A stretch of DNA of 64,000 nt from Cryomorphaceae bacterium. Its GTDB lineage: Bacteria > Bacteroidota > Bacteroidia > Flavobacteriales > ECT2AJA-044. The notes beneath the pieces are model-generated. The model made no database searches. It saw only the letters and a list, made by a program, of their open reading frames with translations, and was not told where the DNA came from. This document shows positions 1 to 64,000 of the stretch, one piece after another. Within the stretch, counting starts at the first letter, position 1. Each line of letters starts with the position of its first letter. The DNA lies in contig CP059070.1 of assembly GCA_017798125.1 (NCBI GenBank), positions 682,001 to 746,000 of the forward strand. The letters are read 5' to 3'. The position numbers and the translations under genes are program-made.

Positions 1-977
1 CCTGTGAGTTCCGCTTCCCAACTGAATCGATCATCCAAATGATGAGCATAGCGCAACCCGAATTCAGGTGAGTAATTCGTAATGTCGAAACCGTCTGGAA
101 CATCAGCGAGTCGCATAGAACGGCCGGCGGCGATCAAGGCCCAGTCATGCTCGCCTTCAGGACCTACGCCCTTCTTCTCAGGAGGCAAAACAAAATCACT
201 CGGAGCCGCACCAGAACCTTGTGGACCAGCGTCCACCAACGCAACATTGAATGTGGAGGCATTCAATTTTTCTAGATCTACTTTAGTGGCCAAAGCTCGA
301 TCATCAGACTCCGTTTCACCTTTTTCAACCGGCGCAGCGGCCATATGGGAAGCATCACTTTGAGCCTCAGCTCCCATTGATTCCGCAGCTACTGGAGGTG
401 TCCCAGAACCATCGATAGACCCTGAGGCCATACCCTCTATCACTCTTGAATTTGAGTTCTCTTGATCTGTAACCGAACCCAGGTCAGCTGAAGTCTCCGT
501 CACCGAGCCCTCGCTAGTTGAGGTCCCAGTCAAAGATCCGGAAGCATCGTCCAGTTCAAAAGTTGCCGGAGCTTCTTCCTGCTCCGAGTCAGTCGTCGGT
601 GCAGTTGTTTCTTCTGCAGCTTGTTCCACAGCCGGAATAGGAGTTTCTTCCAGAGCGTCTGCAGTGTCGAACCAGTTCACCGCTCCGATGGTCAACAACG
701 CCAGTACCCCAGCTGCTGCAGACCAATAGACCACAGCCTTGCGACGGCGGCGACGAGCCTTCAAGGCTGAATACTGCCCCATAGCCGCCTCGAAGCCAGC
801 TGTAGTCGCTTCGCCTACCTCAAAGGAAGAAGCGGCGTTTGCAACAGCGGCGTCCACGCGTGTAGGATCGTTGCGGTCCAACATGGCCTCCGCTTCTTCC
901 CACGAACTCATGGAAAAAAGGAAGTCCTGCTCTCCGGCAGCGTCCTCAAAGCGTTTATCGAACTCCTGATCGCTCAC
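1..977 (-). CDS. Trans-envelope barrel protein paired with ECF sigma (3' end outside window)
   Basis: Translating the minus strand from a GTG at 977 gives a continuous frame to the window edge (about 325 residues seen). The N-terminus MSDQEFDKRFEDAAGEQDF is followed by an SSWEEAEAML motif and an Arg-rich stop (KARRRRRK). A single membrane helix near residues 80-100 follows, then a long Ser/Thr/Glu/Ala-rich stretch, and the start of a beta-barrel-like region (SPEFGLRYAHHLDDRFSWE). The GTG overlaps the sigma-factor stop by 4 bp, so the two are translationally coupled. The same layout occurs in the gene at 4704-6167. Inference: a cytoplasmic sigma-binding segment joined through the periplasm to an outer-membrane barrel. 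Sigma control is not proven; the GTG start is chosen from the coupling and the match to the paralogue. Confidence 0.75.
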   Translation of the reverse strand, partial: MSDQEFDKRFEDAAGEQDFLFSMSSWEEAEAMLDRNDPTRVDAAVANAASSFEVGEATTAGFEAAMGQYSALKARRRRRKAVVYWSAAAGVLALLTIGAVNWFDTADALEETPIPAVEQAAEETTAPTTDSEQEEAPATFELDDASGSLTGTSTSEGSVTETSADLGSVTDQENSNSRVIEGMASGSIDGSGTPPVAAESMGAEAQSDASHMAAAPVEKGETESDDRALATKVDLEKLNASTFNVALVDAGPQGSGAAPSDFVLPPEKKGVGPEGEHDWALIAAGRSMRLADVPDGFDITNYSPEFGLRYAHHLDDRFSWEAELT

Positions 978-1519
978 TTAGCGGCTACTTTTTTGTATTC
1001 AACCATTCGGGCCTTCAGTAATTTTCGAGCATTGGCGACATGCCACTTGCTCGCGCTAATACTGACGCCCAACATCTCACTAATTTCTTTGTGCATATAC
1101 CCATCAATCGCATACAGGTTGAAGATTTCTCGACTCTGCTCCGGCAATTCGCGCACCATGTGCATCAACTCTTCCGCGCCGAATTGCTGATTCATCGGGT
1201 CAAAATCGTGGAATTCTTCTTCTACAACGTCTTCTGGGTAGGTCTCAATCCGTCGTGCATTTTTTCGGTATTCATCGATCGCCGTATTCACGGTAATGCG
1301 CTTCAACCATGCACCAAACGGATAGGTGGAATCGTACTTCTCTAAGCCGAAGAGCACTTTACAAAACGCCAGGTTCAATAAAGCCTCTGCATCGGCACGT
1401 TGATTCGTATACCGGAAGCAAATGCGCATCATGAAGGCAAAGCACAGCCGATATAACTCGAACTGTGCTTTGCGGTCTTCATTGAGACACCTCTGTATTA
1501 ATTCCGGTGCTACGTTCAT
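974..1519 (-). CDS. ECF-type RNA polymerase sigma factor (copy 1)
   Basis: This 181-residue protein has sigma region 2 (about residues 25-95, with ADAEALLNLAFCKVL and FGAWLKRITVNTAIDEYRK) and region 4 (about 115-170, LPEQSREIFNLYAIDGYMHKEI then a helix-turn-helix ending SKWHVANARKLL). It lacks regions 1 and 3, so it is a group 4 sigma factor. Its ATG directly follows the stop of the PKD gene (TAAATG) and its own stop overlaps the downstream barrel gene, so all three are probably one transcript. It is a clear paralogue of the 184-residue sigma factor at 6160-6714. Target promoters cannot be read from the sequence. Confidence 0.9.
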   Translation of the reverse strand: MNVAPELIQRCLNEDRKAQFELYRLCFAFMMRICFRYTNQRADAEALLNLAFCKVLFGLEKYDSTYPFGAWLKRITVNTAIDEYRKNARRIETYPEDVVEEEFHDFDPMNQQFGAEELMHMVRELPEQSREIFNLYAIDGYMHKEISEMLGVSISASKWHVANARKLLKARMVEYKKVAAK

Positions 1520-3487
1520 TTATTGTTTCACGATCCGTAGGTAATCCACACTCGAACCTTGAACGACTTGCAGGACATAACTTCCTGCCGGGAAGCCGCT
1601 GAGATCAAGGGTCTCATTGTTTTGGCCCTCACGGGCCGATGCGTTCTCATCGATGAGCACACGACCGGTCATATCGATCAATCTCAATGCTACATCTGAT
1701 GATTCTACCGAGCTGTAGGTCACATTCAAGCCTCCGCTCGTCGGGTTTGGATAAGCCTTCAATTCCTGAATACTCGACTCACCTAAAGATACGGTTTGAG
1801 GCGCAAAGCTTCCTCCGCTCCACGTCGCATTGGTCACCGTAACGGTGTCACAGAAGGTATCTGTGCAACCTGTGGCAGCGTCAGATACGGTCAAGCAGAC
1901 TGCATATGTTCCCGGTCCTGCATAGATGTGGTTTGGAAGTGGGCTTGATGAAGTATTTCCGTCACCGAAGTCCCATGCGTAGGTCAAACCAGAATCCAAT
2001 GGCAAACGCACGAAGTAGAAACTCAAAGGAACTGTGTCTGGCAGAGGCATAAACAGCGCAGAGCAAGGGTTACCCCATGGTCCACCGCCTCCTGGAGGCG
2101 TGATGATGATTGGTCCACCGTTTCCGCCGCCAGGGAATCCGTATCCTGGGTTCCAAGGACCACAAATGGTGCTGTCAAACGGTACCACTACTGCTTGAGC
2201 AAAGGTTGCGGTACAGCTACCTAAAGCTGTTTGTCCTGAAACGGTAAGCGTGACAATGTACGCTCCAGCCGAACCAAAGGTGTGACTAGGATTGATGACG
2301 CTACTGATGTTTCCGTCTCCGAAATCCCAAGCATAAGTCATATTGCTGTCCACCATGACCGGGAAGAAATCGGCGGTCAAGCTGGAATCCGTTAAGGGGA
2401 AGAAGAAGGCATCGCAAGCCCCCCAGTTACCACCAGTTCCTGGACCGTTTCCTGGACCCCATGGACCACCTGTTCCTGTTCCAGGACCCCATGGACCTGT
2501 AAAGAATGGAACTTGTACGGGCTGGCAAAGGGTATCCGCGCAGTTGTTGGCAGCATCGCTGACGATCAAACATACGGTATACGTTCCTGCAGCTGCATAC
2601 GTGTGCATCGGATCCATCACATTCGACGTGTTTCCGTCTCCGAAGTCCCATGCGTAGGTCAATGAGGAGTCTCCGACAAAAGAGATGAAGTTCATGTCTA
2701 GGGTAGTGTCACCAAAGGCAAAGAAGTCGGCGAAACATCCAAAGGGGTAGTTACCGCCCCCTCCAGGGAATCCACCACCACCAGGACCTCCGCCTGTGCC
2801 ACCGCCGCCACCAGGGAACTGGTTCAATGGGAAGGCCACGCTGTCGCAGAAAGTATCCGAACAACCCGCACCATCAGAGATGGTCAAGCAAACGTTGTAC
2901 ACGCCATTCGCTGCGTAGGTGTGGCTGGGCACAACATCTGCTGAAGTTGTTCCGTCACCGAAGTCCCATGCATAGGTCAGAGTAGAGTCGAGACCTAAGT
3001 GGAAAAAGAGTACTCCACCGGCTGTATCTGGAATGGGAATCCAAAAAGCGTCGCAGAGGCTTCCACCAGGAAATGTTCCACCGCCACCGCCGGTACCACC
3101 GCCGCCAGGGTTTCCACCACCGCTTCCACCGCCACCGGGGAATCCAATAACACCTCCACTACCACAAGGAATGGAGAAATTGGCTGTACCCGTTGTTCCT
3201 CCATTAAAGAGGACATTTTGGGTGTAAGCCTGTCCGTTACAGTCTTGTACCGCTGCCACAACTACTTGGAAAGAGCCTTGAAGACTGGCGCTGTAATTTC
3301 CGGAAGCATCCGTTATGGCAAGAGCAAAGACTGGGGGAGTAGATAAAGAGTCAATAATGACCACGGGCTCGTTGGCCAAGGCACCTCCGTTGAGGTCCGT
3401 GACCGTTCCGCTCACCGTAAAAGAACCTTGCGCTTGTGCTACAAGCACCGCGAACAAGGCGACAAAAGAGAGAAAGAGTCTTTTCAT
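1520..3487 (-). CDS. Secreted PKD-repeat protein with Gly/Pro-rich linkers and T9SS sorting domain
   Basis: The 655-residue protein starts with a signal peptide (MKRLFLSFVALFAVLVAQAQ) and a carboxypeptidase-regulatory-like domain (residues 22-105). Four or five PKD domains follow, each with a YAWDFGDG core, and are separated by linkers made almost only of Gly, Pro, Phe and Trp. The last ~75 residues form a T9SS type A sorting domain (KAYPNPTSGGLNV ... VLQVVQG). It is predicted to reach the cell surface. It lies between the lipoprotein gene upstream and the sigma factor downstream on the same strand. A hairpin repeat is embedded in the sorting domain (1624-1642, encoding ASAREGQ). Ligand and function are unknown; PKD domains usually mediate adhesion or spacing. 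Confidence 0.88.
   Translation of the reverse strand: MKRLFLSFVALFAVLVAQAQGSFTVSGTVTDLNGGALANEPVVIIDSLSTPPVFALAITDASGNYSASLQGSFQVVVAAVQDCNGQAYTQNVLFNGGTTGTANFSIPCGSGGVIGFPGGGGSGGGNPGGGGTGGGGGTFPGGSLCDAFWIPIPDTAGGVLFFHLGLDSTLTYAWDFGDGTTSADVVPSHTYAANGVYNVCLTISDGAGCSDTFCDSVAFPLNQFPGGGGGTGGGPGGGGFPGGGGNYPFGCFADFFAFGDTTLDMNFISFVGDSSLTYAWDFGDGNTSNVMDPMHTYAAAGTYTVCLIVSDAANNCADTLCQPVQVPFFTGPWGPGTGTGGPWGPGNGPGTGGNWGACDAFFFPLTDSSLTADFFPVMVDSNMTYAWDFGDGNISSVINPSHTFGSAGAYIVTLTVSGQTALGSCTATFAQAVVVPFDSTICGPWNPGYGFPGGGNGGPIIITPPGGGGPWGNPCSALFMPLPDTVPLSFYFVRLPLDSGLTYAWDFGDGNTSSSPLPNHIYAGPGTYAVCLTVSDAATGCTDTFCDTVTVTNATWSGGSFAPQTVSLGESSIQELKAYPNPTSGGLNVTYSSVESSDVALRLIDMTGRVLIDENASAREGQNNETLDLSGFPAGSYVLQVVQGSSVDYLRIVKQ
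1624..1642 (-). repeat. Dispersed hairpin element, GTGA loop
   Basis: On the minus strand: GCATC, stem GGCCC, loop GTGA, stem GGGCC. Lies in the T9SS sorting domain of the PKD protein, encoding ASAREGQ. Confidence 0.8.
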
Positions 3488-3565
3488 GATGCAATTAATT
3501 TATTGGGAGTACGCCCGGTTTTGGTGGGGGGTTAGCCAGAGAGCAAAAAAAGTTGAAAAAAGTTC

Positions 3566-3581
3566 ATCGGGCCGTAGGCCC
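3566..3581 (+). repeat. Dispersed hairpin element, GTA loop, intergenic copy
   Basis: ATC, stem GGGCC, loop GTA, stem GGCCC. This is the only copy lying fully between genes: it sits just after the stop of the lipoprotein gene (3587-4702) in the short gap before the 655-residue PKD gene. Stem pairing is perfect. Confidence 0.8.
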
Positions 3582-3586
3582 AAAGC

Positions 3587-4702
3587 TTAATAACCGAAGG
3601 CTACAGAGAAACTGCCGCCGCTCAAAACGAGCGTATCCGTGAGGTCGGGGTGGAAAAGAAGGCAGGCCACCTCTCCATTCACGTGATAAGTAGGGTTGCC
3701 GTTTTCGTTGATCAGGTATTGCTCTTTCTGAGTCAAGTTGATAAAGCTGGAGTCGGGCTGATAGCTGTATTCGGAACTCCAAAGGACTCCGTTGGCGTCG
3801 CGGAAATCTATCGCCATGTGCTTTTTCTGCACCCAGTCGTTGTTCCCCTGGACATTCATGGGTTCGTAGTGACAGTTCACCAAACAGGGCTGTACGGCAA
3901 CGGCAATGGTCTTTCGGTAGATCGACTCGCAACCCGAACCTTGATCTGAAATGGTGAGCTTAACGCTATACACCCCTCCGCTTTGGTACTGGTGGACAGG
4001 GTTGGATTCATTGGAATTAGACCCATCTCCAAAATCCCAGGCATAACTGATTCCCGAACTCTGGGTTTGGGAAGTGAAACTCACAGCGTAACCCGATACA
4101 TCAGCCTCAAAGGAAGCATAGCACGAAGAGTTGAGTTTGATGTTCTGGTAGGAGGAATCGAAACATCCACTGGGATAAAGCACATAGAGACTGCAGGTCG
4201 CAATGGTCGGTGCGGAAAGCAAATCATAGGTGTGCACTGGACTCGGTTCATCACTTGTGGTCCCATCTCCAAAGTCCCAATAAATAGTTGTGGGTTGACC
4301 TTCGGCCGAATCGAGCATCGCATCAAACTGGTAAGTGCGCGTATTGGCCTGAACGGGATTATAAGGTTCCAGGAAAGGATGAGGACCCATCTGGAAAGAG
4401 GAATCTGGGTTGAAGAGTTCTCCGACCACGTGATTGCGCAACCGAACGTTTACCTGCTCCGGGCAATCGGCACATCCTTCAAGGGTTAATAGTCCGTAAT
4501 ATTCTCGCGGCAAAGAGGCCGTATCGGTATAGCCCGAATGCATGTAGTAGTTCTGAACTCCGGCTTCAAACTGATGATTCATTCCGTCTATAGATCCCGT
4601 GAACCAAAAGACAGGATCTTGATCCCAAGTAGGTACATCGAGTTCCTTTTGGCAGGATAGGGCGCTAAGGCCAAATATGAAGATCAGAAAGACGCGCTTC
4701 AT
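3587..4702 (-). CDS. PKD-domain lipoprotein
   Basis: The 371-residue protein begins MKRVFLIFIFGLSALSC, a lipoprotein signal with lipobox LSALSC, so it is probably anchored to a membrane by a lipidated Cys17. Two PKD domains are visible (TIYWDFGDGTTSDE near residue 140 and ISYAWDFGDGSNSNES near 220). The ends are unlike known domains and there is no T9SS sorting domain. It lies 1 bp downstream of the barrel protein (4704-6167) and upstream of the larger PKD protein, so all are likely co-transcribed. Function unknown; an envelope partner of the neighbouring barrel and PKD proteins is a reasonable inference. Confidence 0.85.
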   Translation of the reverse strand: MKRVFLIFIFGLSALSCQKELDVPTWDQDPVFWFTGSIDGMNHQFEAGVQNYYMHSGYTDTASLPREYYGLLTLEGCADCPEQVNVRLRNHVVGELFNPDSSFQMGPHPFLEPYNPVQANTRTYQFDAMLDSAEGQPTTIYWDFGDGTTSDEPSPVHTYDLLSAPTIATCSLYVLYPSGCFDSSYQNIKLNSSCYASFEADVSGYAVSFTSQTQSSGISYAWDFGDGSNSNESNPVHQYQSGGVYSVKLTISDQGSGCESIYRKTIAVAVQPCLVNCHYEPMNVQGNNDWVQKKHMAIDFRDANGVLWSSEYSYQPDSSFINLTQKEQYLINENGNPTYHVNGEVACLLFHPDLTDTLVLSGGSFSVAFGY

Positions 4703-4703
4703 C

Positions 4704-6167
4704 TCAATCGTTTAGGCGGTACTCCAAAAGTACTTTGATTTCCTTGTTGCGGTCGTAGGGACTATCGGAGAAAACGGCATCATCACTCCAATCCACAAGA
4801 CCCCACTGTCCGCGGAAGCCGATTTGCCAGTTCTCGTTGATTCGATAGTCGTAGCCCAACATAAGGCCATAACCCACCTCACGCATTCCGGGCATGTGGC
4901 CCCATTCATCGGACTCCACCAGTACGTCCGCGCTATAAGGCGCCGTCGTGGTCGAAACCGATTCGTTCTTTGTCGCTAGGGTAGCGTTGACATATCCACC
5001 GAAATTGATGTGATGTCCGCGGGCGACTTGATAGCGTAGGTAAAGCGGTACTTCCAGTTGATGCATTTCTGTAGAAACCAAAGAAACGGTCTGATTGTGC
5101 GCACCGAAGCTATACGAGGCCCCAGAGAACTGATGAGCGCTGTGCGTGGAGCGACGATAGGCATAGAATCCACCGATATTCGCCGAAAGCTTCGGGTGGA
5201 ACATATAAGCGTATCGCAGACCGACCGTAGGAGCGAATTGAATGGCCCCGGTTTCGGTACTCGCAAAATCTTCATAGATACGTGCCCCGAAGGCCAAGCC
5301 AAAGTAGCTCGACTTTCCATTGATCGGATTGAACATCCCTGGAGCCGATGGACGAGGAGCTGGTGCCTTTCCTTGGGCATCATCTTCGTCTTCAATCACG
5401 GAAGTCACTTCTTCTTCGATCCCGGTCTCGGCGGATTGCTGTCCTTCTTCGGACTCGCTAACCTCGGCCATCGCATTTTGCCCGGAACCCTCCTCTCCAG
5501 TTGGAGATTCCGATTCCGTGGCTGCTGGAAATGCAACGCCATTCTGATCGTCTGCAGCTTCTCCGGATAGCTCTGTGCTCGCCGGGGTATTTGTTCCGCC
5601 TTCTCCACCGCCCAATTCAGCAAATGCCAATTCCGAGGTTGAAGATTTTTCTTCGGAAGCAAAGTTCTCAGCAGAAGCTATGGATTCTTCAGCTGACGTT
5701 GTAGTAGCCCCTTGCGAAGACTCCGTCAGTTCATCTTCTCCGCTGGCGGTTGCCAAAGACTCTTGCGCGGCTTCCTTTGAAGCAGTATTCTCCGAATCAA
5801 CGGCCGCAAGTTCAGCTATGGCCGGGCGTCCGTATACGTCAATGCCATTACCATTAGAGGCATTCCAAACGGGCTCTGAAAGAACTAAGGCTCCCAGCAC
5901 TCCCATAAAGACTGCAGCTCTAGTCGTCCATTGACGGATCAATAGACCACGGTACATGGAATCGACGAGGGTCTTTGCAGCGGTCCAAGAGGATTCTTTG
6001 AACGCAAAACTCTGCGCGGCAAATTTGCGGCGCATCAGATCATCGACCGCGGCAGGATCTGTCTGCTCGATCACCTTCTGGGCATTCTCCCAGGATGATT
6101 CTCGGAACGCGAAGTCCTTCTCCTCGAACTTCTCCCGAAACAGTTTATCGAGTTCCTTATCAGTCAA
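4704..6167 (-). CDS. Trans-envelope protein: sigma-partner N-terminus, TM helix, acidic linker, outer-membrane barrel
   Basis: The 487-residue protein has two copies of a short N-terminal motif (KFEEKDFAFRESSW near 12-25 and KFAAQSFAFKESSW near 48-61). One membrane helix follows (about residues 78-98), then ~170 residues rich in Glu, Ser, Ala and Gly. The C-terminal ~200 residues look like an outer-membrane beta-barrel (YFGLAFGARIYEDF ... IKVLLEYRLND). Its start overlaps the upstream sigma gene by 8 bp. The architecture suggests a protein reaching from cytoplasm to outer membrane, able to pass a signal to the sigma factor. This parallels anti-sigma/barrel pairings in Bacteroidota, but activity is inferred. 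It is a paralogue of the partial gene at 1-977. Confidence 0.85.
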   Translation of the reverse strand: MTDKELDKLFREKFEEKDFAFRESSWENAQKVIEQTDPAAVDDLMRRKFAAQSFAFKESSWTAAKTLVDSMYRGLLIRQWTTRAAVFMGVLGALVLSEPVWNASNGNGIDVYGRPAIAELAAVDSENTASKEAAQESLATASGEDELTESSQGATTTSAEESIASAENFASEEKSSTSELAFAELGGGEGGTNTPASTELSGEAADDQNGVAFPAATESESPTGEEGSGQNAMAEVSESEEGQQSAETGIEEEVTSVIEDEDDAQGKAPAPRPSAPGMFNPINGKSSYFGLAFGARIYEDFASTETGAIQFAPTVGLRYAYMFHPKLSANIGGFYAYRRSTHSAHQFSGASYSFGAHNQTVSLVSTEMHQLEVPLYLRYQVARGHHINFGGYVNATLATKNESVSTTTAPYSADVLVESDEWGHMPGMREVGYGLMLGYDYRINENWQIGFRGQWGLVDWSDDAVFSDSPYDRNKEIKVLLEYRLND

Positions 6168-6714
6168 TGCGAATATCTTTTAACTCTTCTTGTATCATGG
6201 TTCTCAACAGCTTTCGGGCATGGGACACATGCCACTTACTGGTTCCTTCAGAAATCTTGAGCATTTCGCTGATTTCTGCATGCTTATACCCATCAATGAC
6301 GTAGAGGTTGAAGACTTTTTGCGAAACGGGTGGTAAGCGCAAAATCAACTTTTTCAATTCCTCTGCCTGAAAATGAGCATCGGCCATATTCATATCTACA
6401 TGCCCGTCCGGAAGGTATTCGTCCGGATAGGTATGTGTTTCCCAGTATTTCTTTTGCTTCCGGAACTCGTCGATGATCGTATTGATCGTTATACGACGAA
6501 TCCAGGCCTCAAAAGGCACTTCGGGCTTGTACTTTTCTAGGTTCATCAGAATCTTGCAGAATGCCAGATTCAGTAAGGATTCAGCGTCGGTTTTCTGGTC
6601 GGCATAGCGAAAACAGGTACCCATGAGAATGCCGTAGCATTTCCGGTACAGGGTGTATTGGGCGCGTTGATCGCGCTCAATGCACTTTTCTATGAGTTCA
6701 CTATCAATTTCCAT
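6160..6714 (-). CDS. ECF-type RNA polymerase sigma factor (copy 2)
   Basis: The 184-residue group 4 sigma factor has region 2 (DAESLLNLAFCKILMNLEKY ... FEAWIRRITINTIIDEFRK) and region 4 (LPPVSQKVFNLYVIDGYKHAEI, then HTH with SKWHVSHARKLL). It is highly similar to the protein at 974-1519. It is the first gene of the minus-strand operon that runs to the window edge, and overlaps the downstream barrel gene by 8 bp. The 227-bp gap upstream should hold its promoter; I see several inverted repeats there but no clear core promoter. Confidence 0.9.
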   Translation of the reverse strand: MEIDSELIEKCIERDQRAQYTLYRKCYGILMGTCFRYADQKTDAESLLNLAFCKILMNLEKYKPEVPFEAWIRRITINTIIDEFRKQKKYWETHTYPDEYLPDGHVDMNMADAHFQAEELKKLILRLPPVSQKVFNLYVIDGYKHAEISEMLKISEGTSKWHVSHARKLLRTMIQEELKDIRID

Positions 6715-6941
6715 TGTCCAAAGAAAGGACGAGCCACCGACCGGGTGACTCGTCTTTCCAAACCTAATCCCAATCTACTGAAAAATCAGCTTCTTCAAGA
6801 ACGTTAAACCGCCCAGCAGCCGGTCGTTTGCTGGGTTTCTAACCACCGCTGTGCCGGGCGATGGCTCATGGCGGTTCTTGGACAAAGGAGCCATGATTTA
6901 TAGTAAGTACGCTCCTTTATCAACAGTGGTTGGGTGAATTG
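6715..6941. other. Intergenic leader of the sigma/PKD operon with inverted repeats
   Basis: This 227-bp gap separates the BNR-repeat gene from the sigma operon. Two inverted repeats are visible: CCCAGCA / TGCTGGG (6812-6818 and 6829-6835) and AAAGGAGC / GCTCCTTT (6884-6891 and 6911-6918). The second is placed to be a terminator for the BNR gene but has no clear U tract. No reading frame of note. Confidence 0.5.
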
Positions 6942-9482
6942 TTAATTATTTGCCTTGACCACGGTCACTCGCTCCGTTCCGGCGACCACGATATAAGTCC
7001 CCGAAGGCCATTCCGAGGTGTCCAAGACCGGATTCTGGCCCTCGAACACGACGCGGCCCTGGAGGTCGTAGACTTGTATCATCGTGCCGTTAGGCACTTC
7101 GACTGTCAATTGATCCGTAAACGGATTCGGGAAAGCCTGCGCCTGCGGCGCGATGTCTTCCTCCAAGCCAATATTCGACGGTATCAGCATATCGCGCTGA
7201 TACGCTCCGTTTCCATGGGTGGCCAAGCGCAATTTCCGGTTCGGCTCACTGACAATCAAATCCATGGCGATGATGGCCTCCGGTAATCCCAAATCAAATG
7301 GATTCCATGTGGCCCCGTAATCCTCACTGACATAAATACCGAGGTCGTTCCCCACGTAAATCACCTGGGGGTAATCCGGGTCGACCGCGATGGCACTGGT
7401 CGGGAGATCGGGAAGGGTTCCGCTGATGTCTGTCCACGTCTGACCAAAATCAGTCGTCTTGAACACATGGCCCGTACCAAAACCCGAATAAGTTACATAG
7501 GCCACCTGATCATTGGTAGGATCAAAAGCCAGGTCTGTAGGGTATCGATCGGGGAGGTTCGTCATGTTCGCCGTGCTCCATGAACCCGCTCCATCATCGG
7601 TGAAAAAGAGGTGATGCGGCCCATTAACCGGTCCCGTAGCGCATACAACAACCGTTTCATCTTGGGGACTGATGGCGATATCGGTGATGAAATTTCCGTC
7701 GAAAGAGTTATTTCCCGTCCCGGTCCAGGTCTGACCTCCGTCATAACTCAAGAAGATCCGTTCCCGTCCAGCATACAAGACATCGTGGTTGGTTGGGGCC
7801 ACCCGGAAAGGAGCAATAAAGGATACCTGTCCGTTTTGAGGCGGCGTGATGATACCCACCCAGTTGCCTGCAGGGTCTACGCGCGTGATGTTCAAAAACT
7901 GATAGCTGACCAAACGGTAGGGAACGCCGTCAAAGGGCAATCCGGAATACGATCCGTCGCCGCCGAGCAGTCTTTGCCAAGCAGGTGTACCCGTCCACAA
8001 GACCGTGCTGTTGTCCTGCAAGCCGCCCATGTACATCATGGTATCGACTGTTCCGACGCTCGTTCCGTTGTAGAACTGCGTGGTTTGCATTCCTCCGTTA
8101 ATCGATTCCATCGTGAATCCAATTCGGCGAAAGACTCCTCCATCTGTTCCGAAGTAAACCGTATCCGGATGATCGGGGTGATACTCTACTTCGTGAATAT
8201 CACTGTGGATGTAATTCGCTGGACCATCTGGCCCTCCAATAGGCGGTGTTCCTAAGACTAATCCGTTACTCGCCGCAGAGTATAAATTGGTTCCTCCGTC
8301 GGTCGAGAATCGGCATTCTACCCCCACCGCATAAAGGCTCATGCTATCCCTCGGGTGAACGGCCACATCGTGCGAGAACCAGCCTTGCCAAAGGGTATAG
8401 TCATCCGTACTCACAATGGTCCACGTTTGTCCGTGGTCTTCTGATTTACAAAGCCAAGAAGCCGTTCCACTGGTCTGATAGGTTTGACCAATGCTCGCGT
8501 AAATAATGCCAGGGCTACGTTCGTACAAATCCAGATGAATTTTTCCTCCAAAAGTGGACGGCAAACCACTGGTGCACTGTGTCCAAGTGCTTCCACCATC
8601 GTAACTGCGGTAAATGCCATGACCGGTACTGAAGAAGTTACCGTGGGCCGCGTAGAGGGTGTCCGTATCCTCGGGGTTCATCGCGAGGCTCATCGCCATC
8701 CGAATTCCATGAACTTGTGTCCAGTTGGCTCCCCCGTCCGTGGTTTTGTAAACCCCTTCGGACGTTGCGGCGTACACGATGTCCGGGTTGGTCGGGTGAA
8801 TGGCAATATCATTGACCCCACGCTCTTGATCGTAGGTCCAATCCAGGGCTTTTGCCCAGGTTTGACCACCGTCCGTTGACTTGAGGATACCTATACCATA
8901 CGACCCGCGGAAGGGTCTGAGAAAAGGGTCCAGCCCCGCACCACCGGGATTGTACACTTCACCGGTTCCGATGTACATGATGCTGGTATCACTGGGCGCT
9001 ATTTTAACGCTCGAGACCCCGAGCACCGGAAATCCTGTGGTCACGCGCTCCCAAGCAGCGGCGCCTTCTCCTCCCGTGCGGGTGCGCCAGAGTCCTCCCG
9101 AAGCGCTTCCCGCATAAATGGTGGTGGGATTCGCTCTATTGATTTCAAGAGCGAGGGTCCGGCCAGCTGTATTCCATGGGCCTAGGGCTTCCCACGGGTC
9201 CGTGGTGTTGTTTCTTTGGCCCTGACGGGCCGATGCCCGTTGTTCTTCCCGCTGCTCAAAGGCAGTCATCCATCCTGCCGTAGGCAGATCCTCATTCGGA
9301 TAGGCTCGTTGATAACTCCATTGCTGGAGGGCTTCAGCACTTCCTGGAATAGCCCCTTCGGGCCGATCGTAGTTTGTGGGTAAAAAATTAGGATCTGCTG
9401 GCTCAGCAGACGGGCGCGTCGTCACATAGCATACAGCAATGAGAGCGACGGCGGACAAGGAGATGAGTACCGTTCGTTTCAT
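6942..9482 (-). CDS. Secreted BNR/sortilin-like repeat protein with T9SS sorting domain
   Basis: The 846-residue protein has an N-terminal hydrophobic signal (VLISLSAVALIAVCYVTT). A long series of BNR/VPS10-type blade repeats follows, with repeated S-x-D-G-G-x-T-W motifs (STDGGQTWAK, TTDGGANWTQ, SYDGGSTWTQ, SEDHGQTWT), typical of a 10-bladed propeller. The C-terminal ~75 residues are a T9SS sorting domain (AQAFPNPFTDQLTVEVPNG ... GTYIVVAG). It is predicted to be exported; substrate or ligand is unknown. Five of the dispersed hairpin repeats lie in this gene (7081, 7139, 9218, 9272, 9352), three of them in the poorly conserved N-terminal region before the propeller. Confidence 0.88.
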   Translation of the reverse strand: MKRTVLISLSAVALIAVCYVTTRPSAEPADPNFLPTNYDRPEGAIPGSAEALQQWSYQRAYPNEDLPTAGWMTAFEQREEQRASARQGQRNNTTDPWEALGPWNTAGRTLALEINRANPTTIYAGSASGGLWRTRTGGEGAAAWERVTTGFPVLGVSSVKIAPSDTSIMYIGTGEVYNPGGAGLDPFLRPFRGSYGIGILKSTDGGQTWAKALDWTYDQERGVNDIAIHPTNPDIVYAATSEGVYKTTDGGANWTQVHGIRMAMSLAMNPEDTDTLYAAHGNFFSTGHGIYRSYDGGSTWTQCTSGLPSTFGGKIHLDLYERSPGIIYASIGQTYQTSGTASWLCKSEDHGQTWTIVSTDDYTLWQGWFSHDVAVHPRDSMSLYAVGVECRFSTDGGTNLYSAASNGLVLGTPPIGGPDGPANYIHSDIHEVEYHPDHPDTVYFGTDGGVFRRIGFTMESINGGMQTTQFYNGTSVGTVDTMMYMGGLQDNSTVLWTGTPAWQRLLGGDGSYSGLPFDGVPYRLVSYQFLNITRVDPAGNWVGIITPPQNGQVSFIAPFRVAPTNHDVLYAGRERIFLSYDGGQTWTGTGNNSFDGNFITDIAISPQDETVVVCATGPVNGPHHLFFTDDGAGSWSTANMTNLPDRYPTDLAFDPTNDQVAYVTYSGFGTGHVFKTTDFGQTWTDISGTLPDLPTSAIAVDPDYPQVIYVGNDLGIYVSEDYGATWNPFDLGLPEAIIAMDLIVSEPNRKLRLATHGNGAYQRDMLIPSNIGLEEDIAPQAQAFPNPFTDQLTVEVPNGTMIQVYDLQGRVVFEGQNPVLDTSEWPSGTYIVVAGTERVTVVKANN
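7081..7097 (+). repeat. Dispersed hairpin element, GTTA loop
   Basis: ATC, stem GTGCC, loop GTTA, stem GGCAC; perfect stem, inside the BNR protein gene (antisense). Confidence 0.7.
7139..7154 (-). repeat. Dispersed hairpin element, GCA loop
   Basis: Minus strand: ATC, stem GCGCC, loop GCA, stem GGCGC; encodes part of DIAPQAQA in the BNR protein. Confidence 0.7.
9218..9236 (-). repeat. Dispersed hairpin element, GTCA loop
   Basis: Minus strand: GCATC, stem GGCCC, loop GTCA, stem GGGCC; encodes ASARQGQ in the BNR protein N-terminus. Confidence 0.75.
9272..9287 (+). repeat. Dispersed hairpin element, GTA loop
   Basis: ATC, stem CTGCC, loop GTA, stem GGCAG; perfect stem, antisense in the BNR gene. 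Confidence 0.75.
9352..9367 (-). repeat. Dispersed hairpin element, degenerate
   Basis: Minus strand: ATC, stem GGCCC, loop GAA, stem GGGGC; one stem mismatch. Confidence 0.4.
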
Positions 9483-9546
9483 AGCATCGTAGTTCGAGTC
9501 TATGAAGGTAACGAAATCGCCTCAAAAAGGGTTGAGTACCTGAGCC

Positions 9547-10470
9547 TTAGGAGAGTTGAATATCGAACTGAACCAGGTTGATGAATTCTTCCACGCGACG
9601 ATGGAGCTCTTCTCCATTCAAATCCAACAATCGCTCGGGGCCAAATTTCTCAACCGTAAAGCTCGCCAAGGCCGATCCGTAGATTACGGCGCGTTTCATG
9701 TTTGCAAAGCTCACGTCGCGCGTCTGCGCCAAGTACCCGATGAATCCTCCGGCAAAGGTGTCTCCCGCACCGGTTGGGTCAAATACCTCCTCTAAGGGCA
9801 AGGCTGGAGCGAAGAACACTTCGTTTTCATTAAACAACAAAGCACCGTGCTCCCCTTTCTTAATCACCAAGATTTTAGGACCCATTTCCATGATCTTCTT
9901 GGCTGATTTCACCAAAGAATAATCGTCGGCCAATTGACGGGCCTCTTCATCATTAATAATGAGTACATCCACGCGCTTGAGCACTTCTTTGAGGTCGTCC
10001 ATGAAGCTGTCCATCCAGAAGTTCATGGTGTCTAAAGCCACGAGCTTGGTGTTTCCGTTCAACTGATCCAAGACCTTGGTCTGCAAACTCGGCATGAGGT
10101 TTCCGAGCATGACAAATTCCGTGTCTTTATAGCTTTCAGGCAATACTGGATCAAAGTCTTCCAACACGTTGAGTTGAGTGTCCAATGTGTCTCGAGAATT
10201 CATGTCGATGTGGTACTTGCCTGCCCAGAAAAACGACTTGCGTCCTTCCAATTCTTGAAGACCTTCAAGATCGATCTTACGATCACGCATCCCCTGCAAA
10301 AAGTCTTGATCGTAATCCTCTCCTACGACAGAAACTAAACGAGTCGGAATATTGAATTGAGATGCAGCCATACTGAAGTACATCGCTGATCCACCAACGA
10401 TTTTATCCGTTTTGCCGAAAGGGGTTTCAATAGCATCGTACGCGACGGTTCCAACGACCAAAAGACTCAT
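9547..10470 (-). CDS. PfkB-family sugar/nucleoside kinase
   Basis: The 307-residue protein has the PfkB N-terminal GG motif (VGGSAMYFSMAASQFN near residue 28) and the C-terminal signature DPTGAGDTFAGGF near 232-244 with the catalytic Asp of GAGD. It phosphorylates a hydroxyl of a small sugar-like substrate with ATP in the cytoplasm. The subfamily (ribokinase-, adenosine- or other) cannot be fixed from motifs. A -7 box TACCTTTG lies at 10497-10504 on the minus strand, 26 bp before the ATG, divergent from tRNA-Asn. Confidence 0.85.
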   Translation of the reverse strand: MSLLVVGTVAYDAIETPFGKTDKIVGGSAMYFSMAASQFNIPTRLVSVVGEDYDQDFLQGMRDRKIDLEGLQELEGRKSFFWAGKYHIDMNSRDTLDTQLNVLEDFDPVLPESYKDTEFVMLGNLMPSLQTKVLDQLNGNTKLVALDTMNFWMDSFMDDLKEVLKRVDVLIINDEEARQLADDYSLVKSAKKIMEMGPKILVIKKGEHGALLFNENEVFFAPALPLEEVFDPTGAGDTFAGGFIGYLAQTRDVSFANMKRAVIYGSALASFTVEKFGPERLLDLNGEELHRRVEEFINLVQFDIQLS

Positions 10471-10496
10471 AATCGGAGCTTTAGAAATTTTGACGC

Positions 10497-10504
10497 AAAG
10501 GTAT
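10497..10504 (-). promoter_or_regulatory. -7 box of the pfkB-family gene
   Basis: TACCTTTG on the minus strand fits the Bacteroidota -7 consensus TAnnTTTG and lies 26 bp upstream of the kinase ATG. Confidence 0.55.
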
Positions 10505-10556
10505 TGCTTTCTTAGAAGACTAAACCGTATATTTGCCGTCCGATTTTAAGGAATAC

Positions 10557-10630
10557 TCCTCCTTAGCTCAGTTGGTTAGAGCATCTGACTGTTAATCAGA
10601 GGGTCCTTGGTTCGAGCCCAAGAGGAGGAG
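10557..10630 (+). tRNA. tRNA-Asn (GTT)
   Basis: A 74-nt cloverleaf: acceptor TCCTCCT pairs with AGGAGGA, D arm GCTC...GAGC, anticodon stem TCTGA/TCAGA around loop CTGTTAA (anticodon GTT), T arm CTTGG-TTCGAGC-CCAAG, discriminator G. CCA is not encoded. A strong terminator follows. Confidence 0.96.
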
Positions 10631-10638
10631 CAAAGCAA

Positions 10639-10665
10639 AAGGTCAGCATCACGCTGGCCTTTTTT
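10639..10665 (+). terminator. Terminator of tRNA-Asn
   Basis: AAGGTCAGC and GCTGGCCTT pair around the loop ATCAC and are followed by a run of T. It lies directly downstream of the tRNA. Confidence 0.85.
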
Positions 10666-10674
10666 CGTTTGGTA

Positions 10675-10908
10675 TTATTGGGCTAAACGACCGCGCATCT
10701 CGCGGAACAGTACGTAGAACAAATACACCCACGGCGCACCGTGGAGGAGGACGTCAAAATAGTCCATTGGGCCCATGCCTTCTCCTCCTCCAGCCAACCA
10801 TTTGATCTTTCCCCATATATGAGGTTCAGGGACAAATGGGGCTAATCCTAGCGTCAGGGCTGCTACCAGAGCCAAGGGTATTGAAGATGATTTTTTCGCA
10901 GTATTCAT
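10675..10908 (-). CDS. Small two-TM conserved protein
   Basis: About 77 residues from the second ATG (MNTAKKSSS). Helix 1 is near residues 8-25 (IPLALVAALTLGLAPFVP); then comes a conserved-looking segment PHIWGKIKWLAGGG with GMGPMDYFDVLLHGAP, and helix 2 near 58-70 (WVYLFYVLFREM). Short proteins with this PHIWGK...GM.PMD...HG pattern are common in Flavobacteriia but have no established function. It is convergent with tRNA-Asn, whose terminator separates them. Confidence 0.65.
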   Translation of the reverse strand: MNTAKKSSSIPLALVAALTLGLAPFVPEPHIWGKIKWLAGGGEGMGPMDYFDVLLHGAPWVYLFYVLFREMRGRLAQ

Positions 10909-10998
10909 AAGCACAAAAGTATAGGACGGAAAGCTCTTGCTTATGGACTTATATCACAGAAGCTTCTTTGTTCCATATTACAAGAGCTAGGATTGGGT

Positions 10999-11006
10999 TA
11001 ACTTTG
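10999..11006 (+). promoter_or_regulatory. -7 box abutting the PhyH start codon
   Basis: TAACTTTG matches TAnnTTTG and ends only 4 bp before the GTG at 11011, so transcription should begin at or very near the start codon (leaderless or near-leaderless message). Confidence 0.55.
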
Positions 11007-11010
11007 CGCC

Positions 11011-11976
11011 GTGGCCTTAAAGAAACATTTGGAAGAGTGGGCCCTCCGCCTCAAACCACTTCATTGGGGGTACAATCTCCTGAATCGAAATCGCATTCTG
11101 AGCGATAGAGCGACCTTTCGTCGCTATGGAGTTCATCGCCCCAGATGGTTCTCCATCAATGCCTCAACTTTTGCGAATAAGCCCGACCGTGAATGGTGGC
11201 CCGAGGTATCTGAATCACACATGACCTCAGCCTCAGACCCACTCGTTCAAAACCTTGTGGATCGGTATTCGAATGAAATTCGGTCGTGGACCGAAGAGGG
11301 TTATCTCGTGCTTCCAGGATTGTTGTCTGGGGAAAACGTGGAGATCGTCAATGATGAGATTGACCGATTACTTCAAAAAGAGGAGGTCGGCTTTAACCGT
11401 CAAGGGAACAAGATTATGTTCGCTTTGAGAAAATCTGAAGCCGTCCGAAAGGTGATTGACGAGAGCGGGCTTCATCCATTAATGGACCTTCTCATGGGGA
11501 AGGAAACCGCTCTTTTTCAATCCATCAACTTCTTGCGCGGAAGCGAACAAGGGACGCACTCCGACTCTATTCATATGAGCACTCATCCCAGGGGAGGACT
11601 CATTGCTGCCTGGATTGCTCTTGAGGATATTTCAGAAGAGAATGGGCCCTTACACTATTACCCCGGTTCCCATAAGCTGCCGTACATCGACAACGTCGAT
11701 TTCGGCAATGAAGGGAATGCGCTAATGCTGGGAGGTAAGCCCTACGCTGCCTATACCCAAGTCGTAAACGAAAGGATTGACCAAGCAGGATTGGAGAAGA
11801 AGATTTTTACACCGAAGAAAGGGGATGTGTTCATCTGGCACGCCAACCTCTTACACGGAGGAGAACCCATTGGTGATCCTAATTCCACCAGGAAAAGCAT
11901 GGTCCTACACTACTTCGCTCCAGACCACATTTGCTACCACGAAATCTCGCAGCGCCCGGCACTCAAGATGCTATAA
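11011..11976 (+). CDS. Phytanoyl-CoA dioxygenase (PhyH) family protein
   Basis: This 321-residue Fe(II)/2-oxoglutarate oxygenase has the facial triad in THSDSIHMS (His-x-Asp, near residues 186-188) and the distal His in IWHANLLHGG or SMVLHY (near 275-305), plus GPLHYYPGSHKLPY. PhyH proteins hydroxylate alkyl-CoA or other small substrates; the true substrate is unknown. The start is GTG, preceded almost directly by a TAACTTTG promoter box, and there is no better in-frame start nearby. Given the phytol-related cluster 3-6 kb away a role in phytanate breakdown is possible, but that is only inference. It overlaps the convergent YceI-like gene by 6 bp. Confidence 0.8.
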   Translation: MALKKHLEEWALRLKPLHWGYNLLNRNRILSDRATFRRYGVHRPRWFSINASTFANKPDREWWPEVSESHMTSASDPLVQNLVDRYSNEIRSWTEEGYLVLPGLLSGENVEIVNDEIDRLLQKEEVGFNRQGNKIMFALRKSEAVRKVIDESGLHPLMDLLMGKETALFQSINFLRGSEQGTHSDSIHMSTHPRGGLIAAWIALEDISEENGPLHYYPGSHKLPYIDNVDFGNEGNALMLGGKPYAAYTQVVNERIDQAGLEKKIFTPKKGDVFIWHANLLHGGEPIGDPNSTRKSMVLHYFAPDHICYHEISQRPALKML

Positions 11977-12549
11977 TTGCTCGAAGATAAAGTCGAATTC
12001 CACCTGCAGAGCGTCCTCGACCTTGACCAGCGGGACACTAGACCGCGCCTCTAGGCCAAACTCACACATGTTGACGGGCAAGGTGCCCTTCATGTTGAAG
12101 CCTTCGGATACGAGGCCCCGACGAACTTCGGAGGTGTATATTTTGGTCACACCTGCGATGGTGAATTCCGCCTCCAGCATTCCCCAGTCCATTTTACTGA
12201 CTTTATTGACTCTGGTCCTACGGAAACTCAGTAACCGAACTTGCATCACCGGGTGGTCTTCTTCACAGAGCGTTCTTTTAAAGTCGCTGTTTAAGACGAA
12301 ATTCCCGCAAGCGAACTTCTCTACTGGAAGATTAAAATCAAAGTTGCGAAAGACAAAGCGCTCAACTTGATCTTCATACTGAACCCGAACGGTATCGGCG
12401 AAGTACTCCCCTCCAATTTTGCACGAAAAATCCATGACGTTGGACGCTCCGTGCACCTCAACGTAGCTCGTCGGCTTGATGTAGAGTTCCTCCTCTCCTT
12501 TCCGGTAAGGCGATGGTAAAAGCAGTAAAAGGGAAAGGATCCAAAACAT
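11971..12549 (-). CDS. YceI-like secreted protein
   Basis: About 192 residues from the ATG at 12549, chosen because it opens a signal peptide (MFWILSLLLLLPSPYRKG) that an upstream ATG (12591) would bury. The body resembles YceI lipocalin-like barrels: VHGASNVMDFSCKIGG near the N-terminus, a set of antiparallel strands, and the closing GTLPVNMCEFGLEA. YceI proteins bind polyisoprenoids or similar lipids in the periplasm. It lies downstream of the porin and a second YceI protein (13963-14523) on the same strand, but a strong terminator at 12581-12618 separates them. Confidence 0.7.
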   Translation of the reverse strand: MFWILSLLLLLPSPYRKGEEELYIKPTSYVEVHGASNVMDFSCKIGGEYFADTVRVQYEDQVERFVFRNFDFNLPVEKFACGNFVLNSDFKRTLCEEDHPVMQVRLLSFRRTRVNKVSKMDWGMLEAEFTIAGVTKIYTSEVRRGLVSEGFNMKGTLPVNMCEFGLEARSSVPLVKVEDALQVEFDFIFEQL

Positions 12550-12580
12550 AGGGGTTCCGTTGGTTCCGGAAAAATAGAAA

Positions 12581-12618
12581 AACGGCCCCAAATTCTCGTG
12601 AAGAATCCTGGGGCCGTT
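12581..12618 (-). terminator. Terminator of the porin gene
   Basis: AACGGCCCCA and TGGGGCCGTT form a 10-bp stem whose loop can pair further (ATTCT/AGAAT). On the minus strand it ends in TTTTTCTATTTTT. It sits 20 bp past the porin stop. Confidence 0.85.
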
Positions 12619-12638
12619 GGTTTAGGTATATCTGTGTC

Positions 12639-13943
12639 TTAGAAGGCTACGACGGCTTCCGCCATTACCCCGTTAAAGGTTCCTTCGAAGTACTTGCTCG
12701 TATCGACTACATCGTTGTAGCTCTGGTTTACATAGGTCAGTTTGACCAAGATGTTCTTGGTCACAAACCATCCCGCACCAGCCTCTAGTCGGTTCACGGT
12801 AACGTCTTCGTCCGCTGCTACAATGGCATCTCGGTTACTCCCTGAGAACCCGGGGCCTGTAACCGTATTGAACCGCCCTCCGATGTAGAACTGCTCGCGT
12901 TCACCCAAGCGATAGAGAAGCTCTGCCAAAATCTGAGTATAGGAACGCGACTCGGTCTCTCCCGTGTTTTGACCACTAGCCACTTCATAGAAGGCAAAGA
13001 ATTCGAGTCCTTTGAACTTCACGAATGGAGTAATCTGAAATGCGGTCAGCTCGTTGCTCAACCCTGGGTTCACACGACCTGTGGTGAAGTCAGAACTTGC
13101 GCTTGCTCCAGGATCAGACATTACATAGTAGAATCGAGATCCGGCACGGTCTCCTCCGTACAGCGTATTGCGCGTTGAGCTTGGGCAGATGTAAGCGCTA
13201 CCTGTGAAGCGTAGACGTAGGTCGTCATTGACTTGACTGTCCCATCCGAGTTTCAACTGGAATGCAGGACCTCTCAAGTCATTTTCAGAAACGTTCCCTT
13301 GAATTTCCCCCGTAGTCATTCCGACAACCGCGAGAATTCCCGATGGCGACTGGAAGGTTACATCACCTCCAATTTCTGTAGCAAAGGCATCCATAATGGC
13401 ATTTCCTACAAAGGGATTGTACATCGCATTACCATTGTCGGTTCTCCGGAACTGCATATCCCCGTAGTTCACTTGGTAGTGTCCGACACGCAAGGTGAAA
13501 TAATCATCGAACCATCGGAGATTGTCACTTAAGAAGGTGAGTTTGTCAATCTGAATAAACCCTCCCTTTACCCATGCTTCCGGGTGGTGGCGAGAACTCA
13601 AATAGGTCACCAACTGAAGTCGAACTCCATCTTCCAATTGTACATCAATATTCAAGTTGGCTGTTGCCAAGTTAAATCCAGGTGCCAAGGCATAGAGTGT
13701 GGTATCTCCTCCGGCCAGGCCATTCTCATGACTCAGCAATTGCATTTGCTGGGTGAATGCACCTCCAATTCGAACCTTCAGGCCCTCGAAGCCCTCGTCC
13801 CAAGTGCGAGGAGTTTCAAAAACGTTTACCCCTCGTTGATCAGGATAGCGGAAATACTGAATGGGGGGCTGTTGTGCCCAAGCGGTTAGTCCGGTCAACA
13901 AAAAGACCACCGCAAGCAGCTTAGTTATTTGTGCAGATTTCAT
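12639..13943 (-). CDS. Outer-membrane porin-like beta-barrel
   Basis: About 434 residues from the ATG at 13943, where a signal peptide begins (MKSAQITKLLAVVFLLTGLTAWAQ). The rest is rich in alternating aromatic/polar strands (LRLQLVTYLSSRHHP, YFTLRVGHYQVNYGDMQF, LFFAFYEVASGQ) and ends VMAEAVVAF with a C-terminal Phe, as in outer-membrane barrels. It resembles phosphate-selective-type OprO/P porins; the substrate is unknown. It lies 20 bp downstream of the YceI gene at 13963-14523 and is probably co-transcribed, then stops at the terminator at 12581-12618. Confidence 0.78.
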   Translation of the reverse strand: MKSAQITKLLAVVFLLTGLTAWAQQPPIQYFRYPDQRGVNVFETPRTWDEGFEGLKVRIGGAFTQQMQLLSHENGLAGGDTTLYALAPGFNLATANLNIDVQLEDGVRLQLVTYLSSRHHPEAWVKGGFIQIDKLTFLSDNLRWFDDYFTLRVGHYQVNYGDMQFRRTDNGNAMYNPFVGNAIMDAFATEIGGDVTFQSPSGILAVVGMTTGEIQGNVSENDLRGPAFQLKLGWDSQVNDDLRLRFTGSAYICPSSTRNTLYGGDRAGSRFYYVMSDPGASASSDFTTGRVNPGLSNELTAFQITPFVKFKGLEFFAFYEVASGQNTGETESRSYTQILAELLYRLGEREQFYIGGRFNTVTGPGFSGSNRDAIVAADEDVTVNRLEAGAGWFVTKNILVKLTYVNQSYNDVVDTSKYFEGTFNGVMAEAVVAF

Positions 13944-13962
13944 GGTACTAGTGGTTTGTGGT

Positions 13963-14523
13963 TTAAAAAACAATGTCAAAATCAATGACTACATCTTCGC
14001 CTGTTTTGATGGTTCCCATCATGGCGGAAACGCGTTCAACACCGTAGTCCGGTGTGTGAATATCTTTCTTGCCTGAGAATACCCAGCGTTCTCCACTCCT
14101 TCGGCCTGTGGCCTCCAATGTTACTTCACGGGTGCTTCCTGCAATGGTCAGTTTTCCTTTGGCCTTTACAGCATACCCCTCTCCTTTTGATTGGATATCG
14201 ATGCTGCTGCTCTCAAATTGTACATTGGGGTGGTTGGGCTCGGACATGGCCTTGTAGGTGTTGTTATCCATGGCCGATTTTCCACTTTTCATTCCTTTCA
14301 CAACGATGGTGAATTGAAGGTCACTCATATCGGTCAATACGCCTTCCGACTCTGTGAGCACCACAGATCCATTAAACTGCTCGCAGTTCATGGTCCAATC
14401 GTGCAAGGTGCTGGTTCCGTGTACCAAAACCTCAGAACTGCCTTGAACAGGCATCTTTTCTTGCGCGACAACAAGGGAGGTAAGGAAGAGGAAGGAAATG
14501 AGTAGGGTGGGGTGTAGTTTCAT
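13963..14523 (-). CDS. YceI family protein
   Basis: 186 residues from the ATG at 14523 (MKLHPTLLISFLFLTSLVVAQ signal peptide). Typical YceI features are present: VHGTSTLHDWTMNCEQFNG at the start of the barrel, MKSGKSAMDNNTYKAM with NHPNVQFESSSI, KGKLTIAGSTREV, and a C-terminal GEDVVIDFDIVF. It is predicted to be a periplasmic lipid-binding lipocalin-like barrel. It precedes the porin by 20 bp, suggesting delivery or exchange of an isoprenoid or lipid with that barrel; this is inference. Confidence 0.85.
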   Translation of the reverse strand: MKLHPTLLISFLFLTSLVVAQEKMPVQGSSEVLVHGTSTLHDWTMNCEQFNGSVVLTESEGVLTDMSDLQFTIVVKGMKSGKSAMDNNTYKAMSEPNHPNVQFESSSIDIQSKGEGYAVKAKGKLTIAGSTREVTLEATGRRSGERWVFSGKKDIHTPDYGVERVSAMMGTIKTGEDVVIDFDIVF

Positions 14524-14640
14524 AGCATTTGAATTTGAAACCAAAGATATCAGGCATTAGGATGGGGAAATATGACGTTTATCAGGGTCCAAACCATAAA
14601 GGTTTGAGGTCCATCGAAATCTAAGGTCATCCCAAAAGAA

Positions 14641-14682
14641 ATCGGCTCCGAAGCGAGTTCCTCAAATCACTTCAGAGCCGAC
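14641..14682 (-). terminator. Terminator of the UbiA/methyltransferase pair
   Basis: ATCGGCTCCGAAG (14641-14653) pairs with CTTCAGAGCCGAC (14670-14682) with few mismatches. On the minus strand it is followed by TTTCTTTT. It lies about 80 bp past the UbiA stop. The rest of the gap 14524-14764 shows no reading frame. Confidence 0.7.
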
Positions 14683-14764
14683 CAGCAAACAAAAAACTAC
14701 CCTCAAATAGTTAATTCAAAGAAAGTCATATAGCTCAGCTCAAAATATGATGATTGTCATGTTT

Positions 14765-15655
14765 TCAAAGCAGACCTAGGGGGTAGATGATGTATTCAAG
14801 GAAGAACAGAATCCAATAGGCACGATAAAAACGAGTGACACTTACCTTCTTGAAAGGATTTGTCGTGTAGGCAACGAGCCAAAAAAGCAAAAGGGCAAGG
14901 GCGTGCCATACCGCCATAAGGTCAGTGTTGTAGGATTTCAACCCGACACCAGCCCACAAAATAAGGGTCAAATAAGCCAACGAAACCAGTGATATTGCTC
15001 CTCTAAAGGCCCACCGAACTCCTCGCTTCACGGCAACGGTGCCGATATCATGGTTCTGATCACCCTCAACATCTGGAATGTCTTTGAACCAGGCAATTCC
15101 GACACTGAATAGGATCATCAGCAAAATCAAGGGCCACATGAAGGATGGTAGACCCCATTCAGACCACAGCTCCCATCGAAAATGGAGGAACATGAGTATG
15201 TTGACCAATACACCACGGACAAGCGTAATGCTCAGGGCGGCAAAGAAGTGGTTCTTCTTGAACTTCAGTGGGGGAAGAGAATACGCCGTTCCCAAAGCTC
15301 CTACCACAAGGACCAAAACGAGCATCGTATACCCGGCTAAAAGTCCGAACAGCAGGGTCAGAATTCCGCTCACGGAAATAATCCATCGCGCCGTAGAGGC
15401 GCTCATTTCTCCGGATGCTAGAGGTAGGTGTGGTTTGTTTTGACGATCAATATCGATATCGGTCAATTGATTCAACCCGACGATGTACAGGTTGCACGCT
15501 AGGGCGGAAAGTAAGGTCCAGATCAACACATCGTTCTGTCCTGTTGGCCACGCAACCGGATAGGCCGCCATGAAATAAAGGGCCAGCGTGCTGAGGGTAC
15601 TGCCCATGATGGTATGTGGCCGACTAAACCGATAGGCAATACTCAAATACTTCAT
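14765..15655 (-). CDS. Homogentisate phytyltransferase-like UbiA prenyltransferase
   Basis: This 296-residue integral membrane protein has about 8-9 helices. The two Asp-rich motifs of UbiA enzymes are present: NQLTDIDIDRQNKPHLPLAS near residues 61-80 and KDIPDVEGDQNHDIGT near 190-205. The first matches the homogentisate phytyltransferase (VTE2) subgroup, which joins phytyl or solanesyl diphosphate to homogentisate in tocopherol or plastoquinone synthesis. It overlaps the methyltransferase gene upstream by 4 bp, and a divergent phytol-kinase-like fusion gene begins just beyond it, which supports a phytyl donor. No hydroxyphenylpyruvate dioxygenase is in the window. A hairpin repeat lies within it (15385-15402). 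Confidence 0.82.
   Translation of the reverse strand: MKYLSIAYRFSRPHTIMGSTLSTLALYFMAAYPVAWPTGQNDVLIWTLLSALACNLYIVGLNQLTDIDIDRQNKPHLPLASGEMSASTARWIISVSGILTLLFGLLAGYTMLVLVLVVGALGTAYSLPPLKFKKNHFFAALSITLVRGVLVNILMFLHFRWELWSEWGLPSFMWPLILLMILFSVGIAWFKDIPDVEGDQNHDIGTVAVKRGVRWAFRGAISLVSLAYLTLILWAGVGLKSYNTDLMAVWHALALLLFWLVAYTTNPFKKVSVTRFYRAYWILFFLEYIIYPLGLL
15385..15402 (+). repeat. Dispersed hairpin element, GTAGA loop
   Basis: ATC, stem GCGCC, loop GTAGA, stem GGCGC; perfect stem, in the UbiA gene (antisense). Confidence 0.65.
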
Positions 15656-16368
15656 GCTTTGTCGATGCTTTGTCCGATTAAAATGAGGACTGATCCAAAA
15701 GGGAAAGATACCGATTCAACCGACCAATGAAAACGGCTCGTGGATGCTTGACGGGCCAGAGTTTCCAATTCTTTTTGTCGAGGTGCTCGAAGGACCGAAA
15801 CCAATCCGTCCCAGCAAGTGACGATAGGCATAACAGGAATTGGGTAGGTCCAGAGCATTCGCCTCCAAGACCAAGGCCGTACAAAGGGTGCAAAGATCCA
15901 GTGGAGCAGGCCAGTCAAGAGAAAGATGCCGACAAACGTGAAGACACTTCTGGAAAGTGGCTCGGCGATCAAGGCATAGGTTCCGGTCGACATTTTGGCC
16001 ATTATGTCCTTTTGGTCAGCAGGGGCAAAATGATGAAAGGCATTGAATAGGGTGTAGAATTCTGCGGGCGGGAAGGCATCGGACCGCAGGTCCAAATACT
16101 CCACTCCTTCTTCGGAGGGAAACCGATCCGTACGAATCAAGTGACATGTCTCCGAGGTCTTTAGCCAACGGCGCAGAAACTGTGGGACTGGGCCACCCGT
16201 ACCTGTAGCGAGGTCTACCCAGGTTTTCGGCGCTTTCTGATCTTTCCAAGGCGCTTCAATGGAACCGTACGGATTCAACAGATCAACGGCGAAGCGGATG
16301 TAGTCCATTTGCCAACGTCGAAAAGAGGAAGGAAACCCCGGTAAATCTTCAAATTCGAACAGTCTCAT
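15652..16368 (-). CDS. Membrane-associated SAM methyltransferase-like protein
   Basis: The 238-residue protein opens MRLFEFEDLPGFPSSFRRW, has a SAM-binding glycine motif VDLATGTGGPVPQFL near residue 52, a LFNAFHHFAP segment near 120, and a hydrophobic stretch near 145-195 with WTYPIPVMPIVTCWDGLVSVLRA. It is a paralogue of the gene at 25143-25949, which shares the HLFEFED start, GSGSGG and the IPVIPIGYAWDGQVSNVR segment. The 4-bp overlap with the UbiA gene suggests it methylates a membrane quinone or tocopherol-type ring made there, but that is inference. It contains a hairpin repeat at 16078-16093. Confidence 0.7.
   Translation of the reverse strand: MRLFEFEDLPGFPSSFRRWQMDYIRFAVDLLNPYGSIEAPWKDQKAPKTWVDLATGTGGPVPQFLRRWLKTSETCHLIRTDRFPSEEGVEYLDLRSDAFPPAEFYTLFNAFHHFAPADQKDIMAKMSTGTYALIAEPLSRSVFTFVGIFLLTGLLHWIFAPFVRPWSWRRMLWTYPIPVMPIVTCWDGLVSVLRAPRQKELETLARQASTSRFHWSVESVSFPFGSVLILIGQSIDKA
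16078..16093 (+). repeat. Dispersed hairpin element, GCA loop
   Basis: ATC, stem GGACC, loop GCA, stem GGTCC; perfect stem, in the methyltransferase gene (antisense). Confidence 0.7.
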
Positions 16369-16415
16369 TGGCCTTCAAGATAGGCTTTACCCGGACGATT
16401 TACTACCTTGACGAC

Positions 16416-17855
16416 ATGAGTTGGCCGCTTTGGTTTGGGGTGCTTCTTGCCGCCGCCGCACTGCTTACCGCACTTGGTGAAATCACTGCACGTCAGGGAT
16501 GGATTTCCCTGTTTGCCGCGCGCAAAGGAGTGCACATCACTGTGGCCATCTGCTGCGCTTTGGCCGTGGAAATCTTGCCCGCGAGCACTTGGTTTACCGG
16601 TGCCGTAGGTCTCATTGTTCTTTTCTTGTGGTACAGCGTTCGGAAACAGTGGTTCTCCATCGATCAAGTCGACGGTCGAAGAAGTTGGGGGATTTTCTAC
16701 TTCGGTCTCAGCTATTTTTTCTTACTCCTTCTTTTCGGACAACAGTCTCCATTCACTGTAATGCTCGGCATGGCTGTTATGGGGCTTGCCGATTCTGTGG
16801 CCGCGCTCATCGGTAAAATGCTCCCCAATCCGTCCCTAACCCTCGGCAGAGAAACGAAAAGCTGGGCGGGAAGTGCAGTCTTTTTCATCATTACTGGATT
16901 TCTTCTGTTTTCGCTGACCCGCGATCGTCCGGGTATGGATGGCTCGGACTATTCTGCGCTCTCGATGGTTGCCTTGGTCTTTTGGTTGACCGTGGTGGAA
17001 AACAGTGCCGGAAAAGGAACCGATAATCTAAGCGTTCCGCTCTTGTTCGGATGGGTCTACGCAACTATGATGGAGGGCGGTGAATCTTCCCTTCAAGAGC
17101 GTTTCTTGTGGGTATTTATACCGGCAGGTTTATTTGCGCTATTGTCTGCGCGAATAAAGTTTTTAACCCGAGATGGAGCTATTTCTGCAGCTTCATTGGG
17201 CATCCTTCTGTATACCTATGGAGGCTGGAACTATGTGGTGCCCATCCTCATCTTCTTTTTGACTGGATCACTACTAAGTCGTTTGCTGAATCCAACAGCG
17301 AATGGCGTTGAAAAAAGTGGAGCGCGAGACTCCTGGCAAGTGCTGGCCAATGGCGGGGTTCCAGCTTTGGGGTTATTTTGGGGATACTACACCGGGCAGC
17401 AGTCCCTTGGTTTTATTTTGTTCGCCGCAGCGCTAGCCTCGGTTACCGCTGATACGTGGTCGACTGAAATTGGGATGCGTTTTGGCGGAACGCCCAGACA
17501 TATTCTCAACGGGAAAAAGATGGCCAAAGGATTGAGTGGCGGTGTAACCCTAGCGGGCTTTCTAGGGGCCTTGTTCGGGGCCTCATTGATTGCTACGGTC
17601 GTCTATTGGCTCAATCCGGATATACCTGTGCTTTGGATCATCGCCCTTGGGTTCGCGGGGTCCATTCTGGACTCCATAGCCGGAGTTTTTCAGGCCAAGT
17701 ATCAGGCGAAAGACAGCGAGCTATGGTCCGAAAAACGTCAGGAAAACGGGATTCAGATTTCTGGAGTTTCCTGGTGGACGAATGACCTGGTCAACGCCTT
17801 CAGCGCCTTGATCATTCTTTTATTTTCCGCTCTACTCTTTGGAGGAGCTGGGTGA
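16416..17855 (+). CDS. Phytol kinase-like (VTE5) fused to DUF92/VTE6-like domain
   Basis: 479 residues from the ATG at 16416; an earlier TTG at 16368 is less likely. The N-terminal half (~1-220) looks like a CTP-dependent phytol/dolichol kinase: ARKGVHI, DGRRSWGIFYFGLSYFF, GLADSVAALIGK and GRETKSWAGSAVFF. The C-terminal half (~235-479) is DUF92/TMEM19-like: TRDGAISAASLGILLY, LANGGVPALGLFWG, ASVTADTWSTEIG, GLSGGVTLAGFLGA and GSILDSIAGVFQAKYQ. In plants these are two proteins, VTE5 and VTE6, that convert phytol to phytyl phosphate and then phytyl diphosphate. A fusion would do both steps and feed the adjacent phytyltransferase. It is divergent from the methyltransferase (47-bp gap) and overlaps the histidine kinase gene at its 3' end. 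Confidence 0.82.
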   Translation: MSWPLWFGVLLAAAALLTALGEITARQGWISLFAARKGVHITVAICCALAVEILPASTWFTGAVGLIVLFLWYSVRKQWFSIDQVDGRRSWGIFYFGLSYFFLLLLFGQQSPFTVMLGMAVMGLADSVAALIGKMLPNPSLTLGRETKSWAGSAVFFIITGFLLFSLTRDRPGMDGSDYSALSMVALVFWLTVVENSAGKGTDNLSVPLLFGWVYATMMEGGESSLQERFLWVFIPAGLFALLSARIKFLTRDGAISAASLGILLYTYGGWNYVVPILIFFLTGSLLSRLLNPTANGVEKSGARDSWQVLANGGVPALGLFWGYYTGQQSLGFILFAAALASVTADTWSTEIGMRFGGTPRHILNGKKMAKGLSGGVTLAGFLGALFGASLIATVVYWLNPDIPVLWIIALGFAGSILDSIAGVFQAKYQAKDSELWSEKRQENGIQISGVSWWTNDLVNAFSALIILLFSALLFGGAG

Positions 17856-20526
17856 GTTGGCCTAAGTTGAAGGGCTTTCCCAGGAAATCGTTCAAGCCTT
17901 GTTCCTTGTAGCGATCTCGATCTTCTTTCATGACATTGGCCGTCATAGCGACCACGTAGGCCGGATCCATGGCTTGTTCAAACTCGAATGCACGTATGCG
18001 ATCATGGGCTTCTAGTCCATCCATAACGGGCATTTGAATGTCCATGAGTACCACTCGGTACGCGCCGGCCATGTAGGCGTCCAATACAGCCTTTCCATCG
18101 CTGCAAATTCGATGTTCAATTCCAAGATTTTTGAGCGCCATTTCAATAATCTTTTGATTGACGGGGTTGTCCTCGGCAACGAGAACAGGGCCCTGGAAGA
18201 TTGCGCTATCACTGGATTCATCTGTTCTTCCCGATTCTTCAACGCTGCTTTCCGCCTCATCCACTTCTATCCAAAAGCGGAATGTTGAGCCCTCCCCAGG
18301 TTCGGACTCGACTTCTACTCCCCCACCCATAAGCTCACTCAGTGATCGGGCGATGGCCAAGCCCAGACCACTTCCTCCGAATTCTCTAGTGGTCGACGAA
18401 TCAGCCTGATTGAACTTTTCAAAAATCTGCTCTGCCTGCTTTTCGTCAATACCGATTCCCGAGTCAACGACCTCGCAGTGTATGCGCCAACGACGGTCCG
18501 ATATGTGCTCACCGCGTACCAACATATGGACAGATCCCTGCTCTGTAAACTTGACCGCATTGCTCAAGAAGTTCCCCGCTACTTGCCGCAAGCGCAACGC
18601 GTCGCCAATCACATGGGCAGGAAGATCGCCTTCGAAAATGAGGCCAAATTCAAGCCCCTTTTGTTCGGCCTTAAACTGGAACAGCGTAAAGGACTGTGAG
18701 AAGGCCTTTTTCAAATCAAACAACTCATGCTCCAGCTCTACTTTCCCGGCTTCCACCTTACTCAAATCCAAAATGTCATTCAGGGTTTGCATCAGGTCAT
18801 GGGTGGAGGCTTCGATCAAATCAATCAACTCCGCACCTTTCTTTTTGTCTTCGCTCTTTTTAAGTAAATCAACGGCAGCGATTATCCCGTTCATGGGTGT
18901 GCGAATTTCATGACTCATGTTGGCCAAGAACTCCGTCTTTGACCGCTCAGAGGCCATGGCTTCTTCGGTAGCACGGACCATGGCCTGTTCAGCCCGTTCT
19001 TGCTCACGGCGGTCCCGGAGCGCCACGATTCGAGCTGGCCCATCACTCAGTTCTACACGCTTGTGGTAGACATCCACGGGGATGGGCAATCCTCCTTTAA
19101 TCGGGTTTATGAGTCCCTTGGTCCTTGAAGACTCAAAGGAATAGCTCAACAAATCTTTTTCTTGAAGACTCGCTGGTGATGGCGAACCAATCAAACGTTC
19201 AAACTCCGAATTACTCTCGAGAATGGTTCCGTTTCGCGCCAGGTAGATGGCAATGAATGGTGCGTTGGAAAGTTCTCTATAACGCTGATCAGAAAGCTTG
19301 AGTTTAGCATTGAGTTGCCGCTGACGACGATAAAGCGATCCAATGACGAGGCCAAAGAAAACCAACAAGGCGATCAAGGCAATGTATATGCGCCGAACGC
19401 GATTCTGATTTCTGAGTTCGGTTTCTTGGAGCTCGCCTTGAAGCCTGAGTCGTTCATTCTCCATGACCACCTGATCCCGCTCAAATTGAACCTGCATCTT
19501 TTTGATTTCAGCTCTTTCGTCCGCGTCGTTGATGCTGTCTTGGATAATGTATCCCGCCTTCAAGAATTCATAGGCCTTGGCGTCGAGACGCTGCATTTCA
19601 TATACTCTAGCCAAACCCTTAAGAGTTCGTGCTTCGAAGGGTTTATAATTCTGTGCGCGTACCAGTTCGAGTAGCTCATTGAGAATTTCTTCGGCCTCCT
19701 GTGGTCGTTCTAAGTCTATGTAGAGTTCCGCGAGGTTCCCCAAAGCTGAAGTGAGCCCATACTGATCACCTATTTGTGCTCGGAGCTGCACAGCTCTTCG
19801 ATACCTCACTTCGGCCTGTTCATACTCAAACGCCTCGTGGTTCAGGATGCCCAGATTCAAATAGGTGCTGGCCAAAGACCGCTTATTTCCACCGATGATC
19901 TTGTATTCCAGCGCCGTTTCAAACAAAAACTTCGCCGAGTCAACCCGCTGCTGTTCCTTATAGATCAGACCTAAATTGTTGTAGGTTTCTCCCAGCAAGT
20001 AGGTATCCCGAAGGGCCTCGTATATTCCAATAGCCTCCCAAGTAATCCTTTGAGCTTCTTGATAGTCCCCGGTCTTACGAAGAAGCACCCCCATATTATT
20101 CAAGGTCTTGGCCGTACCAACCGAGTCACTGAACTCCCTTCTGAGTTCCAAAGAATTCTGATAGGACATCAAGGCCTCCCTCGGCCGTTCCATTCGAGTC
20201 AGCACGGCGCCGATGTTGTTGTACATCCGAGCGCGCTCTGGTCCCTCTTGAATTAAATCAACGGCCGTTTGAAATTGACTCAATGCACTGTCTAAGGATC
20301 CCGTGTAGAAATAGGCATATCCCAATTGTATTCGGAATTGGGCCCAAAGACTGTCGCTTGCCCCTACGGGGCGATTTTCGAGGCTCCCCCAATCCTGAAT
20401 GAATTCCTGTGGATGATACCGCGTTAGCGAATCTGAAATACGCATGATTTCCCCCAGTTCCTGGGCGGATTGTGCGTAGGCCCACGTGGACCAAAGAATG
20501 GCTAAAATCGTGACGATTCGAGACAT
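17812..20526 (-). CDS. TPR-containing hybrid sensor histidine kinase
   Basis: 904 residues from the ATG at 20526 (MSRIVTILAILWSTWAYAQ signal). It has about seven TPR repeats (residues 40-330, with repeated A-x-x-x-Y/N-N-x-G patterns), a coiled coil and a membrane helix (YIALIALLVFFGLVIGSLY, ~385-405). A PAS-like region and HisKA follow, with the phospho-His in MSHEIRTPMNG (~538), HATPase_c (GGSGLGLAIARSL) and a C-terminal receiver with the phospho-Asp in VVLMDIQMPVMDG (~830). It senses through periplasmic TPRs and relays phosphate to its own receiver; no separate output regulator is nearby. It overlaps the convergent phytol kinase gene by 44 bp. A hairpin repeat lies at 20360-20375. Confidence 0.93.
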   Translation of the reverse strand: MSRIVTILAILWSTWAYAQSAQELGEIMRISDSLTRYHPQEFIQDWGSLENRPVGASDSLWAQFRIQLGYAYFYTGSLDSALSQFQTAVDLIQEGPERARMYNNIGAVLTRMERPREALMSYQNSLELRREFSDSVGTAKTLNNMGVLLRKTGDYQEAQRITWEAIGIYEALRDTYLLGETYNNLGLIYKEQQRVDSAKFLFETALEYKIIGGNKRSLASTYLNLGILNHEAFEYEQAEVRYRRAVQLRAQIGDQYGLTSALGNLAELYIDLERPQEAEEILNELLELVRAQNYKPFEARTLKGLARVYEMQRLDAKAYEFLKAGYIIQDSINDADERAEIKKMQVQFERDQVVMENERLRLQGELQETELRNQNRVRRIYIALIALLVFFGLVIGSLYRRQRQLNAKLKLSDQRYRELSNAPFIAIYLARNGTILESNSEFERLIGSPSPASLQEKDLLSYSFESSRTKGLINPIKGGLPIPVDVYHKRVELSDGPARIVALRDRREQERAEQAMVRATEEAMASERSKTEFLANMSHEIRTPMNGIIAAVDLLKKSEDKKKGAELIDLIEASTHDLMQTLNDILDLSKVEAGKVELEHELFDLKKAFSQSFTLFQFKAEQKGLEFGLIFEGDLPAHVIGDALRLRQVAGNFLSNAVKFTEQGSVHMLVRGEHISDRRWRIHCEVVDSGIGIDEKQAEQIFEKFNQADSSTTREFGGSGLGLAIARSLSELMGGGVEVESEPGEGSTFRFWIEVDEAESSVEESGRTDESSDSAIFQGPVLVAEDNPVNQKIIEMALKNLGIEHRICSDGKAVLDAYMAGAYRVVLMDIQMPVMDGLEAHDRIRAFEFEQAMDPAYVVAMTANVMKEDRDRYKEQGLNDFLGKPFNLGQLTQLLQRVERKIKE
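20360..20375 (-). repeat. Dispersed hairpin element, GTA loop
   Basis: Minus strand: ATC, stem GCCCC, loop GTA, stem GGGGC; perfect stem, near the N-terminus of the histidine kinase. Confidence 0.75.
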
Positions 20527-20593
20527 GATGTGCGGCATATAGCGCAATATACAATATCCGTTCAGCGAGCTCAGTGACCTATCCTTTCAAAAC

Positions 20594-22405
20594 CTAAAGC
20601 CCCAACTGTCTTGCGTAGGAGTCTGGAACAGCGAAACCTCTCGCCCGAGCGGTTCGTACATCTCGACGCGCGGCATCCAAATTACCTCGCTGGGATTCGA
20701 CCATGGATCGGTAGTAATAGGCCTGCCCATTTGAAGGGTTTAGTTGAAGCGCTTTATTGTAGTCTGTATAGGAAGCATCCCAATCGCGCATTTGAAAGTA
20801 GGTATAGCCTCGGTTGAAGTAAATTTGAGCATTGTTGGGTTGAATCTCCAAGGCACGACCATAATCGGCAAGAGAGGATTCGTAATTTCCCAATAGGGCA
20901 TTGGTAATGGCTCGATTCGTCAGCGCGTCGTAATAGGTGGGACGAAGTTCCAATGCGCGATCGTAGTCCTTCATCGCCTTCTGGTACTCCTTGCGCATAC
21001 TGTAGACATTGCCTCGGTTGACGTAAGCATTGGGGTATTCCGGGTCTACTTCAACCGACTTATTGAGGTCCGCAAAAGCCCGCTCGTAATCCTGTTCTTG
21101 AAAGCCATAATACTTTCCTCGGTTGTTGTAGGCGACTGGAACATTCGGGTACTTTTCAATGACATCAGTAAACAGTGTAACCGTATTCTCCCATGCCGGA
21201 ACCCGGTCTCGAGTCAAGCCCGTGAAGGCCAAAACCATGACTCCACCAAGAACCCAACCTACACGAGGCCGCAGCGCATTGATTCGCTCCAATCCAACAC
21301 CCAACATAAAGGCCAATCCGACGTACGGGATGTAGGTATAGCGATCGGCCATCATGGCCGCACCTACAGACAACAGCTGGAGCACTAGAGCGACCATAAG
21401 AATGAAAAAGCCAAAGCCAAAGAGGAACACCTTGGTTTTGCGCGCGGTCACTATAGCACCGATGCCAAGGGCAACAGCCAAAAGGGTAGTCAAGTAAAAT
21501 GTGAAGGGGACTCCTCCTTCCGGATAAGGATAAAAGACGCTCAACTTGAATGGGGCTAGGAACTTGACCAGATAAAGAATGGTCGAGTTACCCGCAAAGA
21601 AGATTTTTTCGGACAGCGGAAAACTTTCCATGGTGAGTGCATCAGCACTGCGCTGTGCAATGATCGCCCAATACCCCAGGACAAAAGAGACGGCAAAGAA
21701 GGGTAGTTTTTCCAACCACGTGGGCAATTTGAAGCTTCTCCCTCGGTAGAAATCAACGAGTAAGAGTACGACAGGAAAGGGAGCTGCCATGGCTTTGCTC
21801 ATCATGGAGCCAAGGAAAAGCACCAGAGTTAAACCATACCAGATCCACCTTCGTTTTTGATCCTCCAAGTAATAGAGATAGGACAGTAAGGCGGCAAAAA
21901 AGAACAGCGCCATGAGCTGATCCTTCCGGGCCGCTACCCAGGCCACTGATTCCACGTGCATGGGATGAACCGCGAAGACCAATCCGGTAAATCCTCCGAT
22001 GAACCAAGAGCCTGTAAGTCTCCAAAAGAAGAAATACACAAAGAGCGCCGCAAGAATGTGGTAGAATACATTGGAACGGTGAAAGGCACCTGGATCATTT
22101 GGGTTCTGAGCCCAGTCCCGAGCCAAGGTCCACATCGTCAGAGGGTGGTAGTTTCCCATGACAAAAGAGCGGGGTTTCCATACCTCAGAAAATTGGCCGC
22201 CAACGACATATCCGTTTTCATAAACATAGGGAGGGTCATCGAAATTGACCCAGTCGTATTCGCCGATACCACTGTAGGCAATCCAAGTCAGAGCGATGAT
22301 CAAGATGGGTAAGCCCACAAGAGGCCCTAAAGGCAAGGATTTTTTGGGTTCTGAAGCTGAACCCTGCTTCTTTTTTCGACCCTTAGCTGCACTTTTCTTC
22401 GCCAT
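20594..22405 (-). CDS. TMTC-like multi-TM protein with C-terminal TPR repeats
   Basis: The 603-residue protein starts with a Lys-rich cytoplasmic tail, then 10-11 membrane helices. The loop FDDPPYVYENGYV and the block HPMHVESVAWVAARKDQLMALFFF are typical of TMTC/PMT-like O-mannosyltransferase relatives. Residues ~420-600 form five or six TPRs (AYVNRGNVYSMRKEYQKAMKDY and repeats). The family is thought to transfer sugars to exported proteins from a lipid-linked donor, with the TPRs binding the acceptor; the reaction here is unproven. It lies upstream of the histidine kinase on the same strand with a 67-bp gap. Confidence 0.8.
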   Translation of the reverse strand: MAKKSAAKGRKKKQGSASEPKKSLPLGPLVGLPILIIALTWIAYSGIGEYDWVNFDDPPYVYENGYVVGGQFSEVWKPRSFVMGNYHPLTMWTLARDWAQNPNDPGAFHRSNVFYHILAALFVYFFFWRLTGSWFIGGFTGLVFAVHPMHVESVAWVAARKDQLMALFFFAALLSYLYYLEDQKRRWIWYGLTLVLFLGSMMSKAMAAPFPVVLLLVDFYRGRSFKLPTWLEKLPFFAVSFVLGYWAIIAQRSADALTMESFPLSEKIFFAGNSTILYLVKFLAPFKLSVFYPYPEGGVPFTFYLTTLLAVALGIGAIVTARKTKVFLFGFGFFILMVALVLQLLSVGAAMMADRYTYIPYVGLAFMLGVGLERINALRPRVGWVLGGVMVLAFTGLTRDRVPAWENTVTLFTDVIEKYPNVPVAYNNRGKYYGFQEQDYERAFADLNKSVEVDPEYPNAYVNRGNVYSMRKEYQKAMKDYDRALELRPTYYDALTNRAITNALLGNYESSLADYGRALEIQPNNAQIYFNRGYTYFQMRDWDASYTDYNKALQLNPSNGQAYYYRSMVESQRGNLDAARRDVRTARARGFAVPDSYARQLGL

Positions 22406-22438
22406 GATGGTTGCTTTGACAGCGAATATAGCAAATGG

Positions 22439-22446
22439 TATATTTG
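22439..22446 (+). promoter_or_regulatory. -7 box of the aminotransferase gene
   Basis: TATATTTG matches TAnnTTTG, with TTTG 20 bp upstream (22415-22418) as a possible -33 element. The ATG is at 22469. Confidence 0.6.
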
Positions 22447-22468
22447 GTTCTTAGGCACTACACACACT

Positions 22469-23581
22469 ATGATCAACATTCCCGAGAACATCGAGCAGTT
22501 GAAGTCGTACAAACCCGGCAAACCGCTCGAAGAAATCATCCAGGAATACGGACTTACGAAAACGGCCATTCTTTGGAACAACGAGAACAACTTGGGCGCT
22601 TCACCTTTGGCCGTCCAAGCGATGTCGGAAGCAGCTACTGATTCCAACTATTATCCCGATCCCGCTTGCCGAGAACTGAGAACCGCTATTGCCCAGCGCG
22701 TCGGTCAGCAGATGGAAAACATCATTGTCGGGAATGGTTCAGAAAGTGTATTTAATTATATGCTGGGCGCCTTCTTTAGTCCCGGAGACGAATTACTCAC
22801 CAGCGAAGGAACCTTCGTGGCCATTTATATTTGGGCACAGGCCAATAATGTGCCCTGCAAAACCGTAGCCATGACCTCGGCATACGGTTTTGATCTCAGG
22901 GCTATTCAGGAAGCCATTTCCGATAAAACCAAAGTGATCTATTTGAGCAACCCCAACAACCCAACGGGGGCCATGATCCGAGAGGACGAACTCAGGACTT
23001 TCTTAAAGGAGATTCCGGAACACATCCTCGTGGTGGTGGATGAAGCCTATTTCGAATACGCTACATCTCTGAGCCGTGAATACCCCGATTCCACCCGCTT
23101 GAACCACCCCAACCTCATCACTTTGCGCACCTTTAGCAAAGCCTATGGCATCGCTGGCGTGCGTATTGGATACGGTATTGGACCGGAGGCTTTGATAGAG
23201 CCCTTGATGAAGGTCAAACTGACTTTTGAGCCCTCAAATGTGGCCCAGGCCGCAGGAATAGGTGCATTGAAAGACGAGGCCTTTCTCGAGGAAAGCGTGC
23301 GGCTAAATCAAGAGGGCATGACCTTTTTTAGAGAAGCCTTTGACCGGCTGGGCCTCGCGCATTACCCCTCCACCGGAAACTTTGTGATGATCGATTTCGG
23401 TACACCCGAAGAGGTCCAGCGCATCTTTCAGGCGCTCATGAAAAAAGGTGTTTTTGTCCGCCCTTTGACGGCATTCCGCCTTCCACACTGCCTGAGAATA
23501 ACGATTGGACTTCCCGAGGAAAACGAATTCTGTGTTGAAATGCTTGAAGAGGTCCTACGGACCGATGAAGTCGCCCTCTAG
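22469..23581 (+). CDS. Class I/II PLP aminotransferase, histidinol-phosphate aminotransferase-like
   Basis: The 370-residue fold-type I enzyme has WNNENNLGASPLA at the N-terminus, the glycine region IIVGNGSESVFN (~88), SNPNNPTGAMI (~165), VVDEAYFEYA (~190) and the PLP lysine in TFSKAYGIAGVRIGYG (~228). It closes with NFVMIDFG and LRITIGLPEEN as in HisC. It transfers amino groups between an amino acid or histidinol phosphate and 2-oxoglutarate. No other his genes are here, so the substrate is uncertain. It overlaps the convergent DUF6265-like gene by 4 bp. Confidence 0.85.
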   Translation: MINIPENIEQLKSYKPGKPLEEIIQEYGLTKTAILWNNENNLGASPLAVQAMSEAATDSNYYPDPACRELRTAIAQRVGQQMENIIVGNGSESVFNYMLGAFFSPGDELLTSEGTFVAIYIWAQANNVPCKTVAMTSAYGFDLRAIQEAISDKTKVIYLSNPNNPTGAMIREDELRTFLKEIPEHILVVVDEAYFEYATSLSREYPDSTRLNHPNLITLRTFSKAYGIAGVRIGYGIGPEALIEPLMKVKLTFEPSNVAQAAGIGALKDEAFLEESVRLNQEGMTFFREAFDRLGLAHYPSTGNFVMIDFGTPEEVQRIFQALMKKGVFVRPLTAFRLPHCLRITIGLPEENEFCVEMLEEVLRTDEVAL

Positions 23582-24033
23582 CGCCGATTAAACGACCAGT
23601 CAAAGACCTCCCCCTCTCTTCCGCCAATCCAAGCTCGGATACTGTCTGGATTCACCGATTCATATCCGATCTCGTTGGGGAAATCGTGCTCCGGATTGCG
23701 GAAAATGAAGATGCCCAAGGTGTCGTGTTGAAGTTCGAAGTCGATCCGCCCCTCTTCGGTTCCTGTGTTGGCACCGTAAAATATCGCGCCGTAGGCGCTG
23801 AAAATGGAAATCTCTTCACGGAGTAAGGTGTCTCCTTGCTCCACGGTGATGCCCGTGCCCGTCCACTCTTTTCCTTCCCAACGCCAGCTCTCGTAGAACT
23901 TGGTATCCTCGCCCATCGGAGCGATCCAATCTCCTTCCAAAAAGGCAAATTTCGTTTTCAGTGGGTGCTCCACGGTACACCCGGCACCAAGGGCCAAAAC
24001 CAGGACACAAAGCAATAAACGAGTCGTTCGCAT
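23578..24033 (-). CDS. DUF6265-like lipoprotein
   Basis: About 151 residues from the ATG at 24033 (MRTTRLLLCVLVLALGAGC, lipobox LGAGC). The mature part reads LEGDWIAPMGEDTKFYESWRWEGKEW and FIFRNPEHDFPNEIGYE, the pattern of a small calycin-like domain (DUF6265) found in many Bacteroidota lipoproteins. No function is known. Its start lies next to the end of the ACMS decarboxylase gene. A perfect hairpin repeat (23783-23798) encodes part of SAYGAIFYG. Confidence 0.7.
   Translation of the reverse strand: MRTTRLLLCVLVLALGAGCTVEHPLKTKFAFLEGDWIAPMGEDTKFYESWRWEGKEWTGTGITVEQGDTLLREEISIFSAYGAIFYGANTGTEEGRIDFELQHDTLGIFIFRNPEHDFPNEIGYESVNPDSIRAWIGGREGEVFDWSFNRR
23783..23798 (+). repeat. Dispersed hairpin element, GTA loop
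   Basis: ATC, stem GCGCC, loop GTA, stem GGCGC; perfect, in the DUF6265-like lipoprotein gene (antisense). Confidence 0.78.
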
Positions 24034-24034
24034 C

Positions 24035-25054
24035 TTACGTGAAGTTGTTTTTATCCAAATCAAGCCACTCCATGGTGGCGTTGCAGAAGATATCGTCTAC
24101 CGTCGTCGCATCAAAGTCTCCGTCTTCAATGAATTTCCCGATTTCCAGATCCCCGAGTGGGAAGGGGTAATCAGATCCCAAGGTCACACGCTTGGAGCCC
24201 ACCATGTCCAAGACGTAGTGCAGCATTTTCTCGTCGTGCGTGATGCAGTCGACCCAGAACTTTCCGAGGTAATCGCGAGGGGGTTTGTCGTTGTCAATGG
24301 CCACCAAGTCGGGGCGGCAATTGAAGCCGTGTTCGACCCGTCCAATGGTCGGTAGAAAGCTTCCGCCCGCGTGGGCAAAATTCACGCGCAGTCCAGGGAA
24401 TTTCTCGAAAATACCACCGAAAATCATGGAGCAAATAGCGCGCGACGTTTCGCCCGGCATTCCGACCAGCCAAGGCAGCCAGTATTTCCGCATCTGATCA
24501 AAACCCATCATTTCCCAAGGGTGCACCAAAACGGCCATCCCCAATTCCTCAGCCGCTGCCCAAATGGGGTAGAACTGCTCCTCATCCAAATTGTGATTGT
24601 TGATGTTGGACCCGATTTGCACCCCGACCAATCCGATTTCCTTACATCGCTTCAACTCCTGAACCGACAGGGCTGCATCTTGCATGGGCAGGGTTCCGAG
24701 ACCGATGTAGTTCTTGGGGTAGCGCGCCACCAAATCCGCGATGTGATCGTTCAGAAAGCGACTCGTTTCCAGGCAGTGCTCCGGCTTGGCCCAGTAGCTG
24801 AACATGACGGGGATGGTACAAACCACTTGGACTTGGGTCTGAAATTCCGCGTACTCGTTCATCCGCAAATCTTCGTCCCAACAGTTCGGTTTGATTTCCC
24901 GAAAGAACTCACCGCCTTTCATCATCCGGGCATTTCCCGTTTGCGTCATCTCCAGTTTGATGAAATCGCCATAGCCAAACTTGTGGTGAAAATCGGGTAT
25001 GTCTAAAGGAAGGATATGCGTGTGCATATCGATCTTGAGTCGCGGTTGAGTCAA
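24035..25054 (-). CDS. 2-amino-3-carboxymuconate-6-semialdehyde decarboxylase (ACMSD)
   Basis: About 339 residues if started at the TTG at 25054 (MTQPRLKIDMHTHILP). Other possible starts are the ATG at 25027 (inside the metal motif) and an ATG at 25114, which adds 20 residues. The amidohydrolase fold shows metal ligands in DMHTHILP, HPWEMMGF, NFAHAGGSFLPTIGR and LGSDYPFPLGDLE, as in ACMSD. It removes CO2 from ACMS, diverting kynurenine-pathway flux away from quinolinate/NAD. Genes for the preceding step (25946-26473) and the following step (27317-28759) lie close by, supporting the assignment. Confidence 0.87.
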   Translation of the reverse strand: MTQPRLKIDMHTHILPLDIPDFHHKFGYGDFIKLEMTQTGNARMMKGGEFFREIKPNCWDEDLRMNEYAEFQTQVQVVCTIPVMFSYWAKPEHCLETSRFLNDHIADLVARYPKNYIGLGTLPMQDAALSVQELKRCKEIGLVGVQIGSNINNHNLDEEQFYPIWAAAEELGMAVLVHPWEMMGFDQMRKYWLPWLVGMPGETSRAICSMIFGGIFEKFPGLRVNFAHAGGSFLPTIGRVEHGFNCRPDLVAIDNDKPPRDYLGKFWVDCITHDEKMLHYVLDMVGSKRVTLGSDYPFPLGDLEIGKFIEDGDFDATTVDDIFCNATMEWLDLDKNNFT

Positions 25055-25142
25055 GGCGAGTAGGTTTTGGTTAAATAAGCTTTCGTGTCCGGCTAAAATA
25101 CGATTTCCCGCCATACCTTTGAGCGAACCTATTCCACTGACC

Positions 25143-25949
25143 ATGAAACGAATACACCTATTCGAATTTGAAGACCAAAGCTGGTGGCCTCGCTCCTGGC
25201 GCACGGGAATGACCCACCTCATCGTAGTCCTACAAAAAATGCTCGGTGTTCCCGAAGTGATCTCAGAGCTCCTCGCCGAAGTGAGAGAACAACATGGCTT
25301 TGACCAGATCGTGGACATCGGGTCGGGTTCCGGTGGTGCCATCATGCCAGCGGTGAAGCAATACAATGAGCAGAATATGGACGCACCATTGAAGCTGACC
25401 CTGACCGACCTCAATCCGCATCCTGATTTTGTGACCGAAATCAATGGTCAAAACGACCCCAACGTACAGTATCGCTCGGAATCCACGGATGCTCGGCACT
25501 TGGAGCAAGCGCCCGAAGGACTGAAAACCATGATGAACAGTTTTCACCACATGCCTCCACCGGTGGCCAAGGATATTCTGTTGAGCGCACAAGAGGCCAA
25601 GCAACCCATTCTCATCTATGAAATGGCGGAAAACAAAGTGCCGCTTCTGCTTTGGTGGTTGTTTTTGCCCTTGGGACTTCTGATCCTCTTCCTCATGACT
25701 TGGTTCATGACCCCAGCCGTGAAACCGCTGACCGCAAAGCAGCTTCTTTTCACTTATTTAATTCCCGTCATCCCGATCGGTTACGCTTGGGACGGACAAG
25801 TGTCGAACGTGCGCATGTACACCGAGAGCGATCTCGATGAACTGCTCGATGGGCACCAAAGTGATGCATACACTTGGAGCTATGAGCGTCCTAAAAACAA
25901 AAAAGGTAAATCAGTAGGCTACTACATTTTGGGCATGCCCAAGGCTTAA
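25143..25949 (+). CDS. Membrane-associated SAM methyltransferase-like protein (paralogue)
   Basis: 268 residues from the ATG at 25143 (MKRIHLFEFEDQSWWPRSW). The SAM site VDIGSGSGGAIMPAV lies near residue 59, MMNSFHHMPPPVAKDIL near 135, then a hydrophobic helix pair (LLLWWLFLPLGLLILFLM) and IPVIPIGYAWDGQVSNVR. It is clearly related to the protein at 15652-16368. It sits among kynurenine-catabolic genes but is divergent from the decarboxylase; no clear link to that pathway. Substrate unknown. Confidence 0.7.
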   Translation: MKRIHLFEFEDQSWWPRSWRTGMTHLIVVLQKMLGVPEVISELLAEVREQHGFDQIVDIGSGSGGAIMPAVKQYNEQNMDAPLKLTLTDLNPHPDFVTEINGQNDPNVQYRSESTDARHLEQAPEGLKTMMNSFHHMPPPVAKDILLSAQEAKQPILIYEMAENKVPLLLWWLFLPLGLLILFLMTWFMTPAVKPLTAKQLLFTYLIPVIPIGYAWDGQVSNVRMYTESDLDELLDGHQSDAYTWSYERPKNKKGKSVGYYILGMPKA

Positions 25950-26473
25950 ACGAAGCGCTCGTCTACTTCCATCACTTCTCCCGTCTCTGGGCAAGTGCGC
26001 AACTTCTCATCGGAGTAGAAGCGCCGGAAAACTGGAAGAAAGTCCTTTTCGATGTTGGTCAAGTGGAAGTACTCTTCGTACAGCTTGGCATTGGCGGTAT
26101 CGCTGAACCACATCAAACCATCCTTGTGGTGCGGCTCGCGTTTGCGCTCAATCACCAAGCCAACCGATCCGGCTGGTCGCACCGGTGAATGGGGAATCTT
26201 CCCAGGGAGTAAAAACATTTCTCCCTCTCGAATTTTCACCTCGCGTTTTTTACCGTCCTCTTGGATGTACACCGTGATGTCTCCTTCCAATTGAAAGAAG
26301 AGCTCTTCGGTCTCATTGTAGTGGTAATCCTTGCGCGCATTGGGCCCTCCCACAATCATGACGATGTAATCACCCGACTCTACATAGAGGTTTTTATTCC
26401 CCACGGGTGGCTTCAACAGGTCGCGATTCTCCTCGATCCACTGAAACAAATTGAAGGGTGCTTTGATGGCCAT
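25946..26473 (-). CDS. 3-hydroxyanthranilate 3,4-dioxygenase
   Basis: 175 residues from the ATG at 26473 (MAIKAPFNLFQWIEENRDLLKPP), the length usual for the family; upstream in-frame sequence is a shadow of the divergent gene. The cupin iron site is visible as DYHYNETEELFFQLEGD (His, Glu) with IPHSPVRP carrying the third ligand. It opens the ring of 3-hydroxyanthranilate with O2 to give ACMS, the ACMSD substrate. The C-terminus has only one Cys (RTCPETGEV), so the second rubredoxin-like iron site of many bacterial forms seems absent. It overlaps the neighbouring methyltransferase gene end by 4 bp. Confidence 0.9.
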   Translation of the reverse strand: MAIKAPFNLFQWIEENRDLLKPPVGNKNLYVESGDYIVMIVGGPNARKDYHYNETEELFFQLEGDITVYIQEDGKKREVKIREGEMFLLPGKIPHSPVRPAGSVGLVIERKREPHHKDGLMWFSDTANAKLYEEYFHLTNIEKDFLPVFRRFYSDEKLRTCPETGEVMEVDERFV

Positions 26474-26513
26474 GACGCTGATCTTTCGGTTGTCGAACGA
26501 AGGTACAAAAACG

Positions 26514-26521
26514 TAGCTTTG
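26514..26521 (+). promoter_or_regulatory. -7 box abutting the SDR start codon
   Basis: TAGCTTTG fits TAnnTTTG and ends 4 bp before the ATG at 26526, with TTG 21 bp upstream (26490-26492). It predicts a leaderless or very short leader for the SDR-ALDH message. Confidence 0.55.
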
Positions 26522-26525
26522 CCTT

Positions 26526-27314
26526 ATGGACTTGAATCTCAACGGAAAAAGCGCCCTCGTCTGTGGCGCCTCCCAAGGCATCGGAAAAGCCACCGCCCTC
26601 GAACTCGCCCGATTGGGTGCCCGAGTAACCGTCGTGGCCCGCAATCCCGAGAAACTCGATAAGGTCGTCGAAGAATTAAAAGCCATCAGTGCCTCACGGC
26701 ACGATGCGCTCGTCGCCGACTTTCAAGACCCCAATCGTCTGCGGACCATCCTTCAAGATTGGGTCACTCCCGAAAACGCCTATCACATCCTTGTCAACAA
26801 CACCGGTGGACCACCCGCTGGACCGGCGCACTTGGCCGGGACCGAGGAATTTTTAAATGCCTTTAACCAGCACCTCGTCTGCAACCAAATCTTGGCTCAA
26901 GCCCTGATTCCCGGTATGCGCGATGCGGGCTACGGGCGCATCATCAACGTTATTTCCACCTCCGTTAAGCAGCCCCTGCCCAATCTCGGGGTAAGCAACA
27001 CCATTCGCGGAGCAGTGGCCAACTGGTCCAAAACCTTGGCCAACGAACTCGGCATCGACAACATCACGGTCAACAACGTACTGCCCGGAGCCACGGAGAC
27101 CGAGCGTCTCACGAGCATCATCGCCGGAAAAGCAGCGAAAACGAATTCGAGTATTGAAGAAGCCGCGCAAGGCATGGCCAACGCCGTACCCATGAAGCGC
27201 TTCGCTAAACCCGAAGAAGTGGCCAATGCCATCGCCTTCCTGGCCAGCCCAGCGGCGAGCTACATCAACGGCATCAACGTCCCCGTAGATGGGGGCCGGA
27301 CCTCAAGCTTATAA
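26526..27314 (+). CDS. Short-chain dehydrogenase/reductase with altered active site
   Basis: The 262-residue Rossmann protein has the NAD(P) motif CGASQGIGKAT (~residue 14), NNTGGPPAGP (the NNAG-equivalent, ~95) and a C-terminal INVPVDGGRTSSL. Where classical SDRs have YxxxK, the text reads GVSNTIRGAVANWSKTL, so the catalytic Tyr and Lys appear replaced (Ser/Asn and Arg). It may be a divergent SDR subfamily or a non-reductase. It is followed after 2 bp by the aldehyde dehydrogenase, so they are one operon and probably share the kynurenine-catabolic context. A hairpin repeat lies at 26689-26707. Confidence 0.83.
   Translation: MDLNLNGKSALVCGASQGIGKATALELARLGARVTVVARNPEKLDKVVEELKAISASRHDALVADFQDPNRLRTILQDWVTPENAYHILVNNTGGPPAGPAHLAGTEEFLNAFNQHLVCNQILAQALIPGMRDAGYGRIINVISTSVKQPLPNLGVSNTIRGAVANWSKTLANELGIDNITVNNVLPGATETERLTSIIAGKAAKTNSSIEEAAQGMANAVPMKRFAKPEEVANAIAFLASPAASYINGINVPVDGGRTSSL
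26689..26707 (-). repeat. Dispersed hairpin element, GTGA loop
   Basis: Minus strand: GCATC, stem GTGCC, loop GTGA, stem GGCAC; perfect, antisense within the SDR gene. Confidence 0.75.
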
Positions 27315-27316
27315 GC

Positions 27317-28759
27317 ATGGAGAAACTACAGAATTACATTGGTGGACAATTGGTGCCACCACAAAGTGGAGCCTACATCGATAACTACGACCCCAGTCGT
27401 GGACAGGTGTATTCCCTGATTCCGGACAGTGACGCTGCCGATGTTCAGGCCGCTGTAGATGCTGCGAAAGAGGCCTTTCCGGGATGGAGCAGTATGTCCA
27501 TCCAAGAACGCTCCCGGATCATGGTTCGCATCTCAGAACTCATTGGAGCCAACCTCGATCGACTTGCCGCCGCAGAGAGTAAAGACAATGGAAAGCCCGT
27601 AAGCTTAGCAACTGCGGTTGATATACCACGGGCTCAAGCAAACTTTTATTTCTACGCAACGGCCATCTTGCACGATTCGAGCGAAAGCCATTCCATGGGC
27701 GAAGTCGCCTTGAACTATACCCTGCGTCAACCTATTGGCGTGGCCGGTTGCATCTCCCCCTGGAACCTTCCCCTATATCTCTTTACCTGGAAGATTGCTC
27801 CGGCCCTTGCCGCTGGAAACACAGTCGTAGCTAAGCCTTCGGAAATTACGCCCATGACGGCCTATCTTTTAAGTGAATTGTGCATTGAGGCGGGCTTACC
27901 GGCAGGAGTCCTCAACATCGTCCACGGACTAGGCCCTAAAGTTGGAGCGGCCATTACCGAGCATCCCGATGTACCCATGATTTCCTTTACCGGTGGAACG
28001 GCAACGGGACAACAAATCTCTCGAGTCGCAGCTCCGATGTTCAAAAAACTCAGTTTGGAATTGGGCGGTAAGAACCCCAACATGATCTTCGACGACTGCG
28101 ATTTTGACGACATGTTGCGCACCACCGTTCGATCCAGTTTTGCCAACCAGGGGCAAATCTGTTTGTGCGGATCGCGTATCTACATACAGCGCGGGATCTA
28201 CGACAAATTCAAGGAGGCCTTCGTCGCCAAAGTGGAGCGCATGCAAGTGGGAACCCCGGATGATCCCAATACGAAAATGGGCGCAGTGGTCTCCAAACCA
28301 CACATGGAAAAAATCCTCAGTTACATTGAGTTGGCCGAAGAAGAAGGCGGAACGGTACTCGCCGGAGGGCACCGCGTTCAGCTCGAAGGCGAGCACGCCG
28401 AAGGCTACTACATTGCCCCTACCGTTATTGAAGGATTACCCCACACCTGCCGCACTAATCAAGAAGAAATATTTGGTCCCGTAGTCACCTTACAACCCTT
28501 CGACACAGAAGAGGAAGTATTGGAGTACGCAAACGGCACCAAATACGGTTTGGCCAGCACGCTATGGACCAGCGATCTCAAACGCGCTCACCGCATGGCG
28601 GCTCAACTCCACACCGGAATTGTTTGGGTGAACACGTGGCTCTTGCGCGATTTGCGCACGCCTTTTGGCGGTGTAAAGCAGAGTGGAATTGGACGAGAAG
28701 GCGGGTTTGAAGCCTTGCGCTTCTTCACTGAACCCAAGAACGTCTGTATTAAGCTCTAA
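27317..28759 (+). CDS. Aldehyde dehydrogenase, probably 2-aminomuconic semialdehyde dehydrogenase
   Basis: This 480-residue NAD-dependent ALDH has SPWNLPLYLFTWKIAPALAAG (~150), FTGGTATGQQIS (~225), the general base in LELGGKNPNMIFDD (~250) and the catalytic Cys in NQGQICLCGSRI (~285). It has a full-length C-terminus ending FFTEPKNVCIKL. The context (3-hydroxyanthranilate dioxygenase and ACMSD within 3 kb) favours oxidation of 2-aminomuconate semialdehyde, the next step in kynurenine breakdown; ALDH substrate calls from motifs alone are uncertain. It overlaps the convergent mltF-like gene by 4 bp. Confidence 0.85.
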   Translation: MEKLQNYIGGQLVPPQSGAYIDNYDPSRGQVYSLIPDSDAADVQAAVDAAKEAFPGWSSMSIQERSRIMVRISELIGANLDRLAAAESKDNGKPVSLATAVDIPRAQANFYFYATAILHDSSESHSMGEVALNYTLRQPIGVAGCISPWNLPLYLFTWKIAPALAAGNTVVAKPSEITPMTAYLLSELCIEAGLPAGVLNIVHGLGPKVGAAITEHPDVPMISFTGGTATGQQISRVAAPMFKKLSLELGGKNPNMIFDDCDFDDMLRTTVRSSFANQGQICLCGSRIYIQRGIYDKFKEAFVAKVERMQVGTPDDPNTKMGAVVSKPHMEKILSYIELAEEEGGTVLAGGHRVQLEGEHAEGYYIAPTVIEGLPHTCRTNQEEIFGPVVTLQPFDTEEEVLEYANGTKYGLASTLWTSDLKRAHRMAAQLHTGIVWVNTWLLRDLRTPFGGVKQSGIGREGGFEALRFFTEPKNVCIKL

Positions 28760-30210
28760 AGGACTTCCGGTACATCGACCCCCGAGTCCCGTTCAATAAA
28801 CTGACGGTACCGGTCGTATCGCTCAAAGATTTCACGCACGTAATTGAAGGGTTCAACCCCTTTGACATATCCGTATTTCACGACCTCGTCTCGGTAGTTC
28901 GCAGGGAAACTCAGTTCCAAGATCATGGCCTCCACGTTTTCATCCCATCGCTGCGGGTCCAGACCTCTTTTCTCCGCCAAGCTTTGCGCATCAAGTACGT
29001 GGTAGTATCCACAATTAAAGGAGGCCAGAGTAAGCTTGATGCGCTGAAGGCTGTCGGGTACTTCGGAAAAGTTGGCTTCTATTTGTGCAAGGTAATCCGC
29101 TGCCCCCTGGAGGTTCTCTTCCGGATCCAAGCGATCGTCGACGCCGAGGTCTGAGGCCGTTCCTTTCATGAGCTGCAATAACCCGGCGGCTCCCGCCCAA
29201 GATGTGGCCTTGGGATCAAATTGCGATTCCTGATAGACTTGTGCGGCCATCAGCCGCCAATCCCAACCGATGCGCGTGGCTTCTTGCCGAATGAGGTCGT
29301 CGTAGGGCGAAATGCGCTGTTCGTTCAAACTGTAGAATTCGCTGTTGACGCGCTTGCGATAGGCCCGCTTGTTCTTGTAGTACTTGTTGTAGATCACCGC
29401 ATAGTCTACTTCCTTCTTGAATCCCGCCACCCAATCGTTGAGGGTGTCCAAAAGGGCTGGGCTACTTTGACGCACACCCCAGCCGATGCGCTGAGCAAAA
29501 CTGACAGGTGTGCCCACGTCTAGTTCGGGATGATAGGCAGCGCTGATGGCCGCAATATTGTCGTCGACCACGGTATAGGTGATCTCACCATTGAGTACCG
29601 CCTGAACTGATTTTTCACTGGACATAGACCCAGGCAGCGTATCGATATAAATCGTTCCTCCAACTTCATCCATTAAATGAACCAATCGCTTGAAATAAGA
29701 GGTTTCCAAACGGACCGATACCGTATCCCCAATCAGCTCCACCGGTTCTTGGATCAATTGCGCTTCAAGTTGATGCCGCTTCAAGTTTCGCCAGCCCTCT
29801 GGCTTGCGCTGCACCAGCACTTGACGGGTCAGGTAGAGGTAATCCGTAAATGAGATTTGCGTTTTGCGCTCTTGAGTAATGGTCAGTCCAAAGGCGATCA
29901 AATCCCCTTCTCCCCGTTTGAGCATGGGCAGAATACTGTCGATGTTCTCTGCCAAAACGATTTCGAGCTCTAATTCGAGGTGATCGGCCAGCCGCTTCAA
30001 GAGCTCGTACTCAAAGCCCATGGGCTCCCCGCGGTAGAGAAAATAACTCGTCCCAGAATAATTTGTGATCGCCCGAAGCACGCCGTCCTCAGCGATCTGC
30101 TCCCAATCCCGTTGTATTTCCGGAAGGTCTTGCGCCTCACGGCGCGATGCTCGATCTCCGCAGCCCAACAGCAGCAGTAGGGGAAGAACAAATAGGATTG
30201 CGCGTTTCAC
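28756..30210 (-). CDS. mltF: MltF-like lytic murein transglycosylase lipoprotein
   Basis: 484 residues from a GTG at 30210 (MKRAILFVLPLLLLLGC, lipobox). Residues ~40-270 are a solute-binding (SBP_bac_3-like) regulatory domain (VLRAITNYSGTSYFLYRGEPMGFEYELL). Residues ~300-440 are an SLT domain with the catalytic Glu in AAQVYQESQFDPKATS and AGLLQLM. It cleaves peptidoglycan between MurNAc and GlcNAc in the periplasm. A hairpin repeat at 30132-30150 falls directly after the lipobox, encoding ASRREAQ in the flexible linker. Confidence 0.9.
   Translation of the reverse strand: MKRAILFVLPLLLLLGCGDRASRREAQDLPEIQRDWEQIAEDGVLRAITNYSGTSYFLYRGEPMGFEYELLKRLADHLELELEIVLAENIDSILPMLKRGEGDLIAFGLTITQERKTQISFTDYLYLTRQVLVQRKPEGWRNLKRHQLEAQLIQEPVELIGDTVSVRLETSYFKRLVHLMDEVGGTIYIDTLPGSMSSEKSVQAVLNGEITYTVVDDNIAAISAAYHPELDVGTPVSFAQRIGWGVRQSSPALLDTLNDWVAGFKKEVDYAVIYNKYYKNKRAYRKRVNSEFYSLNEQRISPYDDLIRQEATRIGWDWRLMAAQVYQESQFDPKATSWAGAAGLLQLMKGTASDLGVDDRLDPEENLQGAADYLAQIEANFSEVPDSLQRIKLTLASFNCGYYHVLDAQSLAEKRGLDPQRWDENVEAMILELSFPANYRDEVVKYGYVKGVEPFNYVREIFERYDRYRQFIERDSGVDVPEVL
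30132..30150 (-). repeat. Dispersed hairpin element, GTGA loop
   Basis: Minus strand: GCATC, stem GCGCC, loop GTGA, stem GGCGC; encodes ASRREAQ just after the mltF lipobox. Confidence 0.8.
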
Positions 30211-30221
30211 GCTTCAATATA

Positions 30222-31322
30222 TCAAAACTCCAGCGTGAGTTGGTATCCTTCACCGCGTTCCTCTTCAGTATCGAGGTTGGACAAGGTGATGCCGAGCAAG
30301 CGAACGGGGCGTTCCAGTTCATTCTCCTCCAGAAGCTCAATGATGGTTTCGTAGATGATTTGTTCGTCGTTCACGAAGTAAGGCAAAGTACGGGCTCGGG
30401 TGTGCTGTTCAAAATCATCGTATTTGTACTTCAAAGTGATGGTTTTTCCGCTTTTTTCACTCTTTTTGGCCCTTTCGGATACTTTTTCGGCGATTTTCTT
30501 CAATTTTTCGCGCATTTCCTCATCGGACCGTAGGTCCACATCATAGGTGCGTTCCGCACCTATGGACTTGCGTATGCGATCGGGCTTGACCGCACTTCGA
30601 TGGATGCCCCGAACGATGTTGTAGTAGTGCTCCCCGCTCTTGCCAAAATGGTCTTCCAGAAAGGCGAGCTCTTGGCGCTTGAGGTCCTTACCCGTGAAGA
30701 TGCCGAGCTGCATCATTTTCTGGGCGGTCACTTTTCCAATGCCATAGAACTTGCGGATTTCGAGTTGCTCCAAAAAGTCCAGGACTTCTTCGGGTGGAAT
30801 CAGCTTTTGTCCGTTGGGCTTGTTGACATCCGAGGCCACTTTGGCCAAGAATTTATTGATGCTGATCCCCGCGCTGGCCGTCAATCCCGTCTCGGCCTGG
30901 ATGCGGTCCCGAATCTCGAGGGCGATCAAGGTGGCAGACGTCATGCCCTTCTTGTTTTCGGTCACGTCTAAATATGCCTCATCGAGGGAAAGCGGTTCTA
31001 CGAGGTCCGTGTAGTCGAAGAAGATGTTTCGAATTTGTCGGCTGACCTCTTGGTAGCGATCGAACCGCGGAGTGACGAAGATGAGCTCCGGACACAATCG
31101 AGCGGCCGTCACGCTGGGCATGGCGCTTCGGACGCCAAATTTGCGTGCCTCATAGCTGGCAGCGGCCACCACACCTCGTTCTTTGGACCCGCCCACTGCG
31201 AGGGGTTTTCCTTTGAGTTCCGGATGGTCGTGTTGTTCCACAGACGCGTAAAAGGCGTCCATGTCTACGTGAATGATCTTTCTATTTGCGAGCTCAGGCG
31301 GTAGCACGGCGCTTGAGTTCAA
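30222..31322 (-). CDS. dinB: DNA polymerase IV (Y family)
   Basis: The 366-residue protein has the catalytic motifs HVDMDAFYASVEQ (~20) and PLSLDEAYLDVTEN (~110), the helix-hairpin-helix FYGIGKVTAQKMMQLGI (~190), and little-finger residues KSIGAERTYDVDL to QLTLEF. It does error-prone translesion DNA synthesis. Its start overlaps the end of the phosphoesterase gene by 29 bp. It contains a perfect hairpin repeat at 30522-30537, in the loop between the thumb and little finger. No beta-clamp motif was identified with certainty. Confidence 0.93.
   Translation of the reverse strand: MNSSAVLPPELANRKIIHVDMDAFYASVEQHDHPELKGKPLAVGGSKERGVVAAASYEARKFGVRSAMPSVTAARLCPELIFVTPRFDRYQEVSRQIRNIFFDYTDLVEPLSLDEAYLDVTENKKGMTSATLIALEIRDRIQAETGLTASAGISINKFLAKVASDVNKPNGQKLIPPEEVLDFLEQLEIRKFYGIGKVTAQKMMQLGIFTGKDLKRQELAFLEDHFGKSGEHYYNIVRGIHRSAVKPDRIRKSIGAERTYDVDLRSDEEMREKLKKIAEKVSERAKKSEKSGKTITLKYKYDDFEQHTRARTLPYFVNDEQIIYETIIELLEENELERPVRLLGITLSNLDTEEERGEGYQLTLEF
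30522..30537 (+). repeat. Dispersed hairpin element, GTA loop
   Basis: ATC, stem GGACC, loop GTA, stem GGTCC; perfect, in dinB (antisense). Confidence 0.78.
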
Positions 31323-32556
31323 GCACAGTGACCTCCGGCCAAATACCTACCCGGCCGGGAAAAGCCAAGAAGCCGAACCCTCTGTTCACGTTGAGGAAAC
31401 GTCCTGCCTCTTCGTAAAGGCCGGCCCATTTAGGGTAGCGATACTTCACCGGGCTCCACTTGATTCCGGGAATCTCAATCCCAAACTGCATTCCGTGTGT
31501 ATGCCCGCTCAAAGTGAGTCGGAAGTTCTTGGGATGTTGCTTGACCTCCAAGTCGTAATGGCTTGGGTCATGGCTCATCAAAACGCAGAATTCGTCGTCG
31601 CCAATGCCTTCCGTGGCGCGGTCCAAATCACCGTACTGAGGGAAAGGGGGCTTGCCCCAGTTCTCCACACCCACGATGTGCAGCTTTTGACCATCGCGCT
31701 CCAAGGTGCGGTGTTCGTTGCGAAGTAGGTCCATACCAATCTCTCGATGGGTATCGTACAGCTTTTGCATATTGGCCGCCTTGGCTTCCGCCGATGGCCA
31801 TTCCATGTAGTCGCCATAATCGTGGTTACCGAGTACAGAATACACCCCGTCCTGTGCGCTCAGGGCACTGAAGGTTTCCTTCCAAGGATCCATTTCATCG
31901 GCGGCATTGTTCACCAAATCACCGGTGAAGAGGATGACGTCACTCTCTTGCTCATTGACCAGCTGAACGGCCTCAGCTACCTTTTCAGCGTTGTCAAAGC
32001 TTCCCGAATGGATGTCCGAAATCTGAGCAATTCTAAAACCGTCAAAAGCCTCGGGTAAATCGTCAAAGTAGAGCGTGTGTCGCCAAACCTCATAGCGGTA
32101 CTTCCCGCGGGTGATTCCGTATAAAATGCTTGCGAAGGGTAGTGCCGCCAGGATGAGGCCCAATTGGCTGATGAACTTCCGACGCGCAGGCCAATAACTG
32201 GTCGCTTCCACATTCGCTTCACTACTGGGCAGTACAGAAAGGATGACTTTCCAACCGGCGCGGAATACGCGGAAGAGGTCTTCCAATAGAAGCGGGAAGG
32301 CAATGACCATTTTGGGCACATAAAAGAGCACCATCATGCCGAAAAGCCAAGAGAAAATGCGGTTTTGAGGACCGGAAGACCGGTCAAAGTTGAGTACGGT
32401 ATAACCCAGCCATGCAAAGAGACCAAGAGTGATGGCCCAGTAAGTCCAAAGCCAGAGTTTTCCTCGGGTTGCGGTACGAACAGCTTGAAAAGCGTAGAGA
32501 TCGAGAAAGAAGAGTATCCCGATGATGATGAGCAGACGAACGATCATTTGATTCAT
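31294..32556 (-). CDS. Membrane-anchored metallophosphoesterase
   Basis: About 420 residues from the ATG at 32556 (MNQMIVRLLIIIGILFFLDLY). Three or four N-terminal helices (to ~residue 135) are followed by a calcineurin-like domain: QISDIHSGSF (~170), LFTGDLVNN (~200), VLGNHDYGDY (~235), LMSHDPSHYD and LSGHTHGMQFG (~345). This family includes lipid-headgroup pyrophosphatases and other phosphodiesterases; substrate unknown. It is co-directional and overlapping with dinB and divergent from polA. Confidence 0.88.
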   Translation of the reverse strand: MNQMIVRLLIIIGILFFLDLYAFQAVRTATRGKLWLWTYWAITLGLFAWLGYTVLNFDRSSGPQNRIFSWLFGMMVLFYVPKMVIAFPLLLEDLFRVFRAGWKVILSVLPSSEANVEATSYWPARRKFISQLGLILAALPFASILYGITRGKYRYEVWRHTLYFDDLPEAFDGFRIAQISDIHSGSFDNAEKVAEAVQLVNEQESDVILFTGDLVNNAADEMDPWKETFSALSAQDGVYSVLGNHDYGDYMEWPSAEAKAANMQKLYDTHREIGMDLLRNEHRTLERDGQKLHIVGVENWGKPPFPQYGDLDRATEGIGDDEFCVLMSHDPSHYDLEVKQHPKNFRLTLSGHTHGMQFGIEIPGIKWSPVKYRYPKWAGLYEEAGRFLNVNRGFGFLAFPGRVGIWPEVTVLELKRRATA

Positions 32557-32632
32557 TTTGCGCGAAGTAGTCCCCCAACAAACATAGTCATTCACCTAGA
32601 GTTCATACCTTTTGTCTCCCAAATTGAACCCC

Positions 32633-35458
32633 ATGGCCGAAACCAGCGAAAAACGCCTCTTTCTCCTCGACGCATACGCCCTCATATACCGTTCCTACTT
32701 TGCCTTCAGCAAGAACCCGCGAATGACTTCGGACGGGCGCAACACATCGGCCATCTACGGTTTCATGCTCACCCTGCTGGACCTCATCCGAAAAGAGGAC
32801 CCGAGCCACATCGCCATCGTTTTTGATCCGCCTGGCCCTGTGGATCGCGTGAACGACTTTGCCGAGTACAAGGCCAACCGCGAGGAGACCCCTGAGGACA
32901 TCAAGATGTCGGTCCCCATCATCAAAGATTTAGCCGCGGCCTTCCGCATCCCCTGCCTTCAGGTCATGGGCTTTGAAGCAGATGACGTCATCGGAACCTT
33001 GGCCAAAAAGGGAGAACAGGCCGGGTATCAAGTGTATATGATGACCCCGGACAAGGACTACGGCCAATTGGTCTCCGACAACATCTTCATGTACAAACCC
33101 GCCTACATGGGTAAAGGTGTTGAAGTCTGGGGAATTGAAGAGGTCAAGAAAAGATTTGAAATCGAGCGTGTGGATCAGGTGATCGACTTCTTGGGGATGA
33201 TGGGAGATGCCGTGGACAACATTCCCGGTATTCCAGGGGTGGGTCAAAAGACCGCTCAAAAATTCATCGCCCAATACGGGTCCATGGAGGGCTTGTACGA
33301 GAATCTGGATGATCTCAAAGGCAAGATGAAGGAGAAGGTGGAGCAGAACCGTGAGCTGGCCTTTTTGTCCAAGAAACTAGCCACCATCATCACGGATGTG
33401 CCTATTGAGTTTGACGAGAAGGACTTGATCCGCGAAGAGCCTGACGAGCCGCAAGTTCGAGAGCTCTTTGAGCAATTGGAATTCCGGAGTTTGGTTAAGC
33501 GGGTCTTTGGGGATGATTCAGCCGGGGCGAGTGCCCCGTCGAGTACTCCTTCAGCGCCGGCAAAGGCGGCGCCGGCAACCGACCAAATGGACTTGTTTGG
33601 TGCGCCGACGAGCGCATCGGGCCGTGAGGCCCAAGAAGCAGAATTCAAAACTTTAGAAAATACGCCGCACGACTATGAATTGGTCGATTCGCCGGAAAAG
33701 CGAAAAACGCTGATTTCTGCCCTTTTGGACCAAAAATCGGTGTGTTTTGACACGGAAACGACCGGAATTGATCCAAATTTGGCCGAATTGGTCGGTTTGG
33801 CTTTTAGCTATGAAGTGGGAAAAGCGTACTACGTGCCTGTGCCCGATGACCGAGATGAGGCCCTGAAGGTCACAGCGGAATTCAAGGACTTTTTTGAAAA
33901 TGAGGGCATTGAGAAGGTCGGTCAGAATTTGAAGTACGACATCAACGTGCTCAAATGGCATGGCGTTGAAGTACGTGGCGCGGTTTGGGACACGATGTTG
34001 GCGCATTATCTATTGAATCCCGATATGCGACACAACATGGATCTTCTGGCGCAAACGTACTTGAACTACCAGCCCGTCTCTATTGAATCCTTGATTGGCA
34101 AAAAAGGAAAAAAACAAGGCTCGATGCGGGATGTTGCCGTGGATCGAGTCGCGGAATACGCAGGTGAAGATGCGGACATCACCCTTCAGCTAAAAGAGGT
34201 TTTTGAGAAAGACCTGGGGGCCAACAACGTGGAGCGTCTGTTTCGCGATTTGGAAACACCCTTGGTTCGGGTGTTGGCCGCCATGGAGACCGAAGGGGTT
34301 CGGCTTGATTCGGAGAACCTGGCACAGTATAGCTCCGAACTCAAAACGGAATTGCAAGGGATCCAGAGCCGCATTTATGATCTAGCTGGTGCCGAGTTCA
34401 ATATTGGGTCGCCCAAACAATTGGGTGAAATCCTCTTTGAACAAATGAAGATCGTAGACAAGCCCAAAAAGACGAAAAGCGGGCAGTACAGCACCTCGGA
34501 GGACACTTTGAGTAAACTGGCCGGGGAGCACGAGATCATTGATCAGGTCCTCGATTATCGCAGTGTATCGAAGCTGATCAGCACCTATGTAGACGCCTTG
34601 CCTGAACTGGTCAATCCTAAGACGGGTCGCATCCACACGACCTACAATCAAACTGTTGCCGCCACAGGGCGTTTATCCAGCAACAATCCGAACCTTCAGA
34701 ACATCCCCATCCGAACGGAGCGGGGTCGGAAAGTACGTGCTGCCTTTGTCCCAAGAGATGAAAACCATGTTCTTCTGGCGGCGGATTACAGTCAAATTGA
34801 GCTTCGTTTGATCGCCGCTCTGGCCAAAGATGAGGACATGATTGCGGCCTTTAAGAGTGGACAGGATATCCACAAAGCCACGGCGGCGAAAGTCTACGGG
34901 GTCCCCTTGGAAGAAGTGGATCGCGACATGCGGAGCAGTGCCAAAATGGTCAACTTCGGTATCATCTACGGTATTTCCGCCTTTGGACTAGCCGATCGTC
35001 TGAACATCAAAAGAACGGAGGCACGGGAAATCATTGACAACTACTTCAGCAAGTACCCGGCCATTAAGGAGTACATGGACTACAGCATCAATTTTGCACG
35101 GGAACTCGGATATGTACAGACCATTATGGAGCGGCGTCGATACCTACCAGACATCAACTCGCGCAATGCCACCGTTCGTGGGTTCGCTGAACGAAACGCC
35201 ATCAACGCTCCCATTCAAGGCTCCGCGGCTGACATCATCAAGAAAGCCATGATTGCGATCCATGACCGATTCCAAGCGGAAGGGTTTAAGTCGAAAATGA
35301 TCCTACAGGTACACGATGAATTGGTCTTCGATGCCCATATCGATGAGCTCGAGACCATTAAACCGATTGTTCGGGATTTAATGGAAAACGCCGTTACGCT
35401 TGACGTTCCCCTCCTCGTAGATATGGGAACCGGGCAAACTTGGTTAGAGGCGCACTAA
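32633..35458 (+). CDS. polA: DNA polymerase I
   Basis: 941 residues from the ATG at 32633 (MAETSEKRLFLLDAYALIYRSYFAF). The 5' nuclease domain spans ~1-290 (FEADDVIGTLAK, GDAVDNIPGIPGVGQKTA). A Pro/Ala/Ser-rich linker leads to a 3'-5' exonuclease that keeps its acidic residues (CFDTETTGIDPN, GQNLKYDINVL), unlike many bacterial Pol I. Polymerase motifs are A (DYSQIELRLIAALAKDED), B (RSSAKMVNFGIIYG) and C (QVHDELVFD). It fills gaps in repair and removes Okazaki primers. The linker carries a hairpin repeat (33614-33632) and a separate GGGGC/GCCCC hairpin at 33524-33537. Confidence 0.95.
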   Translation: MAETSEKRLFLLDAYALIYRSYFAFSKNPRMTSDGRNTSAIYGFMLTLLDLIRKEDPSHIAIVFDPPGPVDRVNDFAEYKANREETPEDIKMSVPIIKDLAAAFRIPCLQVMGFEADDVIGTLAKKGEQAGYQVYMMTPDKDYGQLVSDNIFMYKPAYMGKGVEVWGIEEVKKRFEIERVDQVIDFLGMMGDAVDNIPGIPGVGQKTAQKFIAQYGSMEGLYENLDDLKGKMKEKVEQNRELAFLSKKLATIITDVPIEFDEKDLIREEPDEPQVRELFEQLEFRSLVKRVFGDDSAGASAPSSTPSAPAKAAPATDQMDLFGAPTSASGREAQEAEFKTLENTPHDYELVDSPEKRKTLISALLDQKSVCFDTETTGIDPNLAELVGLAFSYEVGKAYYVPVPDDRDEALKVTAEFKDFFENEGIEKVGQNLKYDINVLKWHGVEVRGAVWDTMLAHYLLNPDMRHNMDLLAQTYLNYQPVSIESLIGKKGKKQGSMRDVAVDRVAEYAGEDADITLQLKEVFEKDLGANNVERLFRDLETPLVRVLAAMETEGVRLDSENLAQYSSELKTELQGIQSRIYDLAGAEFNIGSPKQLGEILFEQMKIVDKPKKTKSGQYSTSEDTLSKLAGEHEIIDQVLDYRSVSKLISTYVDALPELVNPKTGRIHTTYNQTVAATGRLSSNNPNLQNIPIRTERGRKVRAAFVPRDENHVLLAADYSQIELRLIAALAKDEDMIAAFKSGQDIHKATAAKVYGVPLEEVDRDMRSSAKMVNFGIIYGISAFGLADRLNIKRTEAREIIDNYFSKYPAIKEYMDYSINFARELGYVQTIMERRRYLPDINSRNATVRGFAERNAINAPIQGSAADIIKKAMIAIHDRFQAEGFKSKMILQVHDELVFDAHIDELETIKPIVRDLMENAVTLDVPLLVDMGTGQTWLEAH
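33614..33632 (+). repeat. Dispersed hairpin element, GTGA loop
   Basis: GCATC, stem GGGCC, loop GTGA, stem GGCCC; encodes ASGREAQ in the polA interdomain linker. Confidence 0.8.
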
Positions 35459-35461
35459 GAC

Positions 35462-37573
35462 CTATTCAATAATCCAAGGCTCTACGAATTGTCCTTTACT
35501 GGACTGAATTCGCAGAATATAGGAACCTGTGGCCAGCGTATTGGGCAGGGCTACACGGTGTGAACTGCCTGCCAACAGCATTGGAAGCTCTTGACTTAAA
35601 ACGGTTCGACCGCTCAAATCCACCAGCTCCAGTTGAGCTTGAACCAAATCCTCTCCGCCAATGGCCAAGGTCAAGTGATCATTTGCTGGGTTGGGATAGG
35701 CCTCGAGTGCCAATTCACCAGACTCCGCCAATCCGACTTCAGTACCCACGTACAGGTTGTCCATGTAGAAGTTGTTTCCATACTTACCAAGGTACTCGAT
35801 TCGGATCCAGAATTTCTCCGAATTCTGCGCCAAAGCAACAGATATTTGCTTGTTACTCCAGTTGTGCGTTGGTCCTGGAACAAATGGCTGAAGTTGATAA
35901 ATAGCCGTATCCGTTGGAAGACTATTCATACTAATGGACCCTCTGGGTGACCAACTGGTTCCATTCGTACTCAACCAAACGCGAACCAGGTCTTCAGTAA
36001 AGTCTTCTTTCGCCGCGAAGGCATAGTCAAAACTGACGTTATAATTGCTCAGTGAAGTACCGTCAAAAGGCCCGAAGTAAACTTCGTCTTTCTGGTATTC
36101 GCGATTCACCGCGGGAGCAAATTTGGCAAAGTTGTCCAACTTCAAAGAGCGATTTCCACTCGCAGCGGCATCACCAGTGGTGGCAAAACCATTGCCTAAT
36201 TCTGAAACCAGAACTTGGAATGGCTCTGCTCCCTCTCCGGAAACGTTTTCAAAATCAAAAATGGCCGGACCACTTTGCTGAACAGCAGTATCCAATACCA
36301 CTACTCGGTCGGTGTAAATTCGGGTATTAAAGCCCTCGTTATTTCCAACCGTGTATTGAAAGTCATAAGTTCCTCCTTGGGCATACACCACCTTAACCGT
36401 TGAGTCGCTAGCCCCTGAAGTAATGGTTCCCCCGGGAAAGTCCCAAGTGTGAGAAGTAACTGCACCATTGTAGGCATTACTGTGCAGAACCACTGTATCT
36501 CCTACCAAAACGACTTCATCTTCGATGATGTAGTCTGGCTGAGGAGCACATGGACTAGGATCTAAGAAAACGCCGCGATCTACCAGGTTATCATATTCAA
36601 CCAGCCTTTTGCGCCCGAATACACTCGACAAGCTGAAATGAGCAATATCGCGCTGTTGTTCGGTAAACATGCGCATGCATTCATTATCGGTGTAATCCAT
36701 GTAATTTTCAATGTTATCCGGTAAATCCGGAACGTCGAAATTGCAGCTGTTGATTTGGGCGGTACACGGACCATAATTCGGTGAATCCACTGGTGGAGTG
36801 TCGGTGCAATAATCGTTGTCCAGAAGCGCTGAACACCCATCCTGAAAGGTGTGCATCAAGCCGACATAATGCCCTCCTTCATGAGAGAGTACACTACCTC
36901 CGCGACTACCCACTGGAAGCCCAAGAGCTGTACCTATGGTTCCGGCGTAATCGGAGCGGTTGGCAATTCCATCGCGCCGTAGGGGCACATTAAATCCTGG
37001 AGGCATGGCATATCCAATCAAGGTTCCGCCACCGCCACCGCCGTACAATCCTCCAACCAAATAGATGTTGAGGTAATCCCGGTTATTCCAGCCAAAGGTT
37101 TTAAAGCCCTGTGGAAGGTCGTTTGCTAAGCGCGTTCGGTGGCGCAATATTCCAGTGGTACAATTACTGTCCGGGTCCAAACGCGCCAATCGAAACTCGA
37201 TTTGCATCGAGGCCTGAACCCCACGAAAAGTCGAATCTATGAGCGCCGTATCCGCATGGGTAAAGGAGTAATCCTCATTCATGACGCGAATCATATCAAA
37301 AACCTGAGCGTCCGAAATATTCTCCGGTCCTCCGTCGTGAAACACGTGCACGACAACGGGAATGATGAAGGTGCTGTCCTCTGGAATTTGCGATTCCTGA
37401 GCGCGATAATCCTGGAGGAGTGAAGGAAGTGTCTCACTAAACCAATTGACTTTTTCGGGATACCGTTGGAGGAGGTCGTTGATATCCTCATCAAAGGCAC
37501 AAATGTGGTTCTGTCCATAGGAGGGTCCTGCCAACAGAGCAAGCCCGAACAGCAGAGTAAAGAACTTCTTCAT
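35462..37573 (-). CDS. M43-family (pappalysin-like) metalloprotease with T9SS sorting domain, copy 3
   Basis: The 703-residue protein has a signal peptide (MKKFFTLLFGLALLAGPSYG). The zinc motif HEGGHYVGLMH is near residue 228 and is followed by a Cys-rich loop and the Met-turn ENYMDYTDNECMRMFT. A PKD-like domain (SHTWDFPGG), a jelly-roll region with YMDNLYVGTEVG, and a T9SS sorting domain (ALEAYPNPANDHLTLAI) follow. It is a secreted metzincin peptidase. It is the last of three tandem paralogues on the minus strand. One imperfect hairpin repeat lies at 36971-36986. Confidence 0.9.
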   Translation of the reverse strand: MKKFFTLLFGLALLAGPSYGQNHICAFDEDINDLLQRYPEKVNWFSETLPSLLQDYRAQESQIPEDSTFIIPVVVHVFHDGGPENISDAQVFDMIRVMNEDYSFTHADTALIDSTFRGVQASMQIEFRLARLDPDSNCTTGILRHRTRLANDLPQGFKTFGWNNRDYLNIYLVGGLYGGGGGGTLIGYAMPPGFNVPLRRDGIANRSDYAGTIGTALGLPVGSRGGSVLSHEGGHYVGLMHTFQDGCSALLDNDYCTDTPPVDSPNYGPCTAQINSCNFDVPDLPDNIENYMDYTDNECMRMFTEQQRDIAHFSLSSVFGRKRLVEYDNLVDRGVFLDPSPCAPQPDYIIEDEVVLVGDTVVLHSNAYNGAVTSHTWDFPGGTITSGASDSTVKVVYAQGGTYDFQYTVGNNEGFNTRIYTDRVVVLDTAVQQSGPAIFDFENVSGEGAEPFQVLVSELGNGFATTGDAAASGNRSLKLDNFAKFAPAVNREYQKDEVYFGPFDGTSLSNYNVSFDYAFAAKEDFTEDLVRVWLSTNGTSWSPRGSISMNSLPTDTAIYQLQPFVPGPTHNWSNKQISVALAQNSEKFWIRIEYLGKYGNNFYMDNLYVGTEVGLAESGELALEAYPNPANDHLTLAIGGEDLVQAQLELVDLSGRTVLSQELPMLLAGSSHRVALPNTLATGSYILRIQSSKGQFVEPWIIE
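36971..36986 (+). repeat. Dispersed hairpin element, imperfect
   Basis: ATC, stem GCGCC, loop GTA, stem GGGGC; one stem mismatch. Lies in a metalloprotease gene (antisense). Confidence 0.55.
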
Positions 37574-37588
37574 ATGTCGTTGTTTGGG

Positions 37589-39700
37589 TTAATCGATCAT
37601 CCAGCGGTCCACGTAGGACCCAGTGCCAGACTCAACCGATAATACATATGCGCCCTTCGAAAGGTTCGCGGGAAGGTCAATCCGAAGATCGCTTCCGGCC
37701 GCGAGGAATGCCACATCGTGCACAAACACCACGCGTCCTTGAAGATCCGTCAAGCGCAAAGTCGCCTCATTTAAATCCTGAGCTCCGTTGGCCACGGTGA
37801 TGTGATCGTGGGCAGGATTCGGGAAGGCGCGCAGCTCCAAGATACCGCTTTCTTCCAAGCTGATCGTTTGATCGACTAAGAAGACGTTATCAACGTACAG
37901 GTTATTGGCGTTTTCACCTGAAGTAAATTTCAAACGTATACGGAGGTTGTCTCGTGCGGCAAAGCCAGCCAAGTTAACGACTAACTCATCCCAGGAGCTA
38001 GTTGTGGTCGGCGTGAATGGGGCATTGGTTTGGGTGGCTGTTCTCAAAGCACTGCCGCTTCTCGACAAACGAGTAATCCAAGCATTCGAGCAACCGAAAT
38101 TCACCTGGACTTCGAGCTCTGTGTCTCCATCATTGCCGAATTGGCTGGTGTACGCATACCACAAATGAAGGTCTGATGCTCCTTGTGTGGTCATGTCCAC
38201 TGTTGGTAGGTACAAGTACTCTATGTGATAATCATTAAAGCCATATCCCATGATGTTGGTCTTATTCAACGCATTGACCATCATGCTCGAGTTGCCATCT
38301 TGAGAAGCCGTAGATACACGCTCAAAGTTGTCGCCAAATTCCCATCCTTGCTGGGTCACATCAGTTCCAATCTCTGCTGCGGTCTCAAAGCTGGTACCCC
38401 ATTGGGTGGCGTCTTCACCTTGGTCCGACTGAACGACAATGACACCATCAAAGGTCTCCAAATTGGTTCCTTGCGCGTTGGTCACAGATAGCTTAAAGTC
38501 ATAGCTTCCTGGCGTATCATACGTCACGGACACGATCGAATCTGTAGAGGTCGCTGGATTCCCACCTGGAAATTCCCAAATACGCGATGTGGCCACTCCA
38601 TTGTAGTGGTTATCCGTGTAAGTGATTGCTGTACCGGTGCACGTTTGATCACGGCTCACGATAAAATCGGGTTTTGGGGCACAAGGAGATACAGGGAGTA
38701 AGACTCCCGTTGCCGCGTAATTGGTGGGCGTTACCAACTGCCCGCGTTGTGAGCTTGGGCTACTTAAAGCGCTTTGCATACGAGCAGCTTGACCCGCCGT
38801 AAACATCAAGAGACAGTCATCATTGGAATAATCCATGAAATTCTCGGGCATATCCAAGGTGCCACAAGTCGTCTGGCCCTGAGCACAGCCAAAATTGGAA
38901 GAAGAAGTTGCTGGGGTATCGCCCACTTGGTCTCCATTGGAACACCCTCCTTGAAAGGTGTGGAATAGATCCAGGTAGTGACCGACCTCGTGTGTAGTCG
39001 TACGTCCAAGGTCATAAGGTGCGTTGTTCGCTGCCGTTCCTATGGATCCAAAACTCGCCGAAAGCATGAAATTACCATCGTCCAAGCCGATCATTCCGTT
39101 GACCGGAAAGGCCGAATATCCCAGAAGTCCGGCCAAATTTGGAACCAGGAAGATGTTCATGTATTTGTCGTTGTCCCACCCATAGGCCTTCAAGCAGTTT
39201 GGCGCAGCACTATTGCTTACCAGAGGTTGGCGGTGGTATACCACACCGTCTGTACAATCTCCATTTGGGTCTAAACGCGCAAGTCGGAATTCAATTTGCG
39301 TATCGGCGTGAACGGCCTTGTGGGGCGTCTGAACGCTACCGGTGTCCGCATTCAATTTGCGATAATCCTCATTGAGAATGCGCATTCCATCAATAATTTG
39401 GTCCATGCCGAGGTTACCCGTACCCCCATCCGCATGAAATACATGAACTACCGTGGGAATGTAGTACAAGGCCGTGTCTTGTTGACCAGCACGAGCAGCT
39501 TGCACTTCTTGTAAAGCGGCTGCCATACTCGCCTGGGTCGCTTCAAAAGCCTGGCGATAAATTTCGTCCGTAGACATGCGGTGTGCGTGAATTTCGTCGG
39601 TGTAGCAACGAACGCTGTGAACGTGTTCTTGAGCGCTTGTATTCGTGTAGCCAAAAAGCGCAAGGGTCAAGGCAATCAATCCTCTCTTCATCATCTTCAT
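37589..39700 (-). CDS. M43-family metalloprotease with T9SS sorting domain, copy 2
   Basis: The 703-residue protein has a signal peptide (MKRGLIALTLALFGYTNTSAQ after two extra Met). The zinc motif HEVGHYLDLFH (~234) has Asp where most metzincins have Gly. The Met-turn ENFMDYSNDDCLLMFT, a PKD-like region (SRIWEFPGGN), a jelly-roll (NNLYVDNVFLVD) and a T9SS sorting domain (ELRAFPNPAHDHITVAN) follow. It is predicted to be secreted and active on extracellular protein. It overlaps the upstream paralogue by 4 bp and is 15 bp from the downstream one, so the three form one operon. Confidence 0.9.
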   Translation of the reverse strand: MKMMKRGLIALTLALFGYTNTSAQEHVHSVRCYTDEIHAHRMSTDEIYRQAFEATQASMAAALQEVQAARAGQQDTALYYIPTVVHVFHADGGTGNLGMDQIIDGMRILNEDYRKLNADTGSVQTPHKAVHADTQIEFRLARLDPNGDCTDGVVYHRQPLVSNSAAPNCLKAYGWDNDKYMNIFLVPNLAGLLGYSAFPVNGMIGLDDGNFMLSASFGSIGTAANNAPYDLGRTTTHEVGHYLDLFHTFQGGCSNGDQVGDTPATSSSNFGCAQGQTTCGTLDMPENFMDYSNDDCLLMFTAGQAARMQSALSSPSSQRGQLVTPTNYAATGVLLPVSPCAPKPDFIVSRDQTCTGTAITYTDNHYNGVATSRIWEFPGGNPATSTDSIVSVTYDTPGSYDFKLSVTNAQGTNLETFDGVIVVQSDQGEDATQWGTSFETAAEIGTDVTQQGWEFGDNFERVSTASQDGNSSMMVNALNKTNIMGYGFNDYHIEYLYLPTVDMTTQGASDLHLWYAYTSQFGNDGDTELEVQVNFGCSNAWITRLSRSGSALRTATQTNAPFTPTTTSSWDELVVNLAGFAARDNLRIRLKFTSGENANNLYVDNVFLVDQTISLEESGILELRAFPNPAHDHITVANGAQDLNEATLRLTDLQGRVVFVHDVAFLAAGSDLRIDLPANLSKGAYVLSVESGTGSYVDRWMID

Positions 39701-41733
39701 TGTTTGATCAGTTTGCGCGAAACCACTCCTTGTGTAGTGCGGAAAATCGCGAAGTATGTTCCTGCCGTCCAGGCAGAGGTAGTCATTTCTAGTTGACCGG
39801 AATGTCGGCCAGTAAACAATAGTCGTCCGGTGAGGTCTCGAATTTCAATTTCCACCTCCTCTAAAGTCCCGAGGTCAATCGTCAATTGATCCCGCACGGG
39901 GTTTGGATAGAGGGCGATCTCTTCCACGGAGTTTTCTTCGAGGCCGATGGTCTCATAAATCTTCAAATCATCGAGGTATATGTTGTTCCCTCCACCGGAG
40001 GTGAATTCGAACTTCACGAGTAGATGCTCTCGACTTTGGTAAGCGGCCAAGTTCACTGTGGCCGTTTCCCATTGATTCGGACTCGGCTCAAATTCGTCGA
40101 AGAATTCATTCGGCGCGGTAGCCAATTGTGCGGCTGGAATCACCATTCTAGGAATCCATGTCACCCCACAATTGGTACTGACCCAAATGCGCAATTCATC
40201 CTGGTCATCAACTGTTTTGCGGGCAAATGCGTAGGAGAACTCCAGCGTACTTGCCGTTTGTTGGGTCATGTCCAAAGGAGGCATCAGAAGTTCTTCACGA
40301 GCCCCGGCCGTTTTGAAGTAGTTCTTTACCGACATGCTCTGGGTTCCCGTTTTGGCGACGTCCGTATCGACGTTCCAGCTGTAGGCCATTTCGTTGGGTT
40401 GCACTTGGTACTGCGTTCCAAAGGGAAACGGAGGTTCGAAGGACTCCCCGTAGTAGCCCGGAACAATACCCACGGTATCAAAGACATTGATGATTCGGGT
40501 AGCTAGAGAATTACCTTGACCATTGGAGGCGTTCAGTTCGATGGTATACGTCCCGGGGGCATTGAACCCGATGGAGGCCACAGAGTCCTGCGAGAAGTCC
40601 AAATTTGTATTGACCAGGGTCCACTGACGAGCAGTGACTGGACCGTTCCACGAATAGTCGAAAAGCTCCAATGAATCACTCAAGCAAACGTAGGGCGAAG
40701 GGGTACCGATGTAGGCATTCGGAGCGCAAAGGGCTGAAGCGTCATCCACTCCGGTTTCCAGCAAATTCTGGCTGCTGATCAACTGACTTCGGGTACCGTT
40801 TAATTCACTTTCCATCCGGGCCACTTGCTGAGCACTAAACATGTTCTGGCAAATACCATTGGTGTAGTCCATGTAGTTTTCGCCTTGGTCCGGAAGGTCG
40901 GGGCTTTCATTGGAACAGCTGTTTCCCCAATTGCATCCGCTATTGGATGCCGCCACTGGAGGTGTATCCGTAAACCCGTCATTGTTGCCAAAACAACCAC
41001 CCTGAAAAGTATGGGGAAGCCCTAGATAATGTCCGAGTTCGTGCGTCAAGGTGCGCCCGCCGTTGTTCGGACCAAACCCTGTGGTGGCCGATCCGATGCG
41101 GCCCATCACATCGTGTCGGATGACAATGCCGTCGTTCAAGGCACTTTGTCCTGGATTCGGGAAATACGCATAACCCAAGATGGTTCCGTTCCCGCCGAAG
41201 GTGTTTTCGATGGTCTTCACCACATAGATGTTCATGTATTTGTTGTTGTCCGCGGGAACCAAATTCTTGATCTCATTGGGTGCATTGGCTGTCAATGCCG
41301 TCCGCACGCGCACAATTCCATCCGTACATTCTCCTGTTGGACCTACAGTGGCCAACTTGAACTCGATGTTTCCCATGCCCGCGACTGGCTTGAAGGTGTT
41401 CGACGTATTCGAGGTATCGCTGTTGAGTCGCTGAACATCTTCGTTGAGCACGTCGATCGCATCCAAGACTTGTGCACGTGAAATATTCTCGGGTCCGTCG
41501 TTGTGAAAAATCCAGACCATCACGGGTACGGTCAGTGTGGAATTGGAGCGAGCGGCATCCCCATCGGCCCGTAGGGCCAGATCTCTGTTTTCAAAATACT
41601 GCCGGTAGTGCGGATCTGAATCCATCATGTGCTGATGAATATGATCCGTGGCGCATTTTTCTTGAGCCCGTGCCGGGGCCACATATAGAGTGAGGGCCAC
41701 CATCAAGGCGCCCTGTAGCAAGCGTAGTTTCAT
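39697..41733 (-). CDS. M43-family metalloprotease with T9SS sorting domain, copy 1
   Basis: The 678-residue protein has a signal peptide (MKLRLLQGALMVALTLYVAPARAQ). The canonical zinc motif is HELGHYLGLPH (~230) and the Met-turn ENYMDYTNGICQNMFS. A PKD-like domain, a jelly-roll region (NNIYLDDLKIYE) and a T9SS sorting domain (IALYPNPVRDQLTIDLG, ending RKLIKQ) follow. It is the first gene of the three-protease operon, with a -7 box TACTTTTG at 41754-41761 upstream. A perfect hairpin repeat lies near the N-terminus (41563-41578, encoding ALRADG). Confidence 0.9.
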   Translation of the reverse strand: MKLRLLQGALMVALTLYVAPARAQEKCATDHIHQHMMDSDPHYRQYFENRDLALRADGDAARSNSTLTVPVMVWIFHNDGPENISRAQVLDAIDVLNEDVQRLNSDTSNTSNTFKPVAGMGNIEFKLATVGPTGECTDGIVRVRTALTANAPNEIKNLVPADNNKYMNIYVVKTIENTFGGNGTILGYAYFPNPGQSALNDGIVIRHDVMGRIGSATTGFGPNNGGRTLTHELGHYLGLPHTFQGGCFGNNDGFTDTPPVAASNSGCNWGNSCSNESPDLPDQGENYMDYTNGICQNMFSAQQVARMESELNGTRSQLISSQNLLETGVDDASALCAPNAYIGTPSPYVCLSDSLELFDYSWNGPVTARQWTLVNTNLDFSQDSVASIGFNAPGTYTIELNASNGQGNSLATRIINVFDTVGIVPGYYGESFEPPFPFGTQYQVQPNEMAYSWNVDTDVAKTGTQSMSVKNYFKTAGAREELLMPPLDMTQQTASTLEFSYAFARKTVDDQDELRIWVSTNCGVTWIPRMVIPAAQLATAPNEFFDEFEPSPNQWETATVNLAAYQSREHLLVKFEFTSGGGNNIYLDDLKIYETIGLEENSVEEIALYPNPVRDQLTIDLGTLEEVEIEIRDLTGRLLFTGRHSGQLEMTTSAWTAGTYFAIFRTTQGVVSRKLIKQ
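41563..41578 (+). repeat. Dispersed hairpin element, GTA loop
   Basis: ATC, stem GGCCC, loop GTA, stem GGGCC; perfect, near the N-terminus of a metalloprotease gene (antisense, encoding ALRADG). Confidence 0.8.
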
Positions 41734-41753
41734 TGTTTGGGTTAATGAAGCGA

Positions 41754-41761
41754 CAAAAGTA
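41754..41761 (-). promoter_or_regulatory. -7 box of the metalloprotease operon
   Basis: TACTTTTG on the minus strand matches TAnnTTTG, 20 bp before the ATG of the first protease. Confidence 0.5.
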
Positions 41762-41784
41762 TCAAAAAGGCGCCGAAATTGACT

Positions 41785-44700
41785 TTACCAGTTCTCGTCC
41801 AGCGCATAAGGACCCACGTAAATGAGCGCCCTGTTAACTACGTTTACGTGTGCGGAGTTCAAAAGGTTAGCATATTCGTCCACCTGTTGCCGGTGTTTGG
41901 CACTCGGGGCCCCCGTTTTGAAATCGACAATGCTCACTCCGCCGTCGGGATGAAAGATCAGGCGATCGGGCCGTTGGGCGCCGCCGTTCGGAAGTAGAAT
42001 CGAGGCCTCGTTTCGCGATCGCGATGCAGGGTCGAAGTACTTCGCCACCTCGGGCCGGGCCAGCATATCGCGAATGTCCTTTTCTAGGCCCTCACGGGCC
42101 GATGCGTTCAGCAAGCCGTCCACTTCCCACTGTTCCAACACGCGGTCTGCATCATTCACGGATTCAATTTCCTGAAGGATTCGATGGGCCTCAACGCCGT
42201 AAGGTCGGGCTTCGCCGCCAAGGCCCCAATAGCGATTGGATTCAAAGCTCAGTCGAAGCTTATCGCGCCATTCTTCTGGCTTGCCGCGGACTACTTCTTC
42301 CTGTACCTCATCGGGCTGCTCGGAAACGCTCACAGCTACAGGAGTCCCCCAGGAATCGGATGTTCCCGGTGTGTGCTCGCGGCCCTGAGCCTTGAGCCAT
42401 CTTTCGAAATAGCGCTGAACGCCTTGTTTATCGGCGTCGGGCTTGAAAGCCACGTGCAGTTCGTCGACCGCTCGGGTCGTTGCCACATAGAGTAAGTTTA
42501 AGTCATCGAGCCGCAAGGCTTCTTGGCTTCTGCGGTACAACTGGGCCAAATCGGGTGAGGTCACCAGCATGTTCGGATTCATGTTGAGGAAGACCTCGGA
42601 GAGGCCATATTCCTCCGCCTCTTCTTCGGGAAGGGCGAACCAATCTTGCTGATCTGCTGTCCTCGGTGCCCAATGAGCTGCCGGAACTAGAACCACAGGA
42701 AACTCCAGACCCTTGGCCTTGTGGATGGTCATGATTTGTACGGCGTTCATGCCCGCAGGAACCACAATGCTGTGTTTGTGCAGGGTGTCCTCCCACCATT
42801 CCAAGAATTCGGCTTCCGTTCCTTTACTGCGCACGCTGAACTGGTGACAGAGATCCAAAAAGAATTCGACATAGGCGCTTTCCATCGGGAATTCGGGGAT
42901 CCATCCACTGAGGCTATTCACCTTCTCATAAAGCGTGCGCTGCTCCCATCCGGCCGCGTCCCAGGAGGGCATCCAGGTATTGAGCACTTCCTCTACCGCG
43001 CCTTCATTCAAGGCTTTGCGCAGCCAATGATGGCGTTCGGCCTTGGGCACCTCCAATCGATCAAACAAATAGAGGAGTATTCGAGAAACGGCATCCTTTG
43101 TATTGCCCGTAGCTTTCCAACGAAGGAACTGGACCAGGACATTCACTTCCGGGGAAGCGCTCAGCAAGAGGCTTTCGTTGCTGATGACCGGAATACCGGA
43201 GCGCTGAAGGAATTCCGCGATGGCCTGACCTTCTTCCTTTTTCCGAACCAGAATACAGAGGTCCGCGAATTCAAAGCCCTGCTCTCGAGCCCTGTTTATT
43301 CGGTCTTCCGTCCATTGAAACATCTCCGGCCACAGGTCCTCTTTATTCAGCTTTTCAGAATAGGCATGAAGGCTAATGTGTCCGCCCTCTTTTCCTTTCG
43401 GAGACTGCCCAGAGGCCCGGTAGAGATCCACGAATCGAGGGTCTTCCAGCTCACCTGCCGCTTCGGAATAAAGCTCATTGTTAAAGGATACAATCTGCTG
43501 CCGACTACGCCAGTTGTCCTTGAGCGAAATGGGTTCAGGTGCAAAAGGAACCTGGACCAAGCCCGCACCACTCTGGTAATGGGGTTTGTGCCCCGCGGTC
43601 AATTCCAAGAAGGATTCCACTTCCCCTCCGCGCCATCGATAAATTGCTTGTTTTCCATCACCCACAACCATCGAAGATCCACCCTTAGACAGCGCTTCAT
43701 GGGTCAGCGGCAAGAGGTTTTGCCATTGCATGACCGAAGTGTCTTGAAATTCGTCGATGAAGTAGTGGTAGTAGCGCTCGCCTAAGCGCTCGTAGATGTA
43801 CAGTACCGGTTGTTGACGTACCTGGTCCGCTATGGTTCGGTTGAACTCCGAGATATGAACCACATTTCGCTCTCGCTTTACCTCATCAAGACTCCTGTCC
43901 AAGACGGTCAAAACCGCCATCCCATAAATGTTTCGAGCGTACAAGGAAAGAGGCAGGTCGGCCCGATACGCCTCAAAAAGTTGGGTCAAAAGTCCGTGTA
44001 GTTCACCTTCATGACTTTCGAGCCAAGACTGGTCTTCTGCCGGTGCAGACAGGTTGATCCACTGATGATGTTCCAGTGCTTTTTCGATCCAGCCGACGCG
44101 ATAGGTAGCCGCTCCGTCCTTCTCTTTTTGCATATCCAGTTCGCTGGCATAACGCAACGCTCCGTGCTTGACCAGCCACTTATTCAGCGCTTTCCCAGCA
44201 AAGAGCATCGGTCCCTGTCCCGGTCGGTCAATAAGGGCCTGAATTTTTTCAATACTCTTTCTTGCATGATGGCCCAGCGCCTCACGGCGCGATTGAATTT
44301 TGCCGATCGCCTCCAGATAATCCTTCGGGGTCATTCCTGCCTGGCCCTCTAAATGCGAACGGTGCTGTTCCTGAAAAAGGAGTTTCCCTTTATCCAACAA
44401 GTCCCGCTGTATGCGCCAATCCTTATTGTCGCGAATTTGTTGAGTGCTGTACTTGGTCAAAAGGCGAGTAACGCCTTGATCTTCTCCCATGATGTCCAAG
44501 AGGCGGTCCACAGCTTCCTCGATCAAGCGGTCCGTCTCCATTTCCACTTCATAGCTGAGCGGTAAATCCAGGTCCAGAGCAAAGGTTCTCAGGATTCGAC
44601 TGTTGAACTTGTCAATGGTGCCAACCGAGAACCGGTCGTATTCATGAAGTATACCCGAAAGAAGCAGGCGACAGCGCTTCGTGAACTCATCCGGTTTTAA

Positions 44701-44955
44701 ACCTAAGTTCGCCTGAATCTGTTGAGCCATGGCATCGCTTGTTCCGTCAGAGGTCACAAACGTTCTCAGGGCACGAACGACCCGCTCTTTCATTTCACCC
44801 GCAGCCTTATTGGTAAAGGTAATGGCCAAAATGCCCTTGAAAACTTTATCGGGTTCGGGGTCTTTTAGGCAGCGTTCAAGGTACTCCCGAACTAAGTTGA
44901 AGGTCTTGCCGGAGCCAGCGGAGGCGTAGTAGACGGGGAAGTGGGGGGCGGTCAT
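41785..44955 (-). CDS. UvrD/AddA-like helicase-nuclease
   Basis: The 1056-residue SF1A helicase has Walker A YYASAGSGKTFNLV (~13), motif Ia AITFTNKAAGEMKERV (~45), DEFQDTSVMQWQNL (motif II), GDGKQAIYRWRGG (motif III) and MTIHKAKGLEFPVVLVP (motif V). It ends with a PD-(D/E)XK nuclease (RPDRLIFHPDGG, then VSIVDFKTGAP, ~995-1015). This is the AddA/RecB-type partner that resects double-strand breaks. No AddB-type gene is in the window. Two hairpin repeats lie inside it (42087-42105, 44277-44293). The start codon is only 5 bp from a TAGTTTTG promoter box. Confidence 0.9.
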   Translation of the reverse strand: MTAPHFPVYYASAGSGKTFNLVREYLERCLKDPEPDKVFKGILAITFTNKAAGEMKERVVRALRTFVTSDGTSDAMAQQIQANLGLKPDEFTKRCRLLLSGILHEYDRFSVGTIDKFNSRILRTFALDLDLPLSYEVEMETDRLIEEAVDRLLDIMGEDQGVTRLLTKYSTQQIRDNKDWRIQRDLLDKGKLLFQEQHRSHLEGQAGMTPKDYLEAIGKIQSRREALGHHARKSIEKIQALIDRPGQGPMLFAGKALNKWLVKHGALRYASELDMQKEKDGAATYRVGWIEKALEHHQWINLSAPAEDQSWLESHEGELHGLLTQLFEAYRADLPLSLYARNIYGMAVLTVLDRSLDEVKRERNVVHISEFNRTIADQVRQQPVLYIYERLGERYYHYFIDEFQDTSVMQWQNLLPLTHEALSKGGSSMVVGDGKQAIYRWRGGEVESFLELTAGHKPHYQSGAGLVQVPFAPEPISLKDNWRSRQQIVSFNNELYSEAAGELEDPRFVDLYRASGQSPKGKEGGHISLHAYSEKLNKEDLWPEMFQWTEDRINRAREQGFEFADLCILVRKKEEGQAIAEFLQRSGIPVISNESLLLSASPEVNVLVQFLRWKATGNTKDAVSRILLYLFDRLEVPKAERHHWLRKALNEGAVEEVLNTWMPSWDAAGWEQRTLYEKVNSLSGWIPEFPMESAYVEFFLDLCHQFSVRSKGTEAEFLEWWEDTLHKHSIVVPAGMNAVQIMTIHKAKGLEFPVVLVPAAHWAPRTADQQDWFALPEEEAEEYGLSEVFLNMNPNMLVTSPDLAQLYRRSQEALRLDDLNLLYVATTRAVDELHVAFKPDADKQGVQRYFERWLKAQGREHTPGTSDSWGTPVAVSVSEQPDEVQEEVVRGKPEEWRDKLRLSFESNRYWGLGGEARPYGVEAHRILQEIESVNDADRVLEQWEVDGLLNASAREGLEKDIRDMLARPEVAKYFDPASRSRNEASILLPNGGAQRPDRLIFHPDGGVSIVDFKTGAPSAKHRQQVDEYANLLNSAHVNVVNRALIYVGPYALDENW
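42087..42105 (-). repeat. Dispersed hairpin element, GTGA loop
   Basis: Minus strand: GCATC, stem GGCCC, loop GTGA, stem GGGCC; encodes ASAREGL in the helicase-nuclease. Confidence 0.8.
44277..44293 (-). repeat. Dispersed hairpin element, GTGA loop
   Basis: Minus strand: ATC, stem GCGCC, loop GTGA, stem GGCGC; encodes QSRREAL in the helicase-nuclease. Confidence 0.75.
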
Positions 44956-44960
44956 TAACT

Positions 44961-44968
44961 CAAAACTA
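44961..44968 (-). promoter_or_regulatory. -7 box abutting the helicase-nuclease start
   Basis: TAGTTTTG on the minus strand ends 5 bp from the ATG at 44955, suggesting a leaderless message. It is divergent from the map promoter 14 bp away. Confidence 0.5.
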
Positions 44969-44981
44969 CGGCGATTATAAC

Positions 44982-44989
44982 TACCTTTG
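44982..44989 (+). promoter_or_regulatory. -7 box of map
   Basis: TACCTTTG matches TAnnTTTG and ends 16 bp before the map ATG at 45006. Confidence 0.55.
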
Positions 44990-45005
44990 CAAGCCGAATA
45001 GGATT

Positions 45006-45815
45006 ATGGTACACTTAAAGTCCACAGAAGAAATTGAACTGATGCGCGAAAGTGCATTGGTGGTGAGCAAAACCCTTGGCGAAGTCGCCAAAGTGGTAGC
45101 GCCTGGCGTTACTCCGCTTAAATTGGATGAGTTGGCCGAAGAGTGCATTCGCGATCTTGGCGCGGAGCCCGGTTTTCTGGGGCTGTATGATTTCCCGAAT
45201 TCACTGTGTATCTCCGTTAATGAAATGGTCGTCCACGGTATTCCAAACGACCGTCCACTGGAAGAAGGAGACGTCATTTCGGTCGACTGCGGTGCGCTGA
45301 TGAATGGATTTTACGGCGATCACGCCTATACTTTTCCAGTGGGCAAAGTAGATCCTGAAGTCGAGAAACTTCTCGAAGTAACCAAAGAGAGCCTCTACCT
45401 AGGTATTGAGCAGGCTCGTGCCGGAAATCGCGTCGGAGACATTGGTCATGCGATCCAGAGCTACACCGAAGGACACGGCTACGGAGTGGTCCGTGAGCTC
45501 GTTGGGCACGGTTTGGGAAAAGACATGCACGAAGATCCACAGATTCCAAACTACGGCCGTCCGGGTCGAGGTAAGAAACTTCAGAACGGCATGGTGCTCG
45601 CCATTGAGCCCATGATCAACCTGGGGACTCGACATATTCGCCAGCTCAATGATGGATGGAGTATTGTTACGCAAGACAAAGAGCCCAGCGCACACTTTGA
45701 GCACGATGTGGCCATTGTCAATGGAGAACCTGAAATCCTCTCTACGTTTGACTACGTCTACGAGGCTCTAGGTTTGGACATTACCGATCCCGCTTCGCTG
45801 AAAACGCGTGCCTGA
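45006..45815 (+). CDS. map: Methionine aminopeptidase, type I
   Basis: The 269-residue pita-bread enzyme has all five metal ligands in view: VDCGALMNGFYGDHAYTF (two Asp), GHGLGKDMHEDPQIPNYG (His), LAIEPMINL (Glu) and HFEHDVAIV (Glu). The substrate His is in NEMVVHGIP. It removes the initiator Met from new proteins in the cytosol. It lacks the N-terminal zinc-finger extension, so it is type Ia. It is divergent from the helicase gene. Confidence 0.96.
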   Translation: MVHLKSTEEIELMRESALVVSKTLGEVAKVVAPGVTPLKLDELAEECIRDLGAEPGFLGLYDFPNSLCISVNEMVVHGIPNDRPLEEGDVISVDCGALMNGFYGDHAYTFPVGKVDPEVEKLLEVTKESLYLGIEQARAGNRVGDIGHAIQSYTEGHGYGVVRELVGHGLGKDMHEDPQIPNYGRPGRGKKLQNGMVLAIEPMINLGTRHIRQLNDGWSIVTQDKEPSAHFEHDVAIVNGEPEILSTFDYVYEALGLDITDPASLKTRA

Positions 45816-45879
45816 GCCCCGCTCTATTCTGCATCGGTATTCTCTATCTCTTTTTGTCGGCCACGAAACATTGAATACG

Positions 45880-45887
45880 TAGCTTTG
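45880..45887 (+). promoter_or_regulatory. -7 box of the superoxide dismutase gene
   Basis: TAGCTTTG matches TAnnTTTG, 39 bp before the ATG at 45927. A TTTTTG at 45851-45856 is a possible but wide-spaced -33 element. Confidence 0.5.
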
Positions 45888-45926
45888 TTAGGCAATCAAA
45901 AAGTAGAAACCCTAAATAAGAATACC

Positions 45927-46532
45927 ATGGCCTTTGAATTACCTGCACTCCCCTATGCGTACGATGCTTTGGAGCCTCATATCGATGCTCGTACGATGGA
46001 GATTCACCACAGCAAACACCACAACGGATATACCACTAAGCTCAATGCAGCAGTGGAAGGAACGGATCTAGCTGGCAAGTCAATTGAAGACATTCTGGCA
46101 AACGTTTCGGCCCACGGTGGTGGTGTGCGCAACAACGGTGGAGGTTATTACAACCACAATTTATTCTGGTCTGTAATGGGACCTAATGGCGGAGGAAACC
46201 CAAGCGGTGAATTGGCTGATGCCATCAACAGCGCTTTCGGTTCTTTCGACGCTTTTAAAGAGCAGTTCTCGAATGCGGCCGCTACACAATTCGGTTCGGG
46301 ATGGGCTTGGTTGGTCGTGAACAACGGCGCACTTGAAGTGTGCAGCACGCCAAATCAAGACAATCCACTGATGGATGCCAGCGACTGCAGCGGTACTCCA
46401 ATCCTCGGACTTGATGTCTGGGAGCACGCGTACTACTTGAACTACCAAAATCGCCGTCCGGACTACATTGGCGCGTTTTTCAACGTGATCAATTGGGACG
46501 AAGTAGCTCGTCGCTACGCAGAGGCGAAGTAA
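45927..46532 (+). CDS. Superoxide dismutase, Fe/Mn family
   Basis: 201 residues from the ATG at 45927 ([20 protein letters not shown]), the usual family start; an upstream TTG frame is not needed. Metal ligands are His in [12 protein letters not shown] (~27), His in [11 protein letters not shown] (~80), and Asp/His in [15 protein letters not shown] (~165, 169). It converts superoxide to O2 and H2O2. Whether it uses Fe or Mn is not certain; the MntR-like regulator and ZIP transporter directly downstream favour Mn or Fe control. Confidence 0.96.
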
Positions 46533-46555
46533 ACAAAATGACGATCCTCAAAGAG

Positions 46556-46580
46556 CCGGCCCTCGGGCCGGTTTTCTTTT
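46556..46580 (+). terminator. Terminator of the superoxide dismutase gene
   Basis: CCGGCCC (46556-46562) and GGGCCGG (46565-46571) form a very tight stem around TC, followed by TTTTCTTTT. Confidence 0.9.
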
Positions 46581-46594
46581 GCGCACAACTCTAG

Positions 46595-46612
46595 TTTTAG
46601 ATTCGCCTAAAA
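46595..46612 (+). promoter_or_regulatory. Candidate metal-regulator operator upstream of mntR
   Basis: TTTTAG-N6-CTAAAA is a near-perfect palindrome placed just upstream of the -7 box, where a DtxR/MntR-type dimer could block RNA polymerase. The shape fits DtxR-family operators; binding is inferred. Confidence 0.5.
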
Positions 46613-46615
46613 ATT

Positions 46616-46623
46616 TATCTTTG
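46616..46623 (+). promoter_or_regulatory. -7 box of the mntR-like gene
   Basis: TATCTTTG matches TAnnTTTG, directly after the TTTTAG/CTAAAA palindrome and 11-20 bp before the possible TTG/GTG starts. Confidence 0.6.
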
Positions 46624-46634
46624 GAGCACTAAAC

Positions 46635-47303
46635 TTGTTGGTTGTGCATTCAACGTCCGAAGAGAATTACCTCAAAGCCATCTACACCCTTTCCGAACAC
46701 CGGACCAAAACGGTGTCGACCAAGGCCATTGCCGATCGATTGGAAACGCAATCCTCATCGGTGACGGACATGGTCAAGCGACTTTCCGAAAAGGGACTGG
46801 TGAATTACCAACGCTACCAAGGGGTAGAGTTGAGCGATATCGGATTTGAATACGCGCTCCAAATCATTCGAAAGCACCGCCTTTGGGAGACCTTCTTGGT
46901 TGAAAAACTGGGCTTCGGCTGGGACGAAGTCCACGACATGGCCGAGCAATTGGAGCACATCCAGTCCACCGAACTAACCGAACGGCTCGACGCCTTCCTA
47001 GGCCACCCCTCACACGACCCCCATGGAGACCCCATTCCCAATGCTCAAGGTGAAATGGAGACTCAAAACCCCTCCATGCTCGACGAAATGAAAGTCGGCT
47101 TTAGCCTGCGCGTCGTTGGCGTGCGAGATAGTTCCTCCGAATTTCTTCAATACCTGGACGGCGTCGGAATCAGCCTCGGCACACATCTCGAAGTGCTCGA
47201 GATCGTTCCTTTTGATCAGAGTATGAGCCTACGGCTCGATGGCGGCAGCGCACAATCTGTCAGCCGACTCGTTGCACAGAATCTTTACGTCAAACGCGTT
47301 TAA
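46635..47303 (+). CDS. mntR: MntR/DtxR-family metal-dependent regulator
   Basis: 222 residues if started at the TTG at 46635; the GTG at 46644 (MHSTSEENYLKAIYTLSE) is as likely and fits the family better. The winged HTH is residues ~10-65 (STKAIADRLETQSSSVTDMVKRLSEKGLV), the metal-binding dimer domain ~75-140 (IIRKHRLWETFLVEKLGF, HPSHDPHGDPIP), and a C-terminal FeoA-like SH3 domain follows (LEVLEIVPFDQSMSLRLDGG). It should repress metal uptake when Mn or Fe is ample. It sits 1 bp before the ZIP transporter start and after the dismutase, so it probably controls both. Confidence 0.9.
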   Translation: MLVVHSTSEENYLKAIYTLSEHRTKTVSTKAIADRLETQSSSVTDMVKRLSEKGLVNYQRYQGVELSDIGFEYALQIIRKHRLWETFLVEKLGFGWDEVHDMAEQLEHIQSTELTERLDAFLGHPSHDPHGDPIPNAQGEMETQNPSMLDEMKVGFSLRVVGVRDSSSEFLQYLDGVGISLGTHLEVLEIVPFDQSMSLRLDGGSAQSVSRLVAQNLYVKRV

Positions 47304-47304
47304 T

Positions 47305-48126
47305 ATGGAATTTGTCCCCGATTGGTTTTTGGAACAGAGCCCGGTCATGCAGGCCTTTTTGGCCACGACCTTTACCTGGCTTTTGACCGCCGCAGGAGCT
47401 TCCCTGGTCTTCTTCTTTAAAGACATGAGCCGAAAATGGCTCGATGCCATGCTCGGTTTTACCGGTGGGGTGATGATTGCCGCCAGCTATTGGTCATTAT
47501 TGGCCCCGGCCATCGAAATGAGTGAGGCCCAAGGGATGCCCGGATGGCTTCCTCCGGCCATTGGTTTTCTCTGCGGAGCGCTATTCTTATACGCTTTAGA
47601 CAAATTCGTCCCTCACCTACACATCAATTTCAAGAAGGAAGAATCTGAAGGTCCCGAAACCAATTGGCACCGAACCACTCTCCTCGTGCTCGCCATCACC
47701 CTGCACAACATACCAGAAGGTTTAGCCGTGGGTGTCGCATTTGGCGCATTTGCCAGCGGAGTAGAAGGCGCGGAATTAGGAGCTGCCGTGGCCCTGGCCA
47801 TTGGAATAGGACTGCAAAACTTCCCTGAGGGCATTGCCGTATCCATGCCTCTTCGTCGAACGGGTGTTTCGGCTGGAAGAAGTTTCTGGTACGGGCAATT
47901 GAGCGCTATTGTAGAACCCATTGCCGGAGTCGTCGGTGCCGTAGCGGTCATTGTGGCACAGCCCATTTTGCCGTATGCCTTAGCCTTTGCAGCCGGTGCC
48001 ATGATCTACGTCGTGATTGAAGAAGTGGTCCCGGAAACCCAGAAGGATCGCTACACGGATATTGCCACCCTCGGTTTTATCGCCGGTTTTGTCGTGATGA
48101 TGTCTTTGGACGTAGCCTTGGGCTAG
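47305..48126 (+). CDS. ZIP-family metal transporter
   Basis: 273 residues from the ATG at 47305, one base after the mntR stop. Eight predicted helices are present, with the ZIP signature in TM4/TM5: LAITLHNIPEGLAVGVAFGAF (~133) and GIGLQNFPEGIAVSMPLRR (~170), each carrying the His/Asn/Glu metal ligands. A short His-containing loop (FVPHLHINFKKE) precedes TM4. It moves Zn, Mn or Fe across the inner membrane; co-transcription with mntR suggests Mn or Fe. Confidence 0.92.
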   Translation: MEFVPDWFLEQSPVMQAFLATTFTWLLTAAGASLVFFFKDMSRKWLDAMLGFTGGVMIAASYWSLLAPAIEMSEAQGMPGWLPPAIGFLCGALFLYALDKFVPHLHINFKKEESEGPETNWHRTTLLVLAITLHNIPEGLAVGVAFGAFASGVEGAELGAAVALAIGIGLQNFPEGIAVSMPLRRTGVSAGRSFWYGQLSAIVEPIAGVVGAVAVIVAQPILPYALAFAAGAMIYVVIEEVVPETQKDRYTDIATLGFIAGFVVMMSLDVALG

Positions 48127-48195
48127 CGCGGTCTGCTCACATACAGGATCATCTCCACGAAAAAAAGAAGAAGGAATAACGGCCATGCCGTCAAT

Positions 48196-48882
48196 TTACA
48201 CCATTACCAGCTCGTTCAAAAGACCGTCCCATACACGGCGGCGCAAACGCATAGCTTTTTGGCTGTATTCGCGAACCTGGACCCACATCTCTGGGTCATT
48301 TCCGCAGTATTCCCGAAGCACTTCACGTGCATCGCGATACAATTCTTCCCGAGGGAAAGCCAAGTAGTCCGGGATGAAATGGTCCAAGGGCTTCAACACA
48401 TCGGCCAGTGGCTTGGGCGCTTCAACCAGTGCGCGAATAAAGGTCTCGTGAACGCGGTGATCGCGTGCATAAGCCATGAGTGCTAAGAGTAAATGAAGCT
48501 CCGCCAAACCGCTGATTTGACCACTGAAGGTAGAATAATTGATCACCGCTTGAGGAGCGCCACAGTGGCGCAGGGCATCTGCATGGGCAACGTTGGAGCG
48601 CTTCAGGGTCTCAAACGTATCAATGGCGCGGGTATCGGCTCCCATGTCCTCCATAACTCCTCGGTAGGCCTGAAATAACTCCTTGGCCCCCGCGGCGTAA
48701 TGCCACTGAATCTGGCGCGCCACAGCGTGGTTCAATACGGCAAAATCGTATTGGGCAAAGACATGATATTCCATCATACGGCGCAATCCTGCGATGTTAC
48801 GCACCCCCATAAAGACAGGGTGACGCACCAACTCATGGCGCTGTAGGTCTAATTCGGCTTCTGTTTTCTTCAAATACTGCAT
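48196..48882 (-). CDS. DUF3050 (haem-oxygenase-like fold) protein
   Basis: 228 residues from the ATG at 48882; upstream in-frame sequence runs into a tRNA terminator, so the longer frame is rejected. The text LVRHPVFMGVRNIAGLRRMMEYHVFAQYDFAVL and DHFIPDYLAFPREELYRDAREVL follow the DUF3050 pattern, an all-helical fold related to haem oxygenase/TenA. His and Glu residues in MMEYHVFAQYDF could bind metal. Function is unknown. It lies just outside the integrated element. Confidence 0.75.
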   Translation of the reverse strand: MQYLKKTEAELDLQRHELVRHPVFMGVRNIAGLRRMMEYHVFAQYDFAVLNHAVARQIQWHYAAGAKELFQAYRGVMEDMGADTRAIDTFETLKRSNVAHADALRHCGAPQAVINYSTFSGQISGLAELHLLLALMAYARDHRVHETFIRALVEAPKPLADVLKPLDHFIPDYLAFPREELYRDAREVLREYCGNDPEMWVQVREYSQKAMRLRRRVWDGLLNELVMV

Positions 48883-48952
48883 ACGGCTCCAACCTTTCTG
48901 TACAAAGGGATACGAGGGCAAGGGATACTTTGGTTGGTGCAAAACAAAAAAA

Positions 48953-48971
48953 CCCACGCGAAGTGCGTGGG
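48953..48971 (-). terminator. Original tRNA-Cys terminator, now 10 kb from its tRNA
   Basis: CCCACGC and GCGTGGG pair around GAAGT; on the minus strand a run of T follows. It directly abuts the left copy of the tRNA 3' end, exactly where a tRNA terminator belongs. Confidence 0.8.
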
Positions 48972-48974
48972 TTT

Positions 48975-48990
48975 TGAGGTCCCGACCGGA
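48975..48990. repeat. Left attachment repeat (attL)
   Basis: TGAGGTCCCGACCGGA is identical to 59053-59068 and corresponds to the last 14 nt of tRNA-Cys plus two following bases. Confidence 0.88.
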
Positions 48991-49180
48991 CTTCAACTTA
49001 CAAAGACGCCTCTTAACCCAAGTCTTATCACTCTCACATGAACACTAATTATTTGAGCTATAGGGGGGTATTTAGGCAAAACATTATAGTTCGATGGGGT
49101 TGGTTACACTTGCAAGAGATTGTAAATATGTTGTGCACTTGCTGTGCAAAGTATATCTTTAATCTGTACTTTTCAATACT

Positions 49181-50467
49181 ATGGCGTCTGTAAAATTTTT
49201 CCCACGGGGCAAAAATTCAAACATCTACGTACGGCTGTCGATAAGCCGAGGAAATGCTCCCATGGCTAACACCGGACTAGTAGTTGAGCCCTCGAGGTGG
49301 AGCAAGGCCAAAGGCTTGCCTCTTGGCCGAAACGCATTTGATAAAGAGCTCTTATTAAAGCTCAAAGGACTAGAGGCTCATCTCATCGAGAATTACAATC
49401 GCTCACATGCTCAAGGAGAACGGTTCAATACGGCTTGGTTAAAAGAGGTCATAAACTCCTTCTTTAATCGCAAAGAAGAGGTTCAACTTGACTATTTAAC
49501 AGAGTATGGGCGACACTACACCAATAAAAACCGGAAGGCTAATGAGGAGACTAAAAAGGACTATCTCGATTGTATTCAGAGGCTTGAAGGTTACGAAGGC
49601 CATTTAGGTAAACGTCTATTGATGCACGAAATCAATGTTGCCTTTCAAGACGACTATACTGAATACCTGTCTGACCACGCAAACCTAGCGGATAGTACTA
49701 TCCAAAAAGAGCTTTCGAGGATTAGATCCTTTGGGGCGCACGCATACAAACATGGATTCGATGTTGGGATTGGGCTTAGGTCTATTAAACCCGAAAGCGT
49801 TAAAACCTACAACACCTATCTAACTTTTGAAGACCTGGGCTTGGTTGAAGTTTTAGACCTCAGCACAAAGCCAGTACATGAAGACGTTAGGGACTGGCTA
49901 ATCATAGGTTGTTACACTGGGCAAAGGATAAGTGATCTGTTCCGAATGAAGAAGCGAATGATAAAGGAAATCGATGGGTACAAGTACATTGAGCTTACGC
50001 AAAAGAAAAACTATGAAAATAGAGGTGTTAGGGTAAGAATTCCGATACATCCTTGGGTTAAAGAAGTTCTCAAAAGACGAGGTGACTTTCCGGGTTTATG
50101 GAGCTCTTCAAATGGAAGTAACGCTACTATTTTTAACCGTTATGTAAAAGAGGTTTGCAAACTGGCAGGTATCAATGAACTAACTGAAGGAGCTTTACGC
50201 AACCCTAGCACTGGCAAGTATGAGAAAGGAGAGTACGAGAAATGGCGTCTCATTAGCTCACATACATGCCGCAGATCTTTTGCAACAAACTTTTACGGTC
50301 AACCAGGATACACCACTCCACTCTTAATGAGTATTACGGGGCATAGAAAGGAGGAGACTTTTCTCAAGTATATCAAGAAGGCACCCATCGACTACTCGAA
50401 ACAGCTCGCTGAACTATGGCAAAATGAAGGGCCTCGAGGAGAGGATATTGTGACCATATACGACTAA
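49181..50467 (+). CDS. Tyrosine recombinase (integrase)
   Basis: The 428-residue protein has an Arm-DNA-binding start (KFFPRGKNSNIYVRLSISRGN), a SAM-like core-binding domain (~110-210) and a catalytic domain. The catalytic Arg is in CYTGQRISDLFRM (~248), His-x-x-Arg in SHTCRRSFATNF (~360), His in TGHRKEETF (~387) and the nucleophile Tyr in FLKYIKKA (~396). It lies ~190 bp inside the left att repeat and should catalyse integration at tRNA-Cys. This is the Bacteroidota phage/ICE integrase subfamily. Confidence 0.95.
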   Translation: MASVKFFPRGKNSNIYVRLSISRGNAPMANTGLVVEPSRWSKAKGLPLGRNAFDKELLLKLKGLEAHLIENYNRSHAQGERFNTAWLKEVINSFFNRKEEVQLDYLTEYGRHYTNKNRKANEETKKDYLDCIQRLEGYEGHLGKRLLMHEINVAFQDDYTEYLSDHANLADSTIQKELSRIRSFGAHAYKHGFDVGIGLRSIKPESVKTYNTYLTFEDLGLVEVLDLSTKPVHEDVRDWLIIGCYTGQRISDLFRMKKRMIKEIDGYKYIELTQKKNYENRGVRVRIPIHPWVKEVLKRRGDFPGLWSSSNGSNATIFNRYVKEVCKLAGINELTEGALRNPSTGKYEKGEYEKWRLISSHTCRRSFATNFYGQPGYTTPLLMSITGHRKEETFLKYIKKAPIDYSKQLAELWQNEGPRGEDIVTIYD

Positions 50468-50481
50468 ATCTATAGCCGTTA

Positions 50482-51351
50482 ATGAAAAAACACATTTCCC
50501 GATTAAAAGAGGCTCTCAGAGGAATGCCTGACCAAACAAGAATACGGACTCTTGTAGAGATTTGCGCTGAGGAATTAACCCCCTATGAACTATGGCAAGT
50601 TATTGATGAGGTAATAAGGTACTATGCCAATGGTCCGAGGTACGCGGAAGGCCCTAACCAAGAGATTCGCCTTTGGTGGTCGATGCAGAGTGTGTTTTCT
50701 CCCCTTTTCTTTAGTCTTAGTGCTTCAACAATAACTGAAGACTTTGAAAGGAAATATTCATCGGTGACCAACTCGACCGGGAAACAGCTAATTAGTTCTG
50801 AAGAAAATCGCAATGCTCTTTCGACCTATTTTTTGAATCAATGGAGGGTTGAAGTCGAAAGCGAACTAGATTCTTACCCAAAAGAAGATCGCTTTTTATG
50901 GAAGGTCTTCTTTGATTCATTAGAGGGGCTCAACGAAGCCTTACGATTAGAGGTGAGAGAACTCAGTGAAATTTCAAATAACCGGGGAAAAGCATCAGAT
51001 ACAAATAATGCTAGAACAGGGGAATACAAAACACATGAAGGCGGGTATGGGCAAATAATTATTTCCCCAAAGGGCCTAGAGATTCTAGAATTCGTCATCC
51101 CTCGCTTGGGTAGTAAGAAGATTGACATCCATGTAGTCTATCGAGAGCTGGAGTATCAAGGTGAGTTAAAAAAGGGCACCCCGCATCGTGACTTCGTAGA
51201 GTATTTGGCCTTCCATTGGGGAAATATCATAGAGGATATAAACCCCGAATTTAAGATACCTACCTACGAAACCCTTAAAAACCGTTCGAAGCTAGCTGTA
51301 GAGCGAGTTAAAGGTCTTATCGAAAAAGCACCGCATAGTCCCTCCCCCTAA
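50482..51351 (+). CDS. Unknown protein of the integrated element
   Basis: The 289-residue protein is not recognised. The N-terminus is helical (MKKHISRLKEALRGMPDQTR, LVEICAEELTPYELWQVIDEV). The middle is charged and low in known motifs, and the C-terminus (ISPKGLEILEFVIPRLG, VERVKGLIEKAPHS) may hold a helical domain. It starts 14 bp after the integrase stop, so it is probably co-transcribed. A role in regulation or stabilisation of the element is possible, without evidence. Confidence 0.6.
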   Translation: MKKHISRLKEALRGMPDQTRIRTLVEICAEELTPYELWQVIDEVIRYYANGPRYAEGPNQEIRLWWSMQSVFSPLFFSLSASTITEDFERKYSSVTNSTGKQLISSEENRNALSTYFLNQWRVEVESELDSYPKEDRFLWKVFFDSLEGLNEALRLEVRELSEISNNRGKASDTNNARTGEYKTHEGGYGQIIISPKGLEILEFVIPRLGSKKIDIHVVYRELEYQGELKKGTPHRDFVEYLAFHWGNIIEDINPEFKIPTYETLKNRSKLAVERVKGLIEKAPHSPSP

Positions 51352-51425
51352 TTGGTGAACTTCCTCTCCCTGGAAGGAGAGTAATCTGCTCGAGTTTTGC
51401 CTTATAACCAATAACTGTAAGCAAA

Positions 51426-51716
51426 ATGAGCAACCAAGTAACACTTGTACAACTTGACCCTGAAGCCTTTAAAAAAGAGGTTCTTGCGGGCTTCCGTAAA
51501 GAGGTTGAAACGCTACGTAAAGAGTTTCAGCCAAAAGAGCCTCAAGTTTTCCTTACTCGAAATGAGGTCGCGGAATTATTCAAGATCAACCTTTCAACCG
51601 TTCATCATTGGACCAAGTCAGGCCGTCTGATGGCCTACGGAATTGGGGGCCGGGTATACTATAAACGGAAGGAGGTAGAGGCCCTAGCATTACCATTAAA
51701 GGTAAACAATGATTGA
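51426..51716 (+). CDS. AlpA/excisionase-like HTH protein
   Basis: The 96-residue protein has residues ~1-35 as a Lys/Glu-rich helix and residues ~38-92 as a MerR/HTH_17-type winged helix: FLTRNEVAELFKINLSTVHHWTKSGRLMAYGIGGRVYYKRKEVEAL. Such proteins act as excisionases or as AlpA-type activators of excision in integrative elements. It overlaps the replication gene by 8 bp. A 6-bp hairpin (CTCTCC/GGAGAG, 51364-51381) lies upstream with no T run. Confidence 0.82.
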   Translation: MSNQVTLVQLDPEAFKKEVLAGFRKEVETLRKEFQPKEPQVFLTRNEVAELFKINLSTVHHWTKSGRLMAYGIGGRVYYKRKEVEALALPLKVNND

Positions 51717-53148
51717 TTTCGTAAAGCTCGAAATTACTGGATCACGGCGAGATCGCATACCAGAACGCCTTAATATGGGAGGTATTATTGCGACGGATGG
51801 TGACGGTCTAGTAATTTCGGAGAAGCTATATCTAGAGGAAAACGGACTCGAGATCATTGTTTCACCTAGCGGGCGAACCATTCTAAAGGGAAGTGTCCAC
51901 AAATACGGACATGACGGAGTTAATTATTCGGATCTGCGGATTGGCGAGGCCGAGGCAATATTGTGCTCGATAGCTAACTGGTTGGGGGTGAAACTTTCCG
52001 ATATGCGCATTATCCAAGCCGAGATTGGCTTGAATATTGAACCTCCTGCCGAGTCGAAGAGAATTGTGAGAAACCTTCTGTTCCACAAGACAAAGCTCCC
52101 AAGACGTTACGAAAGTGGCAAAAAGGAAACCCGTCCTATCGAGTCAAAAGAATTCCAGTACAGCCACTTCTCCGTAAAAGCCTATGATAAAGGGGCTCAA
52201 TACCGAAGGGAATACAATATAAATAATGAAATCTTCCGACATGAAATACGGTTCGAGTATTCTGAACTAAAGAAGTATGGAATCGAACATACTGAGGACC
52301 TCATCGAAGCCTTGAGCTTGAATAATTGCTCCCTGCCCAAACTGACAAATTATTTGATTTCTCAATGGGACCACTATCTTTTTTACGACTGGACAGTGCT
52401 TAATATGGTGCCTGGAGCCGAGAGATACGCTTCGATAGACTTTTGGTCCGAATTAGGGCGGGACAACCGTGTTTACCACAAAACCCGACTAAATCAAACA
52501 ATACGGCAAACTGAAAACAATCTAAAAGACTCAATCCGTCGGTTACTTGACGCAAAAGCAAGAGAATTATCACGCCCAATTTCAACGTTTGAAGTATTTG
52601 GATTAAATCAGTCCGATACTACGCAAACTGAAGCTTTAGGTAAACCTTCTTTTTGCGTAGTACACCCTGACCTGTACTGTCCTGTTACAGGTGTCAAAAT
52701 TTCCATGCAAGTTCAAGGGACGATTCTGCTCACTGTATTTGGCCTTGAGTGGTACGAAAAAAACGAGCCTGAAATTTTCAAGAAGATTGCTGATCATCTA
52801 GAAAATATTGATCCGCTTAAAATCAATATTAAGAGGGCTAGAACTGTCATGTCCATGGAGATTAGGATTAGAAGGTATTTTAAAAAAACTGGTGCTAGAA
52901 GACTCTTTTGTTCATTAACCGGTTTACCCAGACCTCCAAGAGAGCACTATTGGACGGACTACAGTGAAGACGTCTTATCCAGGATGGACCTTAAATGGTA
53001 CAAAGAGCACGACCCCGAAACCTTCCAAGAATTAATAAGGGTCTTTCCAGCTCGCAACCTACTAAGTGACCCGGCGTGTCCAAGGAGGATCCATGAAGCA
53101 ATGAAACGAAGAAAGAAGTCGCTTTTATCATCACGAAAAACTAGATAA
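51709..53148 (+). CDS. Phage/plasmid replication initiator-like protein
   Basis: The 479-residue protein has an N-terminal part (MIDFVKLEITGS, FSVKAYDKGAQYRREYNI, FRHEIRFEYSELKKYG) that resembles Phage_CRI/gene II-type initiators of filamentous phages and small Bacteroidota plasmids. This would nick a replication origin; the catalytic Tyr is not identified. The C-terminal ~170 residues carry two similar units, FCVVHPDLYCPVTGV...GLEWYEKNEPEIFKKI and RLFCSLTGLPRPP...DLKWYKEHDPETFQEL. It could instead be a relaxase-type protein. Autonomous replication of the excised circle is inferred. Confidence 0.62.
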   Translation: MIDFVKLEITGSRRDRIPERLNMGGIIATDGDGLVISEKLYLEENGLEIIVSPSGRTILKGSVHKYGHDGVNYSDLRIGEAEAILCSIANWLGVKLSDMRIIQAEIGLNIEPPAESKRIVRNLLFHKTKLPRRYESGKKETRPIESKEFQYSHFSVKAYDKGAQYRREYNINNEIFRHEIRFEYSELKKYGIEHTEDLIEALSLNNCSLPKLTNYLISQWDHYLFYDWTVLNMVPGAERYASIDFWSELGRDNRVYHKTRLNQTIRQTENNLKDSIRRLLDAKARELSRPISTFEVFGLNQSDTTQTEALGKPSFCVVHPDLYCPVTGVKISMQVQGTILLTVFGLEWYEKNEPEIFKKIADHLENIDPLKINIKRARTVMSMEIRIRRYFKKTGARRLFCSLTGLPRPPREHYWTDYSEDVLSRMDLKWYKEHDPETFQELIRVFPARNLLSDPACPRRIHEAMKRRKKSLLSSRKTR

Positions 53149-53156
53149 ACAACCAT

Positions 53157-53519
53157 ATGAGCCCGCCAAAAGGAAACAGTAACGCCGAAAAATACTCTCT
53201 TGAATACGCACGGTCGATTTCAAAAAAAGCCCTTGATATATGTGGCCCAGACTGCTACTACCTTTCTCAAATAGCCGAAGAATGCGGCGTCTACAGACAA
53301 CTGTTTAACTACTTATTGAAGAAGTTCGAATACGACGACGAAGTATTTTTAAATCTTAAAAGATTAAAAAATAGGTGTGAGGCAATCATCCTTCAAGAGA
53401 CCGAAAGCGGTCGTTTAAATCAACGCGTTGGGATATTCTTGCTCAAGTCTGCCCACGGTTTTCGAACAGCCTCTAATTATCCTAAATCAACTCACAATGA
53501 TCAACTTTCAGTGAAATGA
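53157..53519 (+). CDS. Small-terminase (gp3-type)-like HTH protein
   Basis: The 120-residue protein has an HTH (YYLSQIAEECGVYRQLFNYLLKKF, ~38-60) followed by a helix pair and the tail RVGIFLLKSAHGFRT (~90-105). This matches the pattern of phage DNA-packaging gp3-type small terminases (...sGk...fiLKn.hGw). It may steer packaging of the element into a helper phage capsid, as TerS proteins do in phage satellites; a plain DNA-binding role is the alternative. It lies 8 bp after the initiator gene and overlaps the next gene by 4 bp. Confidence 0.5.
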   Translation: MSPPKGNSNAEKYSLEYARSISKKALDICGPDCYYLSQIAEECGVYRQLFNYLLKKFEYDDEVFLNLKRLKNRCEAIILQETESGRLNQRVGIFLLKSAHGFRTASNYPKSTHNDQLSVK

Positions 53520-53842
53520 AGTTTTGTTTTTTCCGCTATAAAAAGAAAGCCCCGGCGGTCCTATCCCCTAGAAAGCAACTTAAAAATGTCTTGAAAATGA
53601 GTAGCTCATCACCACGAATTTCGAAAACGAGTCTTCGCGATTTAGGATTTAAAAAAATCAATGAGACTGACTATAAATCACCCGTTGGTGATTACTACTA
53701 CGATACATACCTCAAAGGAGTATATATAAACGGCATGAATGGCGAGCCTCAATTCATTTTGGATCGGGATATTTCCGATTTATTTGACCTGATACACGTT
53801 CTCGAAGTCTTGAACGGGACTAATCTAGATCTACGCTTTTGA
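53516..53842 (+). CDS. Small unknown protein of the integrated element
   Basis: The 108-residue protein starts MKFCFFRYKKKAPAVLSPRKQ, basic at the N-terminus. The rest (SKTSLRDLGFKKINETDYKS, QFILDRDISDLFDLIHVLEVLNGT) resembles a small alpha/beta domain with no family recognised. Its ATG overlaps the small-terminase-like gene by 4 bp. It ends 29 bp from the convergent Nudix gene; an imperfect inverted repeat (ACGGT...ACCGT) in the gap may terminate both. Confidence 0.5.
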   Translation: MKFCFFRYKKKAPAVLSPRKQLKNVLKMSSSSPRISKTSLRDLGFKKINETDYKSPVGDYYYDTYLKGVYINGMNGEPQFILDRDISDLFDLIHVLEVLNGTNLDLRF

Positions 53843-53871
53843 AACGGTTCTAGCCATTATCGAGACCGTAT

Positions 53872-54288
53872 TCATAGTATTTCATCAAAAGAATTGACAA
53901 ACTTTTGATCTCCCTTTGTGAATGAATAAAGTGGAAACTTACTAGGTTCCACCCAAATAGCGTTAACGTGTTCTTGAAGCCGCATGGAGCCTGGTCTTGA
54001 GCAATAGCAAAGAATGAATTTTAATTGGTAGATGAATTCTCCGACTTGGACTTCGTCACTAAATACTTCTTGTCTTCCGCGAACAGATAATCCCAACTCC
54101 TCGAACACTTCCCTCTCAGCAGTTTTCAGAAGCTGTTCATTTTGCCTTCTTTTCCCGCCAGGAAACTCCCATTTTCCTCTATCTCTTCCATCTCCCTTTT
54201 GACAAATAAGAACCCTTGACCATTCGTCTTGGATGACAGCGCAGGCGACGTCAATTCTTATCATAAAACCTCCTTCTATGCTTTTCAA
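53872..54288 (-). CDS. Nudix hydrolase (MutT-like)
   Basis: The 138-residue protein has the Nudix box GGKRRQNEQLLKTAEREVFEELGL at ~44-67 (G-x5-E-x7-REVFEELGL). It begins MKSIEGGFMIRIDVACAVIQDE, or from the second Met (MIRIDVACAVI). MutT-type enzymes hydrolyse (modified) nucleoside triphosphates such as 8-oxo-dGTP or 5-methyl-dCTP. It is the last gene of the four-gene operon 56509-53872 and overlaps the HNH gene by 38 bp, so the enzyme probably works with the nucleases, e.g. by removing a modified nucleotide. Substrate unknown. Confidence 0.88.
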   Translation of the reverse strand: MKSIEGGFMIRIDVACAVIQDEWSRVLICQKGDGRDRGKWEFPGGKRRQNEQLLKTAEREVFEELGLSVRGRQEVFSDEVQVGEFIYQLKFILCYCSRPGSMRLQEHVNAIWVEPSKFPLYSFTKGDQKFVNSFDEIL

Positions 54289-55219
54289 GATATGGTCTCG
54301 CCTTAGAAGGTACTTTTATTTTAATGTCCGAATGAACTCCTAATGCCTTTAAGTCTTCTTGTTCCGTTTTATCCGATAAAAGAATCTGACCTTCATTGCT
54401 AAATGATATTAAGTGACTGTCGAATAAGGCGTCAATATTAGGAGATAGAAGAATGCCATTGTTCACATCTAGGCGTTCGTTTTCCGTACTTTCTGACCAA
54501 GGCACAATGTGCGAAGCGATTAAAAGCCTTATATCTCCACATCCTGTGACCGGACATTTGCCATCCCAGGAGTCTATTACTTGCTGACGGAAGTACCCTT
54601 GACCAACTCTTGAAGTAACTAGTCCTTTCCTTTCCGTAGTATTTGGCTTTGTATACCTTTTAACACGAGCTACGGATATCCTATTTGATTTATCGATCTG
54701 AGTTTTTGAAAGTTTGTTAGCTTTTTCTGGCCTCCAAAGATAAATCCTCATTAGTGCCTTTGATTCCGGCGTCTCTACGTAGTCAATACTTCGAAAAACC
54801 ATATGAACCGGTCTAGATGTGCCTTTTTCATACTCTATGAACTCTAGTTCTCCACAATATATAAATGGTTGAGTTTTGCTTTTGACCCGCCTTCTTTCTC
54901 TAGCAAAAAGATAGACTCGTCTTTGCCTGGAAAATATCTCCTTGATTAATGGAGTTTCTGGATGTTGAGTAGTTTGAGAATCCCAATGAAAAAACTCACC
55001 CTGGAAAAAGTCATCAAAATGAAACCTCTCTTCCTTCCCTTCCTTTTCCAAGTCGACAAAAAGAAAGGTGTTCTTCGTTCCCGGAAGAGTATATATTCCC
55101 TCTCGAACTAAGGCGATATTTGGTTCCGAAAAGATCTGGGCTAAGTCTTTTTTAGAGTAGCCCGATCCAAGTATAACTCCGTTCATCCTATCCATTCCGT
55201 TTTCGCCTATGAAATTCAT
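54251..55219 (-). CDS. DUF3427-like / HNH endonuclease
   Basis: The 322-residue protein has an N-terminal ~190 residues resembling DUF3427 (PUA-like): FVDLEKEGKEERFHFDD and FFHWDSQTTQHPETPLIKEI, then VYLFARERRRVK and ELEFIEYEKGTSRPVH. A C-terminal HNH_2-type domain (~215-300) has KCPVTGCGDIRLLIASHIVPW and LLSPNIDALFDSHLISFSN. In that last motif the usual His is an Asn, which may alter metal binding. It is predicted to cut DNA after reading base or backbone chemistry; this is inference. It overlaps the gene on each side (38 bp and 32 bp). Confidence 0.72.
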   Translation of the reverse strand: MNFIGENGMDRMNGVILGSGYSKKDLAQIFSEPNIALVREGIYTLPGTKNTFLFVDLEKEGKEERFHFDDFFQGEFFHWDSQTTQHPETPLIKEIFSRQRRVYLFARERRRVKSKTQPFIYCGELEFIEYEKGTSRPVHMVFRSIDYVETPESKALMRIYLWRPEKANKLSKTQIDKSNRISVARVKRYTKPNTTERKGLVTSRVGQGYFRQQVIDSWDGKCPVTGCGDIRLLIASHIVPWSESTENERLDVNNGILLSPNIDALFDSHLISFSNEGQILLSDKTEQEDLKALGVHSDIKIKVPSKARPYLEKHRRRFYDKN

Positions 55220-56168
55220 AATGCCATTTGAAATACCGCCTTGTTTCGTTTTTGAAATAACTACACTCGTTACCGGCCAACGCTTCTATTTCGGATTTAA
55301 GTTCTGGTGAAGAAATAGATGGGTAAAAAGCCTTAAATACTCCTGAGTCGTCCACAACTAGATATCCTTTTTCGAACAACTCATCACATCCAAACTTGCA
55401 CATTGGAAAAACAACATTCGAATCAAGCTTCTCTTCCTGAGAACACTCAGATCGCTTCTTAATATGCGCAGTAACTAAAAAAGAAATTGGATACTCTTTG
55501 GAGCAGCAAGCGCATATGCTAACGGTCGATTTACCAAAGAGTATCTTCTTCAAGAAAGACTGTTCCCTTCTACGCTTAGAAATGATCTCGGCTTCGCTAG
55601 TTTCAAGAGATTCTAGCTTCATTATTAGAGCTCTATACTCGTCCTCTGAAATTTCATCAGAAAACACCTCGCTTTGAAGACTATAGTGTTCCACAAAAGG
55701 ATTACTGCGTTCAGCAGCTAGGACATTAAAAGCTTGAACAACATAGTTTTCCTTATAGCCTACCAGTTTGTTAAAAGAAGCATAAGAAATTCGTATACGC
55801 TCTAATTCTTCAAGAAAATACATGTATTCCCAGGTTGCACCATCTGGCAAGCTTCCCCAAAAACTCTTTGCTGCATCTTGATTCCTGGTCTTTGCGACAA
55901 CTGTCGCGCTAGCAAAAAAGAACTTGTTCTTAGCAAAGAGTACCTTGTCTCCTATTGATATTTTTCTCCATTTCGAGGGGTTATTGCCTTTGGGTGTAAC
56001 TCCCCAAAACATAGCCGATCCGCTAGGATATATTCTTTCCAAACCCTCCATTAAGTCAGAATCAAAAAAGGAATTGAATCCCTTCAATGGAACCCTGTTC
56101 TCGACAGTTTTGAGAAAGTGGGCTAAAGAATCTGAGTTCGCACAAGGCTGGAGTACGATGTTGCTCAT
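55188..56168 (-). CDS. EVE/PUA-like domain HNH endonuclease
   Basis: The 326-residue protein has residues ~45-160 (WRKISIGDKVLFAKNKFFFASATV, then VVAKTRNQDAAKSFWG and ISYASFNKLVGYKENYVVQAFNVL) that look like an EVE/PUA-type reader domain of modified bases. Residues ~215-290 form an HNH-type zinc-bound nuclease: ICACCSKEYPISFLVTAHIKKRSE then FPMCKFGCDELFEKGYLVVD. Reader-HNH pairs are known among modification-dependent restriction enzymes. It overlaps the MazG-like gene by 4 bp and the DUF3427-HNH gene by 32 bp. Confidence 0.7.
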   Translation of the reverse strand: MSNIVLQPCANSDSLAHFLKTVENRVPLKGFNSFFDSDLMEGLERIYPSGSAMFWGVTPKGNNPSKWRKISIGDKVLFAKNKFFFASATVVAKTRNQDAAKSFWGSLPDGATWEYMYFLEELERIRISYASFNKLVGYKENYVVQAFNVLAAERSNPFVEHYSLQSEVFSDEISEDEYRALIMKLESLETSEAEIISKRRREQSFLKKILFGKSTVSICACCSKEYPISFLVTAHIKKRSECSQEEKLDSNVVFPMCKFGCDELFEKGYLVVDDSGVFKAFYPSISSPELKSEIEALAGNECSYFKNETRRYFKWHYEFHRRKRNG

Positions 56169-56509
56169 CGTTTATTATACTTTGTCGCATTTCCTTTTGA
56201 CAAAGACACGGGATATTTTTGGGCATTCAATTTAATCTTGTCTTTGGCAGCTTCTAAAAGGTCAACTTCTAGTTTATCCGATAAGCGAATTAGGTAAAGA
56301 AAAATGTCCGCAATCTCTTGCTTGCAGTGATCGTAGTCTTTTGGACTTATTCTCTCTTTTAATGATTCCTCTTCGGTTAGCCACTGAAATATTTCAACAA
56401 GCTCTCCAGTCTCTGCTGAAAGTGCCATTACAAGATTTTTTGGATTATGATATTTGTCCCATTCTCTATCAAGAGCGAACTTTCTCAGTTCAATAATAAG
56501 TTCTTCCAT
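56165..56509 (-). CDS. MazG-like nucleotide pyrophosphohydrolase
   Basis: The 114-residue all-helical protein has the MazG/dCTPP1 signature: LVMALSAETGELVEIFQWLTEEE (~26-48, E-x2-E) and KQEIADIFLYLIRLSDKLEVDLL (~65-87, E-x2-D). Such proteins hydrolyse NTPs or modified dNTPs to monophosphates and pyrophosphate. It is the first gene of the operon. TAGATTTTG (56514-56522 complement), a near -7 box, lies only a few bases before its ATG. As a defence partner it could strip phage-modified nucleotides or deplete the pool; not proven. Confidence 0.85.
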   Translation of the reverse strand: MEELIIELRKFALDREWDKYHNPKNLVMALSAETGELVEIFQWLTEEESLKERISPKDYDHCKQEIADIFLYLIRLSDKLEVDLLEAAKDKIKLNAQKYPVSLSKGNATKYNKR

Positions 56510-56691
56510 CTATCAAAATCTATTTAAATCAGCCTGCATTGTAGTAATAGCTGAAATTAAGGAATTCTGGTTCTCTCAATATCTCCTTTCTGAATTGAGT
56601 AAACATGACAATACCTTCCTAAAGGTAAAGCGCTAGTGTACAGGATATTAGGGTCAATCGAGCCGGGCCAACGTGTTGTTGATGCGCAGCA
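56510..56691. other. Gap between the two putative defence operons
   Basis: These 182 bp hold the promoter of the MazG-led operon (TAGATTTTG near 56514) and the 3' end of the CoiA-led operon. No clear terminator stem with T run was found. Confidence 0.45.
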
Positions 56692-57459
56692 CTATAGGCC
56701 CTTTGTAAAAGTTCGCCACTGCTCCCTAAGGACCTCTAGTTGATTCATAAACCTGAGGTACCTATGTTCCCATTCGCCATTAATAACCGCTTTGATAAAA
56801 GCATTTCGCGAAAACTCGGCGACAACGAAATATCTCCCTATAAAGCCAGGGAACAAGCAATAGAGGAATTTTCTCGGATCAGAATGATCTTCCAAGTCTC
56901 TTTGACCTAGAAAATCAAAGATTACGGGAACTTTTGATTGAGTCCAAGATTCTGGAAAAGCTTCCGAACAAAAGTCTACTCTAAACACGTGAGGCCTTCC
57001 TAGGTTAATGAATTCTTCCCTGGCCTTGAGAAACTTCGGGTAGTCCCTCTTAAGCCGAGTCCCATCTATCACCCATATCATATTATTGTAGAATTCTTCC
57101 CTTGCTATTCTTTCTTCTTCCTCAATCCTAGAGTGTTGAAACTCTAAGATTAGCCCTTTACTAGTTGCCACATCTGCTCGGGAATATCCTTTTTCCGAAT
57201 TCTCTTTAAACGTAACCTCCTGCCATTCCGAAGGGAATAGATCCTTCCACATCCTATGCCAAGCAGTCTCGTTTTCTTTTGAAGAGTCACATGCTCGATG
57301 AACAAGATGAGCCCAATGCCATATTCTTTGTTTGCCACAACGGGCAACTACCTCCATACTACAAACAGGACATGTCGCCTTTAGCCCTTTTATAGCCTCA
57401 ACTCTCTTACCGTCGGCAATTGCATACTTCATCTCGTAAAGGTGAAATAGTTTATTCAC
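56692..57459 (-). CDS. CoiA-like zinc ribbon/nuclease protein
   Basis: 255 residues (start 57459, or the second Met 57432: MKYAIADGKRVEAI). The N-terminus holds a zinc ribbon CPVCSMEVVARCGKQRIWHWAHL (~30-55). The middle has the PD-(D/E)XK-like core YSRADVATSKGLILEFQHSRIEEEE (~90-115, with Asp, Glu and Gln), as in competence protein CoiA. In this context, next to unknown and membrane proteins, it may be a restriction-type nuclease rather than a competence factor. It starts 5 bp after the small membrane protein gene. Confidence 0.75.
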   Translation of the reverse strand: MNKLFHLYEMKYAIADGKRVEAIKGLKATCPVCSMEVVARCGKQRIWHWAHLVHRACDSSKENETAWHRMWKDLFPSEWQEVTFKENSEKGYSRADVATSKGLILEFQHSRIEEEERIAREEFYNNMIWVIDGTRLKRDYPKFLKAREEFINLGRPHVFRVDFCSEAFPESWTQSKVPVIFDFLGQRDLEDHSDPRKFLYCLFPGFIGRYFVVAEFSRNAFIKAVINGEWEHRYLRFMNQLEVLREQWRTFTKGL

Positions 57460-57464
57460 CCATG

Positions 57465-57719
57465 TTACTCGTCTTCTGTATCTGAAGGGAAGTAGTGCCT
57501 AAATACCTGAAAAACTGTACCCCCCATTAAGACCTCGATTGCGCCGTATACTATTTGTTTACCCAGGGAGTCTTCATGGATCAAATTGTACAAAACGATA
57601 AAGAAAGCAACGATTGCAGCAAGCACCAAAACTCCTTTCAAAAACAGATTCCAAAGCAAGACATATACTTTGGCTTGATCTTCTGTTATTCTATTGTTTT
57701 TGTTTGAGGCTTGTGTCAC
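57465..57719 (-). CDS. Small two-TM protein in the CoiA operon
   Basis: The 84-residue protein has two membrane helices (~15-40, YVLLWNLFLKGVLVLAAIVAFFIVLYNL, and ~52-68, QIVYGAIEVLMGGTVFQVFRHYF) with charged ends. Small membrane proteins beside nucleases in mobile elements are often defence effectors, but no specific family is recognised. Its ATG overlaps the upstream zinc-ribbon gene by 4 bp. Confidence 0.65.
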   Translation of the reverse strand: MTQASNKNNRITEDQAKVYVLLWNLFLKGVLVLAAIVAFFIVLYNLIHEDSLGKQIVYGAIEVLMGGTVFQVFRHYFPSDTEDE

Positions 57720-58090
57720 TTCTTATTCTTTCTAAAACGATAGAATTCCCGAATACGAAGCTGATTTCGGTTGAACGAATAGACGTCACGTTCTAAATGA
57801 AGACATATATCACAATCTAATCTTTCGGGAATATCTCCCTCTTTTTTGAAATGATCTATCATTCTCCCACAACTTGGGCACTCGACTCCTACACGTTTAT
57901 CAAAATACCCTTCTCTAACTGCCATCTCGCAAACCAGTTTAGCTAGTCTAGTCGGCCAGTTAAAGAAGCTACGCACGTTTTCAACATATATCCTCTCTGG
58001 ATCTGTTCTTAGAATAAGCTCTCTCTTACTCTGAATAACCTCTCCCAAAAAAGAAGATTCAATTAGATTGAAGAATCGATAGAATGACAT
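57716..58090 (-). CDS. Zinc-ribbon protein in the CoiA operon
   Basis: 124 residues. Two CxxC pairs (CPSCGRMIDHFKKE and RLDCDICLHLE, ~70-98) suggest a bound zinc. The N-terminus is helical with hydrophobic and charged residues. No family recognised. It overlaps the first gene of the operon by 32 bp and the next by 4 bp. Confidence 0.62.
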   Translation of the reverse strand: MSFYRFFNLIESSFLGEVIQSKRELILRTDPERIYVENVRSFFNWPTRLAKLVCEMAVREGYFDKRVGVECPSCGRMIDHFKKEGDIPERLDCDICLHLERDVYSFNRNQLRIREFYRFRKNKK

Positions 58091-58910
58091 TGGTTATTTG
58101 ATTAGCAGTTTTTGGATACAAGATGAAGGATACTTTTCCATTTGATGGATCAACTGTGAAATGATCGGGCATCTCATCATCATCAACAAGATACTTAAAT
58201 ATCATTTTGTCTAATGGCCTGGTAACCATGCTAGCGTAATCAGCAGGGTATTGTTCTTTAAAAGTAAAGCCCTCGTCCATTGCTTCTGTAGCCATAGAAC
58301 GGTCTTTCTTCCATTTTGCATACCGAGAATCAATAATATCGCGATTCCATAAGTCTTTGACTCCTCTGTTAATATCGGTTACAATAGGTGTCCCAAAAGC
58401 ACCAAGTACTCTTTGTATAATTTCCGTTTCTTCTAAATCTTTTTCAACATGAACGACTTCGGTATTCCCCTGAAAATATTTGCGGAGACTTCGCTCCAAA
58501 ATTGTCATAAAAACAATCATTTGATCGCCTACTAAGTGGATTCGAAATGGTTGACGAAAAACAATATTATGACGGCCAAATGGTTGAATTGTTGTCGCTG
58601 TATAAGTGACTTCAGCATAACCTGTAATCCTCCTAACCCCATCATTCTCACGATCTGAAAATATCGTGAACGGGATATTCCGAGAATCCACTTGCCTCCA
58701 TCTTGTCTGTCGAACACTAAAGATATGACAATGCGTCTTTGTCCATTCTAAGTTGCTTAACACATTGGCTAAAACTACTGCGTTGGCGTTATTCCTAACT
58801 ACTTGGTTCAGGACTGCAGTGGCAGCCCCCGTTTCATCGAAGACGTCCTTAACTACTTTAATTGGCAATACACTTAGCAGTCTTTTAAGAATGTCGTCTT
58901 CAGTGTTCAT
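58059..58910 (-). CDS. Unknown first gene of the CoiA operon
   Basis: The 283-residue protein is not recognised. The central region (EVTYTATTIQPFGRHNIVFRQPFRIHLVGDQMIVFMTILERSLRKYF) looks like a beta-rich domain followed by helices. The end (DHFTVDPSNGKVSFILYPKTANQITNVILSIL) is also structured. No signal peptide or TM. As the first gene of a four-gene unit with membrane and nuclease members it may be a sensor or scaffold; this is speculation. Confidence 0.6.
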   Translation of the reverse strand: MNTEDDILKRLLSVLPIKVVKDVFDETGAATAVLNQVVRNNANAVVLANVLSNLEWTKTHCHIFSVRQTRWRQVDSRNIPFTIFSDRENDGVRRITGYAEVTYTATTIQPFGRHNIVFRQPFRIHLVGDQMIVFMTILERSLRKYFQGNTEVVHVEKDLEETEIIQRVLGAFGTPIVTDINRGVKDLWNRDIIDSRYAKWKKDRSMATEAMDEGFTFKEQYPADYASMVTRPLDKMIFKYLVDDDEMPDHFTVDPSNGKVSFILYPKTANQITNVILSILQSN

Positions 58911-59003
58911 ATGGACAAGTTAGGTGGTTATATACCGTAAAAGTAATTAATCCTAAAGGATATATAATGACGAGTTTGTTGTGCAAATATTGCGCACAAA
59001 AAA

Positions 59004-59037
59004 AGCCCAACAACGCTATATTCAACATTGTCAGGCT
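59004..59037. terminator. Bidirectional terminator at the element's right end, now serving tRNA-Cys
   Basis: AGCCCAACAACG (59004-59015) and CATTGTCAGGCT (59026-59037) form a 12-bp stem with G-U pairs, flanked by A-rich and T-rich runs. On the minus strand it follows tRNA-Cys within about 20 bp, replacing the tRNA's displaced original terminator. Confidence 0.7.
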
Positions 59038-59052
59038 TTTACTAAAAGAAAC

Positions 59053-59068
59053 TGAGGTCCCGACCGGA
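59053..59068. repeat. Right attachment repeat (attR)
   Basis: TGAGGTCCCGACCGGA, identical to 48975-48990, lies in the 3' end of the intact tRNA-Cys gene. Confidence 0.88.
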
Positions 59069-59125
59069 TTCGAACCGGTGTACGAGCTTTTGCAGAGCTC
59101 TGCCTAGCCGCTCGGCCACAGGACC
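59055..59125 (-). tRNA. tRNA-Cys (GCA)
   Basis: A 71-nt cloverleaf on the minus strand: acceptor GGTCCTG / CGGGACC, anticodon stem GAGCT/AGCTC around CTGCAAA (anticodon GCA), T arm ACCGG-TTCGAAT-CCGGT, discriminator U73 as usual for Cys. CCA is not encoded. It is the integration target of the element. Confidence 0.96.
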
Positions 59126-59189
59126 ATCGAGGGCGTCAAAAATACGATAACTTTCTAAAGCGGCAAGGGCCGCAGTTGAAGGATTTTCA

Positions 59190-59205
59190 GTGCCTACGGC
59201 ACGAT
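59190..59205 (-). repeat. Dispersed hairpin element, GTA loop, supplying a stop codon
   Basis: Minus strand: ATC, stem GTGCC, loop GTA, stem GGCAC. The serine protease frame reads ATC GTG CCG TAG through it, so its loop provides the stop. Confidence 0.8.
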
Positions 59206-60828
59206 AAACCTCTGCGTGCTCACCGATCCATCCACAGTCACTTGAACAAAATATGTTCCGGGTGCCCATCCCGCTACCTCAACCGAATAGTTCGATTGAA
59301 GTGAGGCGTCCACCCAAACCACCTGCCCAAGGGCATTGCTAATGGTCACTTGTTCCGCCGCCGCGGGAAGTTCCATTAGGATTCTCTCCGCTGCCGGATT
59401 GGGGTACATTCGCCAGCTGCGATCGCTTTCATCAATCGATGCCGCCTGACAGGGAGGATAGGTCCCGGCCAAAGTCATAAAGCCCGTTCCGTCCGGGTCC
59501 AGCCAAGGAGCTAAGCGCCGATTGGCGGCCGAACCATCACTGGCCCAAGCCGTAGAGAACTTACCGTAGAAGTCGATTTCATTGAGGTCGCTGCAACCAG
59601 AGAATCCGCCAGAAAGCACACCGAATACCTTACCGCTCGGAGACAAGAGTGGGGATCCAGAGGAACCACCCTCCGTGGTCCCATGTCCGTTGGCCGTTGA
59701 CGCCCAATTCGTGATCCAATGTCTATTGGGGGTTGTGGACCCAGGCCAAGAGCCGTTGACAGGGGTACCGGCGAAGGTGCTGACCTTCATTAAATCTCCC
59801 GAAGGATGATGAATACAAACTCCGCCATTCGATGCTCCCGATCGCGACCACCCTGCATAATAGGGAGAATATGATTGGGGAACATCGTTCAGTAATTCTA
59901 CGAGCAGAAAGTCACTCCCGCTGGAAATGTCCCCGACGCCTGTACTCGACCGCAGTAAGCAACCCACCATACTTCTGAGGTCCAAACCAATGTCGCTTCC
60001 CGGATCTGGGCATGATGGGGCTGCGTAATCGAAGTAAAACGTCCACTGGTTGAAGTCAGAGGTCGATGTATTTTCAGCACAGTGATCCGCTGAAAGAATA
60101 TAGGGCGTACACCCTGCTCCAGTCGTGTTCATGAGCGTCCCCGAGCAAAACCCAAAGAAAGGGCCCGACTTGGTGATGATCATGACGATTGCATCTTTGA
60201 CGTCTCCATAATTACTTCCTTCGGAGCAATTGGCATTAACCTGACAAGGACCTGCGTCTCCATAATCTCGAGTGCTCTTGGCCTCAAAACCCCGAAAATA
60301 GCACCCGATGCCTTCAATTTCTATTTCGGGAAGAGTTGCCTGGCTTGCTGGAGCCCAATACTCCAAAATGATTGATTCTCCGCGTATCGGAGCAATGGCC
60401 CATCCATCGTTCCGATTGTTGTCCGCCGTGAATGCGCCTCGCGATATTTTTAGGTCTGCGGAGTAAGCGTAGAGCTCTCCTCCGGGTGGGAGCACTAATC
60501 GTTCGAAAAGCAGGGATACGGCCTGCGCTCCTTGCACCTGAATTTCTGTGGTCCAATGGCGCTGACCTCGTGTGTCTCGGTACCAATGGCCCGAGTTTTG
60601 GGTGTTCGCGCGATAAGGCAATTCTCTTCCGATTCGGTACGGGCCGTTTTGTTGGTCGAGGCGCTCGGCATCGGCCCGTAGGGCCACGACATCTACCGTA
60701 TCAATGAAGACTTTTGGGGTATTCCAGTTTTCAGGGTGACCCCATGACCTTGGAGTCCGGTGCTGTTCCACCTGGGCCATTAGAAGACCAGGAAGGGCAA
60801 TTAGAATGAGGAGGAGCCGTACGTTCAT
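59194..60828 (-). CDS. Secreted trypsin-like (lysyl endopeptidase-type) serine protease with T9SS sorting domain
   Basis: The 544-residue protein has a signal peptide (MNVRLLLILIALPGLLMAQ). The S1-like triad is His in LSADHCAEN (~248), Asp in the GSDFLLVEL region (~305) and Ser in EGGSSGSPLLSP (~390). Cys pairs as in lysyl endopeptidases are present, and a C-terminal T9SS sorting domain (WRMYPNPAAERILMEL ... TQRFIVP). It is predicted to be an extracellular protease. Its TAG stop lies inside a hairpin repeat (59190-59205), and another repeat is near the N-terminus (60668-60685). Confidence 0.9.
   Translation of the reverse strand: MNVRLLLILIALPGLLMAQVEQHRTPRSWGHPENWNTPKVFIDTVDVVALRADAERLDQQNGPYRIGRELPYRANTQNSGHWYRDTRGQRHWTTEIQVQGAQAVSLLFERLVLPPGGELYAYSADLKISRGAFTADNNRNDGWAIAPIRGESIILEYWAPASQATLPEIEIEGIGCYFRGFEAKSTRDYGDAGPCQVNANCSEGSNYGDVKDAIVMIITKSGPFFGFCSGTLMNTTGAGCTPYILSADHCAENTSTSDFNQWTFYFDYAAPSCPDPGSDIGLDLRSMVGCLLRSSTGVGDISSGSDFLLVELLNDVPQSYSPYYAGWSRSGASNGGVCIHHPSGDLMKVSTFAGTPVNGSWPGSTTPNRHWITNWASTANGHGTTEGGSSGSPLLSPSGKVFGVLSGGFSGCSDLNEIDFYGKFSTAWASDGSAANRRLAPWLDPDGTGFMTLAGTYPPCQAASIDESDRSWRMYPNPAAERILMELPAAAEQVTISNALGQVVWVDASLQSNYSVEVAGWAPGTYFVQVTVDGSVSTQRFIVP
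60668..60685 (+). repeat. Dispersed hairpin element, GTA loop
   Basis: GCATC, stem GGCCC, loop GTA, stem GGGCC; perfect, in the serine protease gene (antisense, encoding ALRADA). Confidence 0.8.
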
Positions 60829-60838
60829 ACGGCCTAAG

Positions 60839-61201
60839 TTAACTTTTTTGTGCGCCTTTTAGGGTGACGGCAACGCTTTCGACATTTCCCATAATCGGCG
60901 GATTCATCTTGGTCACGCTGACCTCCACGGAATCCGCTAGCGGTAACTGACGCAAAAGCTCGTCCACAATTCGCTGAGCTACGACTTCAATGAGCTTGGC
61001 TCGAATAGCCATTTGCTCCTTGACAATGCGGTTGACCTGAACATAGTCGACGGTGTGCTCCAAATCGTCGGAATTAGCCGCTCTTTCCAGGTCAGCGTGT
61101 ACGCGAACATCGATCCGGTAGTCCGTTCCGATAATCGCTTCTTCGTCCATGCAGCCGTGGTAGCCGTAAAGCTTGATGTTGGTAACGTCGATGATGCCCA
61201 T
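60839..61201 (-). CDS. folB: Dihydroneopterin aldolase
   Basis: The 120-residue protein has the FolB signature LYGYHGCMDEEAIIGTDYRIDVRV (~12-35), the catalytic Lys near TKMNPP in the C-terminal half (~100), and the conserved DLEHTVDYVQV. It converts dihydroneopterin to 6-hydroxymethyldihydropterin in folate synthesis. Its start overlaps the gltX stop by 1 bp (TAATG), so translation is coupled. Confidence 0.93.
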   Translation of the reverse strand: MGIIDVTNIKLYGYHGCMDEEAIIGTDYRIDVRVHADLERAANSDDLEHTVDYVQVNRIVKEQMAIRAKLIEVVAQRIVDELLRQLPLADSVEVSVTKMNPPIMGNVESVAVTLKGAQKS

Positions 61202-62718
61202 TAGGCTAGTTTTTCGAGGGCCGTGTCCAAGCGCTTCAAGCTCTCTTCTTTACCGAGAATGGCGGCAATATCGGGTAAGCTTGGTCCCATTCCTTTCCCG
61301 GTCAGGGCCAATCGGAATCCAGGTCCTACTTTACCAAAACCTAGGCCGCGCTCTTCCATGAATCCCTGGAAAGCCGTGTCAACATTCTCAGAGGTAAAGT
61401 CCTCAATGCCTTCGAGCAAATCACGAAGGGCCTTGACGATTTCAGGAGTGTCTTCCTTCCAGCGCTTCAAGGCTTTTGGGTCGTATTCACTGGGCTCTTC
61501 GAAGAAGTAACGCCCATCGCTCAGCATTTCATGCACGAACGTGGCACGTTCCTTCATGACGCTGGCCACTTGGGCGCAAAACTCTGCGCTTCGATCAAAA
61601 CCGGCCGCCGCAGCCTGTGGCTGAAGCATCTCGCCGAGTTCTGCATCGCTAAAGGCGCGCAAGTACTGCTGATTGAACCAACGTGTTTTGTCTGGGTCAA
61701 ATCGTGCACCAGCTTTGTTGACGCGTTCAAGGGAAAAGCGCTCGATCAACTCATCCATGCTGAAGATCTCTTCATTGGTGCCTGGGTTCCAGCCCAGGAA
61801 GGCCAGCATATTGATGAAGGCCTCTGGGAAATACCCCTGCTCGCGGTATCCTGAACTCGATTCTCCTTCCTCCGGATTCCACTGAAGAGGGAACACGGGA
61901 AATCCGAGGCGGTCTCCGTCTCGCTTGCTCAATTTTCCGTTTCCGTCTGGCTTCAATATGAGCGGTAAGTGCGCAAACTGGGGCATGTCCCATCCCATGT
62001 AGCGGTACAACAAGACGTGTAGTGGAGCGCTCGGTAACCACTCTTCACCGCGGATGACATGACTCACCTGCATCAAGTGATCGTCCACAATGTTGGCTAG
62101 GTGGTAGGTCGGCATTCCATCCGATTTGAAGAGCACCTTGTCGTCGAGATTGTTCGTATTCACGCTCACCCATCCTCGGATAATGTCTTCAAACTTCACC
62201 TCCTCATTTCGAGGCATCTTAATGCGGATCACATAGGGTTCACCGGCTTCAATCCTCTTCGCAACCTCGCCGTGAGGAAGTGTCAAAGAGTTTTGCATGT
62301 GCTCTCTGGTGATGTGATTGTACTGCGGGCTCGGTACACCTGCCGCTTTCATGCGCTCGCGCATGGCGTTCAGATCATCCGGCGTATCGAAGGCGTAGTA
62401 GGCATGACCCGACTCAATGAGCTGATCCGCATACTGACGGTACATGGGCTTTCGCTCGGATTGACGGTAGGGTCCATTGGGGCCGTCTGCAGAAATTCCT
62501 TCATCGATTTCCATCCCGCACCACTTCAGGCTTTCGACAATGTAGTCCTCCGCTCCGGGCACAAAACGTGTTTGGTCCGTATCCTCCAATCGAAGGATAA
62601 AGGTTCCGCCGTGTTTACGGGCAAATAAGTAGTTGTACAAAGCCGTTCGAACTCCTCCCATGTGGAGTGGTCCGGTCGGGCTTGGGGCAAAACGAACGCG
62701 AATCGCTTGATTTTCCAT
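61201..62718 (-). CDS. gltX: Glutamyl-tRNA synthetase
   Basis: The 505-residue class I synthetase has HIGH-type motif PSPTGPLHMGGVRTALYNY (~11-30) and KMSKS-type motif KLSKRDGDRLG (~262-272). A C-terminal anticodon-binding domain ends RLDTALEKLA. It charges tRNA-Glu (and possibly tRNA-Gln, depending on the genome). A -7 box TAACTTTG lies at 62743-62750 on the minus strand. Confidence 0.96.
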   Translation of the reverse strand: MENQAIRVRFAPSPTGPLHMGGVRTALYNYLFARKHGGTFILRLEDTDQTRFVPGAEDYIVESLKWCGMEIDEGISADGPNGPYRQSERKPMYRQYADQLIESGHAYYAFDTPDDLNAMRERMKAAGVPSPQYNHITREHMQNSLTLPHGEVAKRIEAGEPYVIRIKMPRNEEVKFEDIIRGWVSVNTNNLDDKVLFKSDGMPTYHLANIVDDHLMQVSHVIRGEEWLPSAPLHVLLYRYMGWDMPQFAHLPLILKPDGNGKLSKRDGDRLGFPVFPLQWNPEEGESSSGYREQGYFPEAFINMLAFLGWNPGTNEEIFSMDELIERFSLERVNKAGARFDPDKTRWFNQQYLRAFSDAELGEMLQPQAAAAGFDRSAEFCAQVASVMKERATFVHEMLSDGRYFFEEPSEYDPKALKRWKEDTPEIVKALRDLLEGIEDFTSENVDTAFQGFMEERGLGFGKVGPGFRLALTGKGMGPSLPDIAAILGKEESLKRLDTALEKLA

Positions 62719-62742
62719 GGATTACCGAGCTTTTTGGGCGGG

Positions 62743-62750
62743 CAAAGTTA
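62743..62750 (-). promoter_or_regulatory. -7 box of gltX
   Basis: TAACTTTG on the minus strand matches TAnnTTTG, 24 bp before the gltX ATG. Confidence 0.55.
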
Positions 62751-62809
62751 GTGTTTTAAAACCGTATATTTCACGCACCAAAGCGGGTGATTTGGAGTTA
62801 TAAGAAGAC

Positions 62810-64000
62810 ATGGACACGTACGATCTACTCATCAAAAAACTGGATGCGTTCATTCGCAAGTATTACCACAACCTTCTGGTCCGTGGAGCCATCTACAGTG
62901 GAGCCCTGATTGGGTCTACCTTTTTAGCCGTTGTCCTGCTCGCCTACTTTGGCAAATGGGATACCGCCACCAGAGCCGTTTTGTTTTGGCTTTTCGTGGT
63001 TTCAGCTGCGCTTATCTTAGGCCGCTTCATCGTTTACCCGTTGTTGCAGCTCTTCAGCATTGGTGAGCGCATCAGCCACGATCGTGCGGCGCGAATCATC
63101 GGGAAGCATTTTCCCGAAGTCGACGACAAGCTGATCAACGTTCTTCAGCTGCATCGTGAATCGGGCGGAGGTAGTGCTTTAATCTTGGCTTCCATTGCGC
63201 AGAAGAGTGCACGATTGGAGCCGGTTCCTTTCACTAAAGCCATTGATCTCCGGAAGAATCGCAAATATCTACGCTACTTGATTGCGCCTGCTGCCGTGGT
63301 GGCGGTTTTGTGGATTTCCGGACAATCGAAAGTGCTTACACAGGGCTCTCAGCAGGTAATCAACTACAACAAGGATTTTGTCCCTGAGGCGCCTTTTCAG
63401 TTTCAGGTCGACGTGGAGGACTTAAGCGTCTTGAGGAATCGAGACTACGACCTTGAAGTGGTCATCGTTGGGGCCGAGCTTCCTGACAAGGTCTATCTCG
63501 AGCGCAACGGCAATCGCTTTCGTCTGGCTGAAGTAGGTCCGAACACGTATCGGTACACCTTCCAGAATGTCCAAAAAGACGTTGATTTCCGGCTTGAAGC
63601 CGCAGGGTTTGCTTCGGGATCCTACACGCTGAAAGCCTTGCCCGATCCTGCACTCTTGGGGTTTGAGGTTTCGCTTGTCTATCCCGCCTATACAGGCCGA
63701 TCAGCGGAAACCTTGAAGAATTCCGGCGACCTAGTGGTTCCTGCGGGTACAGAAGCTCGTTGGAATTTCACCACGCGGAACACCGAAGATATTCGCCTAT
63801 TCTTCGCTGACACTTCTCTATCTGCAGAACGTTTGGCTGAGGACAAATACAGCTATGAGCGACGCTTATTACAAGACTTAAGGTACGGACTCACTACGGC
63901 CAATGAATTTGTAGAAGGAGCGGATACCGTAAGCTACTACATCAAAGTGACTCCGGACGCTTATCCCGTTTTGAACGTGGAGGAGCAGGCGGACAGCGCG
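62810..64000 (+). CDS. DUF4175-like large membrane protein (3' end outside window)
   Basis: A frame open from the ATG at 62810 to the window edge (about 397 residues). It begins MDTYDLLIKKLDAFIRKYY with two membrane helices (~28-50, ~60-82) and a third near 158-172 (IAPAAVVAVLWISGQ). The extracytoplasmic segment has strands with AGFASGSYTL, GFEVSLVYPAYTGR and ADTVSYYIKVTPDAYP. The layout fits DUF4175 proteins, ~1100-residue envelope proteins of Bacteroidota with no known function. Confidence 0.72.
   Translation, partial: MDTYDLLIKKLDAFIRKYYHNLLVRGAIYSGALIGSTFLAVVLLAYFGKWDTATRAVLFWLFVVSAALILGRFIVYPLLQLFSIGERISHDRAARIIGKHFPEVDDKLINVLQLHRESGGGSALILASIAQKSARLEPVPFTKAIDLRKNRKYLRYLIAPAAVVAVLWISGQSKVLTQGSQQVINYNKDFVPEAPFQFQVDVEDLSVLRNRDYDLEVVIVGAELPDKVYLERNGNRFRLAEVGPNTYRYTFQNVQKDVDFRLEAAGFASGSYTLKALPDPALLGFEVSLVYPAYTGRSAETLKNSGDLVVPAGTEARWNFTTRNTEDIRLFFADTSLSAERLAEDKYSYERRLLQDLRYGLTTANEFVEGADTVSYYIKVTPDAYPVLNVEEQADSA

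Follow-up and report, generated by a model that had tools for sequence, protein, structure and literature searches.

The window, i.e., the whole stretch of 64,000 nucleotides analyzed here, contains a bounded island at a tRNA-Cys gene that carries its own integrase, an HTH_17 excisionase-type protein, a CRI-type replication initiator and a phage-type small terminase subunit (TerS). With a probability of about 0.78, this island is an integrated phage satellite whose plan is similar to that of the phage-inducible chromosomal islands (PICIs). Since it combines a packaging gene and its own int, xis and rep with no capsid genes, it probably spreads inside the particles of an infecting phage. The initial annotation had proposed a candidate phage satellite of PICI layout, and this proposal is favored by a real TerS, a CRI-type Rep, defined island limits and the PICI-like plan; the likeness to the named PICI families is one of plan.

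A bounded island at tRNA-Cys

The island comprises 10,094 bp (48975-59068) between two copies of an exact 16-bp direct repeat, TGAGGTCCCGACCGGA. The left copy (attL, 48975-48990) is a fragment of the tRNA-Cys 3' end, and the right copy (attR, 59053-59068) lies within the 3' end of the tRNA-Cys gene itself (59054-59125, minus strand). The element extends beyond the gene block first described (49181-53842), and its 10.09 kb agree with the earlier estimate of ~10 kb. The G+C content is 0.37-0.46 inside the island (about 0.41) and 0.50-0.55 outside (about 0.52). A TGTTGTGCA-type repeat near the left end (49129-49150) has a second copy near the right end (at 58977), and the pair is a possible integrase arm or Xis site. 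Additionally, terminator-like hairpins flank both att repeats on the tRNA-downstream side (48945-48975 and 58990-59052); of these, the inner hairpin on the right is similar to what follows tRNA-Cys in the only congener, whereas the left one is not. A search of this congener for an empty attachment site showed none, its contig stopping 70 bp away from the tRNA-Cys match. Exactly this island is known in one copy.

The right-going genes, all on the plus strand, include in one direction the integrase, AlpA/Xis-like HTH, replication and TerS-like genes that had been read from this DNA at the outset. The integrase is a tyrosine recombinase of 428 aa (49181-50467; PF13102/PF00589, phrog_1/216), with matches to Phage_int_SAM_5 (4e-10) and Phage_integrase (2e-8) in Pfam and to phrog_1 (4e-26) in PHROGs. 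It is followed by a 289-aa protein, left unnamed by the initial annotation and with no family assigned (50482-51351), which has no match in Pfam or NCBIfam, no usable one in PHROGs and no relative in 148 genomes; this variable slot between int and the HTH_17 gene holds other proteins in other members of the island family described below. The HTH_17 (AlpA/excisionase-like) DNA-binding protein of 96 aa (51426-51716) matches PF12728 (8.5e-12) and the excisionase family phrog_66 (3.6e-9), and we infer that it acts as the master regulator in the PICI sense. Its gene (xis) overlaps rep by 8 bp, rep is separated from terS by 8 bp, and terS in turn overlaps by 4 bp the gene of a 108-aa protein (p108, 53516-53842), a candidate packaging accessory for which the standard HMM libraries (Pfam, PHROGs, NCBIfam) gave no usable match. 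In agreement with the absence of capsid, tail and conjugation genes claimed initially, profile searches matched no such family in any island protein. Likewise, the island contains neither a terminase large subunit (TerL) nor a portal gene, no repressor or capsid-size gene was recognized in it, and inspection of its ORFs and profile matches found no divergent pair of regulator genes.

The other half of the island is a left-going cargo operon, entirely on the minus strand. It encodes a Nudix hydrolase (53872-54288; PADLOC PDC-S07), a DUF3427 + HNH_2 endonuclease (54251-55219; PF11907, 1.2e-12; PF13391, 1.5e-14; PADLOC HNH, 2e-26), a second HNH-type nuclease candidate with an N-terminal part that is EVE/PUA-like by eye (55188-56168; phrog_14240, 1.8e-63), a MazG-like nucleotide pyrophosphohydrolase (56165-56509; PF12643, 2.3e-11), a CoiA-like nuclease-domain protein (56692-57459; PF25164, 6.9e-9; PF06054, 6.3e-5) and three proteins of 84, 124 and 283 aa with no family assigned (57465-58910). 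The two HNH-type genes, which together span 54251-56168, overlap each other and lie beside those of Nudix and MazG. The HNH part of the DUF3427-HNH_2 protein matches PDB 6yex (E = 3e-21), which we take to be VcaM4I, and the second nuclease matches this entry weakly (0.0099). VcaM4I is an EVE-HNH enzyme that performs modification-dependent restriction (PMC7897488). Together with Nudix and MazG, the two nucleases form a candidate modification-dependent restriction cassette, and phages with modified DNA are a plausible target of the cargo operon.

The small terminase and the replication initiator

Judging from homology and gene position, which carry the claim, the 120-aa protein (53157-53519, plus strand) is a bona fide phage-type TerS. 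Although it matched no TerS profile in Pfam, PHROGs or NCBIfam, a tblastn search against 50,697 phage records retrieved Tenacibaculum phage JQ (34% identity, 95% coverage, E = 1e-16) and Olleya phage Harreka_1 (30%, E = 4e-5), in both of which the homologue is the gene directly upstream of the annotated large subunit. These two homologues likewise match no PHROGs profile despite lying beside TerL, and thus the profile libraries appear to lack this TerS family. An alignment of the three sequences retrieved 23 viral contigs, some of them near-duplicates, nearly all of which have a TerL-size ORF directly 3' of the terS homologue; most of these ORFs are TerL by BLAST and the remainder show a Walker-A-like start by eye, the exceptions being L055, with a 62-aa ORF in between, and L058, whose contig ends inside the next ORF. 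The identity of the window TerS to its phage and viral-contig relatives is 23-45% over most of its length. Because the phage relatives adjoin TerL on its upstream side, the 120-aa protein is a real TerS, and the plasmid regulator considered initially as an alternative is rejected on the same ground; the TerS-like label thus stands on phage homologues directly before TerL and not on curated TerS profiles. The predicted structure (pLDDT 74) consists of five helices, beginning with short ones and closing with a long helical hairpin, and structure comparison gave Sf6 TerS as the top chain at a level (VIA-align Z 6.7, Foldseek E 2) that lies in the background range of helical proteins. The TerL partners of this one TerS family differ, belonging to phrog_38 in JQ (L038:6149-8087) and to phrog_2 in Harreka_1 (L039:5977-7645); a reshuffling of TerS and TerL among marine flavophages is suggested.

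The preceding gene encodes the replication initiator, a protein of 479 aa (Rep, 51709-53148, plus strand) which gave no above-threshold match in Pfam (including the gathering score of PF05144) or NCBIfam and no usable one in PHROGs; among 17 Rep relatives, one weakly matches Phage_CRI (E 0.037) and one weakly matches Rep_trans. When the Rep alignment was compared by hhalign with an alignment of five Bacteroidota proteins that are bona fide members of PF05144, the match reached a probability of 97.9% (E = 3.5e-13, 206 columns; 0.2% for the TerS control), and therefore the N-terminal part of Rep is, by profile-profile comparison, a distant CRI-type (filamentous-phage G2P-type) rolling-circle initiator. 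The proposed check against Phage_CRI is in this way borne out, at a level below Pfam's cut-off. This homology with the Phage_CRI/G2P initiators of Inoviridae and plasmid-like elements covers the N-terminal ~220 aa, whereas Rep differs from them in its sub-threshold Pfam score, its extra C-terminal domain and its location in an integrated tRNA island. No relative of the Rep core was found in the viral-contig, phage or plasmid collections searched. A structure model of Rep from a two-row alignment reached pLDDT 35 and was discarded. Between the core and the C-terminal domain, rep contains an imperfect hairpin with 22-nt arms and a 2-nt loop (52617-52662), which is a candidate nick or origin hairpin; several members of the Rep family have a hairpin near the 3' end of rep, with no common position or sequence among them.

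The most serious rival to the satellite reading is an integrative mobilizable element, in which the CRI-type protein would double as a relaxase and nick an oriT, a conjugative element would move the island, and TerS would be incidental. MOBT relaxases do derive from Rep_trans initiators (PMC11389934), the two weakly matching Rep relatives mentioned above point the same way, and many family members have no recognizable TerS. However, neither the 479-aa protein, for which a relaxase had been named as the alternative, nor any other island protein matches a recognized relaxase, MobC or coupling protein family, and unrelated phage TerS genes occupy the same position in two family members (see below). 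We consider this explanation unlikely for the island in the window; family members without TerS may be mobilizable elements that use Rep as a relaxase.

Related islands across the order

Relatives of Rep were found in 16 of 148 genomes by a single-sequence search and, by profile, in 51 of 395 genomes of the order, the own genome included. The family survey covered 57 loci, i.e., the window and 56 others, in which the usual order is int, one or more variable genes, HTH_17 and rep; behind rep comes unrelated cargo, restriction-modification genes for example. A direct repeat of at least 15 bp joins the integrase side to the far end in 20 of the 36 loci where an integrase could be identified upstream (a reversed-sequence control gave a match in one locus only, L103). 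The repeat-bounded islands measure 5.3-17.4 kb, and many of the repeats resemble ssrA or tRNA ends, with ssrA confirmed for L020 and L118. The first of these two is a minimal island of 5.3 kb (L020:5768-11027) that holds little more than int, a 325-aa gene, HTH_17, a 133-aa gene and rep, a size similar to that of the PICMIs discussed below. Two records of ~15 kb with related integrases, MT835951 and OY726032, lack this rep.

The content of the slot after rep varies among family members. Most have no recognizable TerS, so the family as a whole may move by more than one route. In an island of another genus (L023 + L118; ~13.3 kb in ssrA, 15-bp repeat), the slot holds a 131-aa protein that is 47% identical to gp060 of Cellulophaga phage phi10:1, encoded there directly before TerL, and in all five viral contigs that encode relatives of this protein, the match is immediately followed by a TerL-like gene. 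The profile of the window TerS does not match the 131-aa protein; two unrelated TerS at one slot would be hard to explain unless they are used in packaging. A further locus (L031:6789-10600; genome G014) has a phrog_34910 small gene, a 120-aa gene and TerL (Terminase_3) directly after rep, and no portal or capsid gene was seen near this TerL. From the unrelated TerS of the window and L023 and the TerL of L031, we infer that packaging genes were acquired at the post-rep slot more than once. In L085, L104 and L086, rep is followed by TerS-like HTH genes, and L093 has a 94-aa gene whose phage relative lies ~1.3 kb before TerL; these cases are suggestive only. Large genes are also found after rep, encoding 665 and 658 aa in L095 and L099, and in L025 (7290-9161) a protein that matches phrog_33803 (1.6e-113) and the virion structural family phrog_23570 (1e-12).

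The same survey bears on a second rival, a prophage in decay whose late genes are gone and of which int, xis, rep and terS are left. Such a remnant would account for a genuine phage terS and for the single known copy of exactly this island, but every gene is an intact reading frame and the genes are tightly coupled, many other bounded islands carry the core, again with no structural genes and with either another TerS or no TerS, and the Rep core is not found among the phages and viral contigs searched. Additionally, apart from two marginal fragments within large ORFs, the window TerS family was found in none of the other 394 of the 395 genomes of the order, and so not as a prophage; the remnant is thus very improbable. 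The same holds for a defense island moved only by its integrase, with the help of natural transformation or generalized transduction, in which the TerS-like protein now serves as a regulator or packaging inhibitor: although the cargo looks anti-phage and a lone TerS could poison the packaging of an infecting phage, an initiator in one operon with terS would be useless to a purely integrative island, and the TerS slot is recurrent (two family members).

Known satellites, a probable helper and implications

PICIs combine an integrase, a replication module and a master regulator with no structural or lytic genes, measure typically ~12-15 kb, carry TerS in some cases and occupy att sites that are never used by prophages (PMC6092414). 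The island has the integrase, replication and regulator genes of this plan and lacks structural genes. Like the Gram-negative PICIs EcCICFT073 and PmCI172 (PMC6092414), it has int, an AlpA-type regulator and a replication module, is integrated between repeats and carries accessory cargo, no structural or lytic genes and a TerS, as do some PICI members; unlike them, it has a Bacteroidota host and a CRI-type initiator and is 10.1 kb long. With the SaPI/Gram-positive PICIs it shares an own TerS, which redirects packaging in pac-type SaPI, whereas it has no divergent Stl/Rpr repressor pair and no recognized capsid-morphogenesis genes. The PICMIs of Vibrionaceae, proven satellites of virulent phages, are defined by int, AlpA (PF05930/PF12728) and a primase (DUF3987/DUF5906) and lie at fis (PMC10803314). 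The island resembles them in its order of int, small gene, alpA (for which PF12728 is allowed) and replication gene, its small size, its defense cargo and its presumed virulent helper; it has the integrase and PF12728 protein of their definition but not the primase, lies at tRNA-Cys instead of fis and carries its own TerS. On present evidence, the island thus appears PICI/PICMI-like in its working, and we do not file it as a member of either group.

In JQ, Harreka_1 and the viral contigs TerL follows TerS, whereas the island lacks TerL. Searches of the own genome for two TerL families gave no match for phrog_38 and, for phrog_2, only a PhoH-type protein that was rejected as TerL, and no helper phage was found in this genome. 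Since free phages carry the TerS family and the other 394 genomes do not, a virulent helper is suggested, probably a Caudoviricetes phage related to JQ/Harreka_1. Infection by this helper would switch on the xis-rep-terS-p108 operon, upon which Xis would turn the integrase to excision at the 16-bp repeats and Rep would nick the circle, leading to rolling-circle replication and concatemers. The island TerS would then bind a site on the island DNA and hand this DNA to the helper TerL, helper procapsids would be filled with it, and the resulting particles would deliver the island to new cells for integration at tRNA-Cys, while the left-going cargo operon would probably restrict competing phages with modified DNA.

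Phage satellites influence how bacteria resist phages and exchange genes. The named satellite families in the literature surveyed come from other phyla, and no paper on phage satellites of Bacteroidota was found in the open-access library searched, within which the earlier statement that such satellites are little described in this phylum holds. The island provides a testable Bacteroidota case, with a TerS but no TerL and a shortlist of helpers (JQ/Harreka-type). The two same-core islands with unrelated TerS suggest that helpers are switched by module exchange. As a tentative extension, to which we give slightly less than even odds, the int-x-HTH_17-CRI-rep islands could represent an undescribed and abundant satellite family of Bacteroidota, present in about 1/8 of the sampled genomes of the order, that replicates by rolling circle, changes helper by exchanging TerS modules taken from different virulent phages and carries restriction/defense cargo between cells. 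The family-wide int-x-HTH_17-rep core could serve as a search model.

What the first reader, a model, noticed from the sequence alone, without database searches (positions are those of the whole stretch)
53872..56509. Candidate new defence operon: MazG-like, two reader-HNH nucleases, Nudix
Four genes overlap by 4, 32 and 38 bp in the order MazG-like NTP pyrophosphohydrolase, EVE/PUA-like-HNH, DUF3427-like-HNH, Nudix hydrolase. Two nucleotide-cleaning enzymes enclose two HNH nucleases whose N-terminal domains look like readers of modified bases. This suggests a modification-dependent restriction system in which the hydrolases keep the same modified nucleotide out of the host's own DNA, or deplete dNTPs on infection. 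I do not recognise this exact combination as a named system.
Basis: inference. Interest (0 to 1): 0.82.

Follow-up and report, generated by a model that had tools for sequence, protein, structure and literature searches.

The report
Restriction operon with nucleotide-cleaning enzymes
A mobile island in a Bacteroidota genome carries two predicted enzymes that cut DNA with chemically modified bases, each beside an enzyme of a family known to destroy modified DNA building blocks; such pairings recur across bacteria, suggesting that these defences come with a device protecting the host's own DNA.

Summary
The four minus-strand genes are real and form one operon in a 10.1-kb tRNA-Cys integrative island. 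The exact four-gene set was not found elsewhere, but both halves recur. (1) A DCTPP1-type dCTP pyrophosphatase (MazG-like) sits directly upstream of an EVE-like-HNH nuclease in 32 of 54 genomic and 27 of 30 viral/prophage relatives (several phyla), against 0 of 29 HNH genes of the same family lacking the EVE domain. (2) A PDC-S07-family Nudix lies directly before SauUSI-type DUF3427 restriction helicases in 16 Bacteroidota genomes, and overlaps an SRA-HNH gene in one. Here DUF3427 (SRA fold, nearest SauUSI) is fused to a VcaM4I-like HNH. The pyrophosphatase keeps the seven DCTPP1 pocket and metal residues tested, including both Trp that contact 5-methyl-cytosine. DCTPP1 and the Nudix NudG are published 5-methyl-dCTP hydrolases, and both readers belong to 5mC/5hmC-binding folds. 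Best reading: two modification-dependent (type IV) restriction modules, each with its own modified-dCTP sanitiser that prevents self-restriction. The host has no C5-cytosine methyltransferase, but 28 of 49 other carriers do, so the target is not simply any 5mC. I found no paper describing the MazG pairing; MutT beside SauUSI was noted once. All function is inferred.

The parts
56165..56509 (-). MazG-like all-alpha NTP pyrophosphatase of the dCTP pyrophosphatase 1 (DCTPP1/RS21-C6) type; module 1 hydrolase
   Evidence: PF12643 2.3e-11; DCTPP1/RS21-C6 chains 1.2e-24 by sequence; W47, E63, E66, W73, E95, D98, Y102 (human numbering) all kept
55188..56168 (-). EVE-like (EVE/YTH fold) + HNH nuclease; module 1 modification-dependent endonuclease
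   Evidence: AlphaFold model pLDDT 94; nearest folds TgMcrB N-terminal domain Z 15.4 and VcaM4I; HNH matches VcaM4I 3.6e-12; 4-bp overlap with MazG
54251..55219 (-). DUF3427 (SRA fold) + HNH nuclease; module 2 modification-dependent endonuclease; true start may be 55195 or 55186
   Evidence: PF11907 and PF13391; reader nearest SauUSI TRD Z 13.3, HNH nearest VcaM4I Z 16.3; SauUSI pocket residues F841, D858, W868 kept
53872..54264 (-). Nudix hydrolase (MutT/NudG-like, PADLOC family PDC-S07); module 2 hydrolase; the ORF can be extended to a TTG at 54288
   Evidence: PF00293 1.9e-13; PDC-S07 2.9e-25; intact Nudix box GKRRQNEQLLKTAEREVFEELG; Shine-Dalgarno AGAAGGAGG before ATG 54264
54269..54277 (-). 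Shine-Dalgarno sequence AGAAGGAGG of the Nudix gene
   Evidence: sequence
48975..59075 (.). Integrative island carrying the operon, between two copies of the tRNA-Cys 3' end
   Evidence: 23-nt direct repeat 48975-48997 / 59053-59075, 87% identical with a 16-nt identical core; tRNA-Cys at 59054-59125
49181..50467 (+). Tyrosine integrase of the island
   Evidence: PF00589 and PF13102
59054..59125 (-). tRNA-Cys (GCA), integration target
   Evidence: ARAGORN

Best explanation
[quoted passage not shown] Module 1 is a DCTPP1-type dCTP pyrophosphatase plus an EVE-like-HNH endonuclease; module 2 is a DUF3427 (SRA-fold)-HNH endonuclease plus a MutT/NudG-like Nudix hydrolase. Each reader flips a modified base, most likely a 5-substituted cytosine (5mC or 5hmC), out of incoming phage or plasmid DNA, and its HNH domain cuts. 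The hydrolases convert modified dCTPs to monophosphates, so that modified nucleotides from phage metabolism or from recycled phage DNA do not enter host DNA and make it a target. Shown: gene order, families, folds, kept catalytic and pocket residues, recurrence of both pairings, island anatomy. Inferred: base identity, cleavage, substrates, and the self-protection role.
For: MazG directly upstream of EVE-HNH in 32/54 genomic and 27/30 viral loci, usually overlapping by 4 bp or within tens of bases, against 0/29 HNH genes of the family without EVE, with similar pairs on actinobacterial and Bacillus-group plasmids. The linked MazG is a dedicated paralogue: many actinobacterial carriers also hold a second, more distant copy elsewhere. 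DCTPP1 pocket kept in the window protein and in 67 aligned relatives; DCTPP1 prefers 5-methyl-dCTP, with Trp47/Trp73 touching the methyl group (PMC4491611). Nudix before DUF3427 helicases in 16 genomes (base-level in three) and overlapping an SRA-HNH gene in L218; the Nudix family NudG is a 5-methyl-dCTP hydrolase (PMC5158307); PMC10742078 names Orf135 and DCTPP1/RS21-C6 as 5-methyl-dCTP sanitisers. Readers: EVE (VcaM4I binds 5mC/5hmC, PMC7897488) and DUF3427 = SauUSI SRA domain (S-5mC/5hmC-NGS, PMC7913695), with its flipped-cytosine Asp and Trp kept. Own genome has no PF00145 C5-methyltransferase. MazG + EVE-HNH is followed by an SRA-HNH in two other loci (L054, L059).
Against: 28 of 49 EVE-HNH carriers encode a C5-cytosine methyltransferase, so not every 5mC can be a target. 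22 of 54 genomic EVE-HNH loci lack the linked MazG. The Nudix is far below the NudG equivalog cut-off (47.8 against 156 bits) and by sequence is as near to MutT. DCTPP1 His38, which docks the cytosine, is Leu here. The nearest fold to the EVE-like domain (TgMcrB) is YTH-like, a fold that can bind N6-methyladenine. No activity, expression or phage data exist for this locus.
Confidence: 0.55

Rival explanations
1. The hydrolases are antiviral effectors: on infection they deplete dCTP or other dNTPs to starve phage replication, and the nucleases are a parallel arm.
For: DCTPP1 also hydrolyses plain dCTP (PMC4491611). Depletion of dNTPs is an established defence strategy (my knowledge).
Against: No sensor or activation module is seen. 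The hydrolases travel with reader-nucleases rather than alone, and they belong to families with published activity on modified dCTP.
Confidence: 0.15
2. The readers recognise something other than a 5-substituted cytosine, for example N6-methyladenine for the EVE/YTH-like domain, and the hydrolases clean a different nucleotide.
For: Nearest fold of the EVE-like domain is TgMcrB (Z 15.4), with YTH m6A readers next (Z about 9-10). C5-methyltransferases coexist with the system in 28 of 49 carriers.
Against: The partner hydrolase is of the DCTPP1 type with its pocket kept. DUF3427 keeps the SauUSI Asp and Trp that are modelled to hold the flipped cytosine.
Confidence: 0.15
3. The hydrolases act on the phage: they remove 5-hydroxymethyl-dCTP from the infected cell so that phage DNA is made with plain cytosine and becomes open to ordinary restriction.
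For: Some phages make hydroxymethyl-dCTP (my knowledge); the DCTPP1 family accepts 5-substituted dCTPs.
Against: It would work against the linked nucleases, which need the modification. No ordinary restriction enzyme was seen in the operon.
Confidence: 0.07
4. MazG and Nudix restrain the nucleases by direct binding, in a toxin-antitoxin manner, and their enzymatic activity is incidental.
For: Translational overlap is typical of partner proteins; VcaM4I without its EVE domain and linker is a toxic nuclease (PMC7897488).
Against: Catalytic residues of both hydrolases are intact; 22 of 54 EVE-HNH genes lack a linked MazG.
Confidence: 0.06
5. Unrelated cargo genes stacked by chance in a variable island.
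For: The exact four-gene order was not found elsewhere.
Against: Two neighbouring pairs recur far above chance in independent genomes.
Confidence: 0.04

Closest known systems
VcaM4I and other EVE-HNH modification-dependent restriction enzymes (PMC7897488)
   Same: N-terminal EVE-fold reader with a C-terminal HNH of the same family; about 310-330 aa, single ORF
   Different: This EVE subfamily is divergent (no Pfam hit, nearer in fold to TgMcrB), its HNH carries extra conserved Cys residues, and it is linked to a dCTP pyrophosphatase, which the VcaM4I paper does not mention
SauUSI (type IV restriction helicase with a C-terminal DUF3427/SRA domain; PMC7913695, PMC3874153)
   Same: Same reader domain (Z 13.3) with main pocket residues kept; many Bacteroidota SauUSI-type genes have the same kind of Nudix upstream
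   Different: PLD nuclease and SF2 helicase are replaced by a single HNH nuclease, so probably no ATP-driven translocation
DCTPP1 / RS21-C6 dCTP pyrophosphatase
   Same: Best PDB sequence match (1.2e-24); metal-binding residues and both Trp of the methyl-cytosine pocket kept
   Different: Part of a restriction operon instead of general metabolism; His38 is Leu
NudG (Orf135) and MutT Nudix hydrolases; PADLOC candidate PDC-S07
   Same: Nudix box and overall family; PDC-S07 match 2.9e-25
   Different: Below the equivalog cut-offs for both NudG and MutT; the substrate is unknown. PADLOC lists PDC-S07 as a candidate of its own, whereas here it accompanies a type IV nuclease
SRA-HNH enzymes (TagI type)
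   Same: SRA-fold reader plus HNH, and in L218 overlapped by a PDC-S07 Nudix
   Different: DUF3427 is a separate SRA-fold family, nearest to SauUSI

Membership tests
EVE-HNH modification-dependent endonucleases (VcaM4I type) | N-terminal EVE/PUA-like reader fold | tested here: met
   Model pLDDT 94; TgMcrB N-terminal domain Z 15.4, rmsd 2.7, 154 residues; VcaM4I first by Foldseek E 1.2e-11
EVE-HNH modification-dependent endonucleases (VcaM4I type) | C-terminal HNH nuclease homologous to VcaM4I | tested here: met
   Profile match to 6yex 3.6e-12; His234 and four Cys invariant in 46 relatives
EVE-HNH modification-dependent endonucleases (VcaM4I type) | VcaM4I base-pocket residues P24, W82, Y130 | not tested
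   No residue-level alignment of the two EVE domains was made
EVE-HNH modification-dependent endonucleases (VcaM4I type) | Cleavage that depends on 5mC/5hmC | not testable with these tools
   Needs biochemistry
SauUSI-type restriction enzymes | DUF3427/SRA-fold target-recognition domain | tested here: met
   PF11907 1.2e-12; SauUSI 7clg Z 13.3, rmsd 3.3, 136 residues
SauUSI-type restriction enzymes | Pocket residues Tyr831, Phe841, Ile842, Asp858, Trp868 | tested here: inconclusive
   Phe, Asp and Trp kept, Ile842 is Val, Tyr831 is Ile (Val in many SauUSI-type relatives)
SauUSI-type restriction enzymes | PLD nuclease and SF2 helicase domains | tested here: not met
   322-aa protein with an HNH nuclease instead; not filed as SauUSI
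DCTPP1-type dCTP pyrophosphatases | Metal motif E63, E66, E95, D98 and pocket W47, W73, Y102 | tested here: met
   All seven identical in the window protein, near-invariant in 67 aligned relatives
DCTPP1-type dCTP pyrophosphatases | His38 contacting the cytosine | tested here: not met
   Leu8 at the ungapped equivalent position; for this reason 'DCTPP1-type' here means nearest family by sequence, not proven same specificity
DCTPP1-type dCTP pyrophosphatases | Hydrolysis of dCTP / 5-methyl-dCTP | not testable with these tools
   Needs enzyme assay
Nudix hydrolases | Nudix box GX5EX7REUXEEXGU | tested here: met
   GKRRQNEQLLKTAEREVFEELG
NudG (5-methyl-dCTP/CTP pyrophosphohydrolase) equivalog | NCBIfam equivalog score | tested here: not met
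   47.8 bits against a cut-off of 156; not filed as NudG
PADLOC PDC-S07 | Match to the PDC-S07 model | tested here: met
   2.9e-25; but the model also matches common chromosomal Nudix/MutY-like genes

The most novel reading that the evidence does not exclude
Modification-dependent restriction enzymes with different readers (EVE, DUF3427, SRA) are commonly built as two-part systems: a nuclease that cuts DNA with a modified base, plus a matching hydrolase (DCTPP1-type MazG or NudG/MutT-type Nudix) that removes the same base's triphosphate from the host pool. This would be self-immunity by metabolism, the counterpart of the protective methyltransferase of ordinary restriction-modification systems.
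Probability: 0.45. Interest if true: 0.8.

Novelty: new variant of a known kind. Interest (0 to 1): 0.66.

Why it matters
Type IV restriction enzymes have no partner methyltransferase, so how a host avoids cutting its own DNA after modified nucleotides enter its pools is seldom asked. A recurring dCTP-pyrophosphatase or Nudix partner offers a direct, testable answer, may explain why PADLOC's orphan Nudix candidate PDC-S07 appears in defence scans, and gives an easy genomic handle (MazG plus EVE-HNH) on a large unannotated family of predicted modification-dependent nucleases, with possible use as tools to detect modified cytosine.

Tried and rejected
A close-relative search of viral contigs with the DUF3427-HNH protein found nothing. 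The exact four-gene set was sought through both nucleases in 296 Bacteroidota genomes, 60 relatives, plasmids, and (through EVE-HNH) the genome and viral collections, and was not seen. A depletion of C5-methyltransferases among carriers, expected if any 5mC were cut, was not found (28 of 49 have one). An empty integration site could not be shown: the congeneric genome G444 has the tRNA-Cys close to a contig start, and the sequence beyond the other island end does not match it. Promoter scans gave about the number expected by chance. One alignment (A6) was dropped because MAFFT misplaced the DUF3427 rows; A7 was used instead. Considered and rejected: chance stacking of island cargo (two pairs recur) and membership in SauUSI (domains differ).
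Full report
WHAT IS THERE. The four genes exist on the minus strand of 53872-56509: MazG-like (56165-56509), EVE-like-HNH (55188-56168), DUF3427-HNH (54251-55219) and Nudix (53872-54264 or to 54288). MazG and EVE-HNH overlap by 4 bp. The other overlaps depend on start choice: the Nudix ATG at 54264 has a strong Shine-Dalgarno (AGAAGGAGG), giving a 14-bp overlap instead of 38; DUF3427-HNH has three possible ATGs. The operon lies in a 10.1-kb island between copies of the tRNA-Cys 3' end (48975-48997 and 59053-59075; 16-nt identical core), with a tyrosine integrase at 49181-50467 and an HTH_17 protein at 51426-51716. The one congeneric genome held and 58 other relatives have no such EVE-HNH.

DOMAINS. 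The EVE-like-HNH protein has no Pfam hit, and only 14 of 46 family members reach even HNH_2 at 0.01. An AlphaFold model from 46 sequences (pLDDT 94) shows an N-terminal domain nearest to that of Thermococcus gammatolerans McrB (Z 15.4, rmsd 2.7, 154 residues), then VcaM4I and YTH/EVE proteins. The C-terminal HNH matches VcaM4I (3.6e-12). SauUSI's modelled 5mC pocket is Tyr831, Phe841, Ile842, Trp868 with Asp858 hydrogen-bonding the flipped cytosine (PMC7913695). Mapped through the profile alignment, the window protein has Ile, Phe, Val, Trp and Asp there.

HYDROLASES. The MazG-like protein is by sequence closest to mammalian DCTPP1/RS21-C6 (1.2e-24). Seven of the eight pocket and metal residues listed in PMC4491611 (W47, E63, E66, W73, E95, D98, Y102) are identical in the window protein and near-invariant in 67 aligned relatives; His38 is Leu. 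That paper reports a preference for 5-methyl-dCTP, with Trp47 and Trp73 contacting the methyl group. The Nudix has an intact box. It resembles NudG and MutT but passes neither NCBIfam equivalog cut-off; it matches PADLOC's PDC-S07. E. coli NudG has kcat/Km 1.3e6 for 5-methyl-dCTP against 4.7e4 for CTP (PMC5158307). PMC10742078 names Orf135 (NudG) and RS21-C6/DCTPP1 as sanitisers specific for 5-methyl-dCTP.

RECURRENCE, MODULE 1. A scan of 84,980 species genomes and of IMG/VR with an EVE-HNH alignment gave 54 and 30 loci with the EVE domain. A MazG of this family lies directly upstream on the same strand in 32 of 54 and 27 of 30 (the viral loci include many near-identical prophages). The commonest spacing in genomes is a 4-bp overlap. 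Carriers include Bacteroidota, Bacillota, Actinomycetota, Pseudomonadota, Verrucomicrobiota and candidate-phyla bacteria; plasmids add Streptomyces, Nocardiopsis and a more divergent Peribacillus pair. None of 29 EVE-less HNH genes of the same family in the same loci has it. Many actinobacterial carriers hold two DCTPP1-like genes: the linked copy (E about 1e-46 to 1e-52) and a more distant one elsewhere (about 1e-35 to 1e-39), so the linked copy is a dedicated paralogue.

RECURRENCE, MODULE 2. DUF3427 occurs in 44 of 395 Bacteroidota genomes, mostly in SauUSI-type proteins of about 1,000 aa. My comparison of these places with those of PDC-S07-family Nudix genes finds a same-strand Nudix immediately upstream in 16 of 41 (a lower bound; draft contigs and a truncated list). 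Three were read directly: L219 and L220 overlap, L221 has a 4-base gap. In L218 the same Nudix family overlaps an SRA-HNH gene (PF02182 1.2e-40). DUF3427-HNH itself is rarer: a second genome of the same class (L014), and Hymenobacter and Sinorhizobium plasmids, none with an adjacent Nudix in the stretch examined.

COMBINATION. The exact four-gene set was seen only here. Two other loci, in an uncultured bacterium (L054) and a Streptomyces (L059), have MazG + EVE-HNH followed closely by an SRA-HNH, so joining an EVE reader and an SRA-fold reader is not unique.

MECHANISM. Both readers belong to folds that flip 5mC/5hmC, and each is beside a hydrolase related to families with published 5-methyl-dCTP activity. 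The simplest reading is a nuclease against modified DNA plus a sanitiser that keeps the same modified dCTP out of host DNA. Its weak points are the base identity (the TgMcrB-like fold could read another base), the unassigned Nudix substrate, and the finding that 28 of 49 carriers encode a C5-cytosine methyltransferase, so any 5mC target must be context-restricted or the target is 5hmC or another base. The host itself has no such methyltransferase. Depletion of dCTP as a defence effector remains possible.

WHAT IS KNOWN. No paper in the library holds both 'EVE-HNH' and 'MazG'. Bell et al. 2020 noted, in a figure legend, MutT homologues next to SauUSI homologues (PMC7641849). DUF3427 as a modified-base reader was predicted earlier and is established by the SauUSI structure. 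The window's EVE-HNH and MazG have no meaningful PADLOC 2.0.0 match (only a 0.025 Cas2b hit), and the three EVE-HNH relatives and one MazG relative scanned have none. The enzymes are therefore new members of known kinds, and the coupled architecture is a new variant.

Noticed in passing
L218:2792-6009 (G080): SRA-HNH gene overlapped by a PDC-S07 Nudix and followed by a 626-aa HNH protein without Pfam match: another candidate restriction-plus-sanitiser operon.
   Followed up: partly
L054:5642-7915 and L059:5528-8466: MazG, EVE-HNH, then an SRA-HNH gene: the same doubling of readers as in the window, in other lineages.
   Followed up: partly
PADLOC model PDLC04899 (PDC-S07): The model rings in 162 of 296 Bacteroidota genomes and in E. 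coli, including long MutY-like frames, so it probably over-calls housekeeping genes as defence.
   Followed up: partly
L053:1561-2559, L185:4965-5912, L186:4512-5888: DUF3427 fused to a C-terminal region that looks like a PD-(D/E)XK-type nuclease, in Metabacillus, Proteus and P2/186-like Vibrio phages; in the Vibrio phage L186 next to an ATPase-TOPRIM gene.
   Followed up: no
window 56692-58910 (-): Further island cargo: CoiA-like protein (255 aa), 84-aa membrane protein, zinc-ribbon protein and a 283-aa protein of unknown family.
   Followed up: no
L042:3742-8401 (Peribacillus plasmid): MazG-like plus HNH gene next to two DNA cytosine methyltransferases, a possible conflict with 5mC targeting.
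   Followed up: no
L074:4840-5874 and L083:7237-8205: Extra HNH proteins with an uncharacterised N-terminal domain next to EVE-HNH genes.
   Followed up: no
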